This document shows positions 1 to 49,072 of a stretch of DNA of 49,072 bases, piece by piece. Origin of the DNA: Candidatus Aquidulcis sp. (GTDB lineage: Bacteria; Chloroflexota; Anaerolineae; UBA4142). The notes under the pieces are model-generated. The model searched no databases. It had not been told where the DNA came from and worked only from the letters and a program-made list of their open reading frames with translations. The stretch lies in the NCBI GenBank assembly GCA_020723345.1, contig DYJA01000047.1, forward strand, positions 1 to 49,072, given 5' to 3'. The position numbers were made by a program, and so were the translations under genes. The stretch's first letter is position 1; every line of letters starts with the position of its first letter.

Positions 1-82
1 TTACGCTTCAGACCGAAGCGCGCGTGACTCCACCTTGTTCTGGAGTGCTACCCTGGATTGGGTTTATTTCCGATAATGTCTA

Positions 83-1018
83 GTGAGCGAATTTGCCGGT
101 GTCGCCGCGAGCATGGAAATTTTCGGCGTCAGCAAGTACATCTCGGTGCCGCTCGTCGCGCTTGGCGTGTGGTTGTTGATCGTCAAGGCAAATTACAAAT
201 TCGTCGAGCGGATCTTTTTGATCGCGAGCGCGATCTATTTCGCGTATGTGTTGTCAGGAATCTTGGCGAACCCACCCTGGGGCACAGTCCTCCAAGCCGT
301 CCACACGCCGACGTTTCATTTCCAAGTCGGCTACGTGACGATTTTTGTAACGGTCATCGGCACGACGATTGCGCCGTGGATGCAATTTTATCAGCAAGCG
401 TCGATCGTGGACAAAGGACTCAAAGTCGACGAACTGGGGTACGAACGGATCGACGTGATCGTCGGCTCACTCTTCGCGGTGCTCGTCGCGGCGTTCATCA
501 CGATTGCGTGCGCGGCGACCTTGTTCGCGAACGGCGTCCGCATCGAAACCGCGCAGGATGCCGCGCTCGCGCTGAAACCACTGGCAGGCAATTACGCGGC
601 GACGCTGTTCGCGCTCGGCTTGCTCAACGCGTCCGTTTTCTCCGCCGCGATCCTGCCGCTTTCGACCGCGTACGTCGTGTGTGAAGCGTTTGGCTGGGAG
701 ATGGGCGTGAGTCACGATTGGAAAGACGCGCCGGTCTTTTTCGGTGTGTATACCGCGCTGATCGTGCTGGGCGCGGCGATCATTCTGCTGCCGATCCGCT
801 CGCTCGTCGAGACGATGCTCGCAAGTCAAACACTGAACGGCGTGCTGCTGCCGATCATTTTGATCACGATGCTAAAGTTGATCAACGACGAACGCTTGAT
901 GGGCAAGTACATCAACGGGCGCGTCTTCAACGTGATCGCGTGGGCGATGGTGATCGCGCTGATCGCGCTGACCGCGCTTCTCGTCGTGACCAGCGTTTTC
1001 CCAGGGGTCTTTCGCTGA
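83..1018 (+). CDS. Nramp-type divalent metal transporter, 5' part missing
   Basis: Secondary transporter of the Nramp (SLC11) fold; this piece covers roughly transmembrane helix 3 to the C-terminus. The first residues, SEFAGVAASMEIFGVSKYIS, match the conserved helix-3 region, so the N-terminal two helices, including the helix-1 metal site, lie outside the window. The helix-6 position reads TIAPWMQFYQQ where manganese/iron Nramps carry the MPH motif, which suggests the Nramp-related branch that includes magnesium transporters (inference). The frame cannot be extended upstream: a TAA lies at 74-76, although pieces resembling the preceding helix appear in other frames, so bases 1-82 probably contain indels. 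The GTG at 83 is only the first usable codon, not a real start. Metal specificity is uncertain; membership of the fold is fairly sure. Confidence 0.8.
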   Translation: MSEFAGVAASMEIFGVSKYISVPLVALGVWLLIVKANYKFVERIFLIASAIYFAYVLSGILANPPWGTVLQAVHTPTFHFQVGYVTIFVTVIGTTIAPWMQFYQQASIVDKGLKVDELGYERIDVIVGSLFAVLVAAFITIACAATLFANGVRIETAQDAALALKPLAGNYAATLFALGLLNASVFSAAILPLSTAYVVCEAFGWEMGVSHDWKDAPVFFGVYTALIVLGAAIILLPIRSLVETMLASQTLNGVLLPIILITMLKLINDERLMGKYINGRVFNVIAWAMVIALIALTALLVVTSVFPGVFR

Positions 1019-1070
1019 CAAATGTTTTGCGGTATAATTCGCGCAATTCTTTTATCGGAGCAATCAACCC

Positions 1071-2105
1071 ATGGCGAACGAAAATTCAAACGATATTTGC
1101 GATTTGACAATCATCGGCGCGGGACCCTCGGGACTGTTTGGCTCGTTCTACGCCGGTCTGCGCGAGTTGTGCACCAAAATATTCGACGTGCTGCCCGAAG
1201 TCGGCGGACAACTCGCAGTGCTGTACCCGGAGAAATTTATTTACGACGTGCCGGGGCATCCCAAGATTCTTGCCAAGGATTTGGTCAAACTATTGCAAGA
1301 GCAAGCGATGCAGTGGAAACCGACGCTGTGCCTCGGCAATCGCGTAACCGACTTGCGGCGGCGCGCCGACGGTATTCTCGAATTGGACGCCGGAGGGATG
1401 ACGCATCTCTCGAAAACCGTGCTCATCACCGCCGGGGTTGGCGCGTTCACCGCGAACAAACTGACGCTGGAAAATATCGGCAGGTTCGAAGGGCGCGGCG
1501 TCTACTATTTTGTCCAGGATAAGATGGTTTTTCGAGGCAAACGCCTGCTCATCGTCGGCGGCGGCGACAGCGCGGTCGATTGGGCGCTCAATCTCAAGGA
1601 TTACGCCAAGTCCATCACGTTGATTCATCGCCGCGATCAGTTCCGCGCCGCGCCGGCAAGCATCACCGAACTGAGCAATTCGCCGGTGAACGTGCGAACC
1701 TTTCACGAACTCAAACGTATTTCGGGTGAAAGTCAGATCGAGCGCGCGGTCATCTGCGACAATCGCACGAAAGAAGAAACGGCTCTCGATGTGGATGCGG
1801 TTTTGCTGAATCTGGGATTCAAAGCCGATCTCGGTCCCATCAAGAAATGGGGACTGGAATTGCAGGGTACGCGCTACATCAAAGTCAACGCGCGCATGGA
1901 GACGAATTTGCCCGGCGTTTACGCCGCCGGAGACATCGCCGCGCAGCCCGCTGTTGAACCGGTCAACTTGATCGCGACCGGGTTTGCCCAAGCGACGCTC
2001 GCCGTCAACGTAGCGGTGACGCACATCAATCCGCAAGCCAAAGTCTTTCCCGGTCACAGCAGCGAACGGAGATTGTGCTCAATCAAAGACCTTCCAGGTT
2101 TTTAG
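1071..2105 (+). CDS. Ferredoxin-NADP(+) reductase, thioredoxin-reductase-like (FNR2/YumC type)
   Basis: Flavoprotein of 344 residues that moves electrons between NADPH and ferredoxin or flavodoxin in the cytoplasm. The FAD-binding GAGPSG motif is at residues 16-21 and the NADPH-binding GGGDSAVDWA motif is near residue 163. The second FAD motif is YAAGDIAAQP, near the C-terminus. The CxxC redox pair of true thioredoxin reductases is absent, and the GHSSE stretch near the end is typical of the YumC branch. The start ATG follows a GGAG-like site, and a TATAAT box sits at 1033-1038 with no clear -35. The last residues, KDLPGF and the stop TAG, are encoded by a 34-bp palindrome at 2087-2120, so the native C-terminus has been replaced or extended by the repeat. 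Confidence 0.88.
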   Translation: MANENSNDICDLTIIGAGPSGLFGSFYAGLRELCTKIFDVLPEVGGQLAVLYPEKFIYDVPGHPKILAKDLVKLLQEQAMQWKPTLCLGNRVTDLRRRADGILELDAGGMTHLSKTVLITAGVGAFTANKLTLENIGRFEGRGVYYFVQDKMVFRGKRLLIVGGGDSAVDWALNLKDYAKSITLIHRRDQFRAAPASITELSNSPVNVRTFHELKRISGESQIERAVICDNRTKEETALDVDAVLLNLGFKADLGPIKKWGLELQGTRYIKVNARMETNLPGVYAAGDIAAQPAVEPVNLIATGFAQATLAVNVAVTHINPQAKVFPGHSSERRLCSIKDLPGF

Positions 2106-2120
2106 AAACCTGGAAGGTCT
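2087..2120. terminator. Palindrome acting as two-way terminator; carries the FNR stop codon
   Basis: Near-perfect 34-bp inverted repeat with arm AGACCTTCCAGGTTT, followed on the plus strand by a T-run at 2119-2124. It lies between the convergent FNR and LysM genes and could terminate both. The FNR stop TAG (2103-2105) lies in its loop. The same arm recurs at 22129-22161, and a diverged relative lies at 8688-8722, so it belongs to a dispersed family rather than being a unique terminator. Confidence 0.8.
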
Positions 2121-2125
2121 TTTTG

Positions 2126-3259
2126 TCAATACCACACGAACGCGCGCGTCATGCTGGGCGGACTTGTCGCCACAACCGGCGCACGCGGCGTTTTCTGGCT
2201 TACCACCATCACGTACCACGCAAACTGCGTGCCGCTCGAGTTTGCGCCGGGATAATCCGCCGCATCGAGTTTGACGCTTGTTCCCTGCCGGACCTGGCGC
2301 ACGATCGATTTCTTTTCGCCGTTCCACGCGTAATCGATGCGCAGTACGTAAAATTCTTCGGGCTTGAGTGTTCCCGGCGATTCCCAACCCAGCGTTGGAA
2401 TTTCTTTGCTGCCGCGAAACACTTGACCTTCGGGGGGCCACAGTAAATTCGGCGCGGCGTACGCGAACGGCGCGGGCGGCGTCGGCGAAACATTCACGAC
2501 CGGCGCGGGCGGAGGCGTCGGCGACCACGCGCCCGTCGGCACGAGCAACACCTGACCAATCGAAAGAAAATCGCTGTCCAATTGATTCGCCAATCGAATC
2601 GCGTCCACCGTCGAGCCATAACTCGCGGCGATGGTGATCAAGGTATCGCCGCGCTGGACGATATGACGAATCACCCCCGCAGAACCGGCGGAGGTCGCCG
2701 ATGTCGGGGGTGATTGAAACGAAAGTGGAGTAGGTGTGCCTCCCGGCGATGTTGGATTCGAACCGGGCGGCGGTGTGGGAGTCGGCAACGGAATGATCAA
2801 ATCCTCGCCGATCCGGATCGTGTCATCCTTCAAGCCATTCGCGTTTTTGATCGCCTGAACCGACACTTTGTAGCGCGCCGCGATTTCGATGAGCGAATCG
2901 CCGGGCTTGACCCGATACTTGATCGTCACCGGCGTTGGTCCCACCGATGGCGTGGGTACACTCGTCGCCAAAATGACCGTGATGATCGGCGCTACCGCGG
3001 ATGGTGTGCGCGTCGGCGTCGGCGTAGCAACGACCGCGCCGAAACCCAGGCGCGCCGGACCACCCAACAGCACGAACGCGGCAGCCACGACAACGACGAT
3101 GAGTAACACAATACCTCCAATCACGAGCCAAGGTGGTAGCGAATCATTCGTCGTTTCGCCAAGATGCGCCGGCACGCGTTGCACCATACGTTCGTGGCGC
3201 CACGGTTCTGATCGTCCTGGTCGTGAGGGAGGAGGGGGTGTTGATCGCCCAGATGTCAT
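2126..3259 (-). CDS. Membrane-anchored protein with two LysM domains
   Basis: Protein of 377 residues with a charged N-terminal tail, one transmembrane helix near residues 44-66 (VIGGIVLLIVVVVAAAFVLL), a Thr/Pro-rich linker and two LysM domains. LysM domains bind N-acetylglucosamine-containing glycans such as peptidoglycan. The first starts near YRVKPGDSLIEIAARY and the second near HIVQRGDTLITIAASY. A C-terminal region of about 120 residues (LLWPPEGQVF onward) looks like a beta-rich ligand or wall-binding domain that I do not recognise. The topology puts the LysM domains outside the cell. The gene is last in the minus-strand block but has its own promoter at 3306-3334, inside the end of the upstream gene. 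An AGGA site precedes the ATG. Role: probably cell-wall attachment or sensing (inference). Confidence 0.8.
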   Translation of the reverse strand: MTSGRSTPPPPSRPGRSEPWRHERMVQRVPAHLGETTNDSLPPWLVIGGIVLLIVVVVAAAFVLLGGPARLGFGAVVATPTPTRTPSAVAPIITVILATSVPTPSVGPTPVTIKYRVKPGDSLIEIAARYKVSVQAIKNANGLKDDTIRIGEDLIIPLPTPTPPPGSNPTSPGGTPTPLSFQSPPTSATSAGSAGVIRHIVQRGDTLITIAASYGSTVDAIRLANQLDSDFLSIGQVLLVPTGAWSPTPPPAPVVNVSPTPPAPFAYAAPNLLWPPEGQVFRGSKEIPTLGWESPGTLKPEEFYVLRIDYAWNGEKKSIVRQVRQGTSVKLDAADYPGANSSGTQFAWYVMVVSQKTPRAPVVATSPPSMTRAFVWY

Positions 3260-3283
3260 AAAGGATTCCTGCTCAACCCAATC

Positions 3284-5128
3284 TCATCGTCCAATTTCTG
3301 ATCCTATTATAGCAAACCTTTTGAATTTTGCCAACAAGGAAACAAAGCCCACAACGCACAAACTTGCGACAGAAATCACCGCGCCAATCTGGCGAATCGG
3401 CGTATCTTCAAAACGTAATCGGACGCTGTGCGCTCCGGCGGGCACGCGCAAAAGAATCAATCCTTGCTCGCCGTACGGTTCCGGTTCGACGCGCCGCTCA
3501 TCCATCGTCGCGACCCAGCCGGGAAAATAGCGCGTGTACACCAACACGCGCGTCGGCGCGCTCGCGGTGACGCGCAACTCAGTCGATTGCCCGCCGTACC
3601 GCAGCGTCTCGACCGTCGCGCCTTCGTCCAGCGCGATGGCTTTATGCAATTTCTCTCCGGCGATATATTGCGCGACCAACGGCGAATCTTTGGGACGATC
3701 ACCCGTCATCCAAATCGTGTCGCCGAGCAATTCGCCGTACTTGGTTTCAAATTCCATTTGCGTTTGATAATTGAAAATCGCGTCAGTGTGTTGCGGTTGC
3801 GTGTACGCGTAATTCGCGACGACAAAAAGCAAAGCGACTGCGAGCGCGGGCGCAAGTTCGCGCGCGTCCTCGGCAAACGCGTACAACGCCGCGCCAGACA
3901 AGAACGCAAGCGCGAACGCCGCGATGATCAGCAAGCGCCACGGGAATTGCGCAAACCCGATCACCGCCGCGAACGGTTCCCACAACGGCGCGGAAATCGG
4001 CAGCATCGCGAACACCATCGCGCCGACAATCGCCGCGAACAGCCCGATATGCGCGCGGAGCGCGCCGCGCGTTTTGGCGATTGCGCCAACGGCGAGGAGG
4101 GCAAGCAGCGTCGGGATCAAACCGAGTTGCAGCGAGAATTGATCGCCGCCGCTTTCGCCCGCATAGCCATAGCCCCAAAACGGCGACAAGAGTTGATTCG
4201 CGTTGAGAAAATGTTTGCGATAGTTGAAAAAACCGCCGATGAGCGGATCGCTTGTCAAATATTTTTGCTCAAACAAAACCGGGAGCAGAAAGACGGCGGC
4301 GATACCAAGCGCGAGAAGAATAGATAAAAGCGGAAAGATGATCGATGGAAGAGAAAACGTGACGCGTGATGCGTGCTGCGTGCTGTGTGAAATGTGTTGC
4401 GTGATGCCTGACGCGTCCGGCGGTCGGCGGTCGGCGGTCGGTGGTCTCGATGCGGCGAGCAAAAACAAAATGTACAAACCGATAATCGGCGTGAACAACA
4501 CCGCCATCGAAATATGCGCGAGGATCAGCAGCGCGTACGAGAGCGCGGCGGCGGCGATATAGCGTGGTTGGCGCGTCATCGCGAGTTCGTAAAACGCCCA
4601 ACAGATCAGCGGCGGAAAAACGAACGCGGTCAATTCGGCTTGCGCGGCGCGAACGTACAGATCGACAAGGTGGTACGGAATGTAAACATACGCAATCGCC
4701 GCGACGAATCCGGCGTTTCTGCCTAGCACGCGCGAGGCAAAAAGATACATCGTCAGCGCAGAACAAAATACCGCGAGTCCATCTACCAATTTGACCGCGC
4801 TGACAAAATCGAATCCGACGAGATGGAACGCCTCGCCGACGAAAAAAGGGAGCGGCGCGAGAATGAGCCACAAGGGATAGCCGTAGCCGAACGTCATATC
4901 GGCTGCCCAACGCGGATACCACGCGCCGTCGCGCAGCGTCGCGTCGAACATTTGCAAAAAGTAAACCGAGTGCCGCGCGTCGTGCGCGTCGATGAAATAC
5001 CCCGGCGCGGTCAATGGCGCGAGCGCGAACGCGCAGAAGGCGAGAATCAGGGCGGCAGGATGAAGGATTGACTGTGGCGCAGTTCGCCACAGCCAGGATG
5101 AAATTTTCTGCGCAAGGTTATTTTTCAT
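3284..5128 (-). CDS. Polytopic membrane protein, PTPS-related/GT-C-like, third of three tandem paralogs
   Basis: Protein of 614 residues with about ten or more transmembrane helices and a C-terminal soluble beta domain. The first external loop, with HDARHSVYFLQMFD, DGAWYPRWAADMTFGYGYP and AYVYIPYH, is shared with its two upstream neighbours. It is typical of the family annotated as '6-pyruvoyl-tetrahydropterin synthase-related, membrane protein', which resembles lipid-linked glycosyltransferases (GT-C) and YfhO. A role in surface glycan assembly is inferred. Its ATG overlaps the TGA of the previous gene (ATGA). About the first 25 residues and residues about 227-257 (RPPTADRRP and TQHASRV stretches) are encoded by repeat elements. 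The second of these is an in-frame loop insertion between helices. Confidence 0.75.
   Translation of the reverse strand: MKNNLAQKISSWLWRTAPQSILHPAALILAFCAFALAPLTAPGYFIDAHDARHSVYFLQMFDATLRDGAWYPRWAADMTFGYGYPLWLILAPLPFFVGEAFHLVGFDFVSAVKLVDGLAVFCSALTMYLFASRVLGRNAGFVAAIAYVYIPYHLVDLYVRAAQAELTAFVFPPLICWAFYELAMTRQPRYIAAAALSYALLILAHISMAVLFTPIIGLYILFLLAASRPPTADRRPPDASGITQHISHSTQHASRVTFSLPSIIFPLLSILLALGIAAVFLLPVLFEQKYLTSDPLIGGFFNYRKHFLNANQLLSPFWGYGYAGESGGDQFSLQLGLIPTLLALLAVGAIAKTRGALRAHIGLFAAIVGAMVFAMLPISAPLWEPFAAVIGFAQFPWRLLIIAAFALAFLSGAALYAFAEDARELAPALAVALLFVVANYAYTQPQHTDAIFNYQTQMEFETKYGELLGDTIWMTGDRPKDSPLVAQYIAGEKLHKAIALDEGATVETLRYGGQSTELRVTASAPTRVLVYTRYFPGWVATMDERRVEPEPYGEQGLILLRVPAGAHSVRLRFEDTPIRQIGAVISVASLCVVGFVSLLAKFKRFAIIGSEIGR
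3306..3334 (-). promoter_or_regulatory. Promoter of the LysM gene
   Basis: On the minus strand TTGGCA (3334-3329) is followed after 17 bp by TATAAT (3311-3306). The predicted start of transcription is about 30-40 bases upstream of the LysM ATG. It lies within the last codons of the preceding membrane-protein gene. Confidence 0.65.
4358..4449. repeat. Heptamer repeat element inserted in frame in a membrane-protein gene
   Basis: Two 7-bp word arrays lie back to back. On the plus strand these are GTGATGC-like units (GTGATGC, GTGCTGC, GTGCTGT, GTGTTGC) and then about four GGCGGTC units. The host gene reads the opposite strand, where neither word creates a stop. The encoded residues fall in a loop between helices. 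The GTGATGC word also occurs at 6258-6285, 6939-6978 and 13049-13078, and the GGCGGTC word at 8152-8184 and 30949-30979. Confidence 0.85.
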
Positions 5129-5154
5129 CCTTTATCCTTCCGCCTTCTGCCTTT
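5054..5154. repeat. Repeat element spanning a stop/start junction
   Basis: In the minus orientation this holds imperfect 7-bp units (AGGCAGA, AGGCGGA, AGGATAA, AGGATGA). They supply the last codons and TGA of the upstream gene and the overlapping ATG of the downstream gene. A hairpin with arms TGTGGCG/CGCCACA (5073-5091) and inverted ATCCTTC-type words follow within the first codons of the downstream gene. Confidence 0.7.
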
Positions 5155-6933
5155 GTCGCGTATGTCCCAGATCACCAACCCGAGCGCGAGCAAAATGCTT
5201 GCCGCCGAAATCCAATGTCCAGCGATGCGCGGCGGCGTGTCGTCGAAACGCAGCAACAACCACTGTTCTTGCCCTTGCGGAATGTGAACGCGGATCCGTC
5301 CCAACGGATCGTCCGGGTCAACGTCAAGCGGCAATTCGCGAATAATCTCGGTCGTCTTGGGCTTTGTCAAATACGCGCGCCAGCCGGGATAGTAAAAGGT
5401 GTTGAACGAAATCACCGCATCTTCTTGCGCGTGATAGACGATCTGCTCACCGTTCGCGTGCAACCCGGCGAAATCGGGCAGGACGCCGATCCAAACTTTG
5501 TCCGTGTCAATGTGCGTATAATCGATTTTTGATCTCAAGCGTTTCCCGGCAAAGTACACATCCGCCATCGGCGACCAATCGGGAATCTCCTTGACCGTCG
5601 AGGTCGAACCGGTCATTTCACCCGCGCTCTGCTGAAAGCGAAACAATCCCAGGATACTGACCGGTCCCTCTTGCGGTTCAAGGATCATTTGCGCGGTGAG
5701 ATATGGGAAACTGCCGAGCACGATCAGCAAACCGAGCAAGATCGTCGGCAAGGGAAAATGGTGCGCGGCGTTGTCCGGTTCGTCAGTCAAAACAATCGCG
5801 CCCGCGAGCGCGGCAAGCGGGAGCATCGTCAGCGTCAGCAGCCGCCAGGGAAATTGCGCGAAAGAAAGAATCGGGCGCAGCACGCTCCACAACGGCAGCG
5901 AAATCGCAAGCATGAGCGCGGCGACGATCACCGCCATCGCGAGAAAGAACACCCAAAAGCGGCGCGTGTTGCGCGGATTGCGCGCAATCGCGAGGATGGA
6001 AAAAATCGCGAGGAGCACCGGGACGACGCCGAGTTGAAACGACATGTCGTCGCGGGGGCCGGGATTGCTGATGCCAAAGCCCCACGCCGGGCTGAAGAGT
6101 TGGAAAAAATAGGCAAAGTGGTTGGTGTAATCGTAGTAATTTCCCAACCATTGATCGGTGCGGACGAATTGATATTCGAGCACGGCGGGGATGAAAAACA
6201 CGGCGACGATGCCAAGACCGAGCGCGAGCGCGGCGAGGGAGGGCAGACCGAGACGGATGAAACGTGATGCGTGATGCGTGTTCCGTTCGAGCGTCTGCAT
6301 CTCACCGAGGATCAGGAACAGAACCCAGGCACCCAGGACGACGGTGAAGAGCATCGCGACGCCGTTGTGCGAAAACATCATCGCGGCGTACGCGAACGCG
6401 GCGGCGACAATTGCGATACGATTTGAGCGGACGACGGTTTCATAGAAACCCCACAACGTCAGCGGCAAAAAAATCAGCGCGACCGATTCGGCGAGCGCGG
6501 CGCGCACGTACACGTCGGCGATATGGTACGGAATGTAGACGTACGCCAATCCGGAGAGAAACGCGGCTTGGCTCGATCCGGTCAAGCGTTTGATGAACGC
6601 GAACATCGCAACGCCGGATAACACGATTGCCAACGCGAAAACGATTTTCGTCGCGGTCACGAAATCGAAACCGAGCAGGTGGAACGCTTCGCTGACGTAC
6701 AACGCGCCCGGCGCGTAGATGTTGAACATCGGATAGCCGTAGCCAAACGTGTAATCGGGCGCCCAGCGCGGATAGTAGATGCCGTCCTGAATCGAGCGGT
6801 CGAACTCGAACAAAAAGTAAACCGAATGACGCCCATCGTGCGCGCCCCAAAAATAGCCGGGCGCGAGCAGTGGACTGATCGCAAAAAGAGAAAAGAGAAT
6901 CAGAAGGATAAGATAGGGATCGAGTCGTTTCAT
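5125..6933 (-). CDS. Polytopic membrane protein, PTPS-related/GT-C-like, second of three tandem paralogs
   Basis: Protein of 602 residues with a multi-helix membrane domain and a C-terminal soluble domain (from about residue 430) rich in beta structure. The N-terminal loop HDGRHSVYFLFEFD, PRWAPDYTFGYGYP and AYVYIPYHIADVYVRAA match the downstream paralog almost residue for residue, so the two arose by tandem duplication. The family is predicted to be GT-C-like, perhaps moving sugar or polyprenol-linked substrates across the membrane (inference). Residues 217-226 (RNTHHASRF) are encoded by a heptamer repeat in the same loop where the downstream paralog has its larger insertion. The last residues, GRRRKDKG, and the stop are encoded by repeat words. 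No ribosome-binding site is visible before the ATG because a repeat occupies that region (6939-6978). Confidence 0.76.
   Translation of the reverse strand: MKRLDPYLILLILFSLFAISPLLAPGYFWGAHDGRHSVYFLFEFDRSIQDGIYYPRWAPDYTFGYGYPMFNIYAPGALYVSEAFHLLGFDFVTATKIVFALAIVLSGVAMFAFIKRLTGSSQAAFLSGLAYVYIPYHIADVYVRAALAESVALIFLPLTLWGFYETVVRSNRIAIVAAAFAYAAMMFSHNGVAMLFTVVLGAWVLFLILGEMQTLERNTHHASRFIRLGLPSLAALALGLGIVAVFFIPAVLEYQFVRTDQWLGNYYDYTNHFAYFFQLFSPAWGFGISNPGPRDDMSFQLGVVPVLLAIFSILAIARNPRNTRRFWVFFLAMAVIVAALMLAISLPLWSVLRPILSFAQFPWRLLTLTMLPLAALAGAIVLTDEPDNAAHHFPLPTILLGLLIVLGSFPYLTAQMILEPQEGPVSILGLFRFQQSAGEMTGSTSTVKEIPDWSPMADVYFAGKRLRSKIDYTHIDTDKVWIGVLPDFAGLHANGEQIVYHAQEDAVISFNTFYYPGWRAYLTKPKTTEIIRELPLDVDPDDPLGRIRVHIPQGQEQWLLLRFDDTPPRIAGHWISAASILLALGLVIWDIRDKGRRRKDKG
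6258..6285. repeat. Short heptamer array inside a membrane-protein gene
   Basis: About three GTGATGC-type units on the plus strand. The gene reads the complement, encoding THHAS, with no stop. The position matches the insertion loop of the neighbouring paralog (4358-4449). Confidence 0.75.
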
Positions 6934-6938
6934 GGGAA

Positions 6939-6978
6939 GCGTAATACGTGATGCGTGTTACGTGTTGCGTGATATGCG
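6939..6978. repeat. Heptamer array between tandem membrane-protein genes
   Basis: Five or so imperfect 7-bp units (GTAATAC, GTGATGC, GTGTTAC, GTGTTGC, GTGATAT). On the minus strand the array begins directly after the TGA of the 6980-8656 gene and ends a few bases before the next ATG. It therefore fills the whole spacer, including the place of a ribosome-binding site. Confidence 0.85.
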
Positions 6979-6979
6979 C

Positions 6980-8656
6980 TCAGCGAATTTGCTTTGGTAA
7001 AAGTTGCTCGCTGATGATCGGATCGGGATCGCCGGGGCGCGGTACACTCACATGATCCGCGCCGGTGTCAGTGAGCGCGCGTCTGCCGGTCGCGGCGACG
7101 TACAGTCCAAATTCAATGTGATACCCCTCGGAAGGTCCGTCCACATCAATTTGAATTGTGTGCGTGTCGGAGATCACTTGCCCCGGCTGCCATTTGATCG
7201 TCGGCAGCGCGCCATCTTGCGGCTTGGAATCGTCTTGCGCGTAATATCCACCATTCTCGTGAACGGCGTGGACAAAGACCGTATAATCATGATCCACCGG
7301 ACGCAGCGCCTGCCACGTCAACCGCAGACGCACCGTCGCGCCATGCCGCAACGGTCCGATGATGCGATAGTCCAGCAGCGCGATTTCATTATCGCCGAAA
7401 ATCGCGATCGGCGGACGCGCCGGGTTGGCATCGAGAAAACGCGGCGCGAGATAGCCGTAACTTGCGACGACCGGCAGCGCGATGAAAAACGCGAACATCG
7501 TCGGGCGCGCCAACCGCGCGTCAAATTCGATTGCCGCGCCCGCGACGATGGCGAGCGCGAGTCCGACGAACATCAACAACTGCCACGGATACGCGGCGAA
7601 CAGATCGAACACGCGCCACACCGGCGCGGCAATTTCAAACGTGAGCACCACCAACACGATTGCCGCGCCAAGAAAGACCGCGACGACGCGACGTCGGTCG
7701 TTTGAAACGACCGCCTCAGAAAGGTTCAAGTCGGCTTGAAGCCGACTTGCATCTGATCTAGCCGTCGAATTTGATTCGACGGCGCCGCGCCACGCCAACA
7801 CCACCGCGACAATTGCCAAGCCCACCGGTACGACGCCAAGTTGAAATGGAAATTGATCGAGATAACTGCCGGTGCTCGCGCCGAATCCCCACAACGCCGA
7901 GAAAAGTTGAAAAGGCAAAACGAAATTCGCGGAAAAGCCATCGCGCGCGATATTCGCGCCATAGCGCAAAACGGTTGGGAGATACAAGAACGCGCCGACG
8001 ACAAGACCGCCGACCGCCGCCGACAGACTGCCGAAACCCTCGCGTCCGCGCAGCGCGGTGACGATTCCAAACGCGGTAAGCGAGAACAAAATCGCAAGAC
8101 CCGGCTGGGTAAGAAACAAAAAAGCAAATGGCAAAAGTGAAAACGCAACATCGCGCGGTCGGCGGTCGGCGGTCGGCGGTCGCGTGAGGACGAGCAACAC
8201 AAGCGGGAACAAGCTCCACCCCACCGCTTCCGCGAACGCGCCGCGCACGTACACGGTCGCGATGTGGTACGGCAAATAAACGTACACCGTCGCCGCGAGG
8301 AGCGCGCCGTTCGCGCTGAGCCAGCGGCGCGCGAGCGCGTACATCGTCAAGCCGCTTGCAATCCACGCGAGCGCGTAGACGAGTTTGATCGCGTCGAGAT
8401 AACTGAAACCGATCAGGTGGAAAATTTCCGCAACGAGGTACGGCAGCGCGCCATCGGTGCGGAATAGATCGAACGCGCGCCCGACGACCGGTGCCCACGC
8501 GAAGATCTGCGCCGGGTTCCGGTCGAGATCAATCAGGTTGTAGTAGGCGAGCAAGCCAGTGTGGGATTGAAACGCGCCGGGGTATTCCAGCGGCGCAATC
8601 GCAAAGACCGCGAGGAGAATCACCAACAGCGGATACAAAAATTTCACGGGGCGCAT
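6980..8656 (-). CDS. Polytopic membrane protein, PTPS-related/GT-C-like, first of three tandem paralogs
   Basis: Protein of up to 558 residues and the most diverged of the three paralogs. It keeps the helix/loop plan (FHLIGFSYLDAIKLVYALAW, VYVYLPYHIATVYVRGAFAE) but lacks the HDxRHSVYF loop of the others. It ends in an immunoglobulin-like beta domain (LRHGATVRLRLTWQALRP onward) also found in similar Chloroflexota proteins. Function is inferred as glycan-related membrane transfer. A TATAAT box overlaps the ATG at 8656, so translation probably begins at the GTG at 8647 on a leaderless transcript, giving MKFLYPLLVILL. Two in-frame repeat insertions are visible: residues about 158-169 (RPPTADRRPRD) and about 292-321 (three hairpins). 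Confidence 0.74.
   Translation of the reverse strand: MRPVKFLYPLLVILLAVFAIAPLEYPGAFQSHTGLLAYYNLIDLDRNPAQIFAWAPVVGRAFDLFRTDGALPYLVAEIFHLIGFSYLDAIKLVYALAWIASGLTMYALARRWLSANGALLAATVYVYLPYHIATVYVRGAFAEAVGWSLFPLVLLVLTRPPTADRRPRDVAFSLLPFAFLFLTQPGLAILFSLTAFGIVTALRGREGFGSLSAAVGGLVVGAFLYLPTVLRYGANIARDGFSANFVLPFQLFSALWGFGASTGSYLDQFPFQLGVVPVGLAIVAVVLAWRGAVESNSTARSDASRLQADLNLSEAVVSNDRRRVVAVFLGAAIVLVVLTFEIAAPVWRVFDLFAAYPWQLLMFVGLALAIVAGAAIEFDARLARPTMFAFFIALPVVASYGYLAPRFLDANPARPPIAIFGDNEIALLDYRIIGPLRHGATVRLRLTWQALRPVDHDYTVFVHAVHENGGYYAQDDSKPQDGALPTIKWQPGQVISDTHTIQIDVDGPSEGYHIEFGLYVAATGRRALTDTGADHVSVPRPGDPDPIISEQLLPKQIR
7695..7783. repeat. Three consecutive hairpins inside a coding sequence
   Basis: Three inverted repeats follow one another: arms CGGTCGTTT/AAACGACCG (7695-7713), CAAGTCGGCTT/AAGCCGACTTG (7727-7749) and GCCGTCGAAT/ATTCGACGGC (7761-7783). 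They share a TTGAA or TTGA-type centre. They are translated in frame without stops as a hydrophilic loop between two helices of the membrane protein. Confidence 0.85.
8152..8184. repeat. GGCGGTC heptamer array inside a coding sequence
   Basis: About four tandem GGCGGTC units, read on the minus strand as RPPTADRRP. The word has no stop codon in any frame of either strand. The same word is found at 4405-4448 and 30949-30979. Confidence 0.85.
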
Positions 8657-8682
8657 TATAGCATGGAAGCGGCGAGACGCAA
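8655..8682 (-). promoter_or_regulatory. Promoter of the tandem membrane-protein genes, likely leaderless
   Basis: On the minus strand TTGCGT (8682-8677), 16 bp, then TATAAT (8660-8655). The TATAAT overlaps the nominal ATG, and a GTG lies 7 bases downstream at about the +1 position. The same geometry occurs at 38173-38208 and 14303-14269. Confidence 0.6.
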
Positions 8683-8683
8683 A

Positions 8684-8724
8684 AAATAGACCTGCAAAAT
8701 TTTGGAAAACTTTGCAAGTCTGTC
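8684..8724 (-). terminator. Terminator of ppa
   Basis: On the minus strand an inverted repeat (arms near AGACTTGCAAAGTTTT and AAAATTTTGCAGGTCT) is followed by a run of six T. It lies just beyond the ppa TAG (8732-8730). The arms resemble the AGACCTTCCAGGTTT palindromes at 2087 and 22129, so it is a diverged family member used as a terminator. Confidence 0.7.
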
Positions 8725-8729
8725 TGGGG

Positions 8730-9284
8730 CTACGCCTTGAACTCGTGAAACCCCGTTCGCCGCTGTTTGCTGTACGTCACCAACGCGTTTTCGATCACGG
8801 GATATCCGGCTTCGGCGGGCTGAAACTCGCCGACCTCGACGGTCTTTTCTTCGAGTTGTTTGTAATCCTGGAAAAAGCGTTTCAGCATCATCAATTGATG
8901 CGACGGCATTTCGCTCGCCTGGCAGTATGAATTGAATGACGGATCGTCAATCGCGATTGCGATGATTTTGTAATCCACTTTGCCTGCATCGATCATCGAC
9001 ATCAAGCCGATGCAGCGCGCGCGCATGATCGTCAATGGCACGACCGGCTCCTGGCAAAAGACCAGCACATCGAGCGGATCGCCGTCTTCGGCGAGCGATT
9101 GCGGAATGAAACCATAGTTCGCGGGATAGTACACTGCCGAGTACAACACGCGATCCATTTTCAGCAAGCCGCTCGTCTTATCCAACTCGTACTTGACGCT
9201 GCTGCCCGCCGGGATTTCGATCACCGCGTTGAAATCGTACGGAACGTTCGAGCCGGGTGAAACGTCATGCCAGGGATGAATCAT
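8730..9284 (-). CDS. ppa: Inorganic pyrophosphatase, family I
   Basis: Soluble cytoplasmic enzyme of 184 residues that hydrolyses pyrophosphate to phosphate with Mg2+, pulling biosynthetic reactions forward. The metal-binding signature DGDPLDV is at residues 67-73. KYELDK (residues 31-36) and the [11 protein letters not shown] segment are also conserved, and the length is normal for the family. The reading frame is open further upstream, but the ATG at 9284 is preceded by GAGGAG, formed by the last codons of the upstream gene, whose TAG ends 2 bases before it. It is therefore translated as part of the same transcript as the two peptidase-MA-like genes. Confidence 0.93.
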
Positions 9285-9286
9285 CG

Positions 9287-10615
9287 CTAAATTCTCCTCG
9301 CGCGCCGGTACAGAATCGGCGCGAAAATGCCGACGGCGATCAGACTGAACGCGCCGCCGCACAATTGCGAAATCGGATTACTGGACGCGCGCGGCGCGGT
9401 GGTGGGCGCAGGCACCGGCGTCGCCGCGCTCGCGACGCGCGGCGCGGGCGTCGAGGTTGCATCGGTCGAAAGACCGAATGTTGGGAACGGCGTCGGCGCG
9501 CCAGAGCGCGTCGGAATCACGCGCGGTTTCGCGCCGATGTCTTGGCGCCACGCGGCTTCCAAGCCCTCGGTGTCCACGCCGAGCACTTTGCGGAAAATAT
9601 CATCGGATGCGCCACTTTGCCTGAACTCGGCAAGCAACTGCGCTATTTTCTCTTTGCCGTAGCGGCGATAGATAAAATCAACCACGCTGAAACTTTGCGC
9701 GTAAGAAAGTGATGCCTGACGCGCATCGGTCGCGAAATTGCCGCTCAAAGTCCGCAGAGGCAAGAGCGTATCATTTTGAATCGCGCGTTTGAGCAGCGTT
9801 TCGTACTCGGGCTCGAGCGCAGGGGGCACAAATTCGTAATACATCGCCAGCCCTTCATCCACCCAACGCGGAAAACCCACCGTACCGATGTCACCCAATT
9901 TTCGGTGAATGATCAAATGGGTGAGTTCGTGCGGTGTTGCCACCAAACCATACGCCAGATCCGTCGCGCCGACGTGGATCAACGTGATGCCATAGTCTGA
10001 GTACGCGCGCCCGCCTACCCAATCGTTGACATTGGGTTCCATCGCACCGAGGAAATCGGCGCGCTTGTCGTACAGAAAAATCTGCAATTGCCGCTCGACT
10101 ACTACGCCGGTATCCTTTTGGAGCGCGTCCATCGCCTGAATCGCGCGCGCAAAAATCGCTTTGCCGAAATCTGCTCCGCCGCCGTACCAGTATAGCGCGA
10201 AACGCGGCTCAGCAAGTGTTTGCCACTTGAAACGACTATCTTCAACACGGAAGGTTTTTTTGTCGCTCGTTTTCTTGTTTCCCGCGCGATCTTCGATTTC
10301 CCACCAGAATTGCCCGGCGACGCCGGTCGGCAAATATTTCTGCTGGAGGTTCCAGTCGTACGTCGCCTGAATCTTGTTGCCTACATCGAATTTGGCATCG
10401 GCGCGAAATGGGCTGGGCAAGCCATCGAACTGCATCACGAGTTCGACTTTGGATATTTCCGCGCGGCTTTGCGTTTCGACCTGGAACAACATATTCTTGT
10501 TAAAGTTGCAGGTGAACTGGCTCGTCGTGACGGTGATCGCATCGTCTGCCGCAACTGGCGCGACAGACACGATCAGCCCGAGAGCGAGCATGAGAAAAAC
10601 TATAACGCGTTTCAT
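9287..10615 (-). CDS. Secreted peptidase-MA-like (gluzincin) protein, C-terminal anchor
   Basis: Protein of 442 residues with a signal peptide ([20 protein letters not shown], then AADD), an N-terminal beta domain (about 25-125), a zinc-protease domain and a Thr/Pro-rich stretch leading to a C-terminal transmembrane helix. The zinc site is HELTH at 229-233, with the third ligand probably E254 in [11 protein letters not shown], the spacing expected of gluzincins. It is likely held on the outer face of the membrane. Its substrate is unknown. It is a paralog of the upstream gene; both share FRVED, LYWY, ERQLQ/ERQIQ and [11 protein letters not shown]-type blocks. An AGGAG site precedes the ATG. 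Confidence 0.82.
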
Positions 10616-10629
10616 ATGTGATACTCCTG

Positions 10630-10656
10630 GTAGGACAAATTTGCAAATTTGTCCAA
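10630..10656. repeat. Palindrome of the GTAGGACAA family between paralogous protease genes
   Basis: Perfect 22-bp palindrome at 10633-10654 (half-site GGACAAATTTG) flanked by GTA and AAC. Related copies lie at 42911-42938 and 45848-45874. It begins a few bases after the TAG of the upstream gene. Confidence 0.85.
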
Positions 10657-10660
10657 CGTG

Positions 10661-12073
10661 CTATCGCGACGGCGTCGGCGTCGCTTCCGTCGAAAGACTG
10701 AACGTCGGAAACGCCGTTGGCGTTACCAACGAACGCGACGGTACGGCGCGCGGTTTTGCGCCGATGTCTTTGCGCCACTCGACTTCCAAGCCGTCAATGT
10801 TCACGCCGAGCACTTGAACAAAAACATCGTCGGGTAAACCGCCCTGTTTGAACACTTGTAACAACTGCGCCATCTTGTCGCGACCGTACCGTCGAAAAAT
10901 AAAATCTACCACACTCAAACTCTGCGCGTACGAAAGTGTGGCGACGGTTGAATCGGCAGCGAACGCTTTGGTGAGCGAGCGCAGTGGAATGAGCGCGTCA
11001 TTTTGAATCGCGCGCTTGAGCGGAATCACGCGTTGCGGGTCGGGCGCGCCGGGCGATTCGTAATACACGGCGAGACCTTCATCGATCAATGGCGGAAGCG
11101 ATAATTCGCCCAACGGGCTGCGAATCTTTTGATGGATGACTTGGTGCGTCAGTTCGTGCGCGAGCGCGCCCTTGCCCCACTCCAACTCCGACGGCGCGAT
11201 GTCGATCAACACGACGTTGTATTCAGGAAACGCGCGCCCGCCTGTCCATTCCTTCGCGCCCGGTTCCAGCGCGTTGAAAAAATCGCCGCGGTCGCCGTAC
11301 ACGTAGACTTGAATCTGCCGCTCGACGGTGACGCCGGTATCGCGCTCGAGGAACGCCAACGCGTTGATGCCGTGCTCGAACAATGCCTGCCCGAAACCAA
11401 TCGGTCGCGCGTCGCCGCGCGAATTCGCTTCACCCAAGTAACGAAATACCCAAAGCGGCAGCGCGCCCGCGCAAAGCGCAACCAGCAGAAACACACTCAG
11501 CCGCGCGCGCCGTTTGCGAAAAATCAACGCGAGTGAAATGCTGGTCAACGCGATGAGCGCGCACATCACTGCAAAAAACAACCCGATCACATTCGTGGAA
11601 TCGCTAGTGGATGTCGCAACGAGAGTATCCGCACCCATGTACCAGTACACCGCGAGTTTTGAATCCGCCGCTTGCTTCCACGCGTGCGCCTCATCTTCCA
11701 CGCGGAAAGACTGCGGCGATGATCGTGACTGATTGCCCGCCGCGTCCTGAATTTCCCACCAATATTGCCCGGTCGCGCCGGGCGGCAAATAATCGCGGTA
11801 CAAGTTCCATTCGTACGTCGCGCGCGTCGTAGTGCCCGGCGCAAATACGCCTCTCACTCGCGCAATCGCAGGAATCCCCTCCACTTGGACGAGCAAGTCC
11901 GCGCGCGTGATCTGCGCCGCGCGACTTGACGCGTCAATCTGAAACGATAGACTCGTGCGGAAATTGTTAACGAACCGGGTCGACGTGATCGTGATCGGAC
12001 TGTCCGCCGCAACCGGCGCGGCAACGCCGATCAGCGCAAGCGCGACGACGAACAAAATCGAAACACAACGCAT
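10661..12073 (-). CDS. Peptidase-MA-like (gluzincin) protein with internal membrane hairpin
   Basis: Paralog of the downstream protease-like gene. It has a signal peptide, an N-terminal beta domain and a zinc-protease domain with AHELTH and the third-ligand segment IDEGLAVYYE. Unlike its neighbour it has two transmembrane segments in the middle (LFFAVMCALIALTSISLALIF and LSVFLLVALCAGALPLWVF) between the beta domain and the protease domain, and no C-terminal helix. Anchoring has therefore moved inside the protein. The open frame extends upstream to 12202, but those residues come from a heptamer repeat, and the signal peptide starts at the Met at 12076 or 12073. No good ribosome-binding site is visible because the repeat ends just before the ATG. 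Substrate unknown. Confidence 0.78.
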   Translation of the reverse strand: MRCVSILFVVALALIGVAAPVAADSPITITSTRFVNNFRTSLSFQIDASSRAAQITRADLLVQVEGIPAIARVRGVFAPGTTTRATYEWNLYRDYLPPGATGQYWWEIQDAAGNQSRSSPQSFRVEDEAHAWKQAADSKLAVYWYMGADTLVATSTSDSTNVIGLFFAVMCALIALTSISLALIFRKRRARLSVFLLVALCAGALPLWVFRYLGEANSRGDARPIGFGQALFEHGINALAFLERDTGVTVERQIQVYVYGDRGDFFNALEPGAKEWTGGRAFPEYNVVLIDIAPSELEWGKGALAHELTHQVIHQKIRSPLGELSLPPLIDEGLAVYYESPGAPDPQRVIPLKRAIQNDALIPLRSLTKAFAADSTVATLSYAQSLSVVDFIFRRYGRDKMAQLLQVFKQGGLPDDVFVQVLGVNIDGLEVEWRKDIGAKPRAVPSRSLVTPTAFPTFSLSTEATPTPSR

Positions 12074-12078
12074 CATAA

Positions 12079-12146
12079 GCCCAGTAAACAGTAAACGGTG
12101 AACAGTGAACAGTCGCCAACTGAAACTGTTCACTGTTGACTGCTCA
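12079..12146. repeat. Inverted pair of heptamer arrays; supplies the Trm112-like stop codon
   Basis: Left arm: imperfect GTAAACA/GTGAACA units (12083-12112). Right arm: ACTGTTC-type units (12126-12146). The arms are complementary and would fold into one hairpin. On the minus strand the TGA of the Trm112-type gene (12146-12144) is part of the last CAGTGA word. The other end reaches the start of the protease-like gene. The same word occurs at 37470-37514. Confidence 0.88.
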
Positions 12147-12359
12147 CTGCGGTACGCCCAATTGCTCGACCGGCGTACTCGTATACTTGTCCCCTTCTTC
12201 AATCAGCATAACCGGAATATCATTCTTGACCGGATATTTGCGGCTGCAATCGCGGCAGACGAGCCAAGTCTCTTTCACAAAATCGAGCAAACCCGCATTC
12301 GGTCCGTTGCGGACACAGGCGGGGCAGCGCAAAATCTCTAGCAGTTCTGGATTGACCAT
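12144..12359 (-). CDS. Trm112-type zinc-binding protein
   Basis: Small protein of 71 residues. Two CxxC pairs (C12/C15 in LRCPAC and C35/C38 in VCRDC) form a zinc knuckle. The NPELLEILRCP start and the YPVKNDIPVMLIEE ending are characteristic of the Trm112/YcaR family. In other organisms such proteins activate methyltransferases or act as small zinc chaperones; the partner here is unknown. A strong AGGAGG site precedes the ATG. The final residues GVPQ run into a repeat that provides the stop. Confidence 0.88.
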   Translation of the reverse strand: MVNPELLEILRCPACVRNGPNAGLLDFVKETWLVCRDCSRKYPVKNDIPVMLIEEGDKYTSTPVEQLGVPQ

Positions 12360-12399
12360 CGATTCCTCCTAGCGTTGTCGTCATTCTAGCATATTTACT

Positions 12400-13017
12400 C
12401 TAGCGCGACAAGAGGGCAAGCCGCGCGGTTTTTCTCTCTTGAAAAACGCGTTGATATTCCGCCGACGCGATCGACGGCGTGGTCATGATCAGCGCATCCT
12501 CGCGATTGTCACTATAGTACTGCGGACGCCGACCGACCACGTCGAACCCGTACTTGCGATACAGCGCCTGCGCGTCGACATTCGACACGCGCACTTCCAA
12601 AGTCATCAGGCGCGCGCCGATTTCCGCCGCGCGCTCGAGCATCGCGATGATCAACAACTCCGCGATGCCTTGCCGTCGCCACTGCGGATGCGTCGCCAAC
12701 GTGCTGATGTGCGCTTCATCGACCATCACCCAAAACCCCGCGTAGCCGACAATTGGCTTCGGCGGAATCAGTTTCAATCGCCGCAGCGCGAATAAACGCT
12801 GCCACCACAATCGAGGCGCAGGGACATTCGATTGAACATCCCTATACTGCTGGCGCGCGACGAAATAGTACGCCATCTCGTTATAGCGCAACTCGTAATC
12901 GTACGCTCGCGCCGACCAGGGCAGCGAGAACGCAACATCTTCAATTTCCATCACCGGGGAAATGTCTTGCAGCGTCATCGGTTCGACGCGAAAAAGAAGG
13001 TTGGAATAGTCAATCAT
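12400..13017 (-). CDS. rimI: Ribosomal-protein-alanine N-acetyltransferase (GNAT), RimI-like
   Basis: GNAT-fold acetyltransferase of 205 residues. The acetyl-CoA site is ATHPQWRRQGIAELL, followed by EVRVSNVDAQALYRKYGF, typical of RimI, which acetylates the N-terminal alanine of ribosomal protein S18. The order tsaE-tsaB-rimI is a common bacterial arrangement and supports the call. The protein is about 50 residues longer than E. coli RimI. The extra residues include an insertion near 55-90 (QSNVPAPRLWWQRLF and following) between the early strands and the core, and a C-terminal tail. Other N-terminal acetyltransferase targets cannot be excluded. Confidence 0.85.
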   Translation of the reverse strand: MIDYSNLLFRVEPMTLQDISPVMEIEDVAFSLPWSARAYDYELRYNEMAYYFVARQQYRDVQSNVPAPRLWWQRLFALRRLKLIPPKPIVGYAGFWVMVDEAHISTLATHPQWRRQGIAELLIIAMLERAAEIGARLMTLEVRVSNVDAQALYRKYGFDVVGRRPQYYSDNREDALIMTTPSIASAEYQRVFQERKTARLALLSR

Positions 13018-13048
13018 CGGAGTAGAGATTGAGGACTAGTATATTCGA

Positions 13049-13078
13049 CTCACGCAACACGCATCACGCATCACGCTT
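13049..13078. repeat. Heptamer array overlapping the tsaB stop codon
   Basis: Units ACGCAAC, ACGCATC, ACGCATC, ACGC on plus. On the minus strand the last tsaB codons and its TGA (13066-13064) are made from the GTGATGC word. It is the same word as at 4358, 6258 and 6939. Confidence 0.85.
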
Positions 13079-13771
13079 GCCTTCCACAGACTCGTGCGGC
13101 ATATACATCGGCGCGAGCGATTTGGGATCGTCGGATTCACCGCGCTGGAACCGCGCCCACGCGAGTTCCGCCAGCGCGCCAGCGCGCCGCGCGTTCGCCG
13201 CGGGCGAAGCGATCACAATGCGCGCGCCGCAGCGTTCCGTCAACACGCGCGCGAGCGCGGCATCGACATCGCCGCAAAAGTACGCGCGCGGCAATTTGCC
13301 CTCGGCGTCTTTTTCGCGCGCGACAAGATCGATCAAGCCCGCCGCGTCGACGAGCGCGTAATCGCTCACGCGCTTGACCGCGCCGCGCTTGACCGCGTAC
13401 TGCGCGACGGAATAGCGTCCGCGTCCCGCCGCGAGCGCCGCCCAAATCGGCAGCGACTGATGCGCGTGCGCGTGCGCGACCGCGTCGAGCGTGGGAATTC
13501 CTAACAAAGGAATCTGGCGCGCGTACGCCAGCCCTTTGGCAACGCTCATGCCGACGCGCAAGCCGGTGAACGAACCGGGACCGCGCGCGACGCCAATCGC
13601 GCGCAAATCCTCTTTCGTCGCGCGGCTCAGGTCGAGCAAGCGAACGATTTGCGCCATCAATTCGACGGTGTGATTTTCGCGCGTCCGCCAAGTCAGTTCG
13701 GCTTGCACACCGTCGGCGGTGTACAGCGCGATGCTTGCCCGTCGCGTCGCCGTGTCAAGTGCGAGTAACAT
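13064..13771 (-). CDS. tsaB: tRNA threonylcarbamoyladenosine biosynthesis protein TsaB
   Basis: ASKHA-fold partner of TsaD and TsaE in making the t6A37 modification of tRNAs reading ANN codons; cytoplasmic. The N-terminal LLALDTATRRASIALY and the GVARGPGSFTGLRVGMSVAKGL block are characteristic. The length of about 235 residues is normal. A GTG at 13774 directly abuts the tsaE TGA, and an ATG follows at 13771; the ATG is preferred. The C-terminal KRDA and the stop derive from a heptamer repeat. tsaD is not in this window. Confidence 0.92.
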   Translation of the reverse strand: MLLALDTATRRASIALYTADGVQAELTWRTRENHTVELMAQIVRLLDLSRATKEDLRAIGVARGPGSFTGLRVGMSVAKGLAYARQIPLLGIPTLDAVAHAHAHQSLPIWAALAAGRGRYSVAQYAVKRGAVKRVSDYALVDAAGLIDLVAREKDAEGKLPRAYFCGDVDAALARVLTERCGARIVIASPAANARRAGALAELAWARFQRGESDDPKSLAPMYMPHESVEGKRDA

Positions 13772-13774
13772 CAC

Positions 13775-14269
13775 TCACCCAAATGCGCTTGCCTTGAATT
13801 CGCGCAGCAATTCCTCGTAGCGCGCGCCGGTCGCTTTGAGCAGCAGCCCGCGCTTGGATTCGCCCAAATGTCGAAAGGTGATCCACAAGCGTTCCTCCGG
13901 CAACACCGCGCGAATTTTCTCCGCCCATTCGACTACGCAGACGCCGTCGCCGGAGAGATAATCGTCCAAACCGATTCCCCACGCTTCGCGCGCGCTGCTC
14001 ATGCGGTACACGTCGAGATGATACAACGTCAAACGTCCGCCGCGATGTTCGTTTGCCAAAATGAACGTGGGGCTGGTGATGTCGTCGACGACGCCAAGCC
14101 CGCGACCGAGTCCCTGCGCGAAACAGGTCTTGCCGGAACCTAAATCACCTTCGAGACAGAACACGTCACCGGCGCGCGCGAGTTCGCCCACGCGCGCGCC
14201 GAGGCGCTGCGTCTGCGCGACGCTATGACTGATCAGATCGAGCGCGTGCGCGTTGGAGACGGGAGACAT
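13775..14269 (-). CDS. tsaE: tRNA threonylcarbamoyladenosine biosynthesis ATPase TsaE
   Basis: P-loop ATPase of 164 residues required with TsaB and TsaD for t6A formation. Walker A is GDLGSGKT at residues 41-48. SPTFILANEH, LYHLDVYR and CVVEWAEK are the family's other hallmarks. The stop abuts the tsaB start, so the two are cotranscribed. A TATAAT box ends 6 bases before the ATG, which would make the transcript leaderless (see 14276-14303). The gene is divergent from the first marR gene. Confidence 0.93.
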   Translation of the reverse strand: MSPVSNAHALDLISHSVAQTQRLGARVGELARAGDVFCLEGDLGSGKTCFAQGLGRGLGVVDDITSPTFILANEHRGGRLTLYHLDVYRMSSAREAWGIGLDDYLSGDGVCVVEWAEKIRAVLPEERLWITFRHLGESKRGLLLKATGARYEELLREFKASAFG

Positions 14270-14275
14270 GATTCT

Positions 14276-14303
14276 ATTATACTCAGATCAAGCGACGCGG
14301 CAA
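14276..14303 (-). promoter_or_regulatory. Promoter of tsaE, likely leaderless
   Basis: On the minus strand TTGCCG (14303-14298), 16 bp, TATAAT (14281-14276), then 6 bases to the ATG. There is no room for a Shine-Dalgarno site. Confidence 0.6.
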
Positions 14304-14320
14304 GGAAGCGGACTGCCAAT

Positions 14321-14364
14321 TTGACACCCCTTTCCATTTCTATATAATGTTTCCAACCTGGAAA
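14321..14364 (+). promoter_or_regulatory. Promoter and dyad operator of the first MarR-RND module
   Basis: TTGACA (14321-14326), 16 bp, TATAAT (14343-14348), which is close to consensus. A 15-bp dyad with arms TTTCCA/TGGAAA (14350-14364) covers the expected transcription start, where a MarR dimer would block initiation. The TGGAAAT half-site recurs in the operator of the second module at 20390-20418. Confidence 0.75.
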
Positions 14365-14380
14365 TATCGGAGCAACTGCA

Positions 14381-14893
14381 ATGCCGGATGCCAAACTTTA
14401 TTCCCAATCGCTTGAAATCGTGTCGCTCTGGGAAGACGCGGTCTGCCTCCACGCTTTTCAAAAGTCGCTGATCCCCGCCGACTTGCTGCGCGCCAAAAAG
14501 CGCCTTGCCAAACTCTCCTCCGCCGGCAAAGCGCGCCGCTCATCCGAACGACCATTTCTCTTCTATCGGATCTGTGTGGTTCTCGCGCGGCGCGACGGCT
14601 CCGCGACGATGGGTGAATTGAGCAGCGCGCTCGGCGTCCCGCTCAGTACCGCGACCCGGCTCGCCAATCGGCTTGAGCGCGGCGGGTACGTCGAGCGGTT
14701 AACCGATCCCGACGATCACCGCGTCGTTCGCATCATGTTGACCGTCGAAGGGAAACGACTCTACCAAACGATCCATGACTTTGCCCAACAACGCGTCCTC
14801 AGCGCGCTGGATCGTTTTTCGACACAAGAACGCAAACAGTTGGTCGCATTACTGCAAAAGGCGATTGCCGCACTGGCGACTCTGCCCGCATAG
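14381..14893 (+). CDS. MarR-family transcriptional regulator (first efflux module)
   Basis: Protein of 170 residues with a winged helix-turn-helix. The helix-turn-helix is around MGELSSALGVPLSTATRLANRLERGGYVERL, and the wing is around DPDDHRVVRIMLTVEGK, with the DxRxxR pattern of MarR proteins. It probably dimerises, binds the dyad at 14350-14364 and represses its own operon until a ligand, perhaps a pump substrate, is bound. A GGAG site lies 9 bases before the ATG. It leads the operon marR-MFP-RND-MFP and is homologous to the second regulator at 20424-20963. Confidence 0.9.
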   Translation: MPDAKLYSQSLEIVSLWEDAVCLHAFQKSLIPADLLRAKKRLAKLSSAGKARRSSERPFLFYRICVVLARRDGSATMGELSSALGVPLSTATRLANRLERGGYVERLTDPDDHRVVRIMLTVEGKRLYQTIHDFAQQRVLSALDRFSTQERKQLVALLQKAIAALATLPA

Positions 14894-14966
14894 AAACGGC
14901 GTGACAAATCGCATTCGGTTCACAAGTCGCCATGACTTGATACCATTTCAGGAGAAGAACCGCGCA

Positions 14967-16025
14967 ATGTTAACAAGGTTTTCGATTCCGCTTGTGCTCG
15001 CCATCCTGCTATTCGGTCTCGCGCTGACGCCGGCTTGCGGGACAAACAGCCCGCTCAACTTTTTTGCGACCGCGACGCCGACGGCAACCGCGACGCGCCC
15101 CCCGACGCCGATTCCGCCACCGACTGCAACCACGGCGCCTTCCGCGCGCACTGCGCCCAAGATCAGAGTCGTCGGCAACCTGGTCGCGGCAAACCAGGCG
15201 TCGCTCTCCTTTTCGACGACCGGACGCGTGAAGGAATTGCCGGTGCCGGAAGGCACACGCGTCAGAGCCGGTACGCTCCTCGCCGCGCTGGATACGGGCA
15301 TGCTGGAAACCCAACTGGCGCAAGCCAAAGCCGCGCTCGATCTGGCGACGGCGACATTCGCAAAGACGATGCAAGGTCCTACCACGGAAGATGTCGTCAT
15401 CGCGCGCGCGAATCTCGAACGCGCCAAGAGCGCGGTCGATCAAGCCCAGAGCGCGTACGACCGCATCGGCGGTCGTAGCAATCCGACGATCTCGACCACA
15501 TCGACTGCGCTCACTTTGCAGCAGGCGATCGCTTCCTATCAAGGCGCGATCGCACAGTACAACATCACCATCAAACGCCCGACGCAGGCGGAACGCGAAG
15601 CCGGACAAGCATCGCTCGCGCAAGCGCAAGCCGCGTACGAACTCGCTCGACAAAATTTGAACAATGCGCGCCTCATCGCGCCGTTCGACGGCACGGTCGT
15701 CTCCATCGTGCCCAAGATCGGCGAATCCGCGATCTCGAATACGCCCGCGCTCATCTTTGCCGATTTGACGCAAATGCAGGTCTTGATCAATGTCGACGAG
15801 TCGACCCTGGGAATCATTCAGGCAAATCAGACCGCGACGCTCACGATCGATGCGTTCCCGGATAAATCGTTCACCGGACGCGTCAAGAAAATCGGCTTGC
15901 TCGGTACGACGGCGACTAACATCGTCAGCGTCCCGGTGTGGATTGATATTGACAAGACGGAAACCCCGCTCTACCCAGGATTGAGCGCGACGGTGGAAAT
16001 TGTGGTAAGAACCATGAGGAACTGA
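14967..16025 (+). CDS. RND efflux adaptor (membrane fusion protein), lipoprotein
   Basis: HlyD/AcrA-like periplasmic-adaptor fold of 352 residues that would couple the RND transporter to the exterior. The signal peptide ends in LALTPAC, a lipobox, so the protein is lipid-anchored. A Thr/Pro linker follows, then a lipoyl half-motif (VKELPVPEGTRVRAGTLLAALD), an alpha-helical hairpin (about residues 115-230), the second lipoyl half and a beta-barrel. The frame is open from 14775, but the signal peptide and an AGGAG site fix the start at 14967. The last codons AGG AAC TGA are made of repeat words (16015-16088). Confidence 0.88.
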   Translation: MLTRFSIPLVLAILLFGLALTPACGTNSPLNFFATATPTATATRPPTPIPPPTATTAPSARTAPKIRVVGNLVAANQASLSFSTTGRVKELPVPEGTRVRAGTLLAALDTGMLETQLAQAKAALDLATATFAKTMQGPTTEDVVIARANLERAKSAVDQAQSAYDRIGGRSNPTISTTSTALTLQQAIASYQGAIAQYNITIKRPTQAEREAGQASLAQAQAAYELARQNLNNARLIAPFDGTVVSIVPKIGESAISNTPALIFADLTQMQVLINVDESTLGIIQANQTATLTIDAFPDKSFTGRVKKIGLLGTTATNIVSVPVWIDIDKTETPLYPGLSATVEIVVRTMRN

Positions 16026-16088
16026 ATCATAGGGAACAGAAAGAAATAAGGGAACTGAGGAAATTCCCTTCCGTCCCATCAGTTCCCT
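16015..16088. repeat. Word-repeat inverted element; carries the adaptor stop codon
   Basis: Plus-strand words of the GGGAACTGA/GGGAACAGA kind (16015-16063) face an inverted CAGTTCCCTT arm (16079-16088), with AAATTCCC in between. The TGA (16023-16025) of the upstream gene is in the first word. No T-run follows, so it is more likely a processing or stability hairpin than a terminator within the operon. Confidence 0.75.
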
Positions 16089-16112
16089 TGCTCTCGCGAA
16101 AGGAACGATTCT

Positions 16113-19100
16113 ATGAACCTCGCTAATCTTTCGATCAAACAACCGGTTTTCGTCACGATGATGATGGCGGTGTTCGTCGTCGTCGGCTATATGGGCTATC
16201 AGCGTTTGTCCGTGGACCTGTTTCCAGAAACCTCGAATCCGATGGTTTCGGTATCGACGACGTATTCTGGCGCGGGTCCTTCCGAAGTGCAACGCCAGAT
16301 CACCCAGCCGCTAGAAGACGCGCTCAGCACGTTGAACGGCGTCGTCAATATTCGCTCGACTTCGCGCGAAAACTCGTCCCAGATTAACGTCGAGTTCTCA
16401 CTCGAAACCGATATCAAAGCGGCGTTCGACGCGGTGCGCGAGCGCGTCGCGCGGGCGCAGCGCAGTTTGCCGAGCGGGGCGGACGCGCCGGTCGTTCAAC
16501 GGTTTGATTTTTCGTCGCAAGCCATTCTCACGTTCACCGTCGCGGACACATCGGGCAAGATGAAATCATGGGAACTGCGCAACCTGGTGGAAAATCAAAT
16601 CTTGCCGCGCGTCCAACGCGTTGATGGCGTCGCGGATGCGAGCGTTTCCGGCGGACAGCAACGCCAGATCGCAGTCGATCTAGATCTCGACGCGCTGCGC
16701 CTGCACCGTATTTCGCTTTCGCAAGTCTCTGCCGCAATTCGCGGCGAGAACCAGAGCGTGCCGAGCGGCAAGATCACGCAGGATGGCACCGATCTGCTTC
16801 TGCGAACGCCGGGCGAATTTACCTCGCTGGACGAGATTGGCAATTTGACGATCGCGTCCGCGCGCGGCGCCGCCTTGCGAATTAAAGACATTGCGACGAT
16901 CCGGGACACGACTGCCGAACCAACCTCGTACAACCGACTGAACGGCAAAGAAAGCGTCGCGGTGCAAATCCGCAAACAATCCGGCGCGAACACCGTCGGC
17001 GTCGCCGAAAACGCCAAAGCCGAAATCGCCAGAATCAGGCGCGATTTCACCAACTTGGACATCGTCATCTCGAACGATGACTCGGACTTTATCAAAAAGT
17101 CGGTTGAGGATTCGCTGGGCGATCTAGTGCTGGGCGGCATTTTCGCGTCGCTCGTCGTGTTGTTCTTTTTCCGCAATATCCGCAACACGCTCGTGACGAT
17201 TGCCGGTTTGCCGGTGATTATGATCGGGACTTTTGCGGCGATGACCGCGATGGGCTTGTCGCTGAACATGATGACGCTGCTCGCGCTGTCGCTCGCGGTC
17301 GGCTTGGTGTTGGACGACGCGATTGTCGTACGCGAAAATATTTTCCGTCACATGGAACGCGGCTTGCACCCCAAAGAAGCCGCCGCCAAAGGGACGAACG
17401 AAGTCGCGCTGTCGGTCGTCGCGATGACGCTCACTATCGTCTCCGTCTTTTTCCCGATCGCGTTCACGACCGGCGCGATTGGGCGTTTTTATCGCGAGTT
17501 CGGTCTCGCGGTCACCACCGCTGTGCTCATCTCGCTCTTTGAAGCATTCACGCTCGCGCCGATGCTTTCGGCGTACGCGTTCAAACAACAAAAACCCAGA
17601 GCCGGTCACGAAAAGGAAACGAGCGGCACGCATCTCGGCTGGCTCGACCGGGGTTACCGCCGCATCCTCCATTGGACGCTCGCGCACTCGCGGACGATGG
17701 TCGCCCTCACGCTCGCGATCTTCGCGCTCCTCGTTTACGTCGCGCCCCGGATGGAACTATCGTTTATGCCGCGCCTAGACAACGCGAACTTTCAGGTTGG
17801 CTTGACGCTGCCACCCGGCACGACGCTCGCCGTCACCGACGCGCAAGCGAAAAAGATCGAAGCCGCGCTCTTATCGATCGGAGGAATAGACAATATATTT
17901 GCAAGTGTTGGCGGCGGCAGTTCGCCCGAGCGCGCCAATTTTAACGGCAGGATGAAAGACCTGCAATCGCTACGACGCGTGGAACCCGAAGTCCGCGCGA
18001 AACTCGCGGGGATCCCAGGTTTGGGTTTCAATTTCCAAGGCGGCTTTGGCGGCGGCGGCACGACCGTGGATCGCCGCCCGATCCAGATCGTTCTGCTTTC
18101 GCCAGGTTCACCGGAGGATTTGGACCTGCTCGCGCAAGATGTGATCAAAGGCATGGCGGGCATTCCGGGTTTGGCGGATATCGATCGCAGCAACGAACCG
18201 GGCAAACCGGAATTACGCATCGTCGTGGATCGCAACCGCGCCGCGCCCTTGGGCTTGAGCACCTCCACGCTCGGCTCGACGATTCGCGGCTTGATCTCCG
18301 GCGAAACCGCATCCCGTTATCGCGAAGCGGGGAAAGAAGCCGATATCATCGTGCGTTTGAAAGCGGAAGACCGCTCGCGGCTCGACGACATTTTGTCGTT
18401 GACGATTCAGGGCTCGGGTGGGCAAGCCATCCCGCTGCGCAACGTCGCCCACATCGTCAGTAGTTCGGGACCTTCGGTCATCTCGCGCCAAAATCGCCAA
18501 ACGCAGATCACAATTGGCGCGAACACCGTGGGGCGTTCCCAAACCCAGGTCGTCGCCGATATGCGCGCGCGGATTCCTCAACTGAACTTGCCGCCCGATG
18601 TGACCGTGCGCTTTGGCGGACAGGTGCAGCAAACCGAATCGTCGATGAATACGCTGATCGGAACGCTGACGCTTTCCGTGATCTTCATGTACATGGTGCT
18701 CGCGTCGCAGTTCGGATCGTACACCCAGCCAATCGTGTTGATGCTGGCGCTGCCGCTCGCGATCATCGGCGCGTTTGGCGCGCTCTTGCTCACGCGCACC
18801 GGCGCGGACATGACGGCGGTGATCGGGTTGATTCTGTTGATGGGTCTCGCCGTCAAGAACTCGATCTTGCTCGTGGATTTTTCCAATCGGCTCCGCGCGC
18901 AAGGAATGAGCGCGCAAGAAGCGCTGCTCGTCGCGGGGCCGACGCGTCTGCGTCCGATCTTGATGACGACGATGTCGCTGATCCTGGGGATGACGCCGGT
19001 CGCGCTCGGCTTGGGCGCAGGCGGCAGTTTCCGCGCGCCGATGGCAATCGCGGTGATCGGCGGCTTGATCACCTCGACGCTGTTGACGCTCGTCGTCGTC

Positions 19101-19229
19101 CCGGTCTTTTACCTGCTGCTCGACGCGGCGCAGGAACGCGTGAAACAATTGGGACGCGCCAAGCAACCCGCGCCCGTGCCAGAAACTGCGCCAGCGGCGG
19201 AACCCGCGTCCGCGCCCATATCGGAATGA
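16113..19229 (+). CDS. RND-family efflux transporter (AcrB/HAE type), first module
   Basis: Inner-membrane proton-driven pump of 1038 residues, full length for the family, with twelve helices and two large external loops. The proton-relay aspartates are D401 and D402 (GLVLDDAIVVREN) and the helix-10 lysine is K915 (GLAVKNSILLVDF). The porter-domain signatures QRQITQPLEDALSTLNGV and FFRNIRNTLVTIAGLPVIM are clear. Substrate is unknown; the MarR regulator suggests drugs or toxic organics. It is flanked on both sides by adaptor genes, and its TGA overlaps the ribosome-binding site of the next one. No outer-membrane channel gene is nearby. Confidence 0.93.
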   Translation: MNLANLSIKQPVFVTMMMAVFVVVGYMGYQRLSVDLFPETSNPMVSVSTTYSGAGPSEVQRQITQPLEDALSTLNGVVNIRSTSRENSSQINVEFSLETDIKAAFDAVRERVARAQRSLPSGADAPVVQRFDFSSQAILTFTVADTSGKMKSWELRNLVENQILPRVQRVDGVADASVSGGQQRQIAVDLDLDALRLHRISLSQVSAAIRGENQSVPSGKITQDGTDLLLRTPGEFTSLDEIGNLTIASARGAALRIKDIATIRDTTAEPTSYNRLNGKESVAVQIRKQSGANTVGVAENAKAEIARIRRDFTNLDIVISNDDSDFIKKSVEDSLGDLVLGGIFASLVVLFFFRNIRNTLVTIAGLPVIMIGTFAAMTAMGLSLNMMTLLALSLAVGLVLDDAIVVRENIFRHMERGLHPKEAAAKGTNEVALSVVAMTLTIVSVFFPIAFTTGAIGRFYREFGLAVTTAVLISLFEAFTLAPMLSAYAFKQQKPRAGHEKETSGTHLGWLDRGYRRILHWTLAHSRTMVALTLAIFALLVYVAPRMELSFMPRLDNANFQVGLTLPPGTTLAVTDAQAKKIEAALLSIGGIDNIFASVGGGSSPERANFNGRMKDLQSLRRVEPEVRAKLAGIPGLGFNFQGGFGGGGTTVDRRPIQIVLLSPGSPEDLDLLAQDVIKGMAGIPGLADIDRSNEPGKPELRIVVDRNRAAPLGLSTSTLGSTIRGLISGETASRYREAGKEADIIVRLKAEDRSRLDDILSLTIQGSGGQAIPLRNVAHIVSSSGPSVISRQNRQTQITIGANTVGRSQTQVVADMRARIPQLNLPPDVTVRFGGQVQQTESSMNTLIGTLTLSVIFMYMVLASQFGSYTQPIVLMLALPLAIIGAFGALLLTRTGADMTAVIGLILLMGLAVKNSILLVDFSNRLRAQGMSAQEALLVAGPTRLRPILMTTMSLILGMTPVALGLGAGGSFRAPMAIAVIGGLITSTLLTLVVVPVFYLLLDAAQERVKQLGRAKQPAPVPETAPAAEPASAPISE

Positions 19230-19240
19230 AGGAGACATTG

Positions 19241-20335
19241 ATGCCCTCTCAAAACAAACTCGCTTTCATCGGGATCGTGATTCTTTTGCTCGGACACTTT
19301 TTCGTCGCTGGCTGTGGCGCAAATCAACCGGGTACCGCGTCGCCTGCCGCTGCTCCAAAAGAAGGTTCCGCACCCGCCGGGGCGCAGACGCCCTCGGGGA
19401 AACCCGGCGGCGCGCAACCGACGCGCGCGCTGGTCACGCCAACGCCGACGCGCGCGATCCAGATCGTCGTGACCAAAGCCAAAGTCGCCGGAAACATCGT
19501 CGCAGCGAATCAGGCGTCGCTCACTTTCGCGACCGGCGGTCGGCTTAAAGAATTACCGGTAGCGGAAGGGACGCGCGTACAAGCCGGCACCCTGCTCGCC
19601 GCGCTCGATACGTCCGTGCTCGAAGCGCAAGTCGCGCAAGCCAAAGCCGCGTTCGATCTCGCGACGGCAAACTGGAATAAAATTCAAGCGGGACCGTCGG
19701 CGGATGACATCGCGCTCGCCAAGTCGAATGTGGATCGCGCCAAGGCAGCGGTGGATCAGGCGCAAGCCGCGTACGACGCGATTGGCGGATTGCGGAATCC
19801 GCGTATCGCGATGACATCCCAAAGCACCACCTTGCAACAAGCCACACTCTCGTACCAAACTGCTGCCGCGCAATACAACCTCGCGGTGAACCATCCCACC
19901 GATTCGGAACGCGCGATTGGACTGGCGCAATTCGCGCAAGCCCAAGCCGCCTACGACACGGCAAAACAGAGTTTGAACAACGCGCGCATCGTCGCACCGT
20001 ACGGCGGGACGCTCGTTTCGATCACGCCCAAAATCGGCGAGTCGATCAACGCGAACTCGCCCGTGCTGCTCTTTGCCGATCTGACGCAGATGCAAGCGCT
20101 CGCCAACATCGACGAAACGACGCTCGCCAGCGTCAAGGTTGGGCAAACCGCAAATATTTACGTCGATGCAGCGCCGGACAAAGTGTTGACCGGACGCGTC
20201 AAGCGGATCGGTATGTACGCCACGTCGACTGGCAACATCGTGACCGTGCCGGTGTGGATCGACATTGACAAGACGGATGTCGCGCTTTCGCCCGGCTGGA
20301 GCGCAACAGTCGAAATTGCGACACGCACGAACTGA
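19241..20335 (+). CDS. RND efflux adaptor (membrane fusion protein), lipoprotein, second copy
   Basis: Paralog of the adaptor at 14967-16025, with the same order of domains: signal peptide with lipobox FFVAGC, Ala/Pro/Thr linker, lipoyl half (RLKELPVAEGTRVQAGTLLAALD), helical hairpin, second lipoyl half and barrel. The open frame begins at 19226, but the ATG at 19241 follows AAGGAG, which overlaps the RND stop codon, and gives a proper signal peptide. One pump with two adaptors suggests mixed adaptor rings or alternative partners (inference). Confidence 0.88.
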   Translation: MPSQNKLAFIGIVILLLGHFFVAGCGANQPGTASPAAAPKEGSAPAGAQTPSGKPGGAQPTRALVTPTPTRAIQIVVTKAKVAGNIVAANQASLTFATGGRLKELPVAEGTRVQAGTLLAALDTSVLEAQVAQAKAAFDLATANWNKIQAGPSADDIALAKSNVDRAKAAVDQAQAAYDAIGGLRNPRIAMTSQSTTLQQATLSYQTAAAQYNLAVNHPTDSERAIGLAQFAQAQAAYDTAKQSLNNARIVAPYGGTLVSITPKIGESINANSPVLLFADLTQMQALANIDETTLASVKVGQTANIYVDAAPDKVLTGRVKRIGMYATSTGNIVTVPVWIDIDKTDVALSPGWSATVEIATRTN

Positions 20336-20359
20336 AGGAAAGCAGAAAAATCCGAGAAT

Positions 20360-20418
20360 TTGACAAGCATCTCAAATTCAGTACAATTGTTCCGCAGTGG
20401 AAATATTCCATTGCGGAA
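20360..20418 (+). promoter_or_regulatory. Promoter and long dyad operator of the second MarR-RND module
   Basis: TTGACA (20360-20365), 16 bp, TACAAT (20382-20387). A 29-bp near-perfect dyad (20390-20418, outer arms TTCCGCA/TGCGGAA, inner TGGAAATATTCCA) lies across the expected transcription start. It contains two overlapping TGGAAAT-type half-sites like the operator at 14350, so the two regulators may cross-recognise the sites. Confidence 0.78.
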
Positions 20419-20423
20419 ATATT

Positions 20424-20963
20424 ATGCCAAACACTCACCTCCAACTTCAAGTCAGTCAAGTGAGTGAGATCCTGCGTGGATTCATCCGCTTGAAACCTCT
20501 TCTCGAAGAACCCCCGACCGCCAAGTCCTTGCGCGCGACGCGACATTTGAAGGCATTGCACGCGCAAACGGAAGCCGATCACATCGAAGTTTCCGGTCTT
20601 TTCTTTCGGTTGGGCGTTGTTCTTTACGAACACGATCAACCGATGACCATGGGTGAAATCGGTAAGGAGTTGGACATTCCACTCAGCACGGCGACGCGCA
20701 TGGTCGATTGGTTGGTCGCGCGCGATTTCGCCGAGCGGCTGCGCGATCCCAAAGACCGCCGCGTAGTTCGAGTCGGTATGACCCAAATGGGACGCGAAAC
20801 GTACCAAGAAGTCAATAACCTGATGGCGCAACGACTCGAACAGGTCTTGCGTTTGCTTACTCCCAAGGAACGTCGCCAGTGCATCTCTTTACTGCGCAAG
20901 ATCGCGCGCGGATTGGCAAAAAACCAGACACGGGCAAAAGCAGCAGAGACAAACCCGGTGTAA
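20424..20963 (+). CDS. MarR-family transcriptional regulator (second efflux module)
   Basis: Winged helix-turn-helix regulator of about 179 residues. MGEIGKELDIPLSTATRMVDWLVARDF forms the helix-turn-helix and DPKDRRVVRVGMT the wing. The open frame starts at an ATG at 20397 within the operator, but the Met at 20424 fits better, just past the dyad and matching the first regulator. The two regulators align closely around their DNA-recognition helices (PLSTATR in both), consistent with the shared half-site. It is cotranscribed with the adaptor and RND genes that follow. Confidence 0.88.
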   Translation: MPNTHLQLQVSQVSEILRGFIRLKPLLEEPPTAKSLRATRHLKALHAQTEADHIEVSGLFFRLGVVLYEHDQPMTMGEIGKELDIPLSTATRMVDWLVARDFAERLRDPKDRRVVRVGMTQMGRETYQEVNNLMAQRLEQVLRLLTPKERRQCISLLRKIARGLAKNQTRAKAAETNPV

Positions 20964-21050
20964 CCCGGTCGCTGGCGATACGTAGATACATTCGAAATCA
21001 TATATTAAGCCCCTTCAGAATCGAAAATGTAAACCTTCAAGGAGACCCGC

Positions 21051-22121
21051 ATGTGTGCCCGAAAGAAAACCACGTTTGTAATCGCTTTCGCCGTGCTCGT
21101 CATCGGTGTGACACTGATCGTCGGCTGCAGCGCCTCTCGTCCGACCGCGACGACGGCGAGCGCGACGACGACGCCCGTCGTCGTCGTTCGCCCCACTGAA
21201 TTGCCCCTACCGCCGACCCCGACGCTTGCCGCCGTGCGTGGTTCAGAGCGAACCGCTGTGAATGTGATCAAAGCGACCGGCAATCTGATCTCGGAGAATC
21301 AAGTCACGCTCTCGTTTCAAATTAGCGGACGCATCAAAGAAGTTTCCATCAAAGAAGGTGATCGGGTCAAAGCCGGCGCGATCCTTTCGACGCTCGACAC
21401 CGGTACGCTCGAAACCCAGGTCATGCAAGCCCAGGCGCTGTTCGATGCCGCGATAACAACTTTCGACAAAGTCAAAGCCGGCCCGACGGCAGATGATATC
21501 GCGCTCGCGCGGTCGAACCTGGATCGCGCCAAAGCCGCGGTCGATCAAGCGCAAGCCGCGTACGATCGCATCGGCGGCGCGACGGCGCCGTTCATCGCGA
21601 TGACGCCGCAATCGCTTGCGCTGCAACAAGCGACGAGCGCGTATCAAGGCGCGCTGGCGCAATACAATCTCACGGTGAAACATCCGACGGCATCCGAACT
21701 CGCCGCCGCCGCCGCCCAAGTCGCGCAAGCGCAACTCGCGCTCGATTCAGCCAAACAAACGCTCGTCAACGCAAAATTGATCGCCCCGATTAGCGGCACC
21801 GTCTTGTCGATCACCGCCAAAGCCGGGGAATCGGCGAGTCCCGGTGCGCCCATGGCGGTCGTCGCCGATCTTTCGAAAATGCAAGCGCTGGTTAATCTCG
21901 ACGAGACGTCGCTTGCATCGGTCAAGGTCGGGCAACCGGTCGCGTTGACGCTGGATGTACTCAACGGAAAACCGCTCACCGGCAAAGTCCGCAAGATCGG
22001 CTTGCTGGCGACATCGGCGACGGGCGTCGTCAGCGTGCCCGTTACCATCGACATCGATCCAACGGATGGGCTGATCTATCCCGGCTTGAGCGCGACGATC
22101 GAGTTTCTGACCAAGCCGTAA
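21051..22121 (+). CDS. RND efflux adaptor (membrane fusion protein), lipoprotein, third copy
   Basis: Protein of 356 residues with lipobox VTLIVGC, a Thr-rich linker, lipoyl half (RIKEVSIKEGDRVKAGAILSTLD), coiled-coil hairpin (QVMQAQALFDAAITTF onward), second lipoyl half and barrel. Preceded by AAGGAG. It belongs to the second module, between marR and the second RND gene. The family hairpin tip would normally dock on an outer-membrane channel, but no such gene is nearby. Confidence 0.88.
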   Translation: MCARKKTTFVIAFAVLVIGVTLIVGCSASRPTATTASATTTPVVVVRPTELPLPPTPTLAAVRGSERTAVNVIKATGNLISENQVTLSFQISGRIKEVSIKEGDRVKAGAILSTLDTGTLETQVMQAQALFDAAITTFDKVKAGPTADDIALARSNLDRAKAAVDQAQAAYDRIGGATAPFIAMTPQSLALQQATSAYQGALAQYNLTVKHPTASELAAAAAQVAQAQLALDSAKQTLVNAKLIAPISGTVLSITAKAGESASPGAPMAVVADLSKMQALVNLDETSLASVKVGQPVALTLDVLNGKPLTGKVRKIGLLATSATGVVSVPVTIDIDPTDGLIYPGLSATIEFLTKP

Positions 22122-22128
22122 CGAACGC

Positions 22129-22161
22129 AGACCTTCCAGGTTTTGGAAACCTGGAAGGTCT
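22129..22161. repeat. Palindrome of the AGACCTTCCAGGTTT family inside the efflux operon
   Basis: 33-bp inverted repeat with the same arms as the element at 2087-2120. Here no T-run follows. It starts 8 bases after the adaptor TAA and ends before the RND ribosome-binding site, so it may attenuate or stabilise the transcript between adaptor and pump. Confidence 0.88.
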
Positions 22162-22187
22162 CAGACTACCAACGAAAGGACGCTCGA

Positions 22188-25100
22188 ATGAATATCGTGA
22201 ACTTGTCGATCCGTCAGCCGGTGTTTATCGCGATGCTGATGCTCGCGCTGATCGTCGTCGGCTTTATTGGCTATTCGCAAATGCCGGTCAACTTGATCCC
22301 GGACATGAACATTCCGTACGTCCTCGTGACGACGGTTTATCCCGGCGCCAGTCCCCAGGAGGTCCAGCGTGAAGTGAGCGAACGCCTGGAGGAAGCGCTC
22401 AGTACACTCAACGGCGTCAAGAATGTCACTTCGAATTCGAGCGAGAATGTCTCGACGATTTTCGTCGAATACGAAATTTCATTTTCCGCCGTGCGCGCCG
22501 CCGAAGATGTCCGCGAAAAAGTTGCGGCGGTGCGTGGTCAATTTCCAACCGATGTGCAAGACCCGGTCATCCAACGCATCGATCCGGGGGCGGCGCCCAT
22601 CCTTACGTTTGCGGTCGTCGATCAAGCGGGCAAAATGCCGCCCGATGAACTGCGCCGCCTCGTCGAAGACAAACTCAAACCGCGCCTCAATCGCGTCAGC
22701 GGCGTCGCCGACATCAACATCACCGGCGGTTTGGTGCGTCAAATTCAGATCAATCTCAATCTCGACGAAATGCGCGTGCGCCGCATCGCGCCGCAGCAGG
22801 TCGTCGCCGCGATACAAACGGAAAACCTGAATCTGCCGGGCGGTCGCATCACCGACAGCGGCACCGACATCCTCGTGCGTACACCCGGCACCTTTCAGCG
22901 CGTCGCCGAAATCGGCGATGTCATCGTCGCCAATCCGCGCGGCGTGCCGGTGTACCTCAAAGATGTCGCGATGGTGAAAGACAGCTTTGCCGAAGTCGTG
23001 AATTACAGCCGGCTCAATGGCAAGGACACGGTTGCGGTTTCGATCATCAAGCAGTCGGGCACGAACACCGTGCGCGTCGCCGACGACGTCAAGCAAGAAT
23101 TGACGCGCATCAAAAAAGATTTTCCCGAGCTCAACTTGACCATGGCGAACGATCAATCCGAGTTCGTCAAGAGTTCGGTCGAAGATTCGATCACAGATTT
23201 GATCCTGGGCGGCGTATTTGCCGCGCTCGTCGTGCTCTTTTTCTTCCGCGATCTGCGCAACACCATCGTCACCGTCATCGGCTTGCCGGTCATCATGATC
23301 GGCACGTTCGCCGCGATGAATGCGATCGGGCTGACCTTGAACATGATCACGCTGATGGCGTTGGCGCTCGCGGTGGGCTTGGTGATCGACGATGCGATTG
23401 TCGTGCGCGAGAATATTTTCCGCCACATGGAGCGCGGCGAAATGCCGAAAGACGCCGCGCGCAATGGCACGAACGAAGTTTCGCTCGCGGTCATGGCGAT
23501 GACGTTCACCGTCCTCTCGGTGTTTTTGCCGGTCGCGTTCACGCGCGGCATCATCGGCATTTTCTTCCGCGAGTTCGGGTTGAGCATCGCATTCGCCGTA
23601 GCGATCTCACTGATCGAGGCATTCACCCTCGCGCCTATGCTTTCGGCGTACTTTTTCAAACAGATGAAACCCAAGCCGGGGCACGCACACGACGAAGGCG
23701 CCGCCGCGAGTCTGGGCTGGCTCGACCGGATCTATCGGCGGATCCTCGCGTGGGCGCTGCGTCACAAGATCGTGACGTCGCTCATTGCCGTGCTCGTGTT
23801 CTTGGCAATCTTCGGGCTGTCGACTTTGGTCGAGATGGCATTCATGCCGAATTTCGACAGTGACACCTTCACCGCGCGTTTGCAACTCAAGCCCGGCACG
23901 CCGTTAGCGCAAACCGATGCGCTGGCGCGACAGATCGAGACGAGTCTGAAAGAATTGCCGAATGTGGAAGATGTCTTTGCAAGTGTGGGAAGCACGAGCG
24001 CGCCCGAAGTCGCGAACTTTACGATCAAGATGCACGAAAGCGGCTTGCTCGGCAAAGCCGAACCGGAAATTCGCCGGCGTTTTGCGAATGTGCCCGGACT
24101 CACCTTCAGTTTCTCCGACTCGTTCGGCGAAGGCGGCGGCGGCGTGACCTCGCGACCCATCTTGCTGAATGTGCGATCGAGCGGCTCACTGGAAGAACTA
24201 GACCAAGCCGCGCTCATGGCGCAGAACGCGATCGCCGATGTGCCGGGTCTCGTCGATCTGGATCGCACCACGCGACCGGGCAAGCCGGAAATGCACATCG
24301 CCGTCGATCGACAGCGCGCCTCGCGCGTGGGATTGAACACGGCGACGGTGGGCGCAACGGTGCGCACGCTCGTCAACGGTCAAACCGCGTCGCGCTATCG
24401 CGAGAGCGGACGCGAAGCCGATATCGTCGTGCGACTGCGTCCCGAAGACCGCTCGCGCCTCGACGACATCCTATCGCTGACGATTCCATCGGCGACGGGA
24501 CAGCAAGTGCCGCTGCGCAACGTCGCGACCGTTTCGTCCAGCACGGGGCCCACATCGATCCGGCGCGTCAATCGTCAACCCGAAGTCGTCGTCGGCTCGA
24601 ACTTTGTTGGACGAACCCAAGGCGCGGTCATGGAAGACGTCCGCGCGCGCGTAGACAAGTTGATACTGCCGGCCGGCGTGACCGTTGCGTTCGGCGGTGA
24701 AGCCGAAATGATGGAAGAGTCGTTCTCCTCGCTCTTGTTCTCGATGATTCTCTCCATCATCTTTGTCTACATGGTCCTCGCGTCGCAGTTCGGTTCGTTC
24801 ACACAGCCGGTCGTGTTGATGCTCGCGCTGCCGCTGTCGTTCATCGGCGCGTTTCTCGCGTTGCTCGTCACGCATTTTGCGTTCGACATGATGGCGATGA
24901 TCGGACTCATTTTGCTGATGGGCTTGGTCACCAAGAACTCGATTCTGCTGGTGGACTTTGCGAATCGCTTGCGCGATCGCGGCATGAGTCGCGACGAAGC
25001 GCTGCTCACCGCCGGACCGATTCGACTGCGTCCGATCTTGATGACGACGATGGCGCTCATCCTGGGTATGTTGCCCGTGGCATTGGGCATCGGCGCGGGT

Positions 25101-25289
25101 GGGAGTTTCCGCGCGTCGATGGCGATCGCGGTGATCGGCGGCTTGATCACCTCGACGCTGTTGACGCTGGTGTTCGTCCCGGTCGCGTACAGCATCATGG
25201 ACAGTCTGCTAGGACGCTGGGGCGCGCGGTTTGGCGCGCCGCGGGTGGAGTCGGAAGCCAAGCCCGCGCCGGCACCGGCAGGCAAGTAA
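22188..25289 (+). CDS. RND-family efflux transporter (AcrB/HAE type), second module
   Basis: Pump of 1033 residues, paralogous to the first. Relay residues are D401 and D402 (GLVIDDAIVVREN) and K916 (GLVTKNSILLVDF). QREVSERLEEALSTLNGV and FFRDLRNTIVTVIGLPVIM match the first pump. The open frame extends back to 22143 through the palindrome, but the ATG at 22188 follows GAAAGGA and gives the usual MNIVNLSIRQPVF start. A rho-independent terminator follows at 25375-25403, closing the efflux region. Confidence 0.93.
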   Translation: MNIVNLSIRQPVFIAMLMLALIVVGFIGYSQMPVNLIPDMNIPYVLVTTVYPGASPQEVQREVSERLEEALSTLNGVKNVTSNSSENVSTIFVEYEISFSAVRAAEDVREKVAAVRGQFPTDVQDPVIQRIDPGAAPILTFAVVDQAGKMPPDELRRLVEDKLKPRLNRVSGVADINITGGLVRQIQINLNLDEMRVRRIAPQQVVAAIQTENLNLPGGRITDSGTDILVRTPGTFQRVAEIGDVIVANPRGVPVYLKDVAMVKDSFAEVVNYSRLNGKDTVAVSIIKQSGTNTVRVADDVKQELTRIKKDFPELNLTMANDQSEFVKSSVEDSITDLILGGVFAALVVLFFFRDLRNTIVTVIGLPVIMIGTFAAMNAIGLTLNMITLMALALAVGLVIDDAIVVRENIFRHMERGEMPKDAARNGTNEVSLAVMAMTFTVLSVFLPVAFTRGIIGIFFREFGLSIAFAVAISLIEAFTLAPMLSAYFFKQMKPKPGHAHDEGAAASLGWLDRIYRRILAWALRHKIVTSLIAVLVFLAIFGLSTLVEMAFMPNFDSDTFTARLQLKPGTPLAQTDALARQIETSLKELPNVEDVFASVGSTSAPEVANFTIKMHESGLLGKAEPEIRRRFANVPGLTFSFSDSFGEGGGGVTSRPILLNVRSSGSLEELDQAALMAQNAIADVPGLVDLDRTTRPGKPEMHIAVDRQRASRVGLNTATVGATVRTLVNGQTASRYRESGREADIVVRLRPEDRSRLDDILSLTIPSATGQQVPLRNVATVSSSTGPTSIRRVNRQPEVVVGSNFVGRTQGAVMEDVRARVDKLILPAGVTVAFGGEAEMMEESFSSLLFSMILSIIFVYMVLASQFGSFTQPVVLMLALPLSFIGAFLALLVTHFAFDMMAMIGLILLMGLVTKNSILLVDFANRLRDRGMSRDEALLTAGPIRLRPILMTTMALILGMLPVALGIGAGGSFRASMAIAVIGGLITSTLLTLVFVPVAYSIMDSLLGRWGARFGAPRVESEAKPAPAPAGK

Positions 25290-25345
25290 ACCAAAAGACC
25301 GTCGCTTGAAAATAGCCCATCGTGGACGACAGAGCTGAACGAAAC

Positions 25346-25403
25346 AAGGACGCTAAAGCGTCCTTCGGCTACTCAGCCCGAAGATTGATCTTCGGGCTTT
25401 TTC
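25346..25403 (+). terminator. Double hairpin with rho-independent terminator after the RND operon
   Basis: First hairpin AAGGACGCT/AGCGTCCTT (25346-25365). Second hairpin AGCCCGAAGAT/ATCTTCGGGCT (25375-25399) is followed by a T-rich run. Of the 327 bases between the RND and LacI genes (25290-25616), the rest up to about 25510 shows nothing recognisable. Confidence 0.85.
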
Positions 25404-25519
25404 TTTCAAGTCCCGTCGGAACGACTCCAAAAACACCCCCCAGGTTTTCACGTTGAAAAATGGGGCGTTCTCGCCTTTGTATGTTAATCTTGCCCCTGTT
25501 GTTGGAAATTTAGTCGATA

Positions 25520-25601
25520 TTGACAAATCGCGACTTGTGTGATAGTATAACGATACAGTAAATCGTTATACTATATTTGTGTTTCGATACACCAATATCG
25601 A
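25520..25601 (+). promoter_or_regulatory. Promoter and operators of the LacI regulator
   Basis: TTGACA (25520-25525), 17 bp, TAGTAT (25543-25548). A strong dyad with 12-bp arms TAGTATAACGAT/ATCGTTATACTA (25543-25573) covers the -10 and the start site. A weaker one, TCGATA/TATCGA, follows at 25584-25601. Both suit autorepression by the LacI protein. A GGAGGGA site precedes the ATG. Confidence 0.75.
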
Positions 25602-25616
25602 TTTCGCGGAGGGAAT

Positions 25617-26666
25617 ATGGTAGCGGAAATCACAATTCAAGATGTCGCGCGACGCGCCGGAGTCTCCCCAAGCACCGTTTCCAATTTGCTGAACGGTCGA
25701 ACCGAGCGGATGCGCCCCGAAACGCTCGAACGTGTACAGCGCGCGATCGCGCAACTCGGCTATTCGCCCAATCGCACCGCGCGCCACCTCAAGACCGGTC
25801 GCGTCGAAATGATCGGCGTCATCGTGCCGTCGGTCGCCAATCCATTTTACGGCGCGTTCGCATCGCACGTCGAGCGCGCCGCGCTGAAAGCCGGTTACCA
25901 AATTCTCCTCGGCAACAGCGAGCGCGATCCGGAACGCGAACGGCGTTACGCGGAAGAACTATGGAGTCACGGCATTCGCGGGATGATTTTTGGATCGTCG
26001 CTGCTCGCGCTCACCCACCTCGCGAATTTAGTCGAACATGGATTGAGCATCGTCGCGTTCGACCGCCAAGCGCAAGCGGCAGACGCTCTGCCGATTGACA
26101 GCGTCAGTGTGGACAACGTCCTCGCCGCGCGGCTCGCGACCGATCATCTTCTCAAACTGGGACACCGTCGGATCGGTTTTGTGACGGGTCCGCTCCGCAC
26201 CGTCAATCGCCTCAATCGTCTCGAAGGATACGAACACGCGCTGCGCGAATTCGGGATCGCGCTCGACCGCGAGCTGATATGGGAAAAATCGCTCGACCAA
26301 GGATTCGGCGATACTGAAGGTGTGGAACTGGGTCGCTGCGGCGCGCGCGAGCTGCTCGGCAAACCGAATCGTCCGACCGCGCTGATCGCGATCAACGATA
26401 TGTACGCGTTCGGCGCGTACGCGGGCGCGCGCGATCTGGGTCTGCGCGTCCCGACCGACGTTTCGGTTGTCGGCATCGACGACGGTGTGCTTGCCGAAGT
26501 CGTCGATCCGCCGCTGACGACCGTTCGACAACCGCTGTGCGAAATGACGCAAGCCGCGGTCGACATCATCATCCGGCGCATCGAAGGCAAGACGAACGGC
26601 GCGCCGCAGCACTTGACGATGAAGCCGGAGTTGATCGTCAGAAAATCAACAACCTCAAATCTCTAA
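25617..26666 (+). CDS. LacI-family transcriptional regulator
   Basis: Protein of 349 residues, a normal LacI length. The N-terminal helix-turn-helix (TIQDVARRAGVSPSTVSNLLNG), the hinge helix and a periplasmic-binding-protein-like sensor domain (IGVIVPSVANPFYGAF, SVVGIDDGVLAEVVDPPLTT) are all present. It probably senses a sugar or uronate from the locus downstream and controls it by binding dyads such as 25543-25573. The genes that follow have no comparable operator that I could find, so they may be read from this promoter. The C-terminal TTSNL and the stop are made from AATCTC-type words. Confidence 0.92.
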   Translation: MVAEITIQDVARRAGVSPSTVSNLLNGRTERMRPETLERVQRAIAQLGYSPNRTARHLKTGRVEMIGVIVPSVANPFYGAFASHVERAALKAGYQILLGNSERDPERERRYAEELWSHGIRGMIFGSSLLALTHLANLVEHGLSIVAFDRQAQAADALPIDSVSVDNVLAARLATDHLLKLGHRRIGFVTGPLRTVNRLNRLEGYEHALREFGIALDRELIWEKSLDQGFGDTEGVELGRCGARELLGKPNRPTALIAINDMYAFGAYAGARDLGLRVPTDVSVVGIDDGVLAEVVDPPLTTVRQPLCEMTQAAVDIIIRRIEGKTNGAPQHLTMKPELIVRKSTTSNL

Positions 26667-26677
26667 TCTCCAATACC
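26655..26677. repeat. Short AATCTC-type word array over the LacI stop codon
   Basis: Imperfect 7-bp units CAAATCT, CTAATCT, CCAATAC. The LacI TAA (26664-26666) is in the second unit. Too short to be certain on its own. Confidence 0.45.
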
Positions 26678-26689
26678 CCAGGAGCATCT

Positions 26690-27445
26690 ATGGAAATCAA
26701 TCTCAAAGGCAAGACCGCGCTTGTCACAGGCGGAAACATCGGCATCGGTCGCGCGATTTCGCTCACGCTCGCCCGCTGCGGCGCGGACGTCGCGATCACG
26801 TACTTTGATCACGACCAAGCCGCCGCGCAGACCATTCGCGCGATGGGATGCCACTGTCCGTACCTCCATCTCGACGCGACGAACAGCGCGGAGGTCAACC
26901 AGGTTTTCGCGCAGGTCGCGAAAGAATTTGGCGGACATGTCGACATCCTCGTCAACAACGCCGGGCATCTCGTCGGGCGCGTGCCGATCGCGGAAATGCC
27001 AGATGAATTTTGGCGCAAGGTTATCGACGTCAACATGACGACCGCGTTCTATTGTTCGCGCGCGGTGATTCCATACATGAACACCGGTTGGGGACGCATC
27101 ATCAACATGTCATCGCTCGCCGGACGCGATGGCGGCGGCGCGGGCGCGGCGGCATATTCGGCGGCAAAAGCCGGGGTCGCAGGGTTGACGCGCGCGCTGG
27201 CGAAAGAATACGCCTCAAAAGGAATCACCGTAAACGCGCTTGCGCCCGGACTGATCCTGGGTACTCCGTTCCATGCAACATTCACCAAACCCGAAGTGCA
27301 GCAGAAAATCATCGCCAGCATTCCGGTCGGACGCGCGGGGACTCCCGAAGATGTGGCAGGCGCGGCGCTGTACTTGGTTTCCGATCTGGCAAGTTTCGTG
27401 ACCGGCGAAATCATCGAGATCAACGGCGGCGTGTACTTTGCGTGA
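26690..27445 (+). CDS. Short-chain dehydrogenase/reductase (SDR)
   Basis: Classical SDR of 251 residues. NAD(P)-binding motif TGGNIGIG, NNAG, and a catalytic Ser-Tyr-Lys set (MSSLAG, AYSAAKAG). The open frame goes further upstream, but AGGAG before the ATG at 26690 fixes the start. In a uronate-degradation setting it could reduce 4-deoxy-5-keto uronate or act as a KduD-like dehydrogenase (inference). The sequence alone does not distinguish these from FabG-like enzymes. Confidence 0.87.
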   Translation: MEINLKGKTALVTGGNIGIGRAISLTLARCGADVAITYFDHDQAAAQTIRAMGCHCPYLHLDATNSAEVNQVFAQVAKEFGGHVDILVNNAGHLVGRVPIAEMPDEFWRKVIDVNMTTAFYCSRAVIPYMNTGWGRIINMSSLAGRDGGGAGAAAYSAAKAGVAGLTRALAKEYASKGITVNALAPGLILGTPFHATFTKPEVQQKIIASIPVGRAGTPEDVAGAALYLVSDLASFVTGEIIEINGGVYFA

Positions 27446-27450
27446 CGCGT

Positions 27451-27540
27451 TTGTCATTGCGAGGAGCGTTTTTCGCGACGAAGCAATCCCCAATCCGCTC
27501 GTTGGAGACTGCTTCGGCAAAGCACGCCTCGCAATGACAA
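27451..27540. repeat. TTGTCATTGCGAGG inverted-repeat element
   Basis: 90-bp element with perfect 14-bp terminal inverted repeats TTGTCATTGCGAGG. The interior includes CGCGACGAAGCAATCCCCAA (27474-27493). A second copy with the same ends and interior lies inside a gene at 44371-44484. It fills the spacer between the SDR gene and the lyase gene. No transposase is present, which fits a MITE or REP-like element moved in trans. Confidence 0.9.
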
Positions 27541-27553
27541 CCTGGTAGAACGA

Positions 27554-29689
27554 ATGACCGGCTCCCTCTTTCTCGGAAACAAAACCTTCGCCGAATGGCG
27601 CGCCGCCGCGCAAACGACGCATCGCGCGCGATTCGCGCGTTTGATCGATCAAGCCGATTCGTACCTCACGTACCTGCCGCCGGTCGAGCATCCGCGCGAG
27701 ACGATCACGTACATCGGCATGGCAAGCGCGAATCTCGCGTTCGCGTTTCGCTTGAGCGACGACGCGCGCTATCTCGACCGCGCGCGTGAATGGATCAAGA
27801 TCGCGATTGGCTATCCGCATTGGGGCAAAGCCAACCTGCCCGATCACGATCTCGACGCGGGCTGGCTCTCGTTCGGCTTGGGACTCGCGCACGCTTGGAT
27901 TGGCGACGCGCTGCCGGGCGCCGAACGCGACGCGCTCCGCGCGAAATTGCTTTTGCAAGGCACGCGCTTGTACGAGTTTGCAATTTCCAAAGAGAATTGG
28001 TGGGGACCCGCGTACTGGCAAAACCACAACTGGATTTGCTTTGCCGGGCTCGCAACCGTCGCGTACGCGCTGGAGCGCGATCATCCCGAAACCAAAGCGT
28101 GGTCGCAAAACGCGACCGAAAATTTCCGCAAGGTGTTCGAGTTGCTCCCGGAGGACGGCTCGGATTACGAAGGCGTCGTCTACTGGTGCTACGGTTTTCC
28201 ATGGCTGCTCATCGCCGCCGATTTGATTCAGCAGCAAACTGGAATTGATCTGCACTCGTCCGAATTTCTCCGCAACACGTTCTACTATCGGCTTTACGCA
28301 TCCGCGCCGAATCTCGTCGACACTGCGAATTTTGGCGATTGCCACGACCGGCGTTCCGCGCACGCGGCGATGATCTACTATCGGCTGGCGAGTGTATACC
28401 GCAACGGACACGCGCAATGGCTCGCGGAACATTTCGAACAGATCGGTGAATGGGAACGCGAACGCAAACAAGGTTTGCTGCGCCCCAGTTCCGCCGCTCA
28501 CGCGTTTCTCGAATTCCTTTGGTACGATCCGACGGTCGCGCCAACGCCGCTTGCCGATTTGCCGACCGCGCGCGTCTTTCCCGATCTCGGCTTGGTCAGC
28601 GCGCGCAGCAACTGGTCGCCCAACGCAACGTACATCGCGTTCAAGTGCGCCAAGCCGAACGGCGAAAAGGCATGGGCACTCGGTCACGCGCTCGAACGCG
28701 AACGCGGGCAAAAGATCATCAAGACCGGACACGCGCACCCGGACGAAAACTCGTTCATCCTTGCGCGCGGCAGCGACTATCTCGCAGTAGACGAAGGGTA
28801 CAGCCAGAAAAAACAATCGCGTCATCACAACACGATTCTGATGGACGGCAAGGGACAATACCACGAAGGCGTCTACAACGTCGCCGACGGACTGGGCGAG
28901 GAATGGGGCGGCAAACTCGAAGCGCATTTCGTGGGACAACGCGTCGTCTACGCGCGCGGCGAAGCGGCGCGCGCATACGATCCCGCGCTGACGCTCGAAC
29001 ATTTTACGCGGCAAATGCTGTTCGTCGGTAGCAAGTACGTTGTGATTTGCGACGATCTTGCGTCGCGCGAGCCGCGCGAGTTTACGTGGCTGTTGCAGAC
29101 AGATTCCCAATTAGGAATTGCGAATTGCGAATTGCAAATCACAGAAGGCGAAACGCGCAATTCGCAACCCTGGCACCGCCCGCCAGGGCAGGTGTTCGCA
29201 ATTCGCAATTTTGAAACGCTGTTCGGTAGCACGCGTTTACGCGTTTCCGTTTGCGAACCGCACCAAGTCGCGGTAAAAAACGTCGAGCAAGAAATCGTCG
29301 CGTATCCGTCGTCGTCGACGCCGGAATGGGTGCTGCGGCACACGCAACACACGCTGATGCTGACGCCGGAACGCACGCGCGCGACGCGTTTCGTCGTCGC
29401 GCTCAACATCGAACATCCAACTGCCGCGCCAACGCGCGTCGAGCCGGTCGTGTGTGAAACAGGCAGCGCGCTCGCGCTCGCGGACGCGGAGACGCGCATT
29501 ATCGTCGCGTTTGCGCGTGACGCACGCGGCATCAAAATCGCCGGACCTATCGAAACGGACGCGCGCTGGCTCGTCGCGAATTTTCGCGGCGACGCATTGC
29601 AACATTTCGCGGCAGGCGACGCGACGCGCGTTGTGATCGGCGGGCAAGTGCGTTTTGAATCGCAGAAACCCGTTTTCTGCGAGCGGTAA
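27554..29689 (+). CDS. Heparinase II/III-fold polysaccharide lyase, cytoplasmic
   Basis: Protein of 711 residues with an alpha/alpha-toroid domain (about 1-330) followed by an anti-parallel beta-sandwich domain of the heparinase II/III family. Likely active-site elements are N157-H158 in WQNHNW, a tyrosine in DYEGVVYWCYG (about 205-213) and H393-x-H395-P-D in GHAHPDENSF. Enzymes with this plan cleave uronate-containing chains by beta-elimination, leaving a 4,5-unsaturated uronic acid. No signal peptide, so it acts on imported oligosaccharides. About residues 521-554 come from a repeat element (29112-29213) within the beta domain. The stop TAA abuts a palindrome. Exact substrate unknown. Confidence 0.82.
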   Translation: MTGSLFLGNKTFAEWRAAAQTTHRARFARLIDQADSYLTYLPPVEHPRETITYIGMASANLAFAFRLSDDARYLDRAREWIKIAIGYPHWGKANLPDHDLDAGWLSFGLGLAHAWIGDALPGAERDALRAKLLLQGTRLYEFAISKENWWGPAYWQNHNWICFAGLATVAYALERDHPETKAWSQNATENFRKVFELLPEDGSDYEGVVYWCYGFPWLLIAADLIQQQTGIDLHSSEFLRNTFYYRLYASAPNLVDTANFGDCHDRRSAHAAMIYYRLASVYRNGHAQWLAEHFEQIGEWERERKQGLLRPSSAAHAFLEFLWYDPTVAPTPLADLPTARVFPDLGLVSARSNWSPNATYIAFKCAKPNGEKAWALGHALERERGQKIIKTGHAHPDENSFILARGSDYLAVDEGYSQKKQSRHHNTILMDGKGQYHEGVYNVADGLGEEWGGKLEAHFVGQRVVYARGEAARAYDPALTLEHFTRQMLFVGSKYVVICDDLASREPREFTWLLQTDSQLGIANCELQITEGETRNSQPWHRPPGQVFAIRNFETLFGSTRLRVSVCEPHQVAVKNVEQEIVAYPSSSTPEWVLRHTQHTLMLTPERTRATRFVVALNIEHPTAAPTRVEPVVCETGSALALADAETRIIVAFARDARGIKIAGPIETDARWLVANFRGDALQHFAAGDATRVVIGGQVRFESQKPVFCER
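29112..29213. repeat. GAATTGC heptamer element inside the lyase gene
   Basis: Left arm: three GAATTGC units and a degenerate continuation. Right arm: inverted GCAATTC units (two or more). Between them is a TGGCACCGCCCGCCAGGG hairpin. It is translated in frame without stops as about 34 residues (LGIANCELQITEGE onward). Confidence 0.85.
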
Positions 29690-29762
29690 GGGCGAAGCAT
29701 TTTTCGCATCTTGACCGAAGCATAGCGAAATTGACGGGGAGCGAAAAATGCTTCGCCCCTAC
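29687..29762. repeat. Large palindrome starting at the lyase stop codon
   Basis: Inverted arms AGGGCGAAGCATTTTTCG (29689-29706) and CGAAAAATGCTTCGCCCCT (29742-29760). The lyase stop TAA (29687-29689) is the left edge. The GTAGGGGCG ending is shared with the elements at 34429 and 40232. It occupies the leader of the GH88 gene. Confidence 0.88.
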
Positions 29763-29772
29763 AAGACGATCA

Positions 29773-30924
29773 ATGAAACAAGAATTCCAAGCCGCGCTCG
29801 AATACAGCATCAAGATCACGGAACGCAATCTCGCGACACTCGAAGATTTTCCCGAACGGTGCGAAGGCGAACGCTGGACGACGATTGATCGCAACCGCAT
29901 TCCCGCGCATTGGAACGATGGATTCTGGGTCAGCTTGTTATGGCTGGCGTTCGCGCACACCGGCGATCTCAAATTCGAGCGCGGCGCGCGCGCGTGGGCG
30001 CAGCGGCTGGCGTGGCTGAAAGACGAAACACGCACGCACGATCTCGGCTTCATCTTCTGGCTCGCGAACGTTCTCGGCGCGCGCGTGACCGGCGACGGAT
30101 CGCTGTTGCCGGACGCGCTCCAAGCCGCGAGAACGTTGACACGCCGCTACAACGCGCGCGGCGAGTACTTGCAAGCGTGGGGCTTGATTGACGGCACGCG
30201 TGAGGAACGCGGGCGCACGAACATTGACTTGATGATGAACCTCGCGCTGTTGTTCTGGGCGAGCGAACAGACCGGCGATCCGTACTGCGCGCGCGTCGCC
30301 GCGCGGCACGCGCGTACATCGCGCCTCGTCCTCGTGCGCCCTGATGATTCGACGGTACACGTCGGCGATTTCGATCCGGAGACGGGCGCGTTTTTGCGGC
30401 ACGCGACACATCAAGGGTTGAGCGCGGATTCGTGTTGGTCGCGCGGACACGCGTGGGCGCTGTACGGTTTCGCCGACACGTACCGCCGCACCGGCGACGA
30501 GGTCTTCCGCACGGTCGCGCAACGCCTCGCGGATTACGTAATACGCCATGCGCCCGCCGACTATGTTCCATTCTGGGATTACAATTCGCCGGATATCCCA
30601 AAGACCTACCGCGATTCATCGGCGGCAGCGGTGATAGCGTCGGGGCTGCTCGATTTGGTGGAGATCGAACCGGACGCGGCACGCGCGGCGCGCTGGCGCG
30701 AGTTCGCGGAAAAGATCGCGCTGTCGTTGTGGCAAAACTATTCGTCGCGCGGCACGAACATGCCGGCGATCCTGTTGCACGGGACGCGCTCGGCGGCGCA
30801 TGGGCTTGCGGATCACGCGTTGATCTACGGCGATTACTATTTCGCCGAGACGCTGACCAAGTTGCTGCGACCGGATCTTGCGGCGCGTGCATTTTCACCG
30901 CCGACGCGAAAGAACGCGAAATAG
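29773..30924 (+). CDS. Unsaturated glucuronyl/uronyl hydrolase, GH88
   Basis: Cytoplasmic enzyme of 383 residues that hydrates and removes the 4,5-unsaturated uronic acid left by polysaccharide lyases, giving a 4-deoxy-5-keto sugar. The alpha6/alpha6-barrel pattern is clear. The two aspartates matching the characterised Bacillus enzyme's D88 and D149 are D90 (THDLGF) and D152 (NIDLMMNLALLFWA). CWSRGHAWALYGFADTYR and YGDYYFAE are also typical. The open frame starts at 29731, but those residues come from the palindrome; the Met at 29773 begins the real protein and has no clear ribosome-binding site. The stop TAG is in a decamer repeat. Confidence 0.9.
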   Translation: MKQEFQAALEYSIKITERNLATLEDFPERCEGERWTTIDRNRIPAHWNDGFWVSLLWLAFAHTGDLKFERGARAWAQRLAWLKDETRTHDLGFIFWLANVLGARVTGDGSLLPDALQAARTLTRRYNARGEYLQAWGLIDGTREERGRTNIDLMMNLALLFWASEQTGDPYCARVAARHARTSRLVLVRPDDSTVHVGDFDPETGAFLRHATHQGLSADSCWSRGHAWALYGFADTYRRTGDEVFRTVAQRLADYVIRHAPADYVPFWDYNSPDIPKTYRDSSAAAVIASGLLDLVEIEPDAARAARWREFAEKIALSLWQNYSSRGTNMPAILLHGTRSAAHGLADHALIYGDYYFAETLTKLLRPDLAARAFSPPTRKNAK

Positions 30925-30979
30925 CGCGAAAGCACACGAAAGATTGGCGGCGGTCGGCGGTCATCCGTCGGCGGTCGTG
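30904..30979. repeat. Decamer array plus GGCGGTC heptamer array; carries the GH88 stop
   Basis: Four 10-bp units (ACGCGAAAGA, ACGCGAAATA, GCGCGAAAGC, ACACGAAAGA; 30904-30943) contain the GH88 TAG (30922-30924). GGCGGTC-type units follow (30949-30979) before the permease ribosome-binding site. Confidence 0.85.
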
Positions 30980-30995
30980 TTTAGGAGAGAAATTT

Positions 30996-31943
30996 ATGCT
31001 AGGACAATTGACGCGCAAGCAAACGGCGAACGCGCCGCGCCGATTGAACGGATGGATCGCGGAGGCGCTGACCGGCTATTTGTTCATCTCGCCGTGGATC
31101 ATCGGCTTTACCGTGTTCACGCTGGGACCTTTCGTCGCGTCGCTCGCGCTGAGTTTTATGGAATGGAATCTGGTCAAAGCGCCCGAGTTCATCGGCTTGG
31201 ACAACTATGTCGCGCTGGCGAGCGATCCGCTTTTCTGGCAATCGCTCAAAGTGACGACAGTGTACGCGCTCGGACGCGTGCCGTTGGGAATCATCGTCGG
31301 GCTTGCCGCCGCGCTCCTTTTGAATCAAAAAGTCAAGTTCGTCGGGCTATGGCGCGTGGTGTACTATATGCCGGTGGTCTTGCCGCCGATCGCGGTCTCG
31401 TTGTTGTGGATGTGGATTTTCAATCCGGACTACGGCATCCTCAACGGCATTTTGTGGACGCTGTTTGGGATTCACGGACCCGCGTGGCTGCAAGACGAGT
31501 TCACCGTACTGCCGTCGCTGATGATGATGGCGGTGTGGGGAATGATGGGGCGATACATGATCATCTATCTCTCCGGCTTGCAAAGCATCGCACAGGAATT
31601 GTACGAAGCGGCGAACATTGACGGCGCGAACGCCGTGCACAAATTTTTCAAGATCACGATCCCGATGATGACGCCGATCATCTTTTTCAATCTCGTGATG
31701 GGAATGATGGACTCGTTCAAACTTTTCACGCAGGCATTCGTGATGACCGGCGGCGGACCGCGCTACGCGTCGCTCTTCTACGTGTACTATTTGTATCAAC
31801 ACGCCTTTCAACGTTTCCACATGGGTTACGCGTCCGCGATGGCGTGGGTCTTTTTCCTGATCATTATGGGATTTACCTTGCTCGTGTTCCGCTCGTCGAA
31901 AGCATGGGTGTATTACGAAGGCACGCTGGCGAAAGGGAGATGA
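30996..31943 (+). CDS. Sugar ABC transporter permease, MalF/UgpA type
   Basis: Protein of 315 residues with six transmembrane helices and the EAA loop that contacts the ATPase (LYEAANIDGANAVHKFFKITIP). It forms the channel with the next gene's product to import an oligosaccharide. The frame is open upstream, but AGGAGAG before the ATG at 30996 and the usual FISPWIIGF first helix fix the start. No ATPase gene is in the locus; CUT1 importers often share an MsmK-type ATPase encoded elsewhere. Confidence 0.92.
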   Translation: MLGQLTRKQTANAPRRLNGWIAEALTGYLFISPWIIGFTVFTLGPFVASLALSFMEWNLVKAPEFIGLDNYVALASDPLFWQSLKVTTVYALGRVPLGIIVGLAAALLLNQKVKFVGLWRVVYYMPVVLPPIAVSLLWMWIFNPDYGILNGILWTLFGIHGPAWLQDEFTVLPSLMMMAVWGMMGRYMIIYLSGLQSIAQELYEAANIDGANAVHKFFKITIPMMTPIIFFNLVMGMMDSFKLFTQAFVMTGGGPRYASLFYVYYLYQHAFQRFHMGYASAMAWVFFLIIMGFTLLVFRSSKAWVYYEGTLAKGR

Positions 31944-31947
31944 CGCG

Positions 31948-32853
31948 ATGGATCGTTCAACTATAATTTTGCCCCGTACGCGCAAAGATGCTTTGCCGAA
32001 AAGACGCGCCGCGTTTTCACTATCGCGCTTGGTCGGACGCGTCCTGATCTACATTACGCTCGCCGCGATCGCGTTCGTCATTTTCATTCCGTTCGCCTGG
32101 ACGATCAGCACCGCGCTCAAAACGCCGCGCCAAGCGCTGATGTATCCGCCCGAATGGATTCCGAACCCGGTTGTCTGGGAAAACTTCATCGCCGCGTGGA
32201 CGGCGAAACCCTTCGACGTCTTCTATCGCAACAGTTTGCTCATCGCCGTGTTGAACATCATCGGGCAGACGCTGAGTTGCTCGCTCGTCGCGTACGGTTT
32301 CGCGCGGCTCCGTTTTCCCGGGCGCGACATTCTGTTTCTCGTCGTGCTCAGCACGCTGATGATTCCGTTCCAGGTGCTGATCATTCCGCGTTTCGTTTTG
32401 TTCAAGACGCTGGGCTGGCTCAACACGCTGCTCCCTTTGATCGTGCCGAATTTTTTCGGCGGCGCGTTCAACACGTTTTTGCTGCGCCAATATTTCATGA
32501 CGATCCCCACCGAACTGGACGACGCGGCGAAGATTGACGGCTGCGGGCATTGGGATATTTTCTGGCGCATCATTCTGCCGCTTTCCAAGCCCGCGCTCGG
32601 CGCGGTGATGGTCTTCGAGTTTCTCGAATCGTGGGACGATTTTCTGGGACCGCTGATCTACATCAGTTCCGAAAAGAATTACACCGTCGCGCTCGGCTTG
32701 AACGCGTTCCGCAACGATTACTTTATGGAGTGGAATTTGTTCATGGCCGCCGCCGCCGTCGCGATGGCGCTGCCGCTCGTGATCTTTTTCATCGCGCAGA
32801 AATATTTCATCGGCGGCATCGCGCTCACCGGCTCCGGCGGATTGAAACAATAG
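31948..32853 (+). CDS. Sugar ABC transporter permease, MalG/UgpE type
   Basis: Partner permease of 301 residues, starting 4 bases after the first permease ends, with six helices and an EAA-type loop (ELDDAAKIDGCGHWDIFWRIILP). It belongs to the CUT1 carbohydrate importers. The context of lyases and GH88 suggests uronate oligosaccharides as substrate (inference). A repeat of 10-bp words follows. Confidence 0.92.
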   Translation: MDRSTIILPRTRKDALPKRRAAFSLSRLVGRVLIYITLAAIAFVIFIPFAWTISTALKTPRQALMYPPEWIPNPVVWENFIAAWTAKPFDVFYRNSLLIAVLNIIGQTLSCSLVAYGFARLRFPGRDILFLVVLSTLMIPFQVLIIPRFVLFKTLGWLNTLLPLIVPNFFGGAFNTFLLRQYFMTIPTELDDAAKIDGCGHWDIFWRIILPLSKPALGAVMVFEFLESWDDFLGPLIYISSEKNYTVALGLNAFRNDYFMEWNLFMAAAAVAMALPLVIFFIAQKYFIGGIALTGSGGLKQ

Positions 32854-32890
32854 CCAAACACACTCAATAGGCATTGGCAAAAACAACTTT

Positions 32891-32962
32891 GGACACAGAT
32901 TGACACAGATTAACACAGATCAAAAAATAGAAATCAGTGTGAATCAGTGTGAATCAGTGTCC
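32891..32962. repeat. Decamer hairpin between permease and binding-protein genes
   Basis: Left arm of three 10-bp units (GGACACAGAT, TGACACAGAT, TAACACAGAT). Right arm of three inverted units (ATCAGTGTGA, ATCAGTGTGA, ATCAGTGTCC). The 215-base spacer otherwise holds two purine-rich stretches and the GAGGAGG site of the next gene. The hairpin could protect the upstream or downstream message and set the excess of binding protein. Confidence 0.88.
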
Positions 32963-33068
32963 CAAAAAGGAAAATGACAAACGAAAGGAGGCGACGAAAA
33001 ACGGAGAAAGCAAAAATACGAAATCAGTACGACCTGACCACCCAATTCTTTTCGAGGAGGATTAGAAG

Positions 33069-34418
33069 ATGAAACACCTGACTGCATTGCGAATCGTCGT
33101 CGCGCTCGCGCTCGCCGCGCTTATCATCACCGCTTGCGCGACGCCAACCACTGCGCCCGCGCCAGCACCGACGACCGCGCCCGCCGCCGCGCCGACGACC
33201 GCACCCGCGGCGAAGCAAGTGACCTTGCGCTGGTTTATGCGCTGGGATCAAGCGCGCCTCGACGGCGTCGCCAAGCCGGTCATCGCCGCGTTCGAAAAAG
33301 AAAATCCCAACATCAAGATCGAAATCGAAAACATCGGCAGCGGCACCGAGTACTGGATCAAACTGCAAACGATGATCGCGGGCGGCACCGCGCCGGACGT
33401 GATCTATCCCGCCACGCACAACGCGTACGCGCTCGCCGCGAACGGCGCGCTGCTCTTCGTCGAAGATTTCGCCAAGCGCGACAAGATCGATCTGGCAAAG
33501 TACGAGCCGGGCGTACTCGATCTGTACAAGTACAACAACAAAGTCCACTGCCTGCCGATTGACAGCGCCGCCGTCGCGGTTTTCGTCAACAAGAACATGT
33601 TCGAAGCGGCGGGCATTCCCCTGCCCAAAGCCGGATGGACGTGGGACGATTATCTCGCGATCGCAAAGAAACTGACCAAGGACACGAACAACGACGGCAA
33701 GACCGATGTGTTCGGCGCCGATGTATGGACCTCGTACTGGCCCGTGATCGTCTGGAGCATGTCCGGGCACAATACGTTTGACGATCCGCGCAAGCCGACC
33801 AAGTTTTTGATGGACGACGCCGCGGTCGACGCGATCCAATGGCTGGGCGATCTGATCAACAAGCATCACGTCATGCCCAGCACCGCCGAGCGCGCGAACA
33901 TTGCCGATATGTTCCTCGCGGGCAAAGCCGGCATGCAAATCATCGGACACTGGCGCGTGCCGCAGTACATGACGATCAAAGATTTCAAATGGGACATCGT
34001 GCCGCTACCCAAGGGCAAGGCGCAAGTCAATCGCGCGGACGGCAGTTGCTTTGCGATCACCGCGCAATCCAAGAATCCCGAAGAAGCGTGGAAGTTCATC
34101 AAGTTCTTGTCGGGACCCGATTCGATGGGCGTCGGCTTGCTGTTGGATTTGCAACAGATGACGCCCGCGTTGATCGACTATCAAAAATCCGACCGCTTCC
34201 TCAAACCGGACAAATTGCCGGGCGTGGACAAGACCGGACTCTTGGCGGGCAAAGAAAATCTCTTCACGATGTACGATCCGATTCATCCGCTCTACGACGA
34301 AATCGCAACCGCCGAGAACGCGGAACTGGGCGAAGTGTGGAACGGCAAAGCCACCGCTAAAGAAGCCATCGGCCGCTTGACGCCCAAGATCAACGAGATT
34401 TTGAAGAAGGTCAAGTAA
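33069..34418 (+). CDS. Sugar ABC transporter substrate-binding lipoprotein (family 1)
   Basis: Protein of 449 residues with a signal peptide ending at lipobox IITAC, an Ala/Pro/Thr linker, and a type-I extracellular binding fold (AKQVTLRWFMRWDQARLD start, FEKENPNIKIEIENIGSG, GTAPDVIYPA). It captures the sugar outside and hands it to the two permeases. GAGGAGG lies 8 bases before the ATG. As is usual for importers with one membrane and many copies of binding protein, the gene is separated by a stable hairpin region. Confidence 0.92.
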   Translation: MKHLTALRIVVALALAALIITACATPTTAPAPAPTTAPAAAPTTAPAAKQVTLRWFMRWDQARLDGVAKPVIAAFEKENPNIKIEIENIGSGTEYWIKLQTMIAGGTAPDVIYPATHNAYALAANGALLFVEDFAKRDKIDLAKYEPGVLDLYKYNNKVHCLPIDSAAVAVFVNKNMFEAAGIPLPKAGWTWDDYLAIAKKLTKDTNNDGKTDVFGADVWTSYWPVIVWSMSGHNTFDDPRKPTKFLMDDAAVDAIQWLGDLINKHHVMPSTAERANIADMFLAGKAGMQIIGHWRVPQYMTIKDFKWDIVPLPKGKAQVNRADGSCFAITAQSKNPEEAWKFIKFLSGPDSMGVGLLLDLQQMTPALIDYQKSDRFLKPDKLPGVDKTGLLAGKENLFTMYDPIHPLYDEIATAENAELGEVWNGKATAKEAIGRLTPKINEILKKVK

Positions 34419-34428
34419 CGAATTCCTG

Positions 34429-34457
34429 GTAGGGGCGCAATTGAATTGCGCCCCTAC
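34429..34457. repeat. GTAGGGGCGC palindrome after the binding-protein gene
   Basis: 29-bp palindrome with 14-bp arms GTAGGGGCGCAATT and one central base, 10 bases after the TAA. Near-identical to the 38-bp palindrome at 40232-40269 and related to 29687-29762. Confidence 0.9.
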
Positions 34458-34471
34458 ACCGGAGAGCCACA

Positions 34472-37400
34472 ATGCGAAACCATTCTCGATCAGCGCTCGT
34501 GTCGCTTTCTGCAATCATCCTTTTTATTTTCGTCGCATGCACAACACCCAGCACTGTCACACCCAGCGCGACTCAGAGCGCGCCATCCAAATCGGAAGAA
34601 TTGCTCATCTGCAATTTCGAGAAAGATATTTCGATCTGGCAAGGTTATGCGCAGAGTACTGAAACCCAGGTCAAGCCGGGCGAGACGCCTCCTGCCGGGC
34701 ACATCAACGTGGGCAAGTTCCACGCGAAATATACCGATCGCTGGGTCAAGCCGATGCCGGGTTTTGTCGCGAGCAAGGATCAAGTCAAAGAAGGACAAAC
34801 CTCCGGCAAATGGGAAAACACCGTCGAGAATGATCGCCTCGTCGCGAGCAATATTCCACACGATTGGAGCGCGTACAAGTATCTGACGTTCTGGGCGTAC
34901 TCGGTTGCCGCGAACAAAGTCGCGATTGAACTCGTCGCGTACTCGGAACCCGAGCGCGCCGCCGAAGACAATTACTACAAACTCGAAGTCGTGATTGACT
35001 GGACGGGCTGGCGCAAATTCGAAATTCCGCTCAAAGAATTTACCGCGAATCGCAACCCGGTTGGCTGGCACAAAATTGATTACGTGAAAATCGCGTCGTC
35101 GGGCTGGAGCCACAACCCCAACCCAGGTACCGTTTTGTATTTCGACGCGATGAAATTGTCGAACCAGCGCACCGAATCCGAGGTGAAGATCGAACTGCCG
35201 AACAAGCATCCGAATCTTTTGCTGAACGCCGCGGAAATCGCCGCGATCAAAGAAAAGATCGCCAAGTACGCGTGGGCAAAGATCGCGTTCCAAAATATTT
35301 CGGCGAACGCGTTCGTCTGGTCAACGCGCAAGATCGTTTTGCCGGAGACCGGCGGCGGGTATTATCACGCTGGCGGCGAAGATTACGCGATCACGCAAGC
35401 GCATTACGATCTATCGAACGCCGCGCGCGATTTAGCGTTGACGTGGCAGTTGACCGGCGAACGCAAGTACGCCGACAAATCGAAAGAAATTTTGCTGGCG
35501 TACGCAAACAAGTATCTTGGTTATAAAATTCACGACAAAGACGGCAACATGGGCGACAAGGCGCGCGCAGGCGGACGCGCGACCGCGCAGGGCATCAACG
35601 AAGCGGCGTGGGTCATTCCAATCGCGTGGGCGTACGATTTAATTTACGATGTACTGTCGCAAGCCGAACGCGACCAAATCGCGAAAAACGTTTTGCGCCC
35701 GGCGGCGGAACTCTTGATGGCAAACAACGAGGGACGCCACAATCATCAATCGTGGTATAATGCCGGCATCGGCGTCATCGGTTTTGTGTTAGCCGACAAA
35801 GAGTACGTTGACCACGCCTTGAATAAAAAAGGCAGCGGCTTTTTCTATCAAATGAAAAACAGCGTCACGCCCGATGGCTTGTGGTACGAAGGTTCAATGC
35901 ACTACCAATTTTACGTGATGCAAGCATTGGGTCCGCTCGCGCAAGCCGCGTATCACGCCGGAATCGATTTCTACAAAGAGCCCGGCTACAAAGCGCTCTT
36001 CGATTTTCCGATTGTGTATGCCGATGCGACGCTGCGCTTGCCGGTGATCAACGACGGACGCGAAGTGTACTTGGGCGCGAATGATCGCAGCCGTTATTAC
36101 GAAGCGGCGTATCAACGATGGCACGACGCGCGATATGCAAATGTATTGCGCGCGAGCGACCGCGTCTCGCTCGAAGCGCTGATCTACGGCGTCGGCGAAT
36201 TGCCGCTCACGCAAACGTCGCCGTGGCGCAGCGCGGATTTCACCAGATCGGGCTTGGCGGTTTTGCGCGCGGGCAAAGATTTCAACGCCAAGCAAGTCGT
36301 TCTAAATTTCATGGGGTACGAAGGCGGACACAGTCATCCCGATCAACTCGGCATCGTCATTTCCGGTTTGGGGCGCGTGCTCGCGCCGGACGCCGGTTCG
36401 ATCAAGTACGAAGACCCGGTACACACCGGCTGGTACAAGCAATCGTTGTCGCACAACTTGATTGTCGTCGGCGAAAAATCGCAACAGCGCGCACCCGTCG
36501 GCACGCTCCAAGTTTTCGCGAGCGGAACCATCGCCCAAGTCGCGCGCGCGGCGACGACGAAATCGTACGGCAGCGTAAACCTCGCGCGCACGCTTTTGTT
36601 GAACGACGAATACCTGATCGACGTATTTCAAGCCGACAGCATCGCGGAAGAGACATTCGATTGGACGTACCACAACTACGGACGCTTTGCGACAGATCTG
36701 AAATTGTCGCCGACGACGCTGAACAAGAAAAATGGTTACGAGTACCTGAGCAATCCCACCGCGATCAAAACCGACGACGCGTGGCGCGCGGAATGGTTGC
36801 TCGCGTCCGATCAAAAAGTCCGCTTGTTCATGGCAGGCGCGCCCGGCACACAAGTGATCGCGGCGGAAGGATTGGTTGCCGCTCCGGTGGGCGATGAAAC
36901 GTCGCTCGAAAAAGTGCCGCTCGTGATCGCGCGGCGCAAAGCGAAAAGCGCGTCCTTCGTTTCGATCATCGAGCCGTACTCTGCCGCGCCGGCAATTAGC
37001 GCGATCACACCGCTCGTCGCGTCCGACGCGTTTGGATTGCAAATCACGCGCGGCAAGGCAAACGACACTTTGCTCTTTTCGAACACGCGCGGCGCGAAAA
37101 AGATCGGCGAGTACACTTTGGATGGCGGCGTCGCGTGGCTCACGCACAAGGACAGCGCGCTGCAAGCAATTTATCTGGGCGCGGGAACGCAACTCGCCAG
37201 CGCGACTTGGTCGGTCAACTTGGAATCCCTTGTCACCGGCGGCGACGCCGCGCCGTTGGGCATCCTCGTCGAACGCGTCGCGCCGAATCGGTGGATCGTC
37301 CGCAATGGCGGCGTCGCGGCGACACTCGCGCTGAACGGGCTCGTCAAAGGGAAAATCGAAGGGTACAAGTTGGACGAACAGGGCAAGCGCGGCGACAAGA

Positions 37401-37480
37401 TCGCGCCCATCGAAAGCGGCGATGGTTGGATTCGGTTCTTCTTGAATCCGCGCGCGGCGTACGAAATTGGTGAACAGTGA
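34472..37480 (+). CDS. Extracellular lipoprotein lyase: carbohydrate-binding-like, alginate-lyase-like and heparinase II/III domains
   Basis: Protein of 1002 residues. The signal peptide has lipobox cysteine C23 (IFVAC). A beta-sandwich domain (about 40-240) resembles a carbohydrate-binding module. It is followed by an alpha-toroid alginate-lyase-like domain (about 245-590) and a C-terminal beta-sandwich heparinase II/III domain. Likely catalytic elements are N-H in GRHNHQSWYN (about 421), tyrosines in DGLWYEGSMHYQFY (about 468-480) and GGHSHPDQ (about 618), matching the PL15/PL17-type plan. It would cut the polymer outside the cell before import. GGAG precedes the ATG. The final GEQ and TGA are from a GTGAACA heptamer repeat. 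Confidence 0.84.
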   Translation: MRNHSRSALVSLSAIILFIFVACTTPSTVTPSATQSAPSKSEELLICNFEKDISIWQGYAQSTETQVKPGETPPAGHINVGKFHAKYTDRWVKPMPGFVASKDQVKEGQTSGKWENTVENDRLVASNIPHDWSAYKYLTFWAYSVAANKVAIELVAYSEPERAAEDNYYKLEVVIDWTGWRKFEIPLKEFTANRNPVGWHKIDYVKIASSGWSHNPNPGTVLYFDAMKLSNQRTESEVKIELPNKHPNLLLNAAEIAAIKEKIAKYAWAKIAFQNISANAFVWSTRKIVLPETGGGYYHAGGEDYAITQAHYDLSNAARDLALTWQLTGERKYADKSKEILLAYANKYLGYKIHDKDGNMGDKARAGGRATAQGINEAAWVIPIAWAYDLIYDVLSQAERDQIAKNVLRPAAELLMANNEGRHNHQSWYNAGIGVIGFVLADKEYVDHALNKKGSGFFYQMKNSVTPDGLWYEGSMHYQFYVMQALGPLAQAAYHAGIDFYKEPGYKALFDFPIVYADATLRLPVINDGREVYLGANDRSRYYEAAYQRWHDARYANVLRASDRVSLEALIYGVGELPLTQTSPWRSADFTRSGLAVLRAGKDFNAKQVVLNFMGYEGGHSHPDQLGIVISGLGRVLAPDAGSIKYEDPVHTGWYKQSLSHNLIVVGEKSQQRAPVGTLQVFASGTIAQVARAATTKSYGSVNLARTLLLNDEYLIDVFQADSIAEETFDWTYHNYGRFATDLKLSPTTLNKKNGYEYLSNPTAIKTDDAWRAEWLLASDQKVRLFMAGAPGTQVIAAEGLVAAPVGDETSLEKVPLVIARRKAKSASFVSIIEPYSAAPAISAITPLVASDAFGLQITRGKANDTLLFSNTRGAKKIGEYTLDGGVAWLTHKDSALQAIYLGAGTQLASATWSVNLESLVTGGDAAPLGILVERVAPNRWIVRNGGVAATLALNGLVKGKIEGYKLDEQGKRGDKIAPIESGDGWIRFFLNPRAAYEIGEQ

Positions 37481-37514
37481 ACAGTAGACAGTGTTCAGTA
37501 TTCAGTTTTCAGAC
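37470..37514. repeat. GTGAACA heptamer hairpin carrying the lyase stop
   Basis: Left arm GTGAACA, GTGAACA, GTAGACA; right arm TTCAGTA, TTCAGTT, TTCAGA. The TGA (37478-37480) is read as ...CAG TGA in the second unit. The word is the same as at 12079-12146. Confidence 0.88.
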
Positions 37515-37538
37515 CGCAAGTTGACACAGAACACTGAG

Positions 37539-38138
37539 ATGAATGATTCTTACTCAACGCTCGAACGCAAACTGCTCACGCCCGCGCGGCGCGTCGCGCG
37601 GGCGTTGTTCGCGCCGATTGTGCGCGTCCTTGCCGCGCTGCGCGTCTCGCCGAACGCGGTCTCGTTCGCGCAAGTGATTCTCGGCGCGGTTGTCATCGCG
37701 CTGATGCCGACGCAGCCGCGCGTCGCGTTCGCGCTATTCGTCGTCGCGCTCGCGCTCGACGGACTGGACGGCGCGCTCGCGCGCGCGACAAACCGCGTCA
37801 CCAAATTCGGCGCGCTGTTCGATCAGTATTGCGATCACATTCGCGAAGTGACCATCATCGCCGGACTCGCGTGGCACGGCGCGCTCAACCCATTTCTCGC
37901 GGGAATGTACGGCGTGACGTACCCCGCGTTCAACCTTACGCTCTTCTTGTGTAACCATTACCGCGCGCCGCTGCCGTTCGCGATCAAATCGTATCTCGTT
38001 GTCTACCCCGCGCTGTTCGCGTACCTTTGGTTCGGTGTGAATGTGCTCGACGCGGCGGTCGCGCTTGCGATTGTGTTGATGGCACTCGCAATCGCGATTG
38101 GATTATGGCGATTGCGGCGCGTGATGGATCGCTCCTAA
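37539..38138 (+). CDS. CDP-alcohol phosphatidyltransferase family protein
   Basis: Membrane enzyme of about 199 residues that joins a CDP-linked donor to an alcohol in phospholipid synthesis. The family signature with the Mg2+-binding aspartates is complete: DGLDGALARATN followed by GALFDQYCDH. About six helices. The alcohol substrate (glycerol phosphate, inositol phosphate or other) cannot be told. The frame is open from 37491, but the first 16 residues come from the preceding repeat; the ATG at 37539 is preferred. The stop TAA is at the edge of an AATCATA-type repeat. Confidence 0.85.
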   Translation: MNDSYSTLERKLLTPARRVARALFAPIVRVLAALRVSPNAVSFAQVILGAVVIALMPTQPRVAFALFVVALALDGLDGALARATNRVTKFGALFDQYCDHIREVTIIAGLAWHGALNPFLAGMYGVTYPAFNLTLFLCNHYRAPLPFAIKSYLVVYPALFAYLWFGVNVLDAAVALAIVLMALAIAIGLWRLRRVMDRS

Positions 38139-38160
38139 ATCAGAAATCATAAATCTGAAA
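38136..38160. repeat. AATCAGA heptamer array at a stop codon
   Basis: Units AATCAGA, AATCATA, AATCTGA with a short AATT end. The TAA (38136-38138) overlaps its start. Confidence 0.65.
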
Positions 38161-38172
38161 TTCCCCTCCCCC

Positions 38173-38200
38173 TTGCCTTCCCCCTCGTTTCGACTATAAT
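38173..38200 (+). promoter_or_regulatory. Promoter of the secreted hydrolase, likely leaderless
   Basis: TTGCCT (38173-38178), 16 bp, TATAAT (38195-38200), then 7 bases to a GTG at 38208. The nominal ATG at 38199 overlaps the -10 box and would not be in the transcript. Confidence 0.6.
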
Positions 38201-38207
38201 GCCCCAC

Positions 38208-39416
38208 GTGAGAATTGTTCTGGTCAGCGCGTTGGGTTGCGCGCTCGCGCTCCTCGGTCTGCGCGGCTTGGCAACCGCCGCGTCTCCCGAATTCGCGACA
38301 ACTGTAACTCCAACGATCGCGCGCGCGACGCCAACGAATGGCGCGACGCAGACGCCGACAACGACAGCCACGATCACCGCGACGCGCGCGACGCTCACGC
38401 CAACGCCGACACGCAATCCGTTGCCGCTCGACGCGAACGCGCTGGCGATTGAAACGCTGCGCGCACGCAAGTACGACGGCGCTGGCATCAAGATCACGCG
38501 CGTCGTTCTGAGCAATGAGGCGTACCAGCAAGCCCTGATCGAATATTTTTCCGACGGCTTGCGAATTACGGGGACGATGAACGTGCCGCGCGGCATCGGT
38601 CCTTTTCCTGTCGTCATTCTCGATCACGGCTATTTCAAGCCCGCGGAATACAAGACCGGCGACGGAACAAGTCGCGCGGCGGACGCGTTCGCGCGGCGCG
38701 GCTATCTCACGATTGCGTCCGACTATCGCTGCTACGCCGGTTCGCAGTGCGGCGCGAATCCGCTCTACGTCGGCTACGCGATTGACGTACTGAATCTGCT
38801 CGCGCAAATTCCGTCGCTGCCCGACGCGGATCCCGCGCGCGTCGGCATTTGGGGGCACAGCATGGGCGGCGGCATTACGCTGCGCGTTCTCGCGGTGACA
38901 AACGACATCAAGGTCGCCGCGCTGTACGGCGCGCTGACCGGCGATGACGAAGTACATTATTGCTGGCTGAACGGCTGTCAGGTCGCATCGCTGCCGACGC
39001 CGGTCGCGCGCACATTGCAAGACGCGGAGGCGGACGCGCGGCTGTACTTTCCAACACCAGGCGCATCGAACAGCGCGATGGCACGTCTCCGCGACATTTT
39101 CGCGCGCTCGTCGCCGAGTCGGCATCTGCAATACTCGACGACGCCGCTGATCATTCATCACGGCGAAGCCGACGATACGGTGCCGCTGCAATGGTCGCTC
39201 GATCTTGCCGACGCGTTGCGCGCGCGCGGCAAAACAGCAGTGCTGTACACTTATCCGGGGCAAGGGCACGTTTTTGCGGGCTGGGGCTGGCAGTTGTTCA
39301 GCACGCGCACGCTCGCGTTCTTCGACGAGTTTCTCAATCCGCGCGCGGCGCGCGTCACGGTGGACAAGCGCGTGCTGCGGCAAGAACAAATCGCGTTAGA
39401 GGAAGCTGAAAGATGA
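38208..39416 (+). CDS. Secreted alpha/beta hydrolase (dienelactone-hydrolase-like / prolyl-oligopeptidase fold)
   Basis: Protein of about 402 residues with a signal peptide (VLVSALGCALALLGL), a long Thr/Pro/Ala linker and an alpha/beta-hydrolase domain. The nucleophile is the serine in GHSMGGG, and the acid and histidine are in HHGEADDTVP and PGQGHVF. It could be an esterase or peptidase acting outside the cell; substrate unknown. An ATG at 38199 is in frame, but it overlaps a TATAAT box, so the GTG at 38208 is the likelier start. The C-terminal EEAER and TGA are encoded by GAAAGAT words. Confidence 0.82.
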   Translation: MRIVLVSALGCALALLGLRGLATAASPEFATTVTPTIARATPTNGATQTPTTTATITATRATLTPTPTRNPLPLDANALAIETLRARKYDGAGIKITRVVLSNEAYQQALIEYFSDGLRITGTMNVPRGIGPFPVVILDHGYFKPAEYKTGDGTSRAADAFARRGYLTIASDYRCYAGSQCGANPLYVGYAIDVLNLLAQIPSLPDADPARVGIWGHSMGGGITLRVLAVTNDIKVAALYGALTGDDEVHYCWLNGCQVASLPTPVARTLQDAEADARLYFPTPGASNSAMARLRDIFARSSPSRHLQYSTTPLIIHHGEADDTVPLQWSLDLADALRARGKTAVLYTYPGQGHVFAGWGWQLFSTRTLAFFDEFLNPRAARVTVDKRVLRQEQIALEEAER

Positions 39417-39480
39417 AAGATGAAAGATGAAAGATGAAAGACAAGAAACGCTTTCATCTCTCGGCTCTCATCTTTCATCT
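39406..39480. repeat. GAAAGAT heptamer hairpin carrying the hydrolase stop
   Basis: Left arm with at least four exact GAAAGAT units; right arm of inverted ATCTTTC/CTCTCAT units (39461-39480). The hydrolase TGA (39414-39416) is read as GAA AGA TGA. The element extends to the ribosome-binding region of the SDR gene. Confidence 0.92.
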
Positions 39481-39494
39481 ATACGGAGAATTCT

Positions 39495-40232
39495 ATGGCA
39501 GACGAACGCATCGCAATCGTTACGGGAAGTTCCAAGGGGATCGGGCGCGGGATCGCGCAGCGACTCGCGCAAGACGACTACACTGTCGTCGTCAATTATC
39601 TGCGCGATTCCGGCGCGGCGCAGGAAACGCTCGCGCTCGCGCAGCCGCACACGCCACGCTCGCTTTCGATTCAAGCCGACGTCTCGATGCCGGAAGGCGC
39701 GAAGCGTTTGATTGACGAAACGCTAACGGTGTTCGGACATGTGGACGTGGTGGTCAACAACACGGGACCGTTCCTCGTCAAATCTGTTTTCGATACCGAG
39801 ATCGACGAATGGCGACGGACGATTGATGGCAATCTTTCCAGCGCGTTCTACTGCGCCAAGTACGTTCTGCCTTCGATGCGCGCGCGCAAGCGCGGCGTCA
39901 TCGTGAACATCGGCTCGCTCAACGTCGAGACGCTGCGCGGCGCGCCGACGACCGCGGCGTACAACGCGGCAAAATCGGGCGTGATCGTCTTGACGAAATC
40001 CATCGCGCGGAGCGAGGCGCGGTACGGCATTCGGTGCAACGCGGTCAACCCAGGTTTCATCGAAACGTACGCGACGACGGAGGCGGATCGCCGCGAGTTG
40101 CCCAGTCTCGTTCCGCTCGGTTCGCTCGGCGCGTCAGCGGACATCGGGGAGACGATTGCATTTCTGGTATCCGACAAAGCGCGCTACATCACCGGGGCAG
40201 TCATCAACGTCCACGGCGGGTTGTGGGTATAA
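39495..40232 (+). CDS. Short-chain dehydrogenase/reductase, second copy (FabG-like)
   Basis: SDR of 245 residues with TGSSKGIG, NNTGP in place of the usual NNAG, and a Ser/Tyr/Lys triad (NIGSLN, AYNAAKSG). CGGAG lies before the ATG. It is only distantly related to the SDR at 26690. Possible roles include a keto-sugar reductase for the uronate locus or a general 3-oxoacyl reductase; no evidence decides. The TAA overlaps the left edge of a perfect 38-bp palindrome. Confidence 0.87.
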   Translation: MADERIAIVTGSSKGIGRGIAQRLAQDDYTVVVNYLRDSGAAQETLALAQPHTPRSLSIQADVSMPEGAKRLIDETLTVFGHVDVVVNNTGPFLVKSVFDTEIDEWRRTIDGNLSSAFYCAKYVLPSMRARKRGVIVNIGSLNVETLRGAPTTAAYNAAKSGVIVLTKSIARSEARYGIRCNAVNPGFIETYATTEADRRELPSLVPLGSLGASADIGETIAFLVSDKARYITGAVINVHGGLWV

Positions 40233-40269
40233 ACCTGTAGGGGCGCAATTAATTGCGCCCCTACAGGTT
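40232..40269. repeat. Perfect 38-bp palindrome joining two convergent stop codons
   Basis: Half-site AACCTGTAGGGGCGCAATT, then its exact complement. The final A of the SDR stop TAA (40230-40232) is its first base and the first two bases of the ribY-like stop (40268-40270) are its last bases. It would form a 19-bp hairpin in both transcripts. Same family as 34429-34457. Confidence 0.95.
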
Positions 40270-41311
40270 ACGGCACGAATTTATTCGTGTACGCTTTGGT
40301 GATGTCGAACTCCGTCTTGATAAACCCCGCGTCTTTCAGAAATTTGTACGACGCCGCCCACGATGTCGGATCGACGTAACCCAGGTGCGGACTCTTCCAC
40401 AAATCAATCGTCGCGCGGAGAACCCCATCCGTCGTTTTGAGATTCGTGCCGCCCGCTTCGGGAATATTTTTCAGCGTGATCGCCAGCGCGTCCTCCGGCT
40501 TTTCAATCGAGTATTGAACCCCGCGCAACAACGCGGTCACTAGACCGCGGACCACTTGGGGCTTTTCGGCAATCGTTTTTTCATTCGTCACCAAACCAAT
40601 TCCCACCAAACGGCTGTAATCCGCGACACGAATCACGTTGATCTCTTTTCCCTGCAAACGCAACTGCACCGGTTCGTTATTCGCGTACCCGGCGACCGCG
40701 TCCACGATCCCTTGCGTCAGCGCGGCAACCTGCGCGAAACCAATGTCTTGCGCTTTGACATCGCTCTCCTTGAGATTCGCCTCGTACAACAACGCGCGCC
40801 AACCGGTGTACGTCGCGCCGAAAAATCCCGGCAAGCCAACTTTCTTTCCTGCCAGGTCTTGCGGCTTTTCGATTTTCTTGTCCTTGAATGAAACGACGAC
40901 AATCGGAAAGCCGTTGTAATAATTCGCGACGTAGACCAACGGAATATTTTGCGCGCGCGCCTGAATCACCATATCGCCACCGAGCATCGCAAAATCCGAT
41001 TGGTTCGCGCCGACCAATTTGACGCCGTCCACCTCAAAGCCCCAATTGAATTTTGGCTTGAGTCCCGCCTCCGCAAAATAACCCTTGCTTTCCGCGACGT
41101 ACCACGGCGCGAACTGCACGTTCGGAATGTACCCCATCACGACGCTGACTTCAGTCAAGCCGCCCGGCGCGGGCGCTGTCTTCGGCGACGCGGTGGTTGG
41201 AGCAGGCGCGGGCGTCGGCGCGGGTGGTTCAGGCGTTGGCGCGATCGAACACGCCGCAACCAGAACAACCAGCAATACTACGAAAACGACGTGATACCAT
41301 TTAGTTTTCAT
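40268..41311 (-). CDS. ribY: Riboflavin-type ABC transporter substrate-binding lipoprotein (NMT1/SsuA/THI5-like)
   Basis: Protein of 347 residues with lipobox VLVAAC, a Pro/Thr/Ala linker and an NMT1-like binding domain (GLTEVSVVMGYIPNVQFAPWYVAESKGY split over strands 1-2, GANQSDFAMLGGD). The first gene of its operon is preceded by an FMN riboswitch, so the likely cargo is riboflavin or a precursor rather than thiamine pyrimidine or sulfonate. This is the RibXY arrangement predicted for Chloroflexota. The frame is open upstream, but GGAGG and the signal peptide fix the ATG at 41311, overlapping the permease stop (ATGA). The symbol is assigned by context and family. Confidence 0.8.
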   Translation of the reverse strand: MKTKWYHVVFVVLLVVLVAACSIAPTPEPPAPTPAPAPTTASPKTAPAPGGLTEVSVVMGYIPNVQFAPWYVAESKGYFAEAGLKPKFNWGFEVDGVKLVGANQSDFAMLGGDMVIQARAQNIPLVYVANYYNGFPIVVVSFKDKKIEKPQDLAGKKVGLPGFFGATYTGWRALLYEANLKESDVKAQDIGFAQVAALTQGIVDAVAGYANNEPVQLRLQGKEINVIRVADYSRLVGIGLVTNEKTIAEKPQVVRGLVTALLRGVQYSIEKPEDALAITLKNIPEAGGTNLKTTDGVLRATIDLWKSPHLGYVDPTSWAASYKFLKDAGFIKTEFDITKAYTNKFVP

Positions 41312-42114
41312 TGAACGTTCCTCCGCCATCGTAAGATTATTTTTTCGATCAGGACAACCGTCAGGTACAAAACGATTGCCATGATCGACAAAGTCGCGAC
41401 GGTTGCAAAAAGGAGCGGCGTATCGAGATGACCTTGCGCGAAATTGATCAAGAATCCCAAACCGCGATCCGCCCACATCAATTCGGCGACGATCACGCCG
41501 ATCACCGACAGCGTCACGCCGACGCGCACGCCGCCGAGAAAAATCGGCAGCGCGGCAGGCACTTCGAGTTTCATAAACACTTGCCAACGATTCGCCGCGT
41601 ACGAGCGCAGCAGCGCGCGATATTCGTCGCGCACGCCGCGCACGCCGACAATCGTGTTGACGAGCATCGGAAAAAAAGTGATCAACGCGGCGATGAGCGC
41701 GTTTTGCGCCGAGCCGGTGTTGATCCAAATGATGATCAGCGGCGCGATCGCGACAATTGGAATCGCCTGCGTCGCGATCAGATACGGCGAAACGATTTTC
41801 TCGAGCAGCGGCGACTTTGCCAGCAGATAGCCAACGCTCGACGCAAACACGAACGCGATACTGAACCCCAAACCGATTTCGAATAACGTAATCGAAACAT
41901 GGCGCGGGATGATTCCGTTCTGCCAATACTCGACGAAACTCTCCGCGACTTGGGCAGGCGTAGGCAAAATGAACGCAGGATAGCGGTTGACAACGATGAG
42001 CGTTTCCCACAGCAACAAGAATAATCCCAGCACAAATGGGATCAACAGGTATTGAATATTCGCGCGCACCCAACGCGGCAAGCGCATTTCGGAATTCCAG
42101 TGCAATGTTCTCAT
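41308..42114 (-). CDS. ribX: Riboflavin-type ABC transporter permease
   Basis: Inner-membrane permease of 268 residues with six helices and the EAA-like loop (EYRALLRSYAANRWQVFMKLEVPAALP split around the conserved G-less segment), of the SsuC/ThiX family. Overlaps of 4 bases with the genes on both sides (ATGA) show tight translational coupling in the order ATPase, permease, binding protein. Cargo is inferred from the FMN riboswitch. Confidence 0.82.
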   Translation of the reverse strand: MRTLHWNSEMRLPRWVRANIQYLLIPFVLGLFLLLWETLIVVNRYPAFILPTPAQVAESFVEYWQNGIIPRHVSITLFEIGLGFSIAFVFASSVGYLLAKSPLLEKIVSPYLIATQAIPIVAIAPLIIIWINTGSAQNALIAALITFFPMLVNTIVGVRGVRDEYRALLRSYAANRWQVFMKLEVPAALPIFLGGVRVGVTLSVIGVIVAELMWADRGLGFLINFAQGHLDTPLLFATVATLSIMAIVLYLTVVLIEKIILRWRRNVQ

Positions 42115-42902
42115 CTTACGCCATTCTGCTCTTCATTCAACCCCAACACCGCGCGCACCTCGCGCAGCAATTCCCAATAGCGCGGGAGTTCGCGCGTCGC
42201 CGGCGTGCGCGGGCGCGGCAGATCGATCTCGATCACGCGCTCGATACGCCCGGGACGCGGCGACATGACCGCGACGCGATCCGACAAGCGCACCGCTTCC
42301 GGTACGCTGTGTGTGACAAACACAATCGTCACGCGCGTCCGCGCCCAAATCTCGAGTAGTTCGCGCCCTAAGCGCTCGCGCGTGATTTCGTCCAGCGCGC
42401 CGAACGGCTCGTCCATCAGCAAAATCGTCGGGCGATACGCGAGCGCGCGGGCAATCGAAACTTGCATCTGCATTCCCGCCGAAAGTTCGCCGGGATAGCG
42501 CGCGGCGAAATCGCGCAGGCGAATCAAGTCGAGCAGGTCGCGCGTGCGCTGTTGGCGTTCCGCGCGCGGCGCGCCGACGACTTCCAGCGGCAGTTCGACG
42601 TTGCGCGCGATGTTGCGCCACTCCATCAAAGTCGGCGCTTGAAAAACGATGCCGCACTCGCGCGCGCGGCGCGCGGCGTCGGGCGATTTGCCATTGACGA
42701 CGATCCGCCCCGCGCTCGGCGCGAGTAAATCGCCGATCATGCGCAGCAAAGTGGATTTGCCGCAGCCCGACGCGCCGATGATCGAAAGAAATTCGCCCGC
42801 GCGAATATTCAGCGACACGTCGCGCAGCGCGAGTACGCTATCGCGCGCGTGTCCGTACTGCTTGCTGACCGATTCGATGGCGATGAGAGTGTGATTATCC
42901 AT
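42111..42902 (-). CDS. Riboflavin-type ABC transporter ATP-binding protein
   Basis: ATPase of 263 residues of the SsuB/TauB family that energises the importer. Walker A GASGCGKST, Q-loop VFQAPTLMEW, signature LSAGMQMQVSIARAL (LSAGM instead of the usual LSGGM or LSGGQ), Walker B ILLMDEPFGALDE and the switch histidine VTHS are present. The frame is open to 42980, but the upstream part is the riboswitch expression platform; the ATG at 42902 (MDNHTLIAI) is right. It leads the operon controlled by the FMN riboswitch. Confidence 0.9.
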   Translation of the reverse strand: MDNHTLIAIESVSKQYGHARDSVLALRDVSLNIRAGEFLSIIGASGCGKSTLLRMIGDLLAPSAGRIVVNGKSPDAARRARECGIVFQAPTLMEWRNIARNVELPLEVVGAPRAERQQRTRDLLDLIRLRDFAARYPGELSAGMQMQVSIARALAYRPTILLMDEPFGALDEITRERLGRELLEIWARTRVTIVFVTHSVPEAVRLSDRVAVMSPRPGRIERVIEIDLPRPRTPATRELPRYWELLREVRAVLGLNEEQNGVR

Positions 42903-42910
42903 TTCGCTCA

Positions 42911-42938
42911 GTAGGACAATTTTGTAAAATTGTCCAAC
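42911..42938. repeat. GTAGGACAA-family palindrome in the riboswitch leader
   Basis: Arms GGACAATTTT/AAAATTGTCC around a GT centre (42914-42935), flanked by GTA and AAC as at 10630 and 45848. It lies between the riboswitch terminator and the ATG, close to where a ribosome-binding site should be, and could hide the start region. Confidence 0.85.
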
Positions 42939-42943
42939 AAAAC

Positions 42944-42971
42944 AAAAACCCCGAAGCCAATTTCTCCGGGG
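42944..42971 (-). terminator. Terminator of the FMN riboswitch
   Basis: On the minus strand CCCCGGAG, a short loop, CTTCGGGG, then TTTTTG. It follows the aptamer by about 60 bases, as expected of the expression platform that stops transcription when FMN is bound. Confidence 0.85.
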
Positions 42972-43030
42972 CAAGCGCACGCCAACAAACGTCGCCGCGC
43001 GCGCAAGCGCGGCAAGACGCGTTGTGCTGT

Positions 43031-43177
43031 ACCTTCTCCTATCCAGACTATACTGTCGGCGTCGGATTTGGACCGACTCGTGCTTTGTCCATCGTACAAC
43101 GGACGCGGCTCGTGGGCTTGTTTAGTGCGATTGCACAAACCTACCACCGATCGGGAATTGCACCCTGCCCCGAAGGT
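43031..43177 (-). promoter_or_regulatory. FMN riboswitch (RFN element)
   Basis: On the minus strand the conserved blocks occur in order: CTTCGGGGCAGGGTG, AATTCCCGATCGGTGGTA, GAGTCGG...CCGACAGTATAGTC and TGGATAGGAGAAGG. Together they form the closing stem P1 and the six-helix FMN aptamer. One core position is GCAATTCCC where GAAATTCCC is usual. It senses FMN and should switch off the downstream ABC importer when flavin is plentiful. About 130 bases separate its end from the first ATG, including a terminator and a palindrome. Confidence 0.95.
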
Positions 43178-43193
43178 TTATTCACTTGATTCA

Positions 43194-43222
43194 AGTATAT
43201 CGCGCTTGAAGGAATCTGTCAA
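43194..43222 (-). promoter_or_regulatory. Promoter of the FMN-riboswitch operon
   Basis: On the minus strand TTGACA (43222-43217), 17 bp, TATACT (43199-43194). The transcript would begin about 10 bases before the first aptamer stem. Confidence 0.8.
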
Positions 43223-43249
43223 ACTCAACGAGACCCGCATGATTTTTTG

Positions 43250-43276
43250 TTGATTCGGATCGAGATGTGTTATAAT
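43250..43276 (+). promoter_or_regulatory. Possible promoter of the third lyase gene
   Basis: TATAAT at 43271-43276 with a weak TTGATT at 43250-43255 (15 bp). Start of transcription would be about 14 bases before the ATG at 43297, divergent from the riboswitch promoter. Confidence 0.45.
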
Positions 43277-43296
43277 CATATCGCCGAGACAAAACT

Positions 43297-45324
43297 ATGC
43301 CAATCTTCCATTCCAACGATCTAGCCCGCGCGCGTCAGCGCGTCAAGGAAAATTCCTGGTCTGCCAAAATCCTCGCCGCGATTCGCGCGCGCGCGGACGA
43401 CTGGCTCGCGCATCCCGCCAAGGTACCCACGCTCGCCGGGGGCTGGGTCCACGATTACGCCTGCCCCGATCACTGGTGCGCGCTCGCGTTCGATCCGGCG
43501 TCGCCGTACGCGCACCGGTGTCCGCACGGCGAGACGCGCGCGGGCGACAAATTGGACGCGGCGTGGCGCGTGTTGGAGCATCGCCGCATCGCGAATGCCG
43601 CGCGCGACCTCGCACTGATTTTCGCGCTGACCGATGAGCACACGTACGCAAATGCCGCGTGCAAGATTCTATCGCAGTACGCGCACCAGTACGCGAATTA
43701 TGCCGGAGCAGACAGCGCGCCGGGGTGGATGCTCAAAGGACGCGTGTTTCAGCAAGCCCTCACCGAAGCGATTTGGACGATTCCGATCGCGCAAGCGTAC
43801 GACCTCATTCGGATGTCGCTGTACGAAGAACAAGACGCGCAGATCGTCAACGCGCTCTTGCGTCCAATCGTCGGCACGCTCAGCATCGCGCAGGACGATT
43901 TGGTCAATCAGCAAAAGAAACTCCAAAGTAATTACAACGCGTGGTTGATTGCCGCGCTCGGTCTGCTCGGTTACGCGCTGCGCGATCCCGTTCTCGTCGA
44001 ACACGCGATTGACAGTCCCGCCGGTTTTCGCGCGCACCTTGCCGCCGCGATTCTGCCCGATGGCTGGGAACACGAAGGAACGCCCTACTATCACAATTTC
44101 GTAGCCCTCGGCTACACGATTCTCGCGCAAGCCGCGCGCGCGAATGACCGCGACCTTTACGCCGAACGCGGACCCGGCGGACAATCCATCGAAGCGATGT
44201 GGCGCGCGTTTGCCGCGCTCGCGTTCCCCGACGGTACGATTCCACAGATCGGCGACGGCGCGTATTGGCGCGGCAGCACGTTCGCCGCGGAAATTTGCGA
44301 GACGTACGAAGTCGCGCTCGCGCGGACGGACGATCCTGAATTCGCGTGGCTGCTCAAATGTACGTACGATTTGTCATTGCGAGGAGCGCATCCTGAGCGG
44401 AGCGGAGCGCAGTCGAAGGATCGCGCGACGAAGCAATCCCCAAGTGACGCGGAGATCGCTTCGCACCAACCGCTCGCAATGACAGCGCGCACACGCGACG
44501 CCTGGACGGCGCTGCTCTTCGCCGAACGCGACCTCGCCGACGCGCCAACGCCCGCGCGCAAATCGGTTTGCTTTTCCTCCGTCGGCATCGCGGTTCTGCG
44601 CGATCATACGAACACCCAACAAGTTTGCGTTCCGTTTGGCGCGTACGCCGGCGCGCACAGTCATCTCGACCGCGCGGCGATCCAGGTTTTTCCCTGGTCG
44701 ACGGATCCGGGCAACACTCCGTACGGCACCGCGGCGCGCGCCGAGTGGTATCGCCAAACTGCCGCGCACAACACCATCGTCGTGGATGGACAACCGCAAA
44801 CAGAGTGCCAAGCGCAATTGCTCAACTTTGAAGTCACGCCCGACACGACGATTCTGTGGCTTTCAGCAGACGAGGCGTATCCCGGCGTGCGCCTGACGCG
44901 CTTGATCACGATGGCGAATGGCATCGTCAAAGAATCGACGCTCGTCGATTCCGACACGGATCACACCTACGATTGGATCGTTCACCTCGACGACGAATGT
45001 GAAATCGCCGACTTGGTGCTAGAACCTGTCCTCGGCGAATTCGCCGAGACCGGCGCGTATCGTTTTATCGTCCCGTACGCGCGGCGACGGTACGCGGGCA
45101 AATTTCTAGTCCGAGCCAAATGCGCGGAAAAACCTTTGCGCTTGACGGTCACCGCCGACGCGCCGCTCGAAATCATTCTCGCTCGCGCGCCCGCGCGCGC
45201 CGACGCGCCGCTCAAGCCGCGCCAAATGCTGATCGCGCGCGCGCGCCAACACCGCGTCAATTTCGTTGTGACAAGCCAGGTGACAAGAACACGAGACGGG
45301 AGAAGAAGGCATGAGAGGGGATGA
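43297..45324 (+). CDS. Heparinase II/III-family lyase-like protein, cytoplasmic, with altered active-site motif
   Basis: Protein of 675 residues, alpha-toroid domain then heparinase II/III beta-sandwich, no signal peptide. It has the family's early Cys/His-rich segment (ACPDHWC, HRCPHGE), DGWEHEGTPYYHN (255-267) and AHSHLDRAAI (about 452). Where the other two lyases have Asn-His (QNHNW, RHNHQSW), this one has S-N212-Y213-N-A-W. The neutralising histidine is replaced by tyrosine, so activity or specificity may differ. Residues 359-396 are encoded by an inserted 114-bp repeat element, exactly 38 codons. The C-terminal tail TRTRDGRRRHERG and the TGA come from another repeat. It has its own weak promoter and no strong ribosome-binding site. 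Confidence 0.78.
   Translation: MPIFHSNDLARARQRVKENSWSAKILAAIRARADDWLAHPAKVPTLAGGWVHDYACPDHWCALAFDPASPYAHRCPHGETRAGDKLDAAWRVLEHRRIANAARDLALIFALTDEHTYANAACKILSQYAHQYANYAGADSAPGWMLKGRVFQQALTEAIWTIPIAQAYDLIRMSLYEEQDAQIVNALLRPIVGTLSIAQDDLVNQQKKLQSNYNAWLIAALGLLGYALRDPVLVEHAIDSPAGFRAHLAAAILPDGWEHEGTPYYHNFVALGYTILAQAARANDRDLYAERGPGGQSIEAMWRAFAALAFPDGTIPQIGDGAYWRGSTFAAEICETYEVALARTDDPEFAWLLKCTYDLSLRGAHPERSGAQSKDRATKQSPSDAEIASHQPLAMTARTRDAWTALLFAERDLADAPTPARKSVCFSSVGIAVLRDHTNTQQVCVPFGAYAGAHSHLDRAAIQVFPWSTDPGNTPYGTAARAEWYRQTAAHNTIVVDGQPQTECQAQLLNFEVTPDTTILWLSADEAYPGVRLTRLITMANGIVKESTLVDSDTDHTYDWIVHLDDECEIADLVLEPVLGEFAETGAYRFIVPYARRRYAGKFLVRAKCAEKPLRLTVTADAPLEIILARAPARADAPLKPRQMLIARARQHRVNFVVTSQVTRTRDGRRRHERG
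44371..44484. repeat. TTGTCATTGCGAG element inserted in frame in the lyase gene
   Basis: 114-bp copy of the element at 27451-27540, with ends TTGTCATTGCGAG and CTCGCAATGACA and the shared interior CGCGACGAAGCAATCCCCAA (44424-44443). An extra inverted segment, ATCCTGAGCG...CGAAGGAT (44390-44422), is nested in it. Its length is a multiple of three and it has no stop in the gene's frame. Confidence 0.92.
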
Positions 45325-45439
45325 AAAGGCAGAAGAGGACGGAGACGGCAAAGAAGGCGACGAAGGCGCGATAGCCCTCTACGCCCTCCGTGCCTTCTCC
45401 GCCATCTGAGACTTCTGATGCCCTCTTCTCCCTTCTCAC
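45268..45439. repeat. Long word-repeat hairpin around the lyase 3' end
   Basis: Left arm of purine-rich GAAGGC/GAGAAG words (about 45290-45368), right arm of inverted GCCCTC/GCCTTCTC words (about 45371-45436). The lyase TGA (45322-45324) lies in the left arm. The same word style recurs at 47557-47700. The 144-base spacer before the YbjQ gene is otherwise its AAGGAGG site. Confidence 0.82.
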
Positions 45440-45468
45440 GATGCAAACGATAGACTCAAGGAGGATCT

Positions 45469-45810
45469 ATGGCAACAACAATTTCCCCAGAGATGGTGAC
45501 GACCGGTTTTGAGTTAGCCGGTTACCGCGTCACCCGGCAATTTGGCGTCGTGCGCGGAATCACGGTTCGTTCGCGCAGCGCGCTCGGCAATCTCGCGGGC
45601 GGCATCCAGGCGATCTTCGGCGGCAACATCACGATTTACACGGAACTGTGCGAGCACGCGCGCGCCGAAGCGTTCGCGTTGATGGTGCAACACGCGCAAG
45701 AACTTGGCGCGAACGCGATCATCGGCGTGCGGTACGACGCGAACGAGGTGATGGAAGGCATCACCGAAGTGCTCGCGTATGGCACCGCCGTCATCGCGGA
45801 TCGCGCGTAA
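45469..45810 (+). CDS. YbjQ/UPF0145-family protein
   Basis: Small cytoplasmic protein of 113 residues. GYRVTRQFGVVRGITVRSR and AFALMVQHAQELGANAIIGVRYDANE are the family's conserved blocks; the family is annotated as a putative heavy-metal-binding domain and forms oligomers. Its role is not established. AAGGAGG precedes the ATG. No functional link to neighbours is obvious. Confidence 0.88.
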   Translation: MATTISPEMVTTGFELAGYRVTRQFGVVRGITVRSRSALGNLAGGIQAIFGGNITIYTELCEHARAEAFALMVQHAQELGANAIIGVRYDANEVMEGITEVLAYGTAVIADRA

Positions 45811-45815
45811 CAATT

Positions 45816-45844
45816 TTGACGCGACTGCCGCGTTGTGTTATGAT
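45816..45844 (+). promoter_or_regulatory. Promoter of the clan-A glycosidase gene
   Basis: TTGACG (45816-45821), 17 bp, TATGAT (45839-45844). The start of transcription would fall within the adjoining palindrome at 45848-45874. Confidence 0.65.
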
Positions 45845-45847
45845 GAA

Positions 45848-45874
45848 GTAGGACAAGTTTGCCAACTTGCCCTA
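45848..45874. repeat. GTAGGACAA-family palindrome at a transcript 5' end
   Basis: Imperfect palindrome TAGGACAAGTTTG/CCAACTTGCCCTA (45849-45874), third member of the family with 10630 and 42911. It would form a 5' terminal hairpin in the mRNA of the glycosidase gene. Confidence 0.8.
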
Positions 45875-45888
45875 TCAGGAGTCTCCCT

Positions 45889-47580
45889 TTGAAATCGCGT
45901 CCTTTTCGTCTTTTCCTCGCGCTCGTCGCGCTGGGCGCGCTCGTCGGCTTGTCGTACACCGTCGCGACCTGGGTGCAAGCCGACACGCTGCCCGCCGCGC
46001 CCGTTCCGCCGCGCACAATTCCGGATACCGACGTAAATCCGTACGGCGCGAATTTTTTCCTCGACCGCGAAGTGGAAGATTGGAAACGCGACCGCACGGT
46101 GCGGATGGCGCGCGAAGCCGGCATCGTGTGGGCGAAACAACAATTCTCGTGGGAAGAAATCGAAAAGCGCAAAGGACAATTCGACTGGAGCAAATCGGAT
46201 CAAATCGTCGCGACGTTCGAAAAGTACGGCTTGCAGATCATCGCGCGTTTGGATCGTCCGCCCGCATGGTCGCACAAAGACAAGACGATTCCGCAAGCGC
46301 CGCCGGACGATCTCAACGATTACGGCGATTTCGTCGACGCGTTCGTGCGCCGGTACATCGGGCGCGTCAACTATATTCAGATTTGGAACGAGCCGAACAT
46401 TTTCCCCGAATGGGGCAATCGTCCGGTCGATCCCACCGGTTACGCGGCGATGTTGGAAATCGCGTACACGCGCGCCAAAGCCGCCAACCCCAACGTGCGC
46501 GTCCTCTCCGCGCCGCTCGCCATCACCCTCGGCGAAGGATGGTCGGCAAATTCCGAATTCTGGCGGCACATGAACGATCTGGATTTTCTCGACGCGCTGT
46601 ACAAAGCCGGAGCCAAAGATTATTTCGATATCCTCTCCGCGAACGCGTTCGGCTTGCGCGCCGCGCCGGACGATCCGCCCGATCCCAAGCAATTGAATTT
46701 TCAGCGCGTCGTGTTGGCGCGCCAAATCATGGAAAAACACAACGACAAGAACAAAGCCGTGTGGATCAACGAGTACGGCTGGAACGCCTCGCCGCCGGAT
46801 TTCACCAAAGAGCAATTGCTGTGGGGACGCGTCACCGAGCAACAACAAGCCGAGTACACCGTGCGCGGTCTCCAATACGCGCACGCAAATTGGCAATGGG
46901 CAGGTGTGTTCAATGTGTGGTACTTTCGCCAGGTCGGCGACATTACGCCCGAACGCTCCGATTATTATTTTCGGATGGTGGATGTTGACTTTACGCCGCG
47001 CTTGGTGTACTTGCGCTTGAAAGAAACCGCGACTTTTCCCCAAGTCGCGCAACCGGGGACATATCAAGAGACCGACATCGCGATGCTCTTACGCAACGAT
47101 CGCGATGTGCTGGCAGCCAATGCTTGGCAGCCCCATCTTGATCCCAACGCCAGCGGAGGCAGCGAAACCGTGACGCGCGCGCCGGGCGCGCGCGCGATCG
47201 TCAAATTCTGGGGCGATAGTTTCGAATTCATCATGCGGCGCGGACCGACCGAAGGACGCGCGTGGATCACGCTCGACGGTCGTCCCGCGCAAGGGCTGCC
47301 GCTCGACACGAACGGCAACAGTTACGTCGATCTGTCCGCGCCGAACGAGCAGTGGCAAGTACGCGTGCCGGTCGCGAAAAAGATCATGCGCGGCACGCAC
47401 ACCGTCGAACTCGTCGTCGGGCAAACCGGCGAAGTCGCGCTGGATGGCTTTGTCGTGTCCGCCGAAGGCAAGCAGGAATTTCCTTGGCTAATCGCGGGTG
47501 GATTGGGCGCGTTGTTCGTCGCGGCAAGCGGATTATTCGCGTGGAGTTGGTCGCGAGCAAGAAGGGATCAGAGGGAGTAA
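45889..47580 (+). CDS. Membrane-anchored glycoside hydrolase of clan GH-A type
   Basis: Protein of about 563 residues with an N-terminal membrane helix or signal anchor (FRLFLALVALGALVGL), a TIM-barrel domain and a C-terminal helix (IAGGLGALFVAASGLFAW) followed by a basic tail. The acid/base glutamate is in IQIWNEPN and the nucleophile glutamate in VWINEYGW, the clan-A arrangement (GH5/GH39-like). A beta domain lies between barrel and C-terminal helix. The catalytic part faces outside. Substrate unknown. An ATG at 45859 is in frame, but those residues come from a palindrome; TTG at 45889, 7 bases after AGGAG, is the better start. The stop is in a repeat. Confidence 0.8.
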   Translation: MKSRPFRLFLALVALGALVGLSYTVATWVQADTLPAAPVPPRTIPDTDVNPYGANFFLDREVEDWKRDRTVRMAREAGIVWAKQQFSWEEIEKRKGQFDWSKSDQIVATFEKYGLQIIARLDRPPAWSHKDKTIPQAPPDDLNDYGDFVDAFVRRYIGRVNYIQIWNEPNIFPEWGNRPVDPTGYAAMLEIAYTRAKAANPNVRVLSAPLAITLGEGWSANSEFWRHMNDLDFLDALYKAGAKDYFDILSANAFGLRAAPDDPPDPKQLNFQRVVLARQIMEKHNDKNKAVWINEYGWNASPPDFTKEQLLWGRVTEQQQAEYTVRGLQYAHANWQWAGVFNVWYFRQVGDITPERSDYYFRMVDVDFTPRLVYLRLKETATFPQVAQPGTYQETDIAMLLRNDRDVLAANAWQPHLDPNASGGSETVTRAPGARAIVKFWGDSFEFIMRRGPTEGRAWITLDGRPAQGLPLDTNGNSYVDLSAPNEQWQVRVPVAKKIMRGTHTVELVVGQTGEVALDGFVVSAEGKQEFPWLIAGGLGALFVAASGLFAWSWSRARRDQRE

Positions 47581-47700
47581 GAAGGCATAAGAGGGCTTGA
47601 GAAGGCAGAGAGGACACGAAGGTGCGCGCCTTCTTCCGCCATCTCTGCCCTCCCTGCCTTCTCTCGCCCTCTGCACCTGCTCACGCCCTCTTATCCCCTC
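47557..47700. repeat. Decamer word-repeat hairpin carrying the glycosidase stop
   Basis: Left arm of roughly 10-bp units (GTAAGAAGGC, ATAAGAGGGC, TTGAGAAGGC, AGAGAGGACA), right arm of inverted GCCTTCT/GCCCTCTTA words (47626-47699). The TAA (47578-47580) is part of the left arm. It fills the whole 147-base spacer. Confidence 0.85.
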
Positions 47701-47727
47701 TTTGCTCTGGGTAACATAGAAAATCGT

Positions 47728-48882
47728 ATGGAAAGATCTCCATTGACCAGAGTTCTGCTGATCCTCCTCATCTGCATCGCCGCGCTGTTTCTCGCGCAGA
47801 TGTTGTGGCAACTCCTGAGCGGTTACGCCGATTTGATTTTGCTGTTCATCCTCGGCTGGTTGGTTTCGTTCGTGCTAAACCCGCTCGTCGTGCAACTGAG
47901 CCAACATCCCCTTCCCGGCGCGTTGCGTCCATTCTTCGAAAGGACGGTGGGACAAACGCGCGCGCAGGCATTGCTGTCGCTCCGTTTGTCGCGCGGCGCG
48001 GCGGTCGTCGTCGTCTATCTCGTCGTCGTGATCGCCATCATCCTCGCGATCGCGCTGCTCGTTCCGCCGGCGATTATGCAGTTGTCGCAGATCGCGAGTC
48101 ATTTCCCGGAATACATGAAGGAAATACCGAAAATCAGCGGTTGGGCGCAGGAGGAAATCGCGAACCTGGGTGTCCGACTGAACGTCGAGCAAGCCGTCCA
48201 GAGCGCGCTCGGCGGACTGCAAAGTTACGCCGCCGAAGCAGTCAAGAACGCGCTGACGATTCTCACCGGGCTGCTCGGTTTCTTCGCCAACTTGTTCCTC
48301 GTGCTGATTATCAGCTTCATCATCGCGCTCGATGGTCCCAATATTCGCAGAATCATCTCCGTCAATCTGATTCCCAAACAATATCACGACGAATTCCGCT
48401 TTTTCGTCGAGAGCGTCGACCGCACGTTTGGCGGATTCATTCGCGGGCAAATCGTTCAAGCGTTCATCGTCGGCATCGGCACCGCGATTGCGATGACGGT
48501 GCTCGAGTTGAATTTCGTTTTGGTCGCGAGTTTGTTTGCGGGTTTGTTCATGCTGATTCCGCTCGTGGGACCGTTCCTCGCTTTGCTGCCGCCATTTTTC
48601 GTCTGCATCGTGCAAACGCCGGAACTCACTGTGTGGCTCGTGCTCGCACTCTTCATCTACCAGTTCATCATCGTCAACGTGCTGATGCCGCGCGTGATGA
48701 GCGAAGCAGTCGGCTTGCATCCGTTGCTCGTCTTTGCCGCGCTGCTCATCAGCGTCAAGATTGCCGGGTTCTGGGGCGCGTTCTTCGGCATTCCGGTCGC
48801 GGGCGTGTTGTGGGCGATGGCGGTCTTCTTCTTCGAGCGCTGGCAACGCGAGCATCCGGCAAACGGAGACGCGGGAAAATAG
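47728..48882 (+). CDS. AI-2E family transporter (PerM/UPF0118)
   Basis: Membrane protein of 384 residues with about eight helices and a central cytoplasmic or external domain (IPKISGWAQEEIANLGVRL). The conserved GPNIRRIISVNLIPKQYHDEF, FIRGQIVQAFIVGIGTAI and VNVLMPRVMSEAVGLHPLLVF blocks identify the family. Members were linked to AI-2 export or ion transport; the role here is unknown. No strong ribosome-binding site. It ends 3 bases before a further open frame. Confidence 0.9.
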   Translation: MERSPLTRVLLILLICIAALFLAQMLWQLLSGYADLILLFILGWLVSFVLNPLVVQLSQHPLPGALRPFFERTVGQTRAQALLSLRLSRGAAVVVVYLVVVIAIILAIALLVPPAIMQLSQIASHFPEYMKEIPKISGWAQEEIANLGVRLNVEQAVQSALGGLQSYAAEAVKNALTILTGLLGFFANLFLVLIISFIIALDGPNIRRIISVNLIPKQYHDEFRFFVESVDRTFGGFIRGQIVQAFIVGIGTAIAMTVLELNFVLVASLFAGLFMLIPLVGPFLALLPPFFVCIVQTPELTVWLVLALFIYQFIIVNVLMPRVMSEAVGLHPLLVFAALLISVKIAGFWGAFFGIPVAGVLWAMAVFFFERWQREHPANGDAGK

Positions 48883-48885
48883 AAA

Positions 48886-49041
48886 GTGTTCGGCGCGTAT
48901 CATTTCACTCCCTACCTTCTGCCGATGCTCGCCTCCGCCGCGATCATGGCGGCATTGGCAGTCTATGGCTTGCGCCACCGCACAGTCACCGGCGCGCTCG
49001 CGTTCACCGGTCTGCTTCTAAGCCTGTTTTCCGCACCTTAA
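48886..49041 (+). CDS. Possible start of a membrane sensor kinase (7TM N-terminal domain), broken at the window edge
   Basis: GTG-started frame of 51 codons (FTPYLLPMLASAAIMAALAVYGLRH split by turns), which resembles the first helix pair of the 7TM domain that precedes many Chloroflexota histidine kinases. The frame stops at TAA 49039-49041, 31 bases before the window end, after the second helix begins. This is either an assembly error at a contig end or a truncated gene. Only the first 50 residues are visible, so the call is weak. Confidence 0.35.
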   Translation: MFGAYHFTPYLLPMLASAAIMAALAVYGLRHRTVTGALAFTGLLLSLFSAP

Positions 49042-49072
49042 AAATCGAATACCAGAGTGCCAGACGCGATTG

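Follow-up and report, generated by a model that had tools for sequence, protein, structure and literature searches.

A repeat element in frame within a polysaccharide lyase gene

How did a repeat that also occupies an intergenic spacer come to lie in frame inside an enzyme gene, and did the protein gain it or always possess it? We examined this question in a stretch of 49,072 nucleotides from Candidatus Aquidulcis sp. (the window), which is contig C69 of a 6.34-Mb draft genome in 132 contigs. The host gene (43297–45324, forward strand) encodes a 675-aa alginate/heparinase-type polysaccharide lyase with Pfam matches to Alginate_lyase (PF05426, residues 47–305) and Hepar_II_III_C (PF07940, residues 420–570); against the PDB, it matched PL17-type alginate lyases (E = 1.4 × 10−25). 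A first-pass annotation had described a 114-bp segment on the forward strand (44371–44484) as making up exactly codons 359–396 of this ORF without a stop, and had placed it between helix-rich and beta-rich parts of the protein. Both descriptions were borne out: residues 359–396 (LSLRGAHPERSGAQSKDRATKQSPSDAEIASHQPLAMT) fall between the two Pfam matches, and the predicted structure agrees. The same annotation had suggested looking for a disordered loop here. In the AlphaFold model, residues 360–399 had a mean pLDDT of about 30, in keeping with such a loop in the lyase, though the model was built on a shallow alignment of five sequences and was low elsewhere too.

The ends of the segment are 12-nt inverted repeats: TGTCATTGCGAG on the left (44372–44383), which consists of a TGTC tag and an ATTGC stem, and CTCGCAATGACA on the right (44473–44484). 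Between them lie the inner arm of a left REP unit, GAAGCAATC (44430–44438), and that of a right, inverted REP unit, GGAGATCGCTTC (44451–44462), which has one mismatch to the usual GGAGATTGCTTC; all four are given on the forward strand. A second inverted repeat, GAAGCAATCCCC...GGAGATCGCTTC, occupies the middle of the element. A palindrome, ATCCTGAGCG...GAAGGAT (44390–44421), is nested in the loop of the left arm; this is the nested segment ending in GGAT that had been pointed out earlier, and the same module was found in the arms of many further copies. When the folding of the arms was compared with that of shuffled sequences, the advantage was modest.

A 90-bp copy of the same family (27451–27540, forward strand) lies between the end of an ORF at 27445 and an ATG at 27554. 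As had been proposed, this spacer is filled by a relative of the lyase element: the two share an 18-mer at 44371 and 27451, the 12-nt right end and an identical 20-bp core, CGCGACGAAGCAATCCCCAA, at 44424 and 27474. The spacer copy lacks the nested ATCCTGAGCG...GAAGGAT module of the lyase copy.

Copies across the genome and its relatives

The 12-nt end occurred 148 times genome-wide, compared with a single occurrence of the reversed control. Among the copies listed, which were fetched with their flanks, 67 inverted pairs of 73–207 bp could be joined into full elements. At 90% over 113 nt (E = 2.5 × 10−37), the lyase element matched a copy that lies within a TIR-NACHT gene of another contig, so these two copies are close relatives at unrelated loci, and together with the count of ends this match places the element far beyond chance.

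We then searched 119 related genomes, nearly the whole class-level sample, with a half-unit pattern composed of the end, the arm and GAAGCAATC, using the reversed pattern as a control. The half-unit was present in 52 of these genomes, match counts per genome ranged from 0 to 455, and all reversed controls gave zero. Copy number does not track kinship and the distribution is patchy: 353 matches were found in the congener G001, 1 in the congener G002 and 0 in G004, a member of the same family. We found no plasmid or phage carrier of the full element at an E value of 1 × 10−3 and no Rfam match across 44200–44650, and in the literature searched nothing relevant on the exact element sequence or its peptide. 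A sister family of the GTCATTTCGAG type, with ends TGTCATTTCGAG and inner arm GAGAAATCTC, was present at L036, L097, L098 and L099 and in the P-type ATPase orthologue of G004 (L144); its outer and inner arms appear to have changed together.

Empty sites and in-frame copies in other genes

Alignment of the lyase with related proteins, recommended in the first-pass annotation as a check on the insertion borders, revealed a clean empty site in the orthologues of G001, which belongs to the same genus, and of G013 and G004, which belong to two other genera. In place of the 38 residues, which have no counterpart in these proteins, the orthologues read TYRGAARD (G001), TYRGAPRD (G013) and HYRQHRRD (G004), and from these empty sites we conclude that 38 codons were gained in the lyase. 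Around the site, the G001 lyase is 78% identical over residues 1–357 and 70% identical over residues 399–665, with a dN of 0.16 and a dS of 0.77. In G008, from a fourth genus, a related element occupies this lyase position and is read in the same frame, but its inner loop contains a different palindrome, CCCTCCCCTCGACAAGGGGAGGG; 58 element matches occur elsewhere in that genome. Thus the residues did not turn up in genomes free of the repeat, which had been named as the pattern that would speak against insertion: G004 has neither the residues nor a single pattern match, and G008 has both. The insertions in our genome and in G008 may be independent, or may share a common descent followed by loss, a reading for which differences of a single codon, and junctions shared exactly elsewhere (L073, L075), leave room.

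The earlier view that a protein has accepted one of these elements stands for the lyase, but not as a sole case, as at least 16 more genes of the genome carry one. We called coding regions using a codon-usage model trained on the long ORFs of the window, and the coding status of flanks was judged by codon usage and homology. Among the copies listed, 17 of the 71 analysed were intragenic, with both flanks coding in the same frame and a continuous open frame throughout. Two same-strand exceptions among the 71 proved to be intergenic on inspection; one of these, between carA and carB (L006, C60:43990–47109, 1502–1620), adds about 25 residues to the C-terminus of CarA, with the stop inside the element. 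Based on Pfam, the hosts include HemC, RsmG/GidB, a P-type ATPase, a GlcD-type FAD oxidase, a melibiase-like hydrolase, a histidine kinase, TIR-NACHT and CHAT proteins, PMT-type membrane proteins and a CitE/HpcH-type lyase, in which the domain match spans the element. In HemC (porphobilinogen deaminase), the element lies between residues aligned to 87 and 91 of the E. coli structure 1PDA. Empty sites were found for all 14 genes examined, namely the lyase and 13 others, with orthologues from up to five related genomes each. In the congener G001, 8 of 40 sampled copies were in frame and none was disruptive, and its HemC copy occupies a site common to our genome.

Some genes hold more than one insertion. 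The TIR-NACHT gene at L002 (C5:80750–83864) has two different in-frame palindromes, one of the TGTCATTCTGAGCGAAGCGAAGAATC... type at 1003–1070 and the TGTCATTGCGAG element at 1501–1615, and at L069 (C66:83316–87153), two elements (1501–1618 and 2194–2338) lie in one 723-aa membrane-protein ORF, where the upstream one may precede the true start. Separately, an in-frame G001 copy (L176, G001:C3:33912–34899, 451–538) lies in an apparent MutS2, which recalls the DNA-repair bias reported for intragenic REPs.

Reading frames and the inserted peptide

Element frames were open in 222 of 426 cases; given a further factor of one third for length, the chance that a random insertion is open and also keeps the host frame is about one in six. 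All intragenic copies found were open and in frame, against this one sixth expected by chance, an excess for which selection acting on the host protein offers the simple explanation. The frames themselves were used unevenly: of the 18 in-frame copies in our genome, 13 use the frame beginning VIAS..., 5 use SLRG... and none uses the cysteine-containing CHCEE... frame, though many of the elements have it open (probability 0.001, given which frames are open in them). Such avoidance suggests screening of the peptide itself, perhaps for cysteine, and need not mean that the peptide is of benefit. For annotators, the practical warning is to treat VIASEAKQSP...LAMT and SLRG...LAMT stretches as repeats rather than as conserved motifs.

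Shared loops with different palindromes

At the kinase site (L075), the exact junction is common to our genome, G001 and G003, and at L073 it is common to our genome and G003. Because such junctions are shared across genera, some insertions are older than the genera, and their arms and nested modules have changed since. Other orthologous sites hold different guests. The L045 orthologues in G013 and G008 carry unrelated palindromes, of the CCCTCTCC and CCCTCCCCC types, at the same few codons; the L073 orthologue in G001 carries an unrelated palindrome, AACCTTCGAGGTCT...AGACCTCGAAGGTT, and in the melibiase-like gene G004 and G013 both have another, GTAGGGGCG...CGCCCC. At the P-type ATPase site, G004 has the GTCATTTCGAG sister family, and G013 has an apparent collapsed remnant at the L007 site. 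At the lyase and at L068, the empty sites of G001 resemble those of other genera, which argues for either a gain in our genome after its split from G001 or a very precise loss.

These insertion sites are better described as length-variable loops between conserved blocks than as DNA palindromes. A further reading, which we offer tentatively and consider rather doubtful, is that a set of them in this family of Chloroflexota are landing loops, in which unrelated palindrome families share a few codons of orthologous proteins across genera, nesting and remaining in frame. Should gains and losses be as common as the patchy distribution suggests, the elements would have to be excised precisely as single strands and re-inserted, and they would keep supplying variation in loop length. 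The filled, empty and differently filled versions of one loop in related organisms offer a natural experiment in the acceptance of foreign peptides by proteins.

In the CitE-type orthologues of G008 (L142) and G003 (L141), the inner loop of the element holds tandem TTGGAAATTGGAAA / CCAATCTCCAATCTCC repeats and is still in frame.

Mobility and alternative explanations

We assign a probability of roughly 0.88 to the reading that a mobile element, palindromic and non-autonomous, was inserted in an interdomain loop of the lyase; it would consist of two CGTC/TGTC-tagged REP units joined head to head, whose loops further palindromes have enlarged. The first-pass annotation had proposed that these elements move. 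Copy number and the pattern of presence and absence point to movement, but the target-site duplication that it suggested looking for was absent both at the lyase site and across the family: for 46 copies with intact ends, tested at k of 2–9 and three offsets, the observed flank matches equalled the shuffled expectation. Nor did we find a link to a transposase; none of the five Y1_Tnp loci of the genome, read with their flanks, was bordered by the element, and no RAYT/Y1 transposase lay beside the copies.

The absence of target duplications, the hairpin ends and the patchy distribution fit an HUH/Y1-type mode, in which hairpins in single-stranded DNA would be moved by an enzyme acting in trans. 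In the lyase, the element would have landed between the two domains, in a loop that is short and varies in length. Because the element contains few stop codons, an insertion with a net length that is a multiple of three would add a peptide of 25–48 residues, rich in S, A, K and Q, instead of breaking the frame. Selection would purge insertions that break proteins and leave those in permissive loops, where the added peptide would be near-neutral and probably disordered.

A classical DDE-transposase MITE, that is, a deletion derivative of an IS moved via its terminal inverted repeats, would account for the 70–170 bp size, the 12-bp terminal inverted repeats and the many copies. We nonetheless find it improbable, as the 46 intact-end copies have no target-site duplication beyond the shuffled expectation, the inside of the element is a REP dimer rather than IS sequence, and the matches listed include no pair of ends at IS length. 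We give little credence to the idea that the segment is an ancestral loop of the protein that was lost in G001, G013 and G004. It would agree with the related element found at this place and in this frame in G008, a member of another genus, and with the exact kinase junction (L075) in our genome, G001 and G003, so that some insertions must be old; yet the segment recurs throughout the genome, TYRGA is read at the empty site in both G001 and G013, and G004 combines an empty site with 0 pattern matches.

It also seems quite unlikely that the insertion was kept for a selected function, with the peptide or an mRNA hairpin regulating or improving the host protein. The unused CHCEE... frame does indicate that the peptide is not a matter of indifference, and exact junctions have been kept across genera while the arms vary. 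Frame avoidance, however, need mean merely that one peptide is worse than the others; moreover, the hosts have no common function, their orthologues manage without the insert, and the arms and nested modules vary freely between genera. Hardly credible, finally, is that a DNA palindrome or hairpin at the target attracts the elements: while G001 and G013 do have perfect palindromes of 12 and 14 bp (CGCGGCGCCGCG, CGCGGCGCGCCGCG) at their empty lyase sites, a comparison of 40 empty orthologous sites with other positions of the same sequences showed no difference in fold energy or palindrome length (Wilcoxon p = 0.75 and 0.34).

Comparison with known palindromic elements

As described in the text of Di Nocera et al. 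(2013, PMC3733652), CGTC REPs carry a CGTC tag, often TGTC or CCTC, a stem of 8–9 bp starting with AT, a loop of 4–5 nt and a short unpaired tail with the consensus CCA; they mostly form head-to-head dimers with the tags outside, some of them intragenic, and occur in tens to hundreds of copies with no associated transposase gene. Set against this text definition, the element in the lyase is similar in that nearly all full copies start with TGTC outside an ATTGC stem, and in its AT-first stem, C-rich tail, head-to-head dimers, copy number, partly intragenic location and lack of transposase association. It differs in its arms, which are mostly 10–60 nt and often contain nested palindromes (compact arms exist, as at L056), and in its tail, which is CYCC in most copies (CCCCA or CTCCA/CTCCG) rather than CCA. 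A compact CGTC dimer of Novosphingobium resinovorum matched the element at 26 of 26 nt, and Novosphingobium copies have the tail CCA; the match to N. aromaticivorans, a species named in that paper, was 92%, with the CGTC family itself compared by its text description. Judged by that description, the element is built like a CGTC/TGTC-tagged REP dimer in head-to-head arrangement, with palindrome-enlarged arms. The list of five phyla given there for CGTC repeats does not include Chloroflexi. The same text identifies RPE-4 and RPE-6 of R. conorii as intragenic CGTC repeats and describes different REPs at about the same site in recB of two Xanthomonas species.

Knowledge of in-frame palindromes in Rickettsia goes back to 2000 (reviews: PMC2229807, PMC10969869). 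Rickettsia palindromic elements (RPEs), as these sources and PMC3733652 describe them, are 100–150 bp long, lie in frame in conserved genes of unrelated function as well as between genes, and are reported in 19 reading frames, and an RPE-bearing guanylate kinase is active. Like RPE-1 and RPE-4/RPE-6, the element described here is inserted in frame in many unrelated conserved genes (17 in our genome, 8 in the G001 sample). Unlike them, it belongs to another phylum and a GC-rich genome of 6.3 Mb, its loops are shared with several unrelated palindrome families, and it is known from sequence alone. By analogy, it appears to work like an RPE, and we do not class it as one. GTAG REPs are also palindromic dimers with intragenic cases in O. 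terrae and others, according to the text of PMC3733652; here, the tag is TGTC instead of GTAG and, in contrast to GTAG REPs with RAYT, the Y1 transposase genes are not flanked by the element. ERIC, the 107-bp Correia repeats and YPAL are small, non-autonomous repeats that form in-frame gene fusions (PMC2229807), as this element does, whereas the target-site duplications are theirs alone.

In-frame palindromes are therefore a known kind, and the set described here is a variant with nested arms, shared loops and a phylum new to the published CGTC list. In the literature, we found no report from Chloroflexota of in-frame palindromic insertion like that of Rickettsia. In-frame mobile palindromes have so far been regarded as special to Rickettsia and a few others; here, they occur in Chloroflexota, with hosts that include such highly conserved enzymes as porphobilinogen deaminase and RsmG.

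Other repeats in the window

The C-terminus of the lyase (window positions 45276–45440) overruns the end of its homologues into a spacer rich in AGAAGG/GACGAAGG (VTRTRDGRRRHERG), so the stop region that the gene once had seems to have given way to a low-complexity repeat from downstream. Degenerate GTGATGCGTGATGCGTG repeats occur at three sites in the window, 4355–4429, 6246–6299 and 6937–6990.
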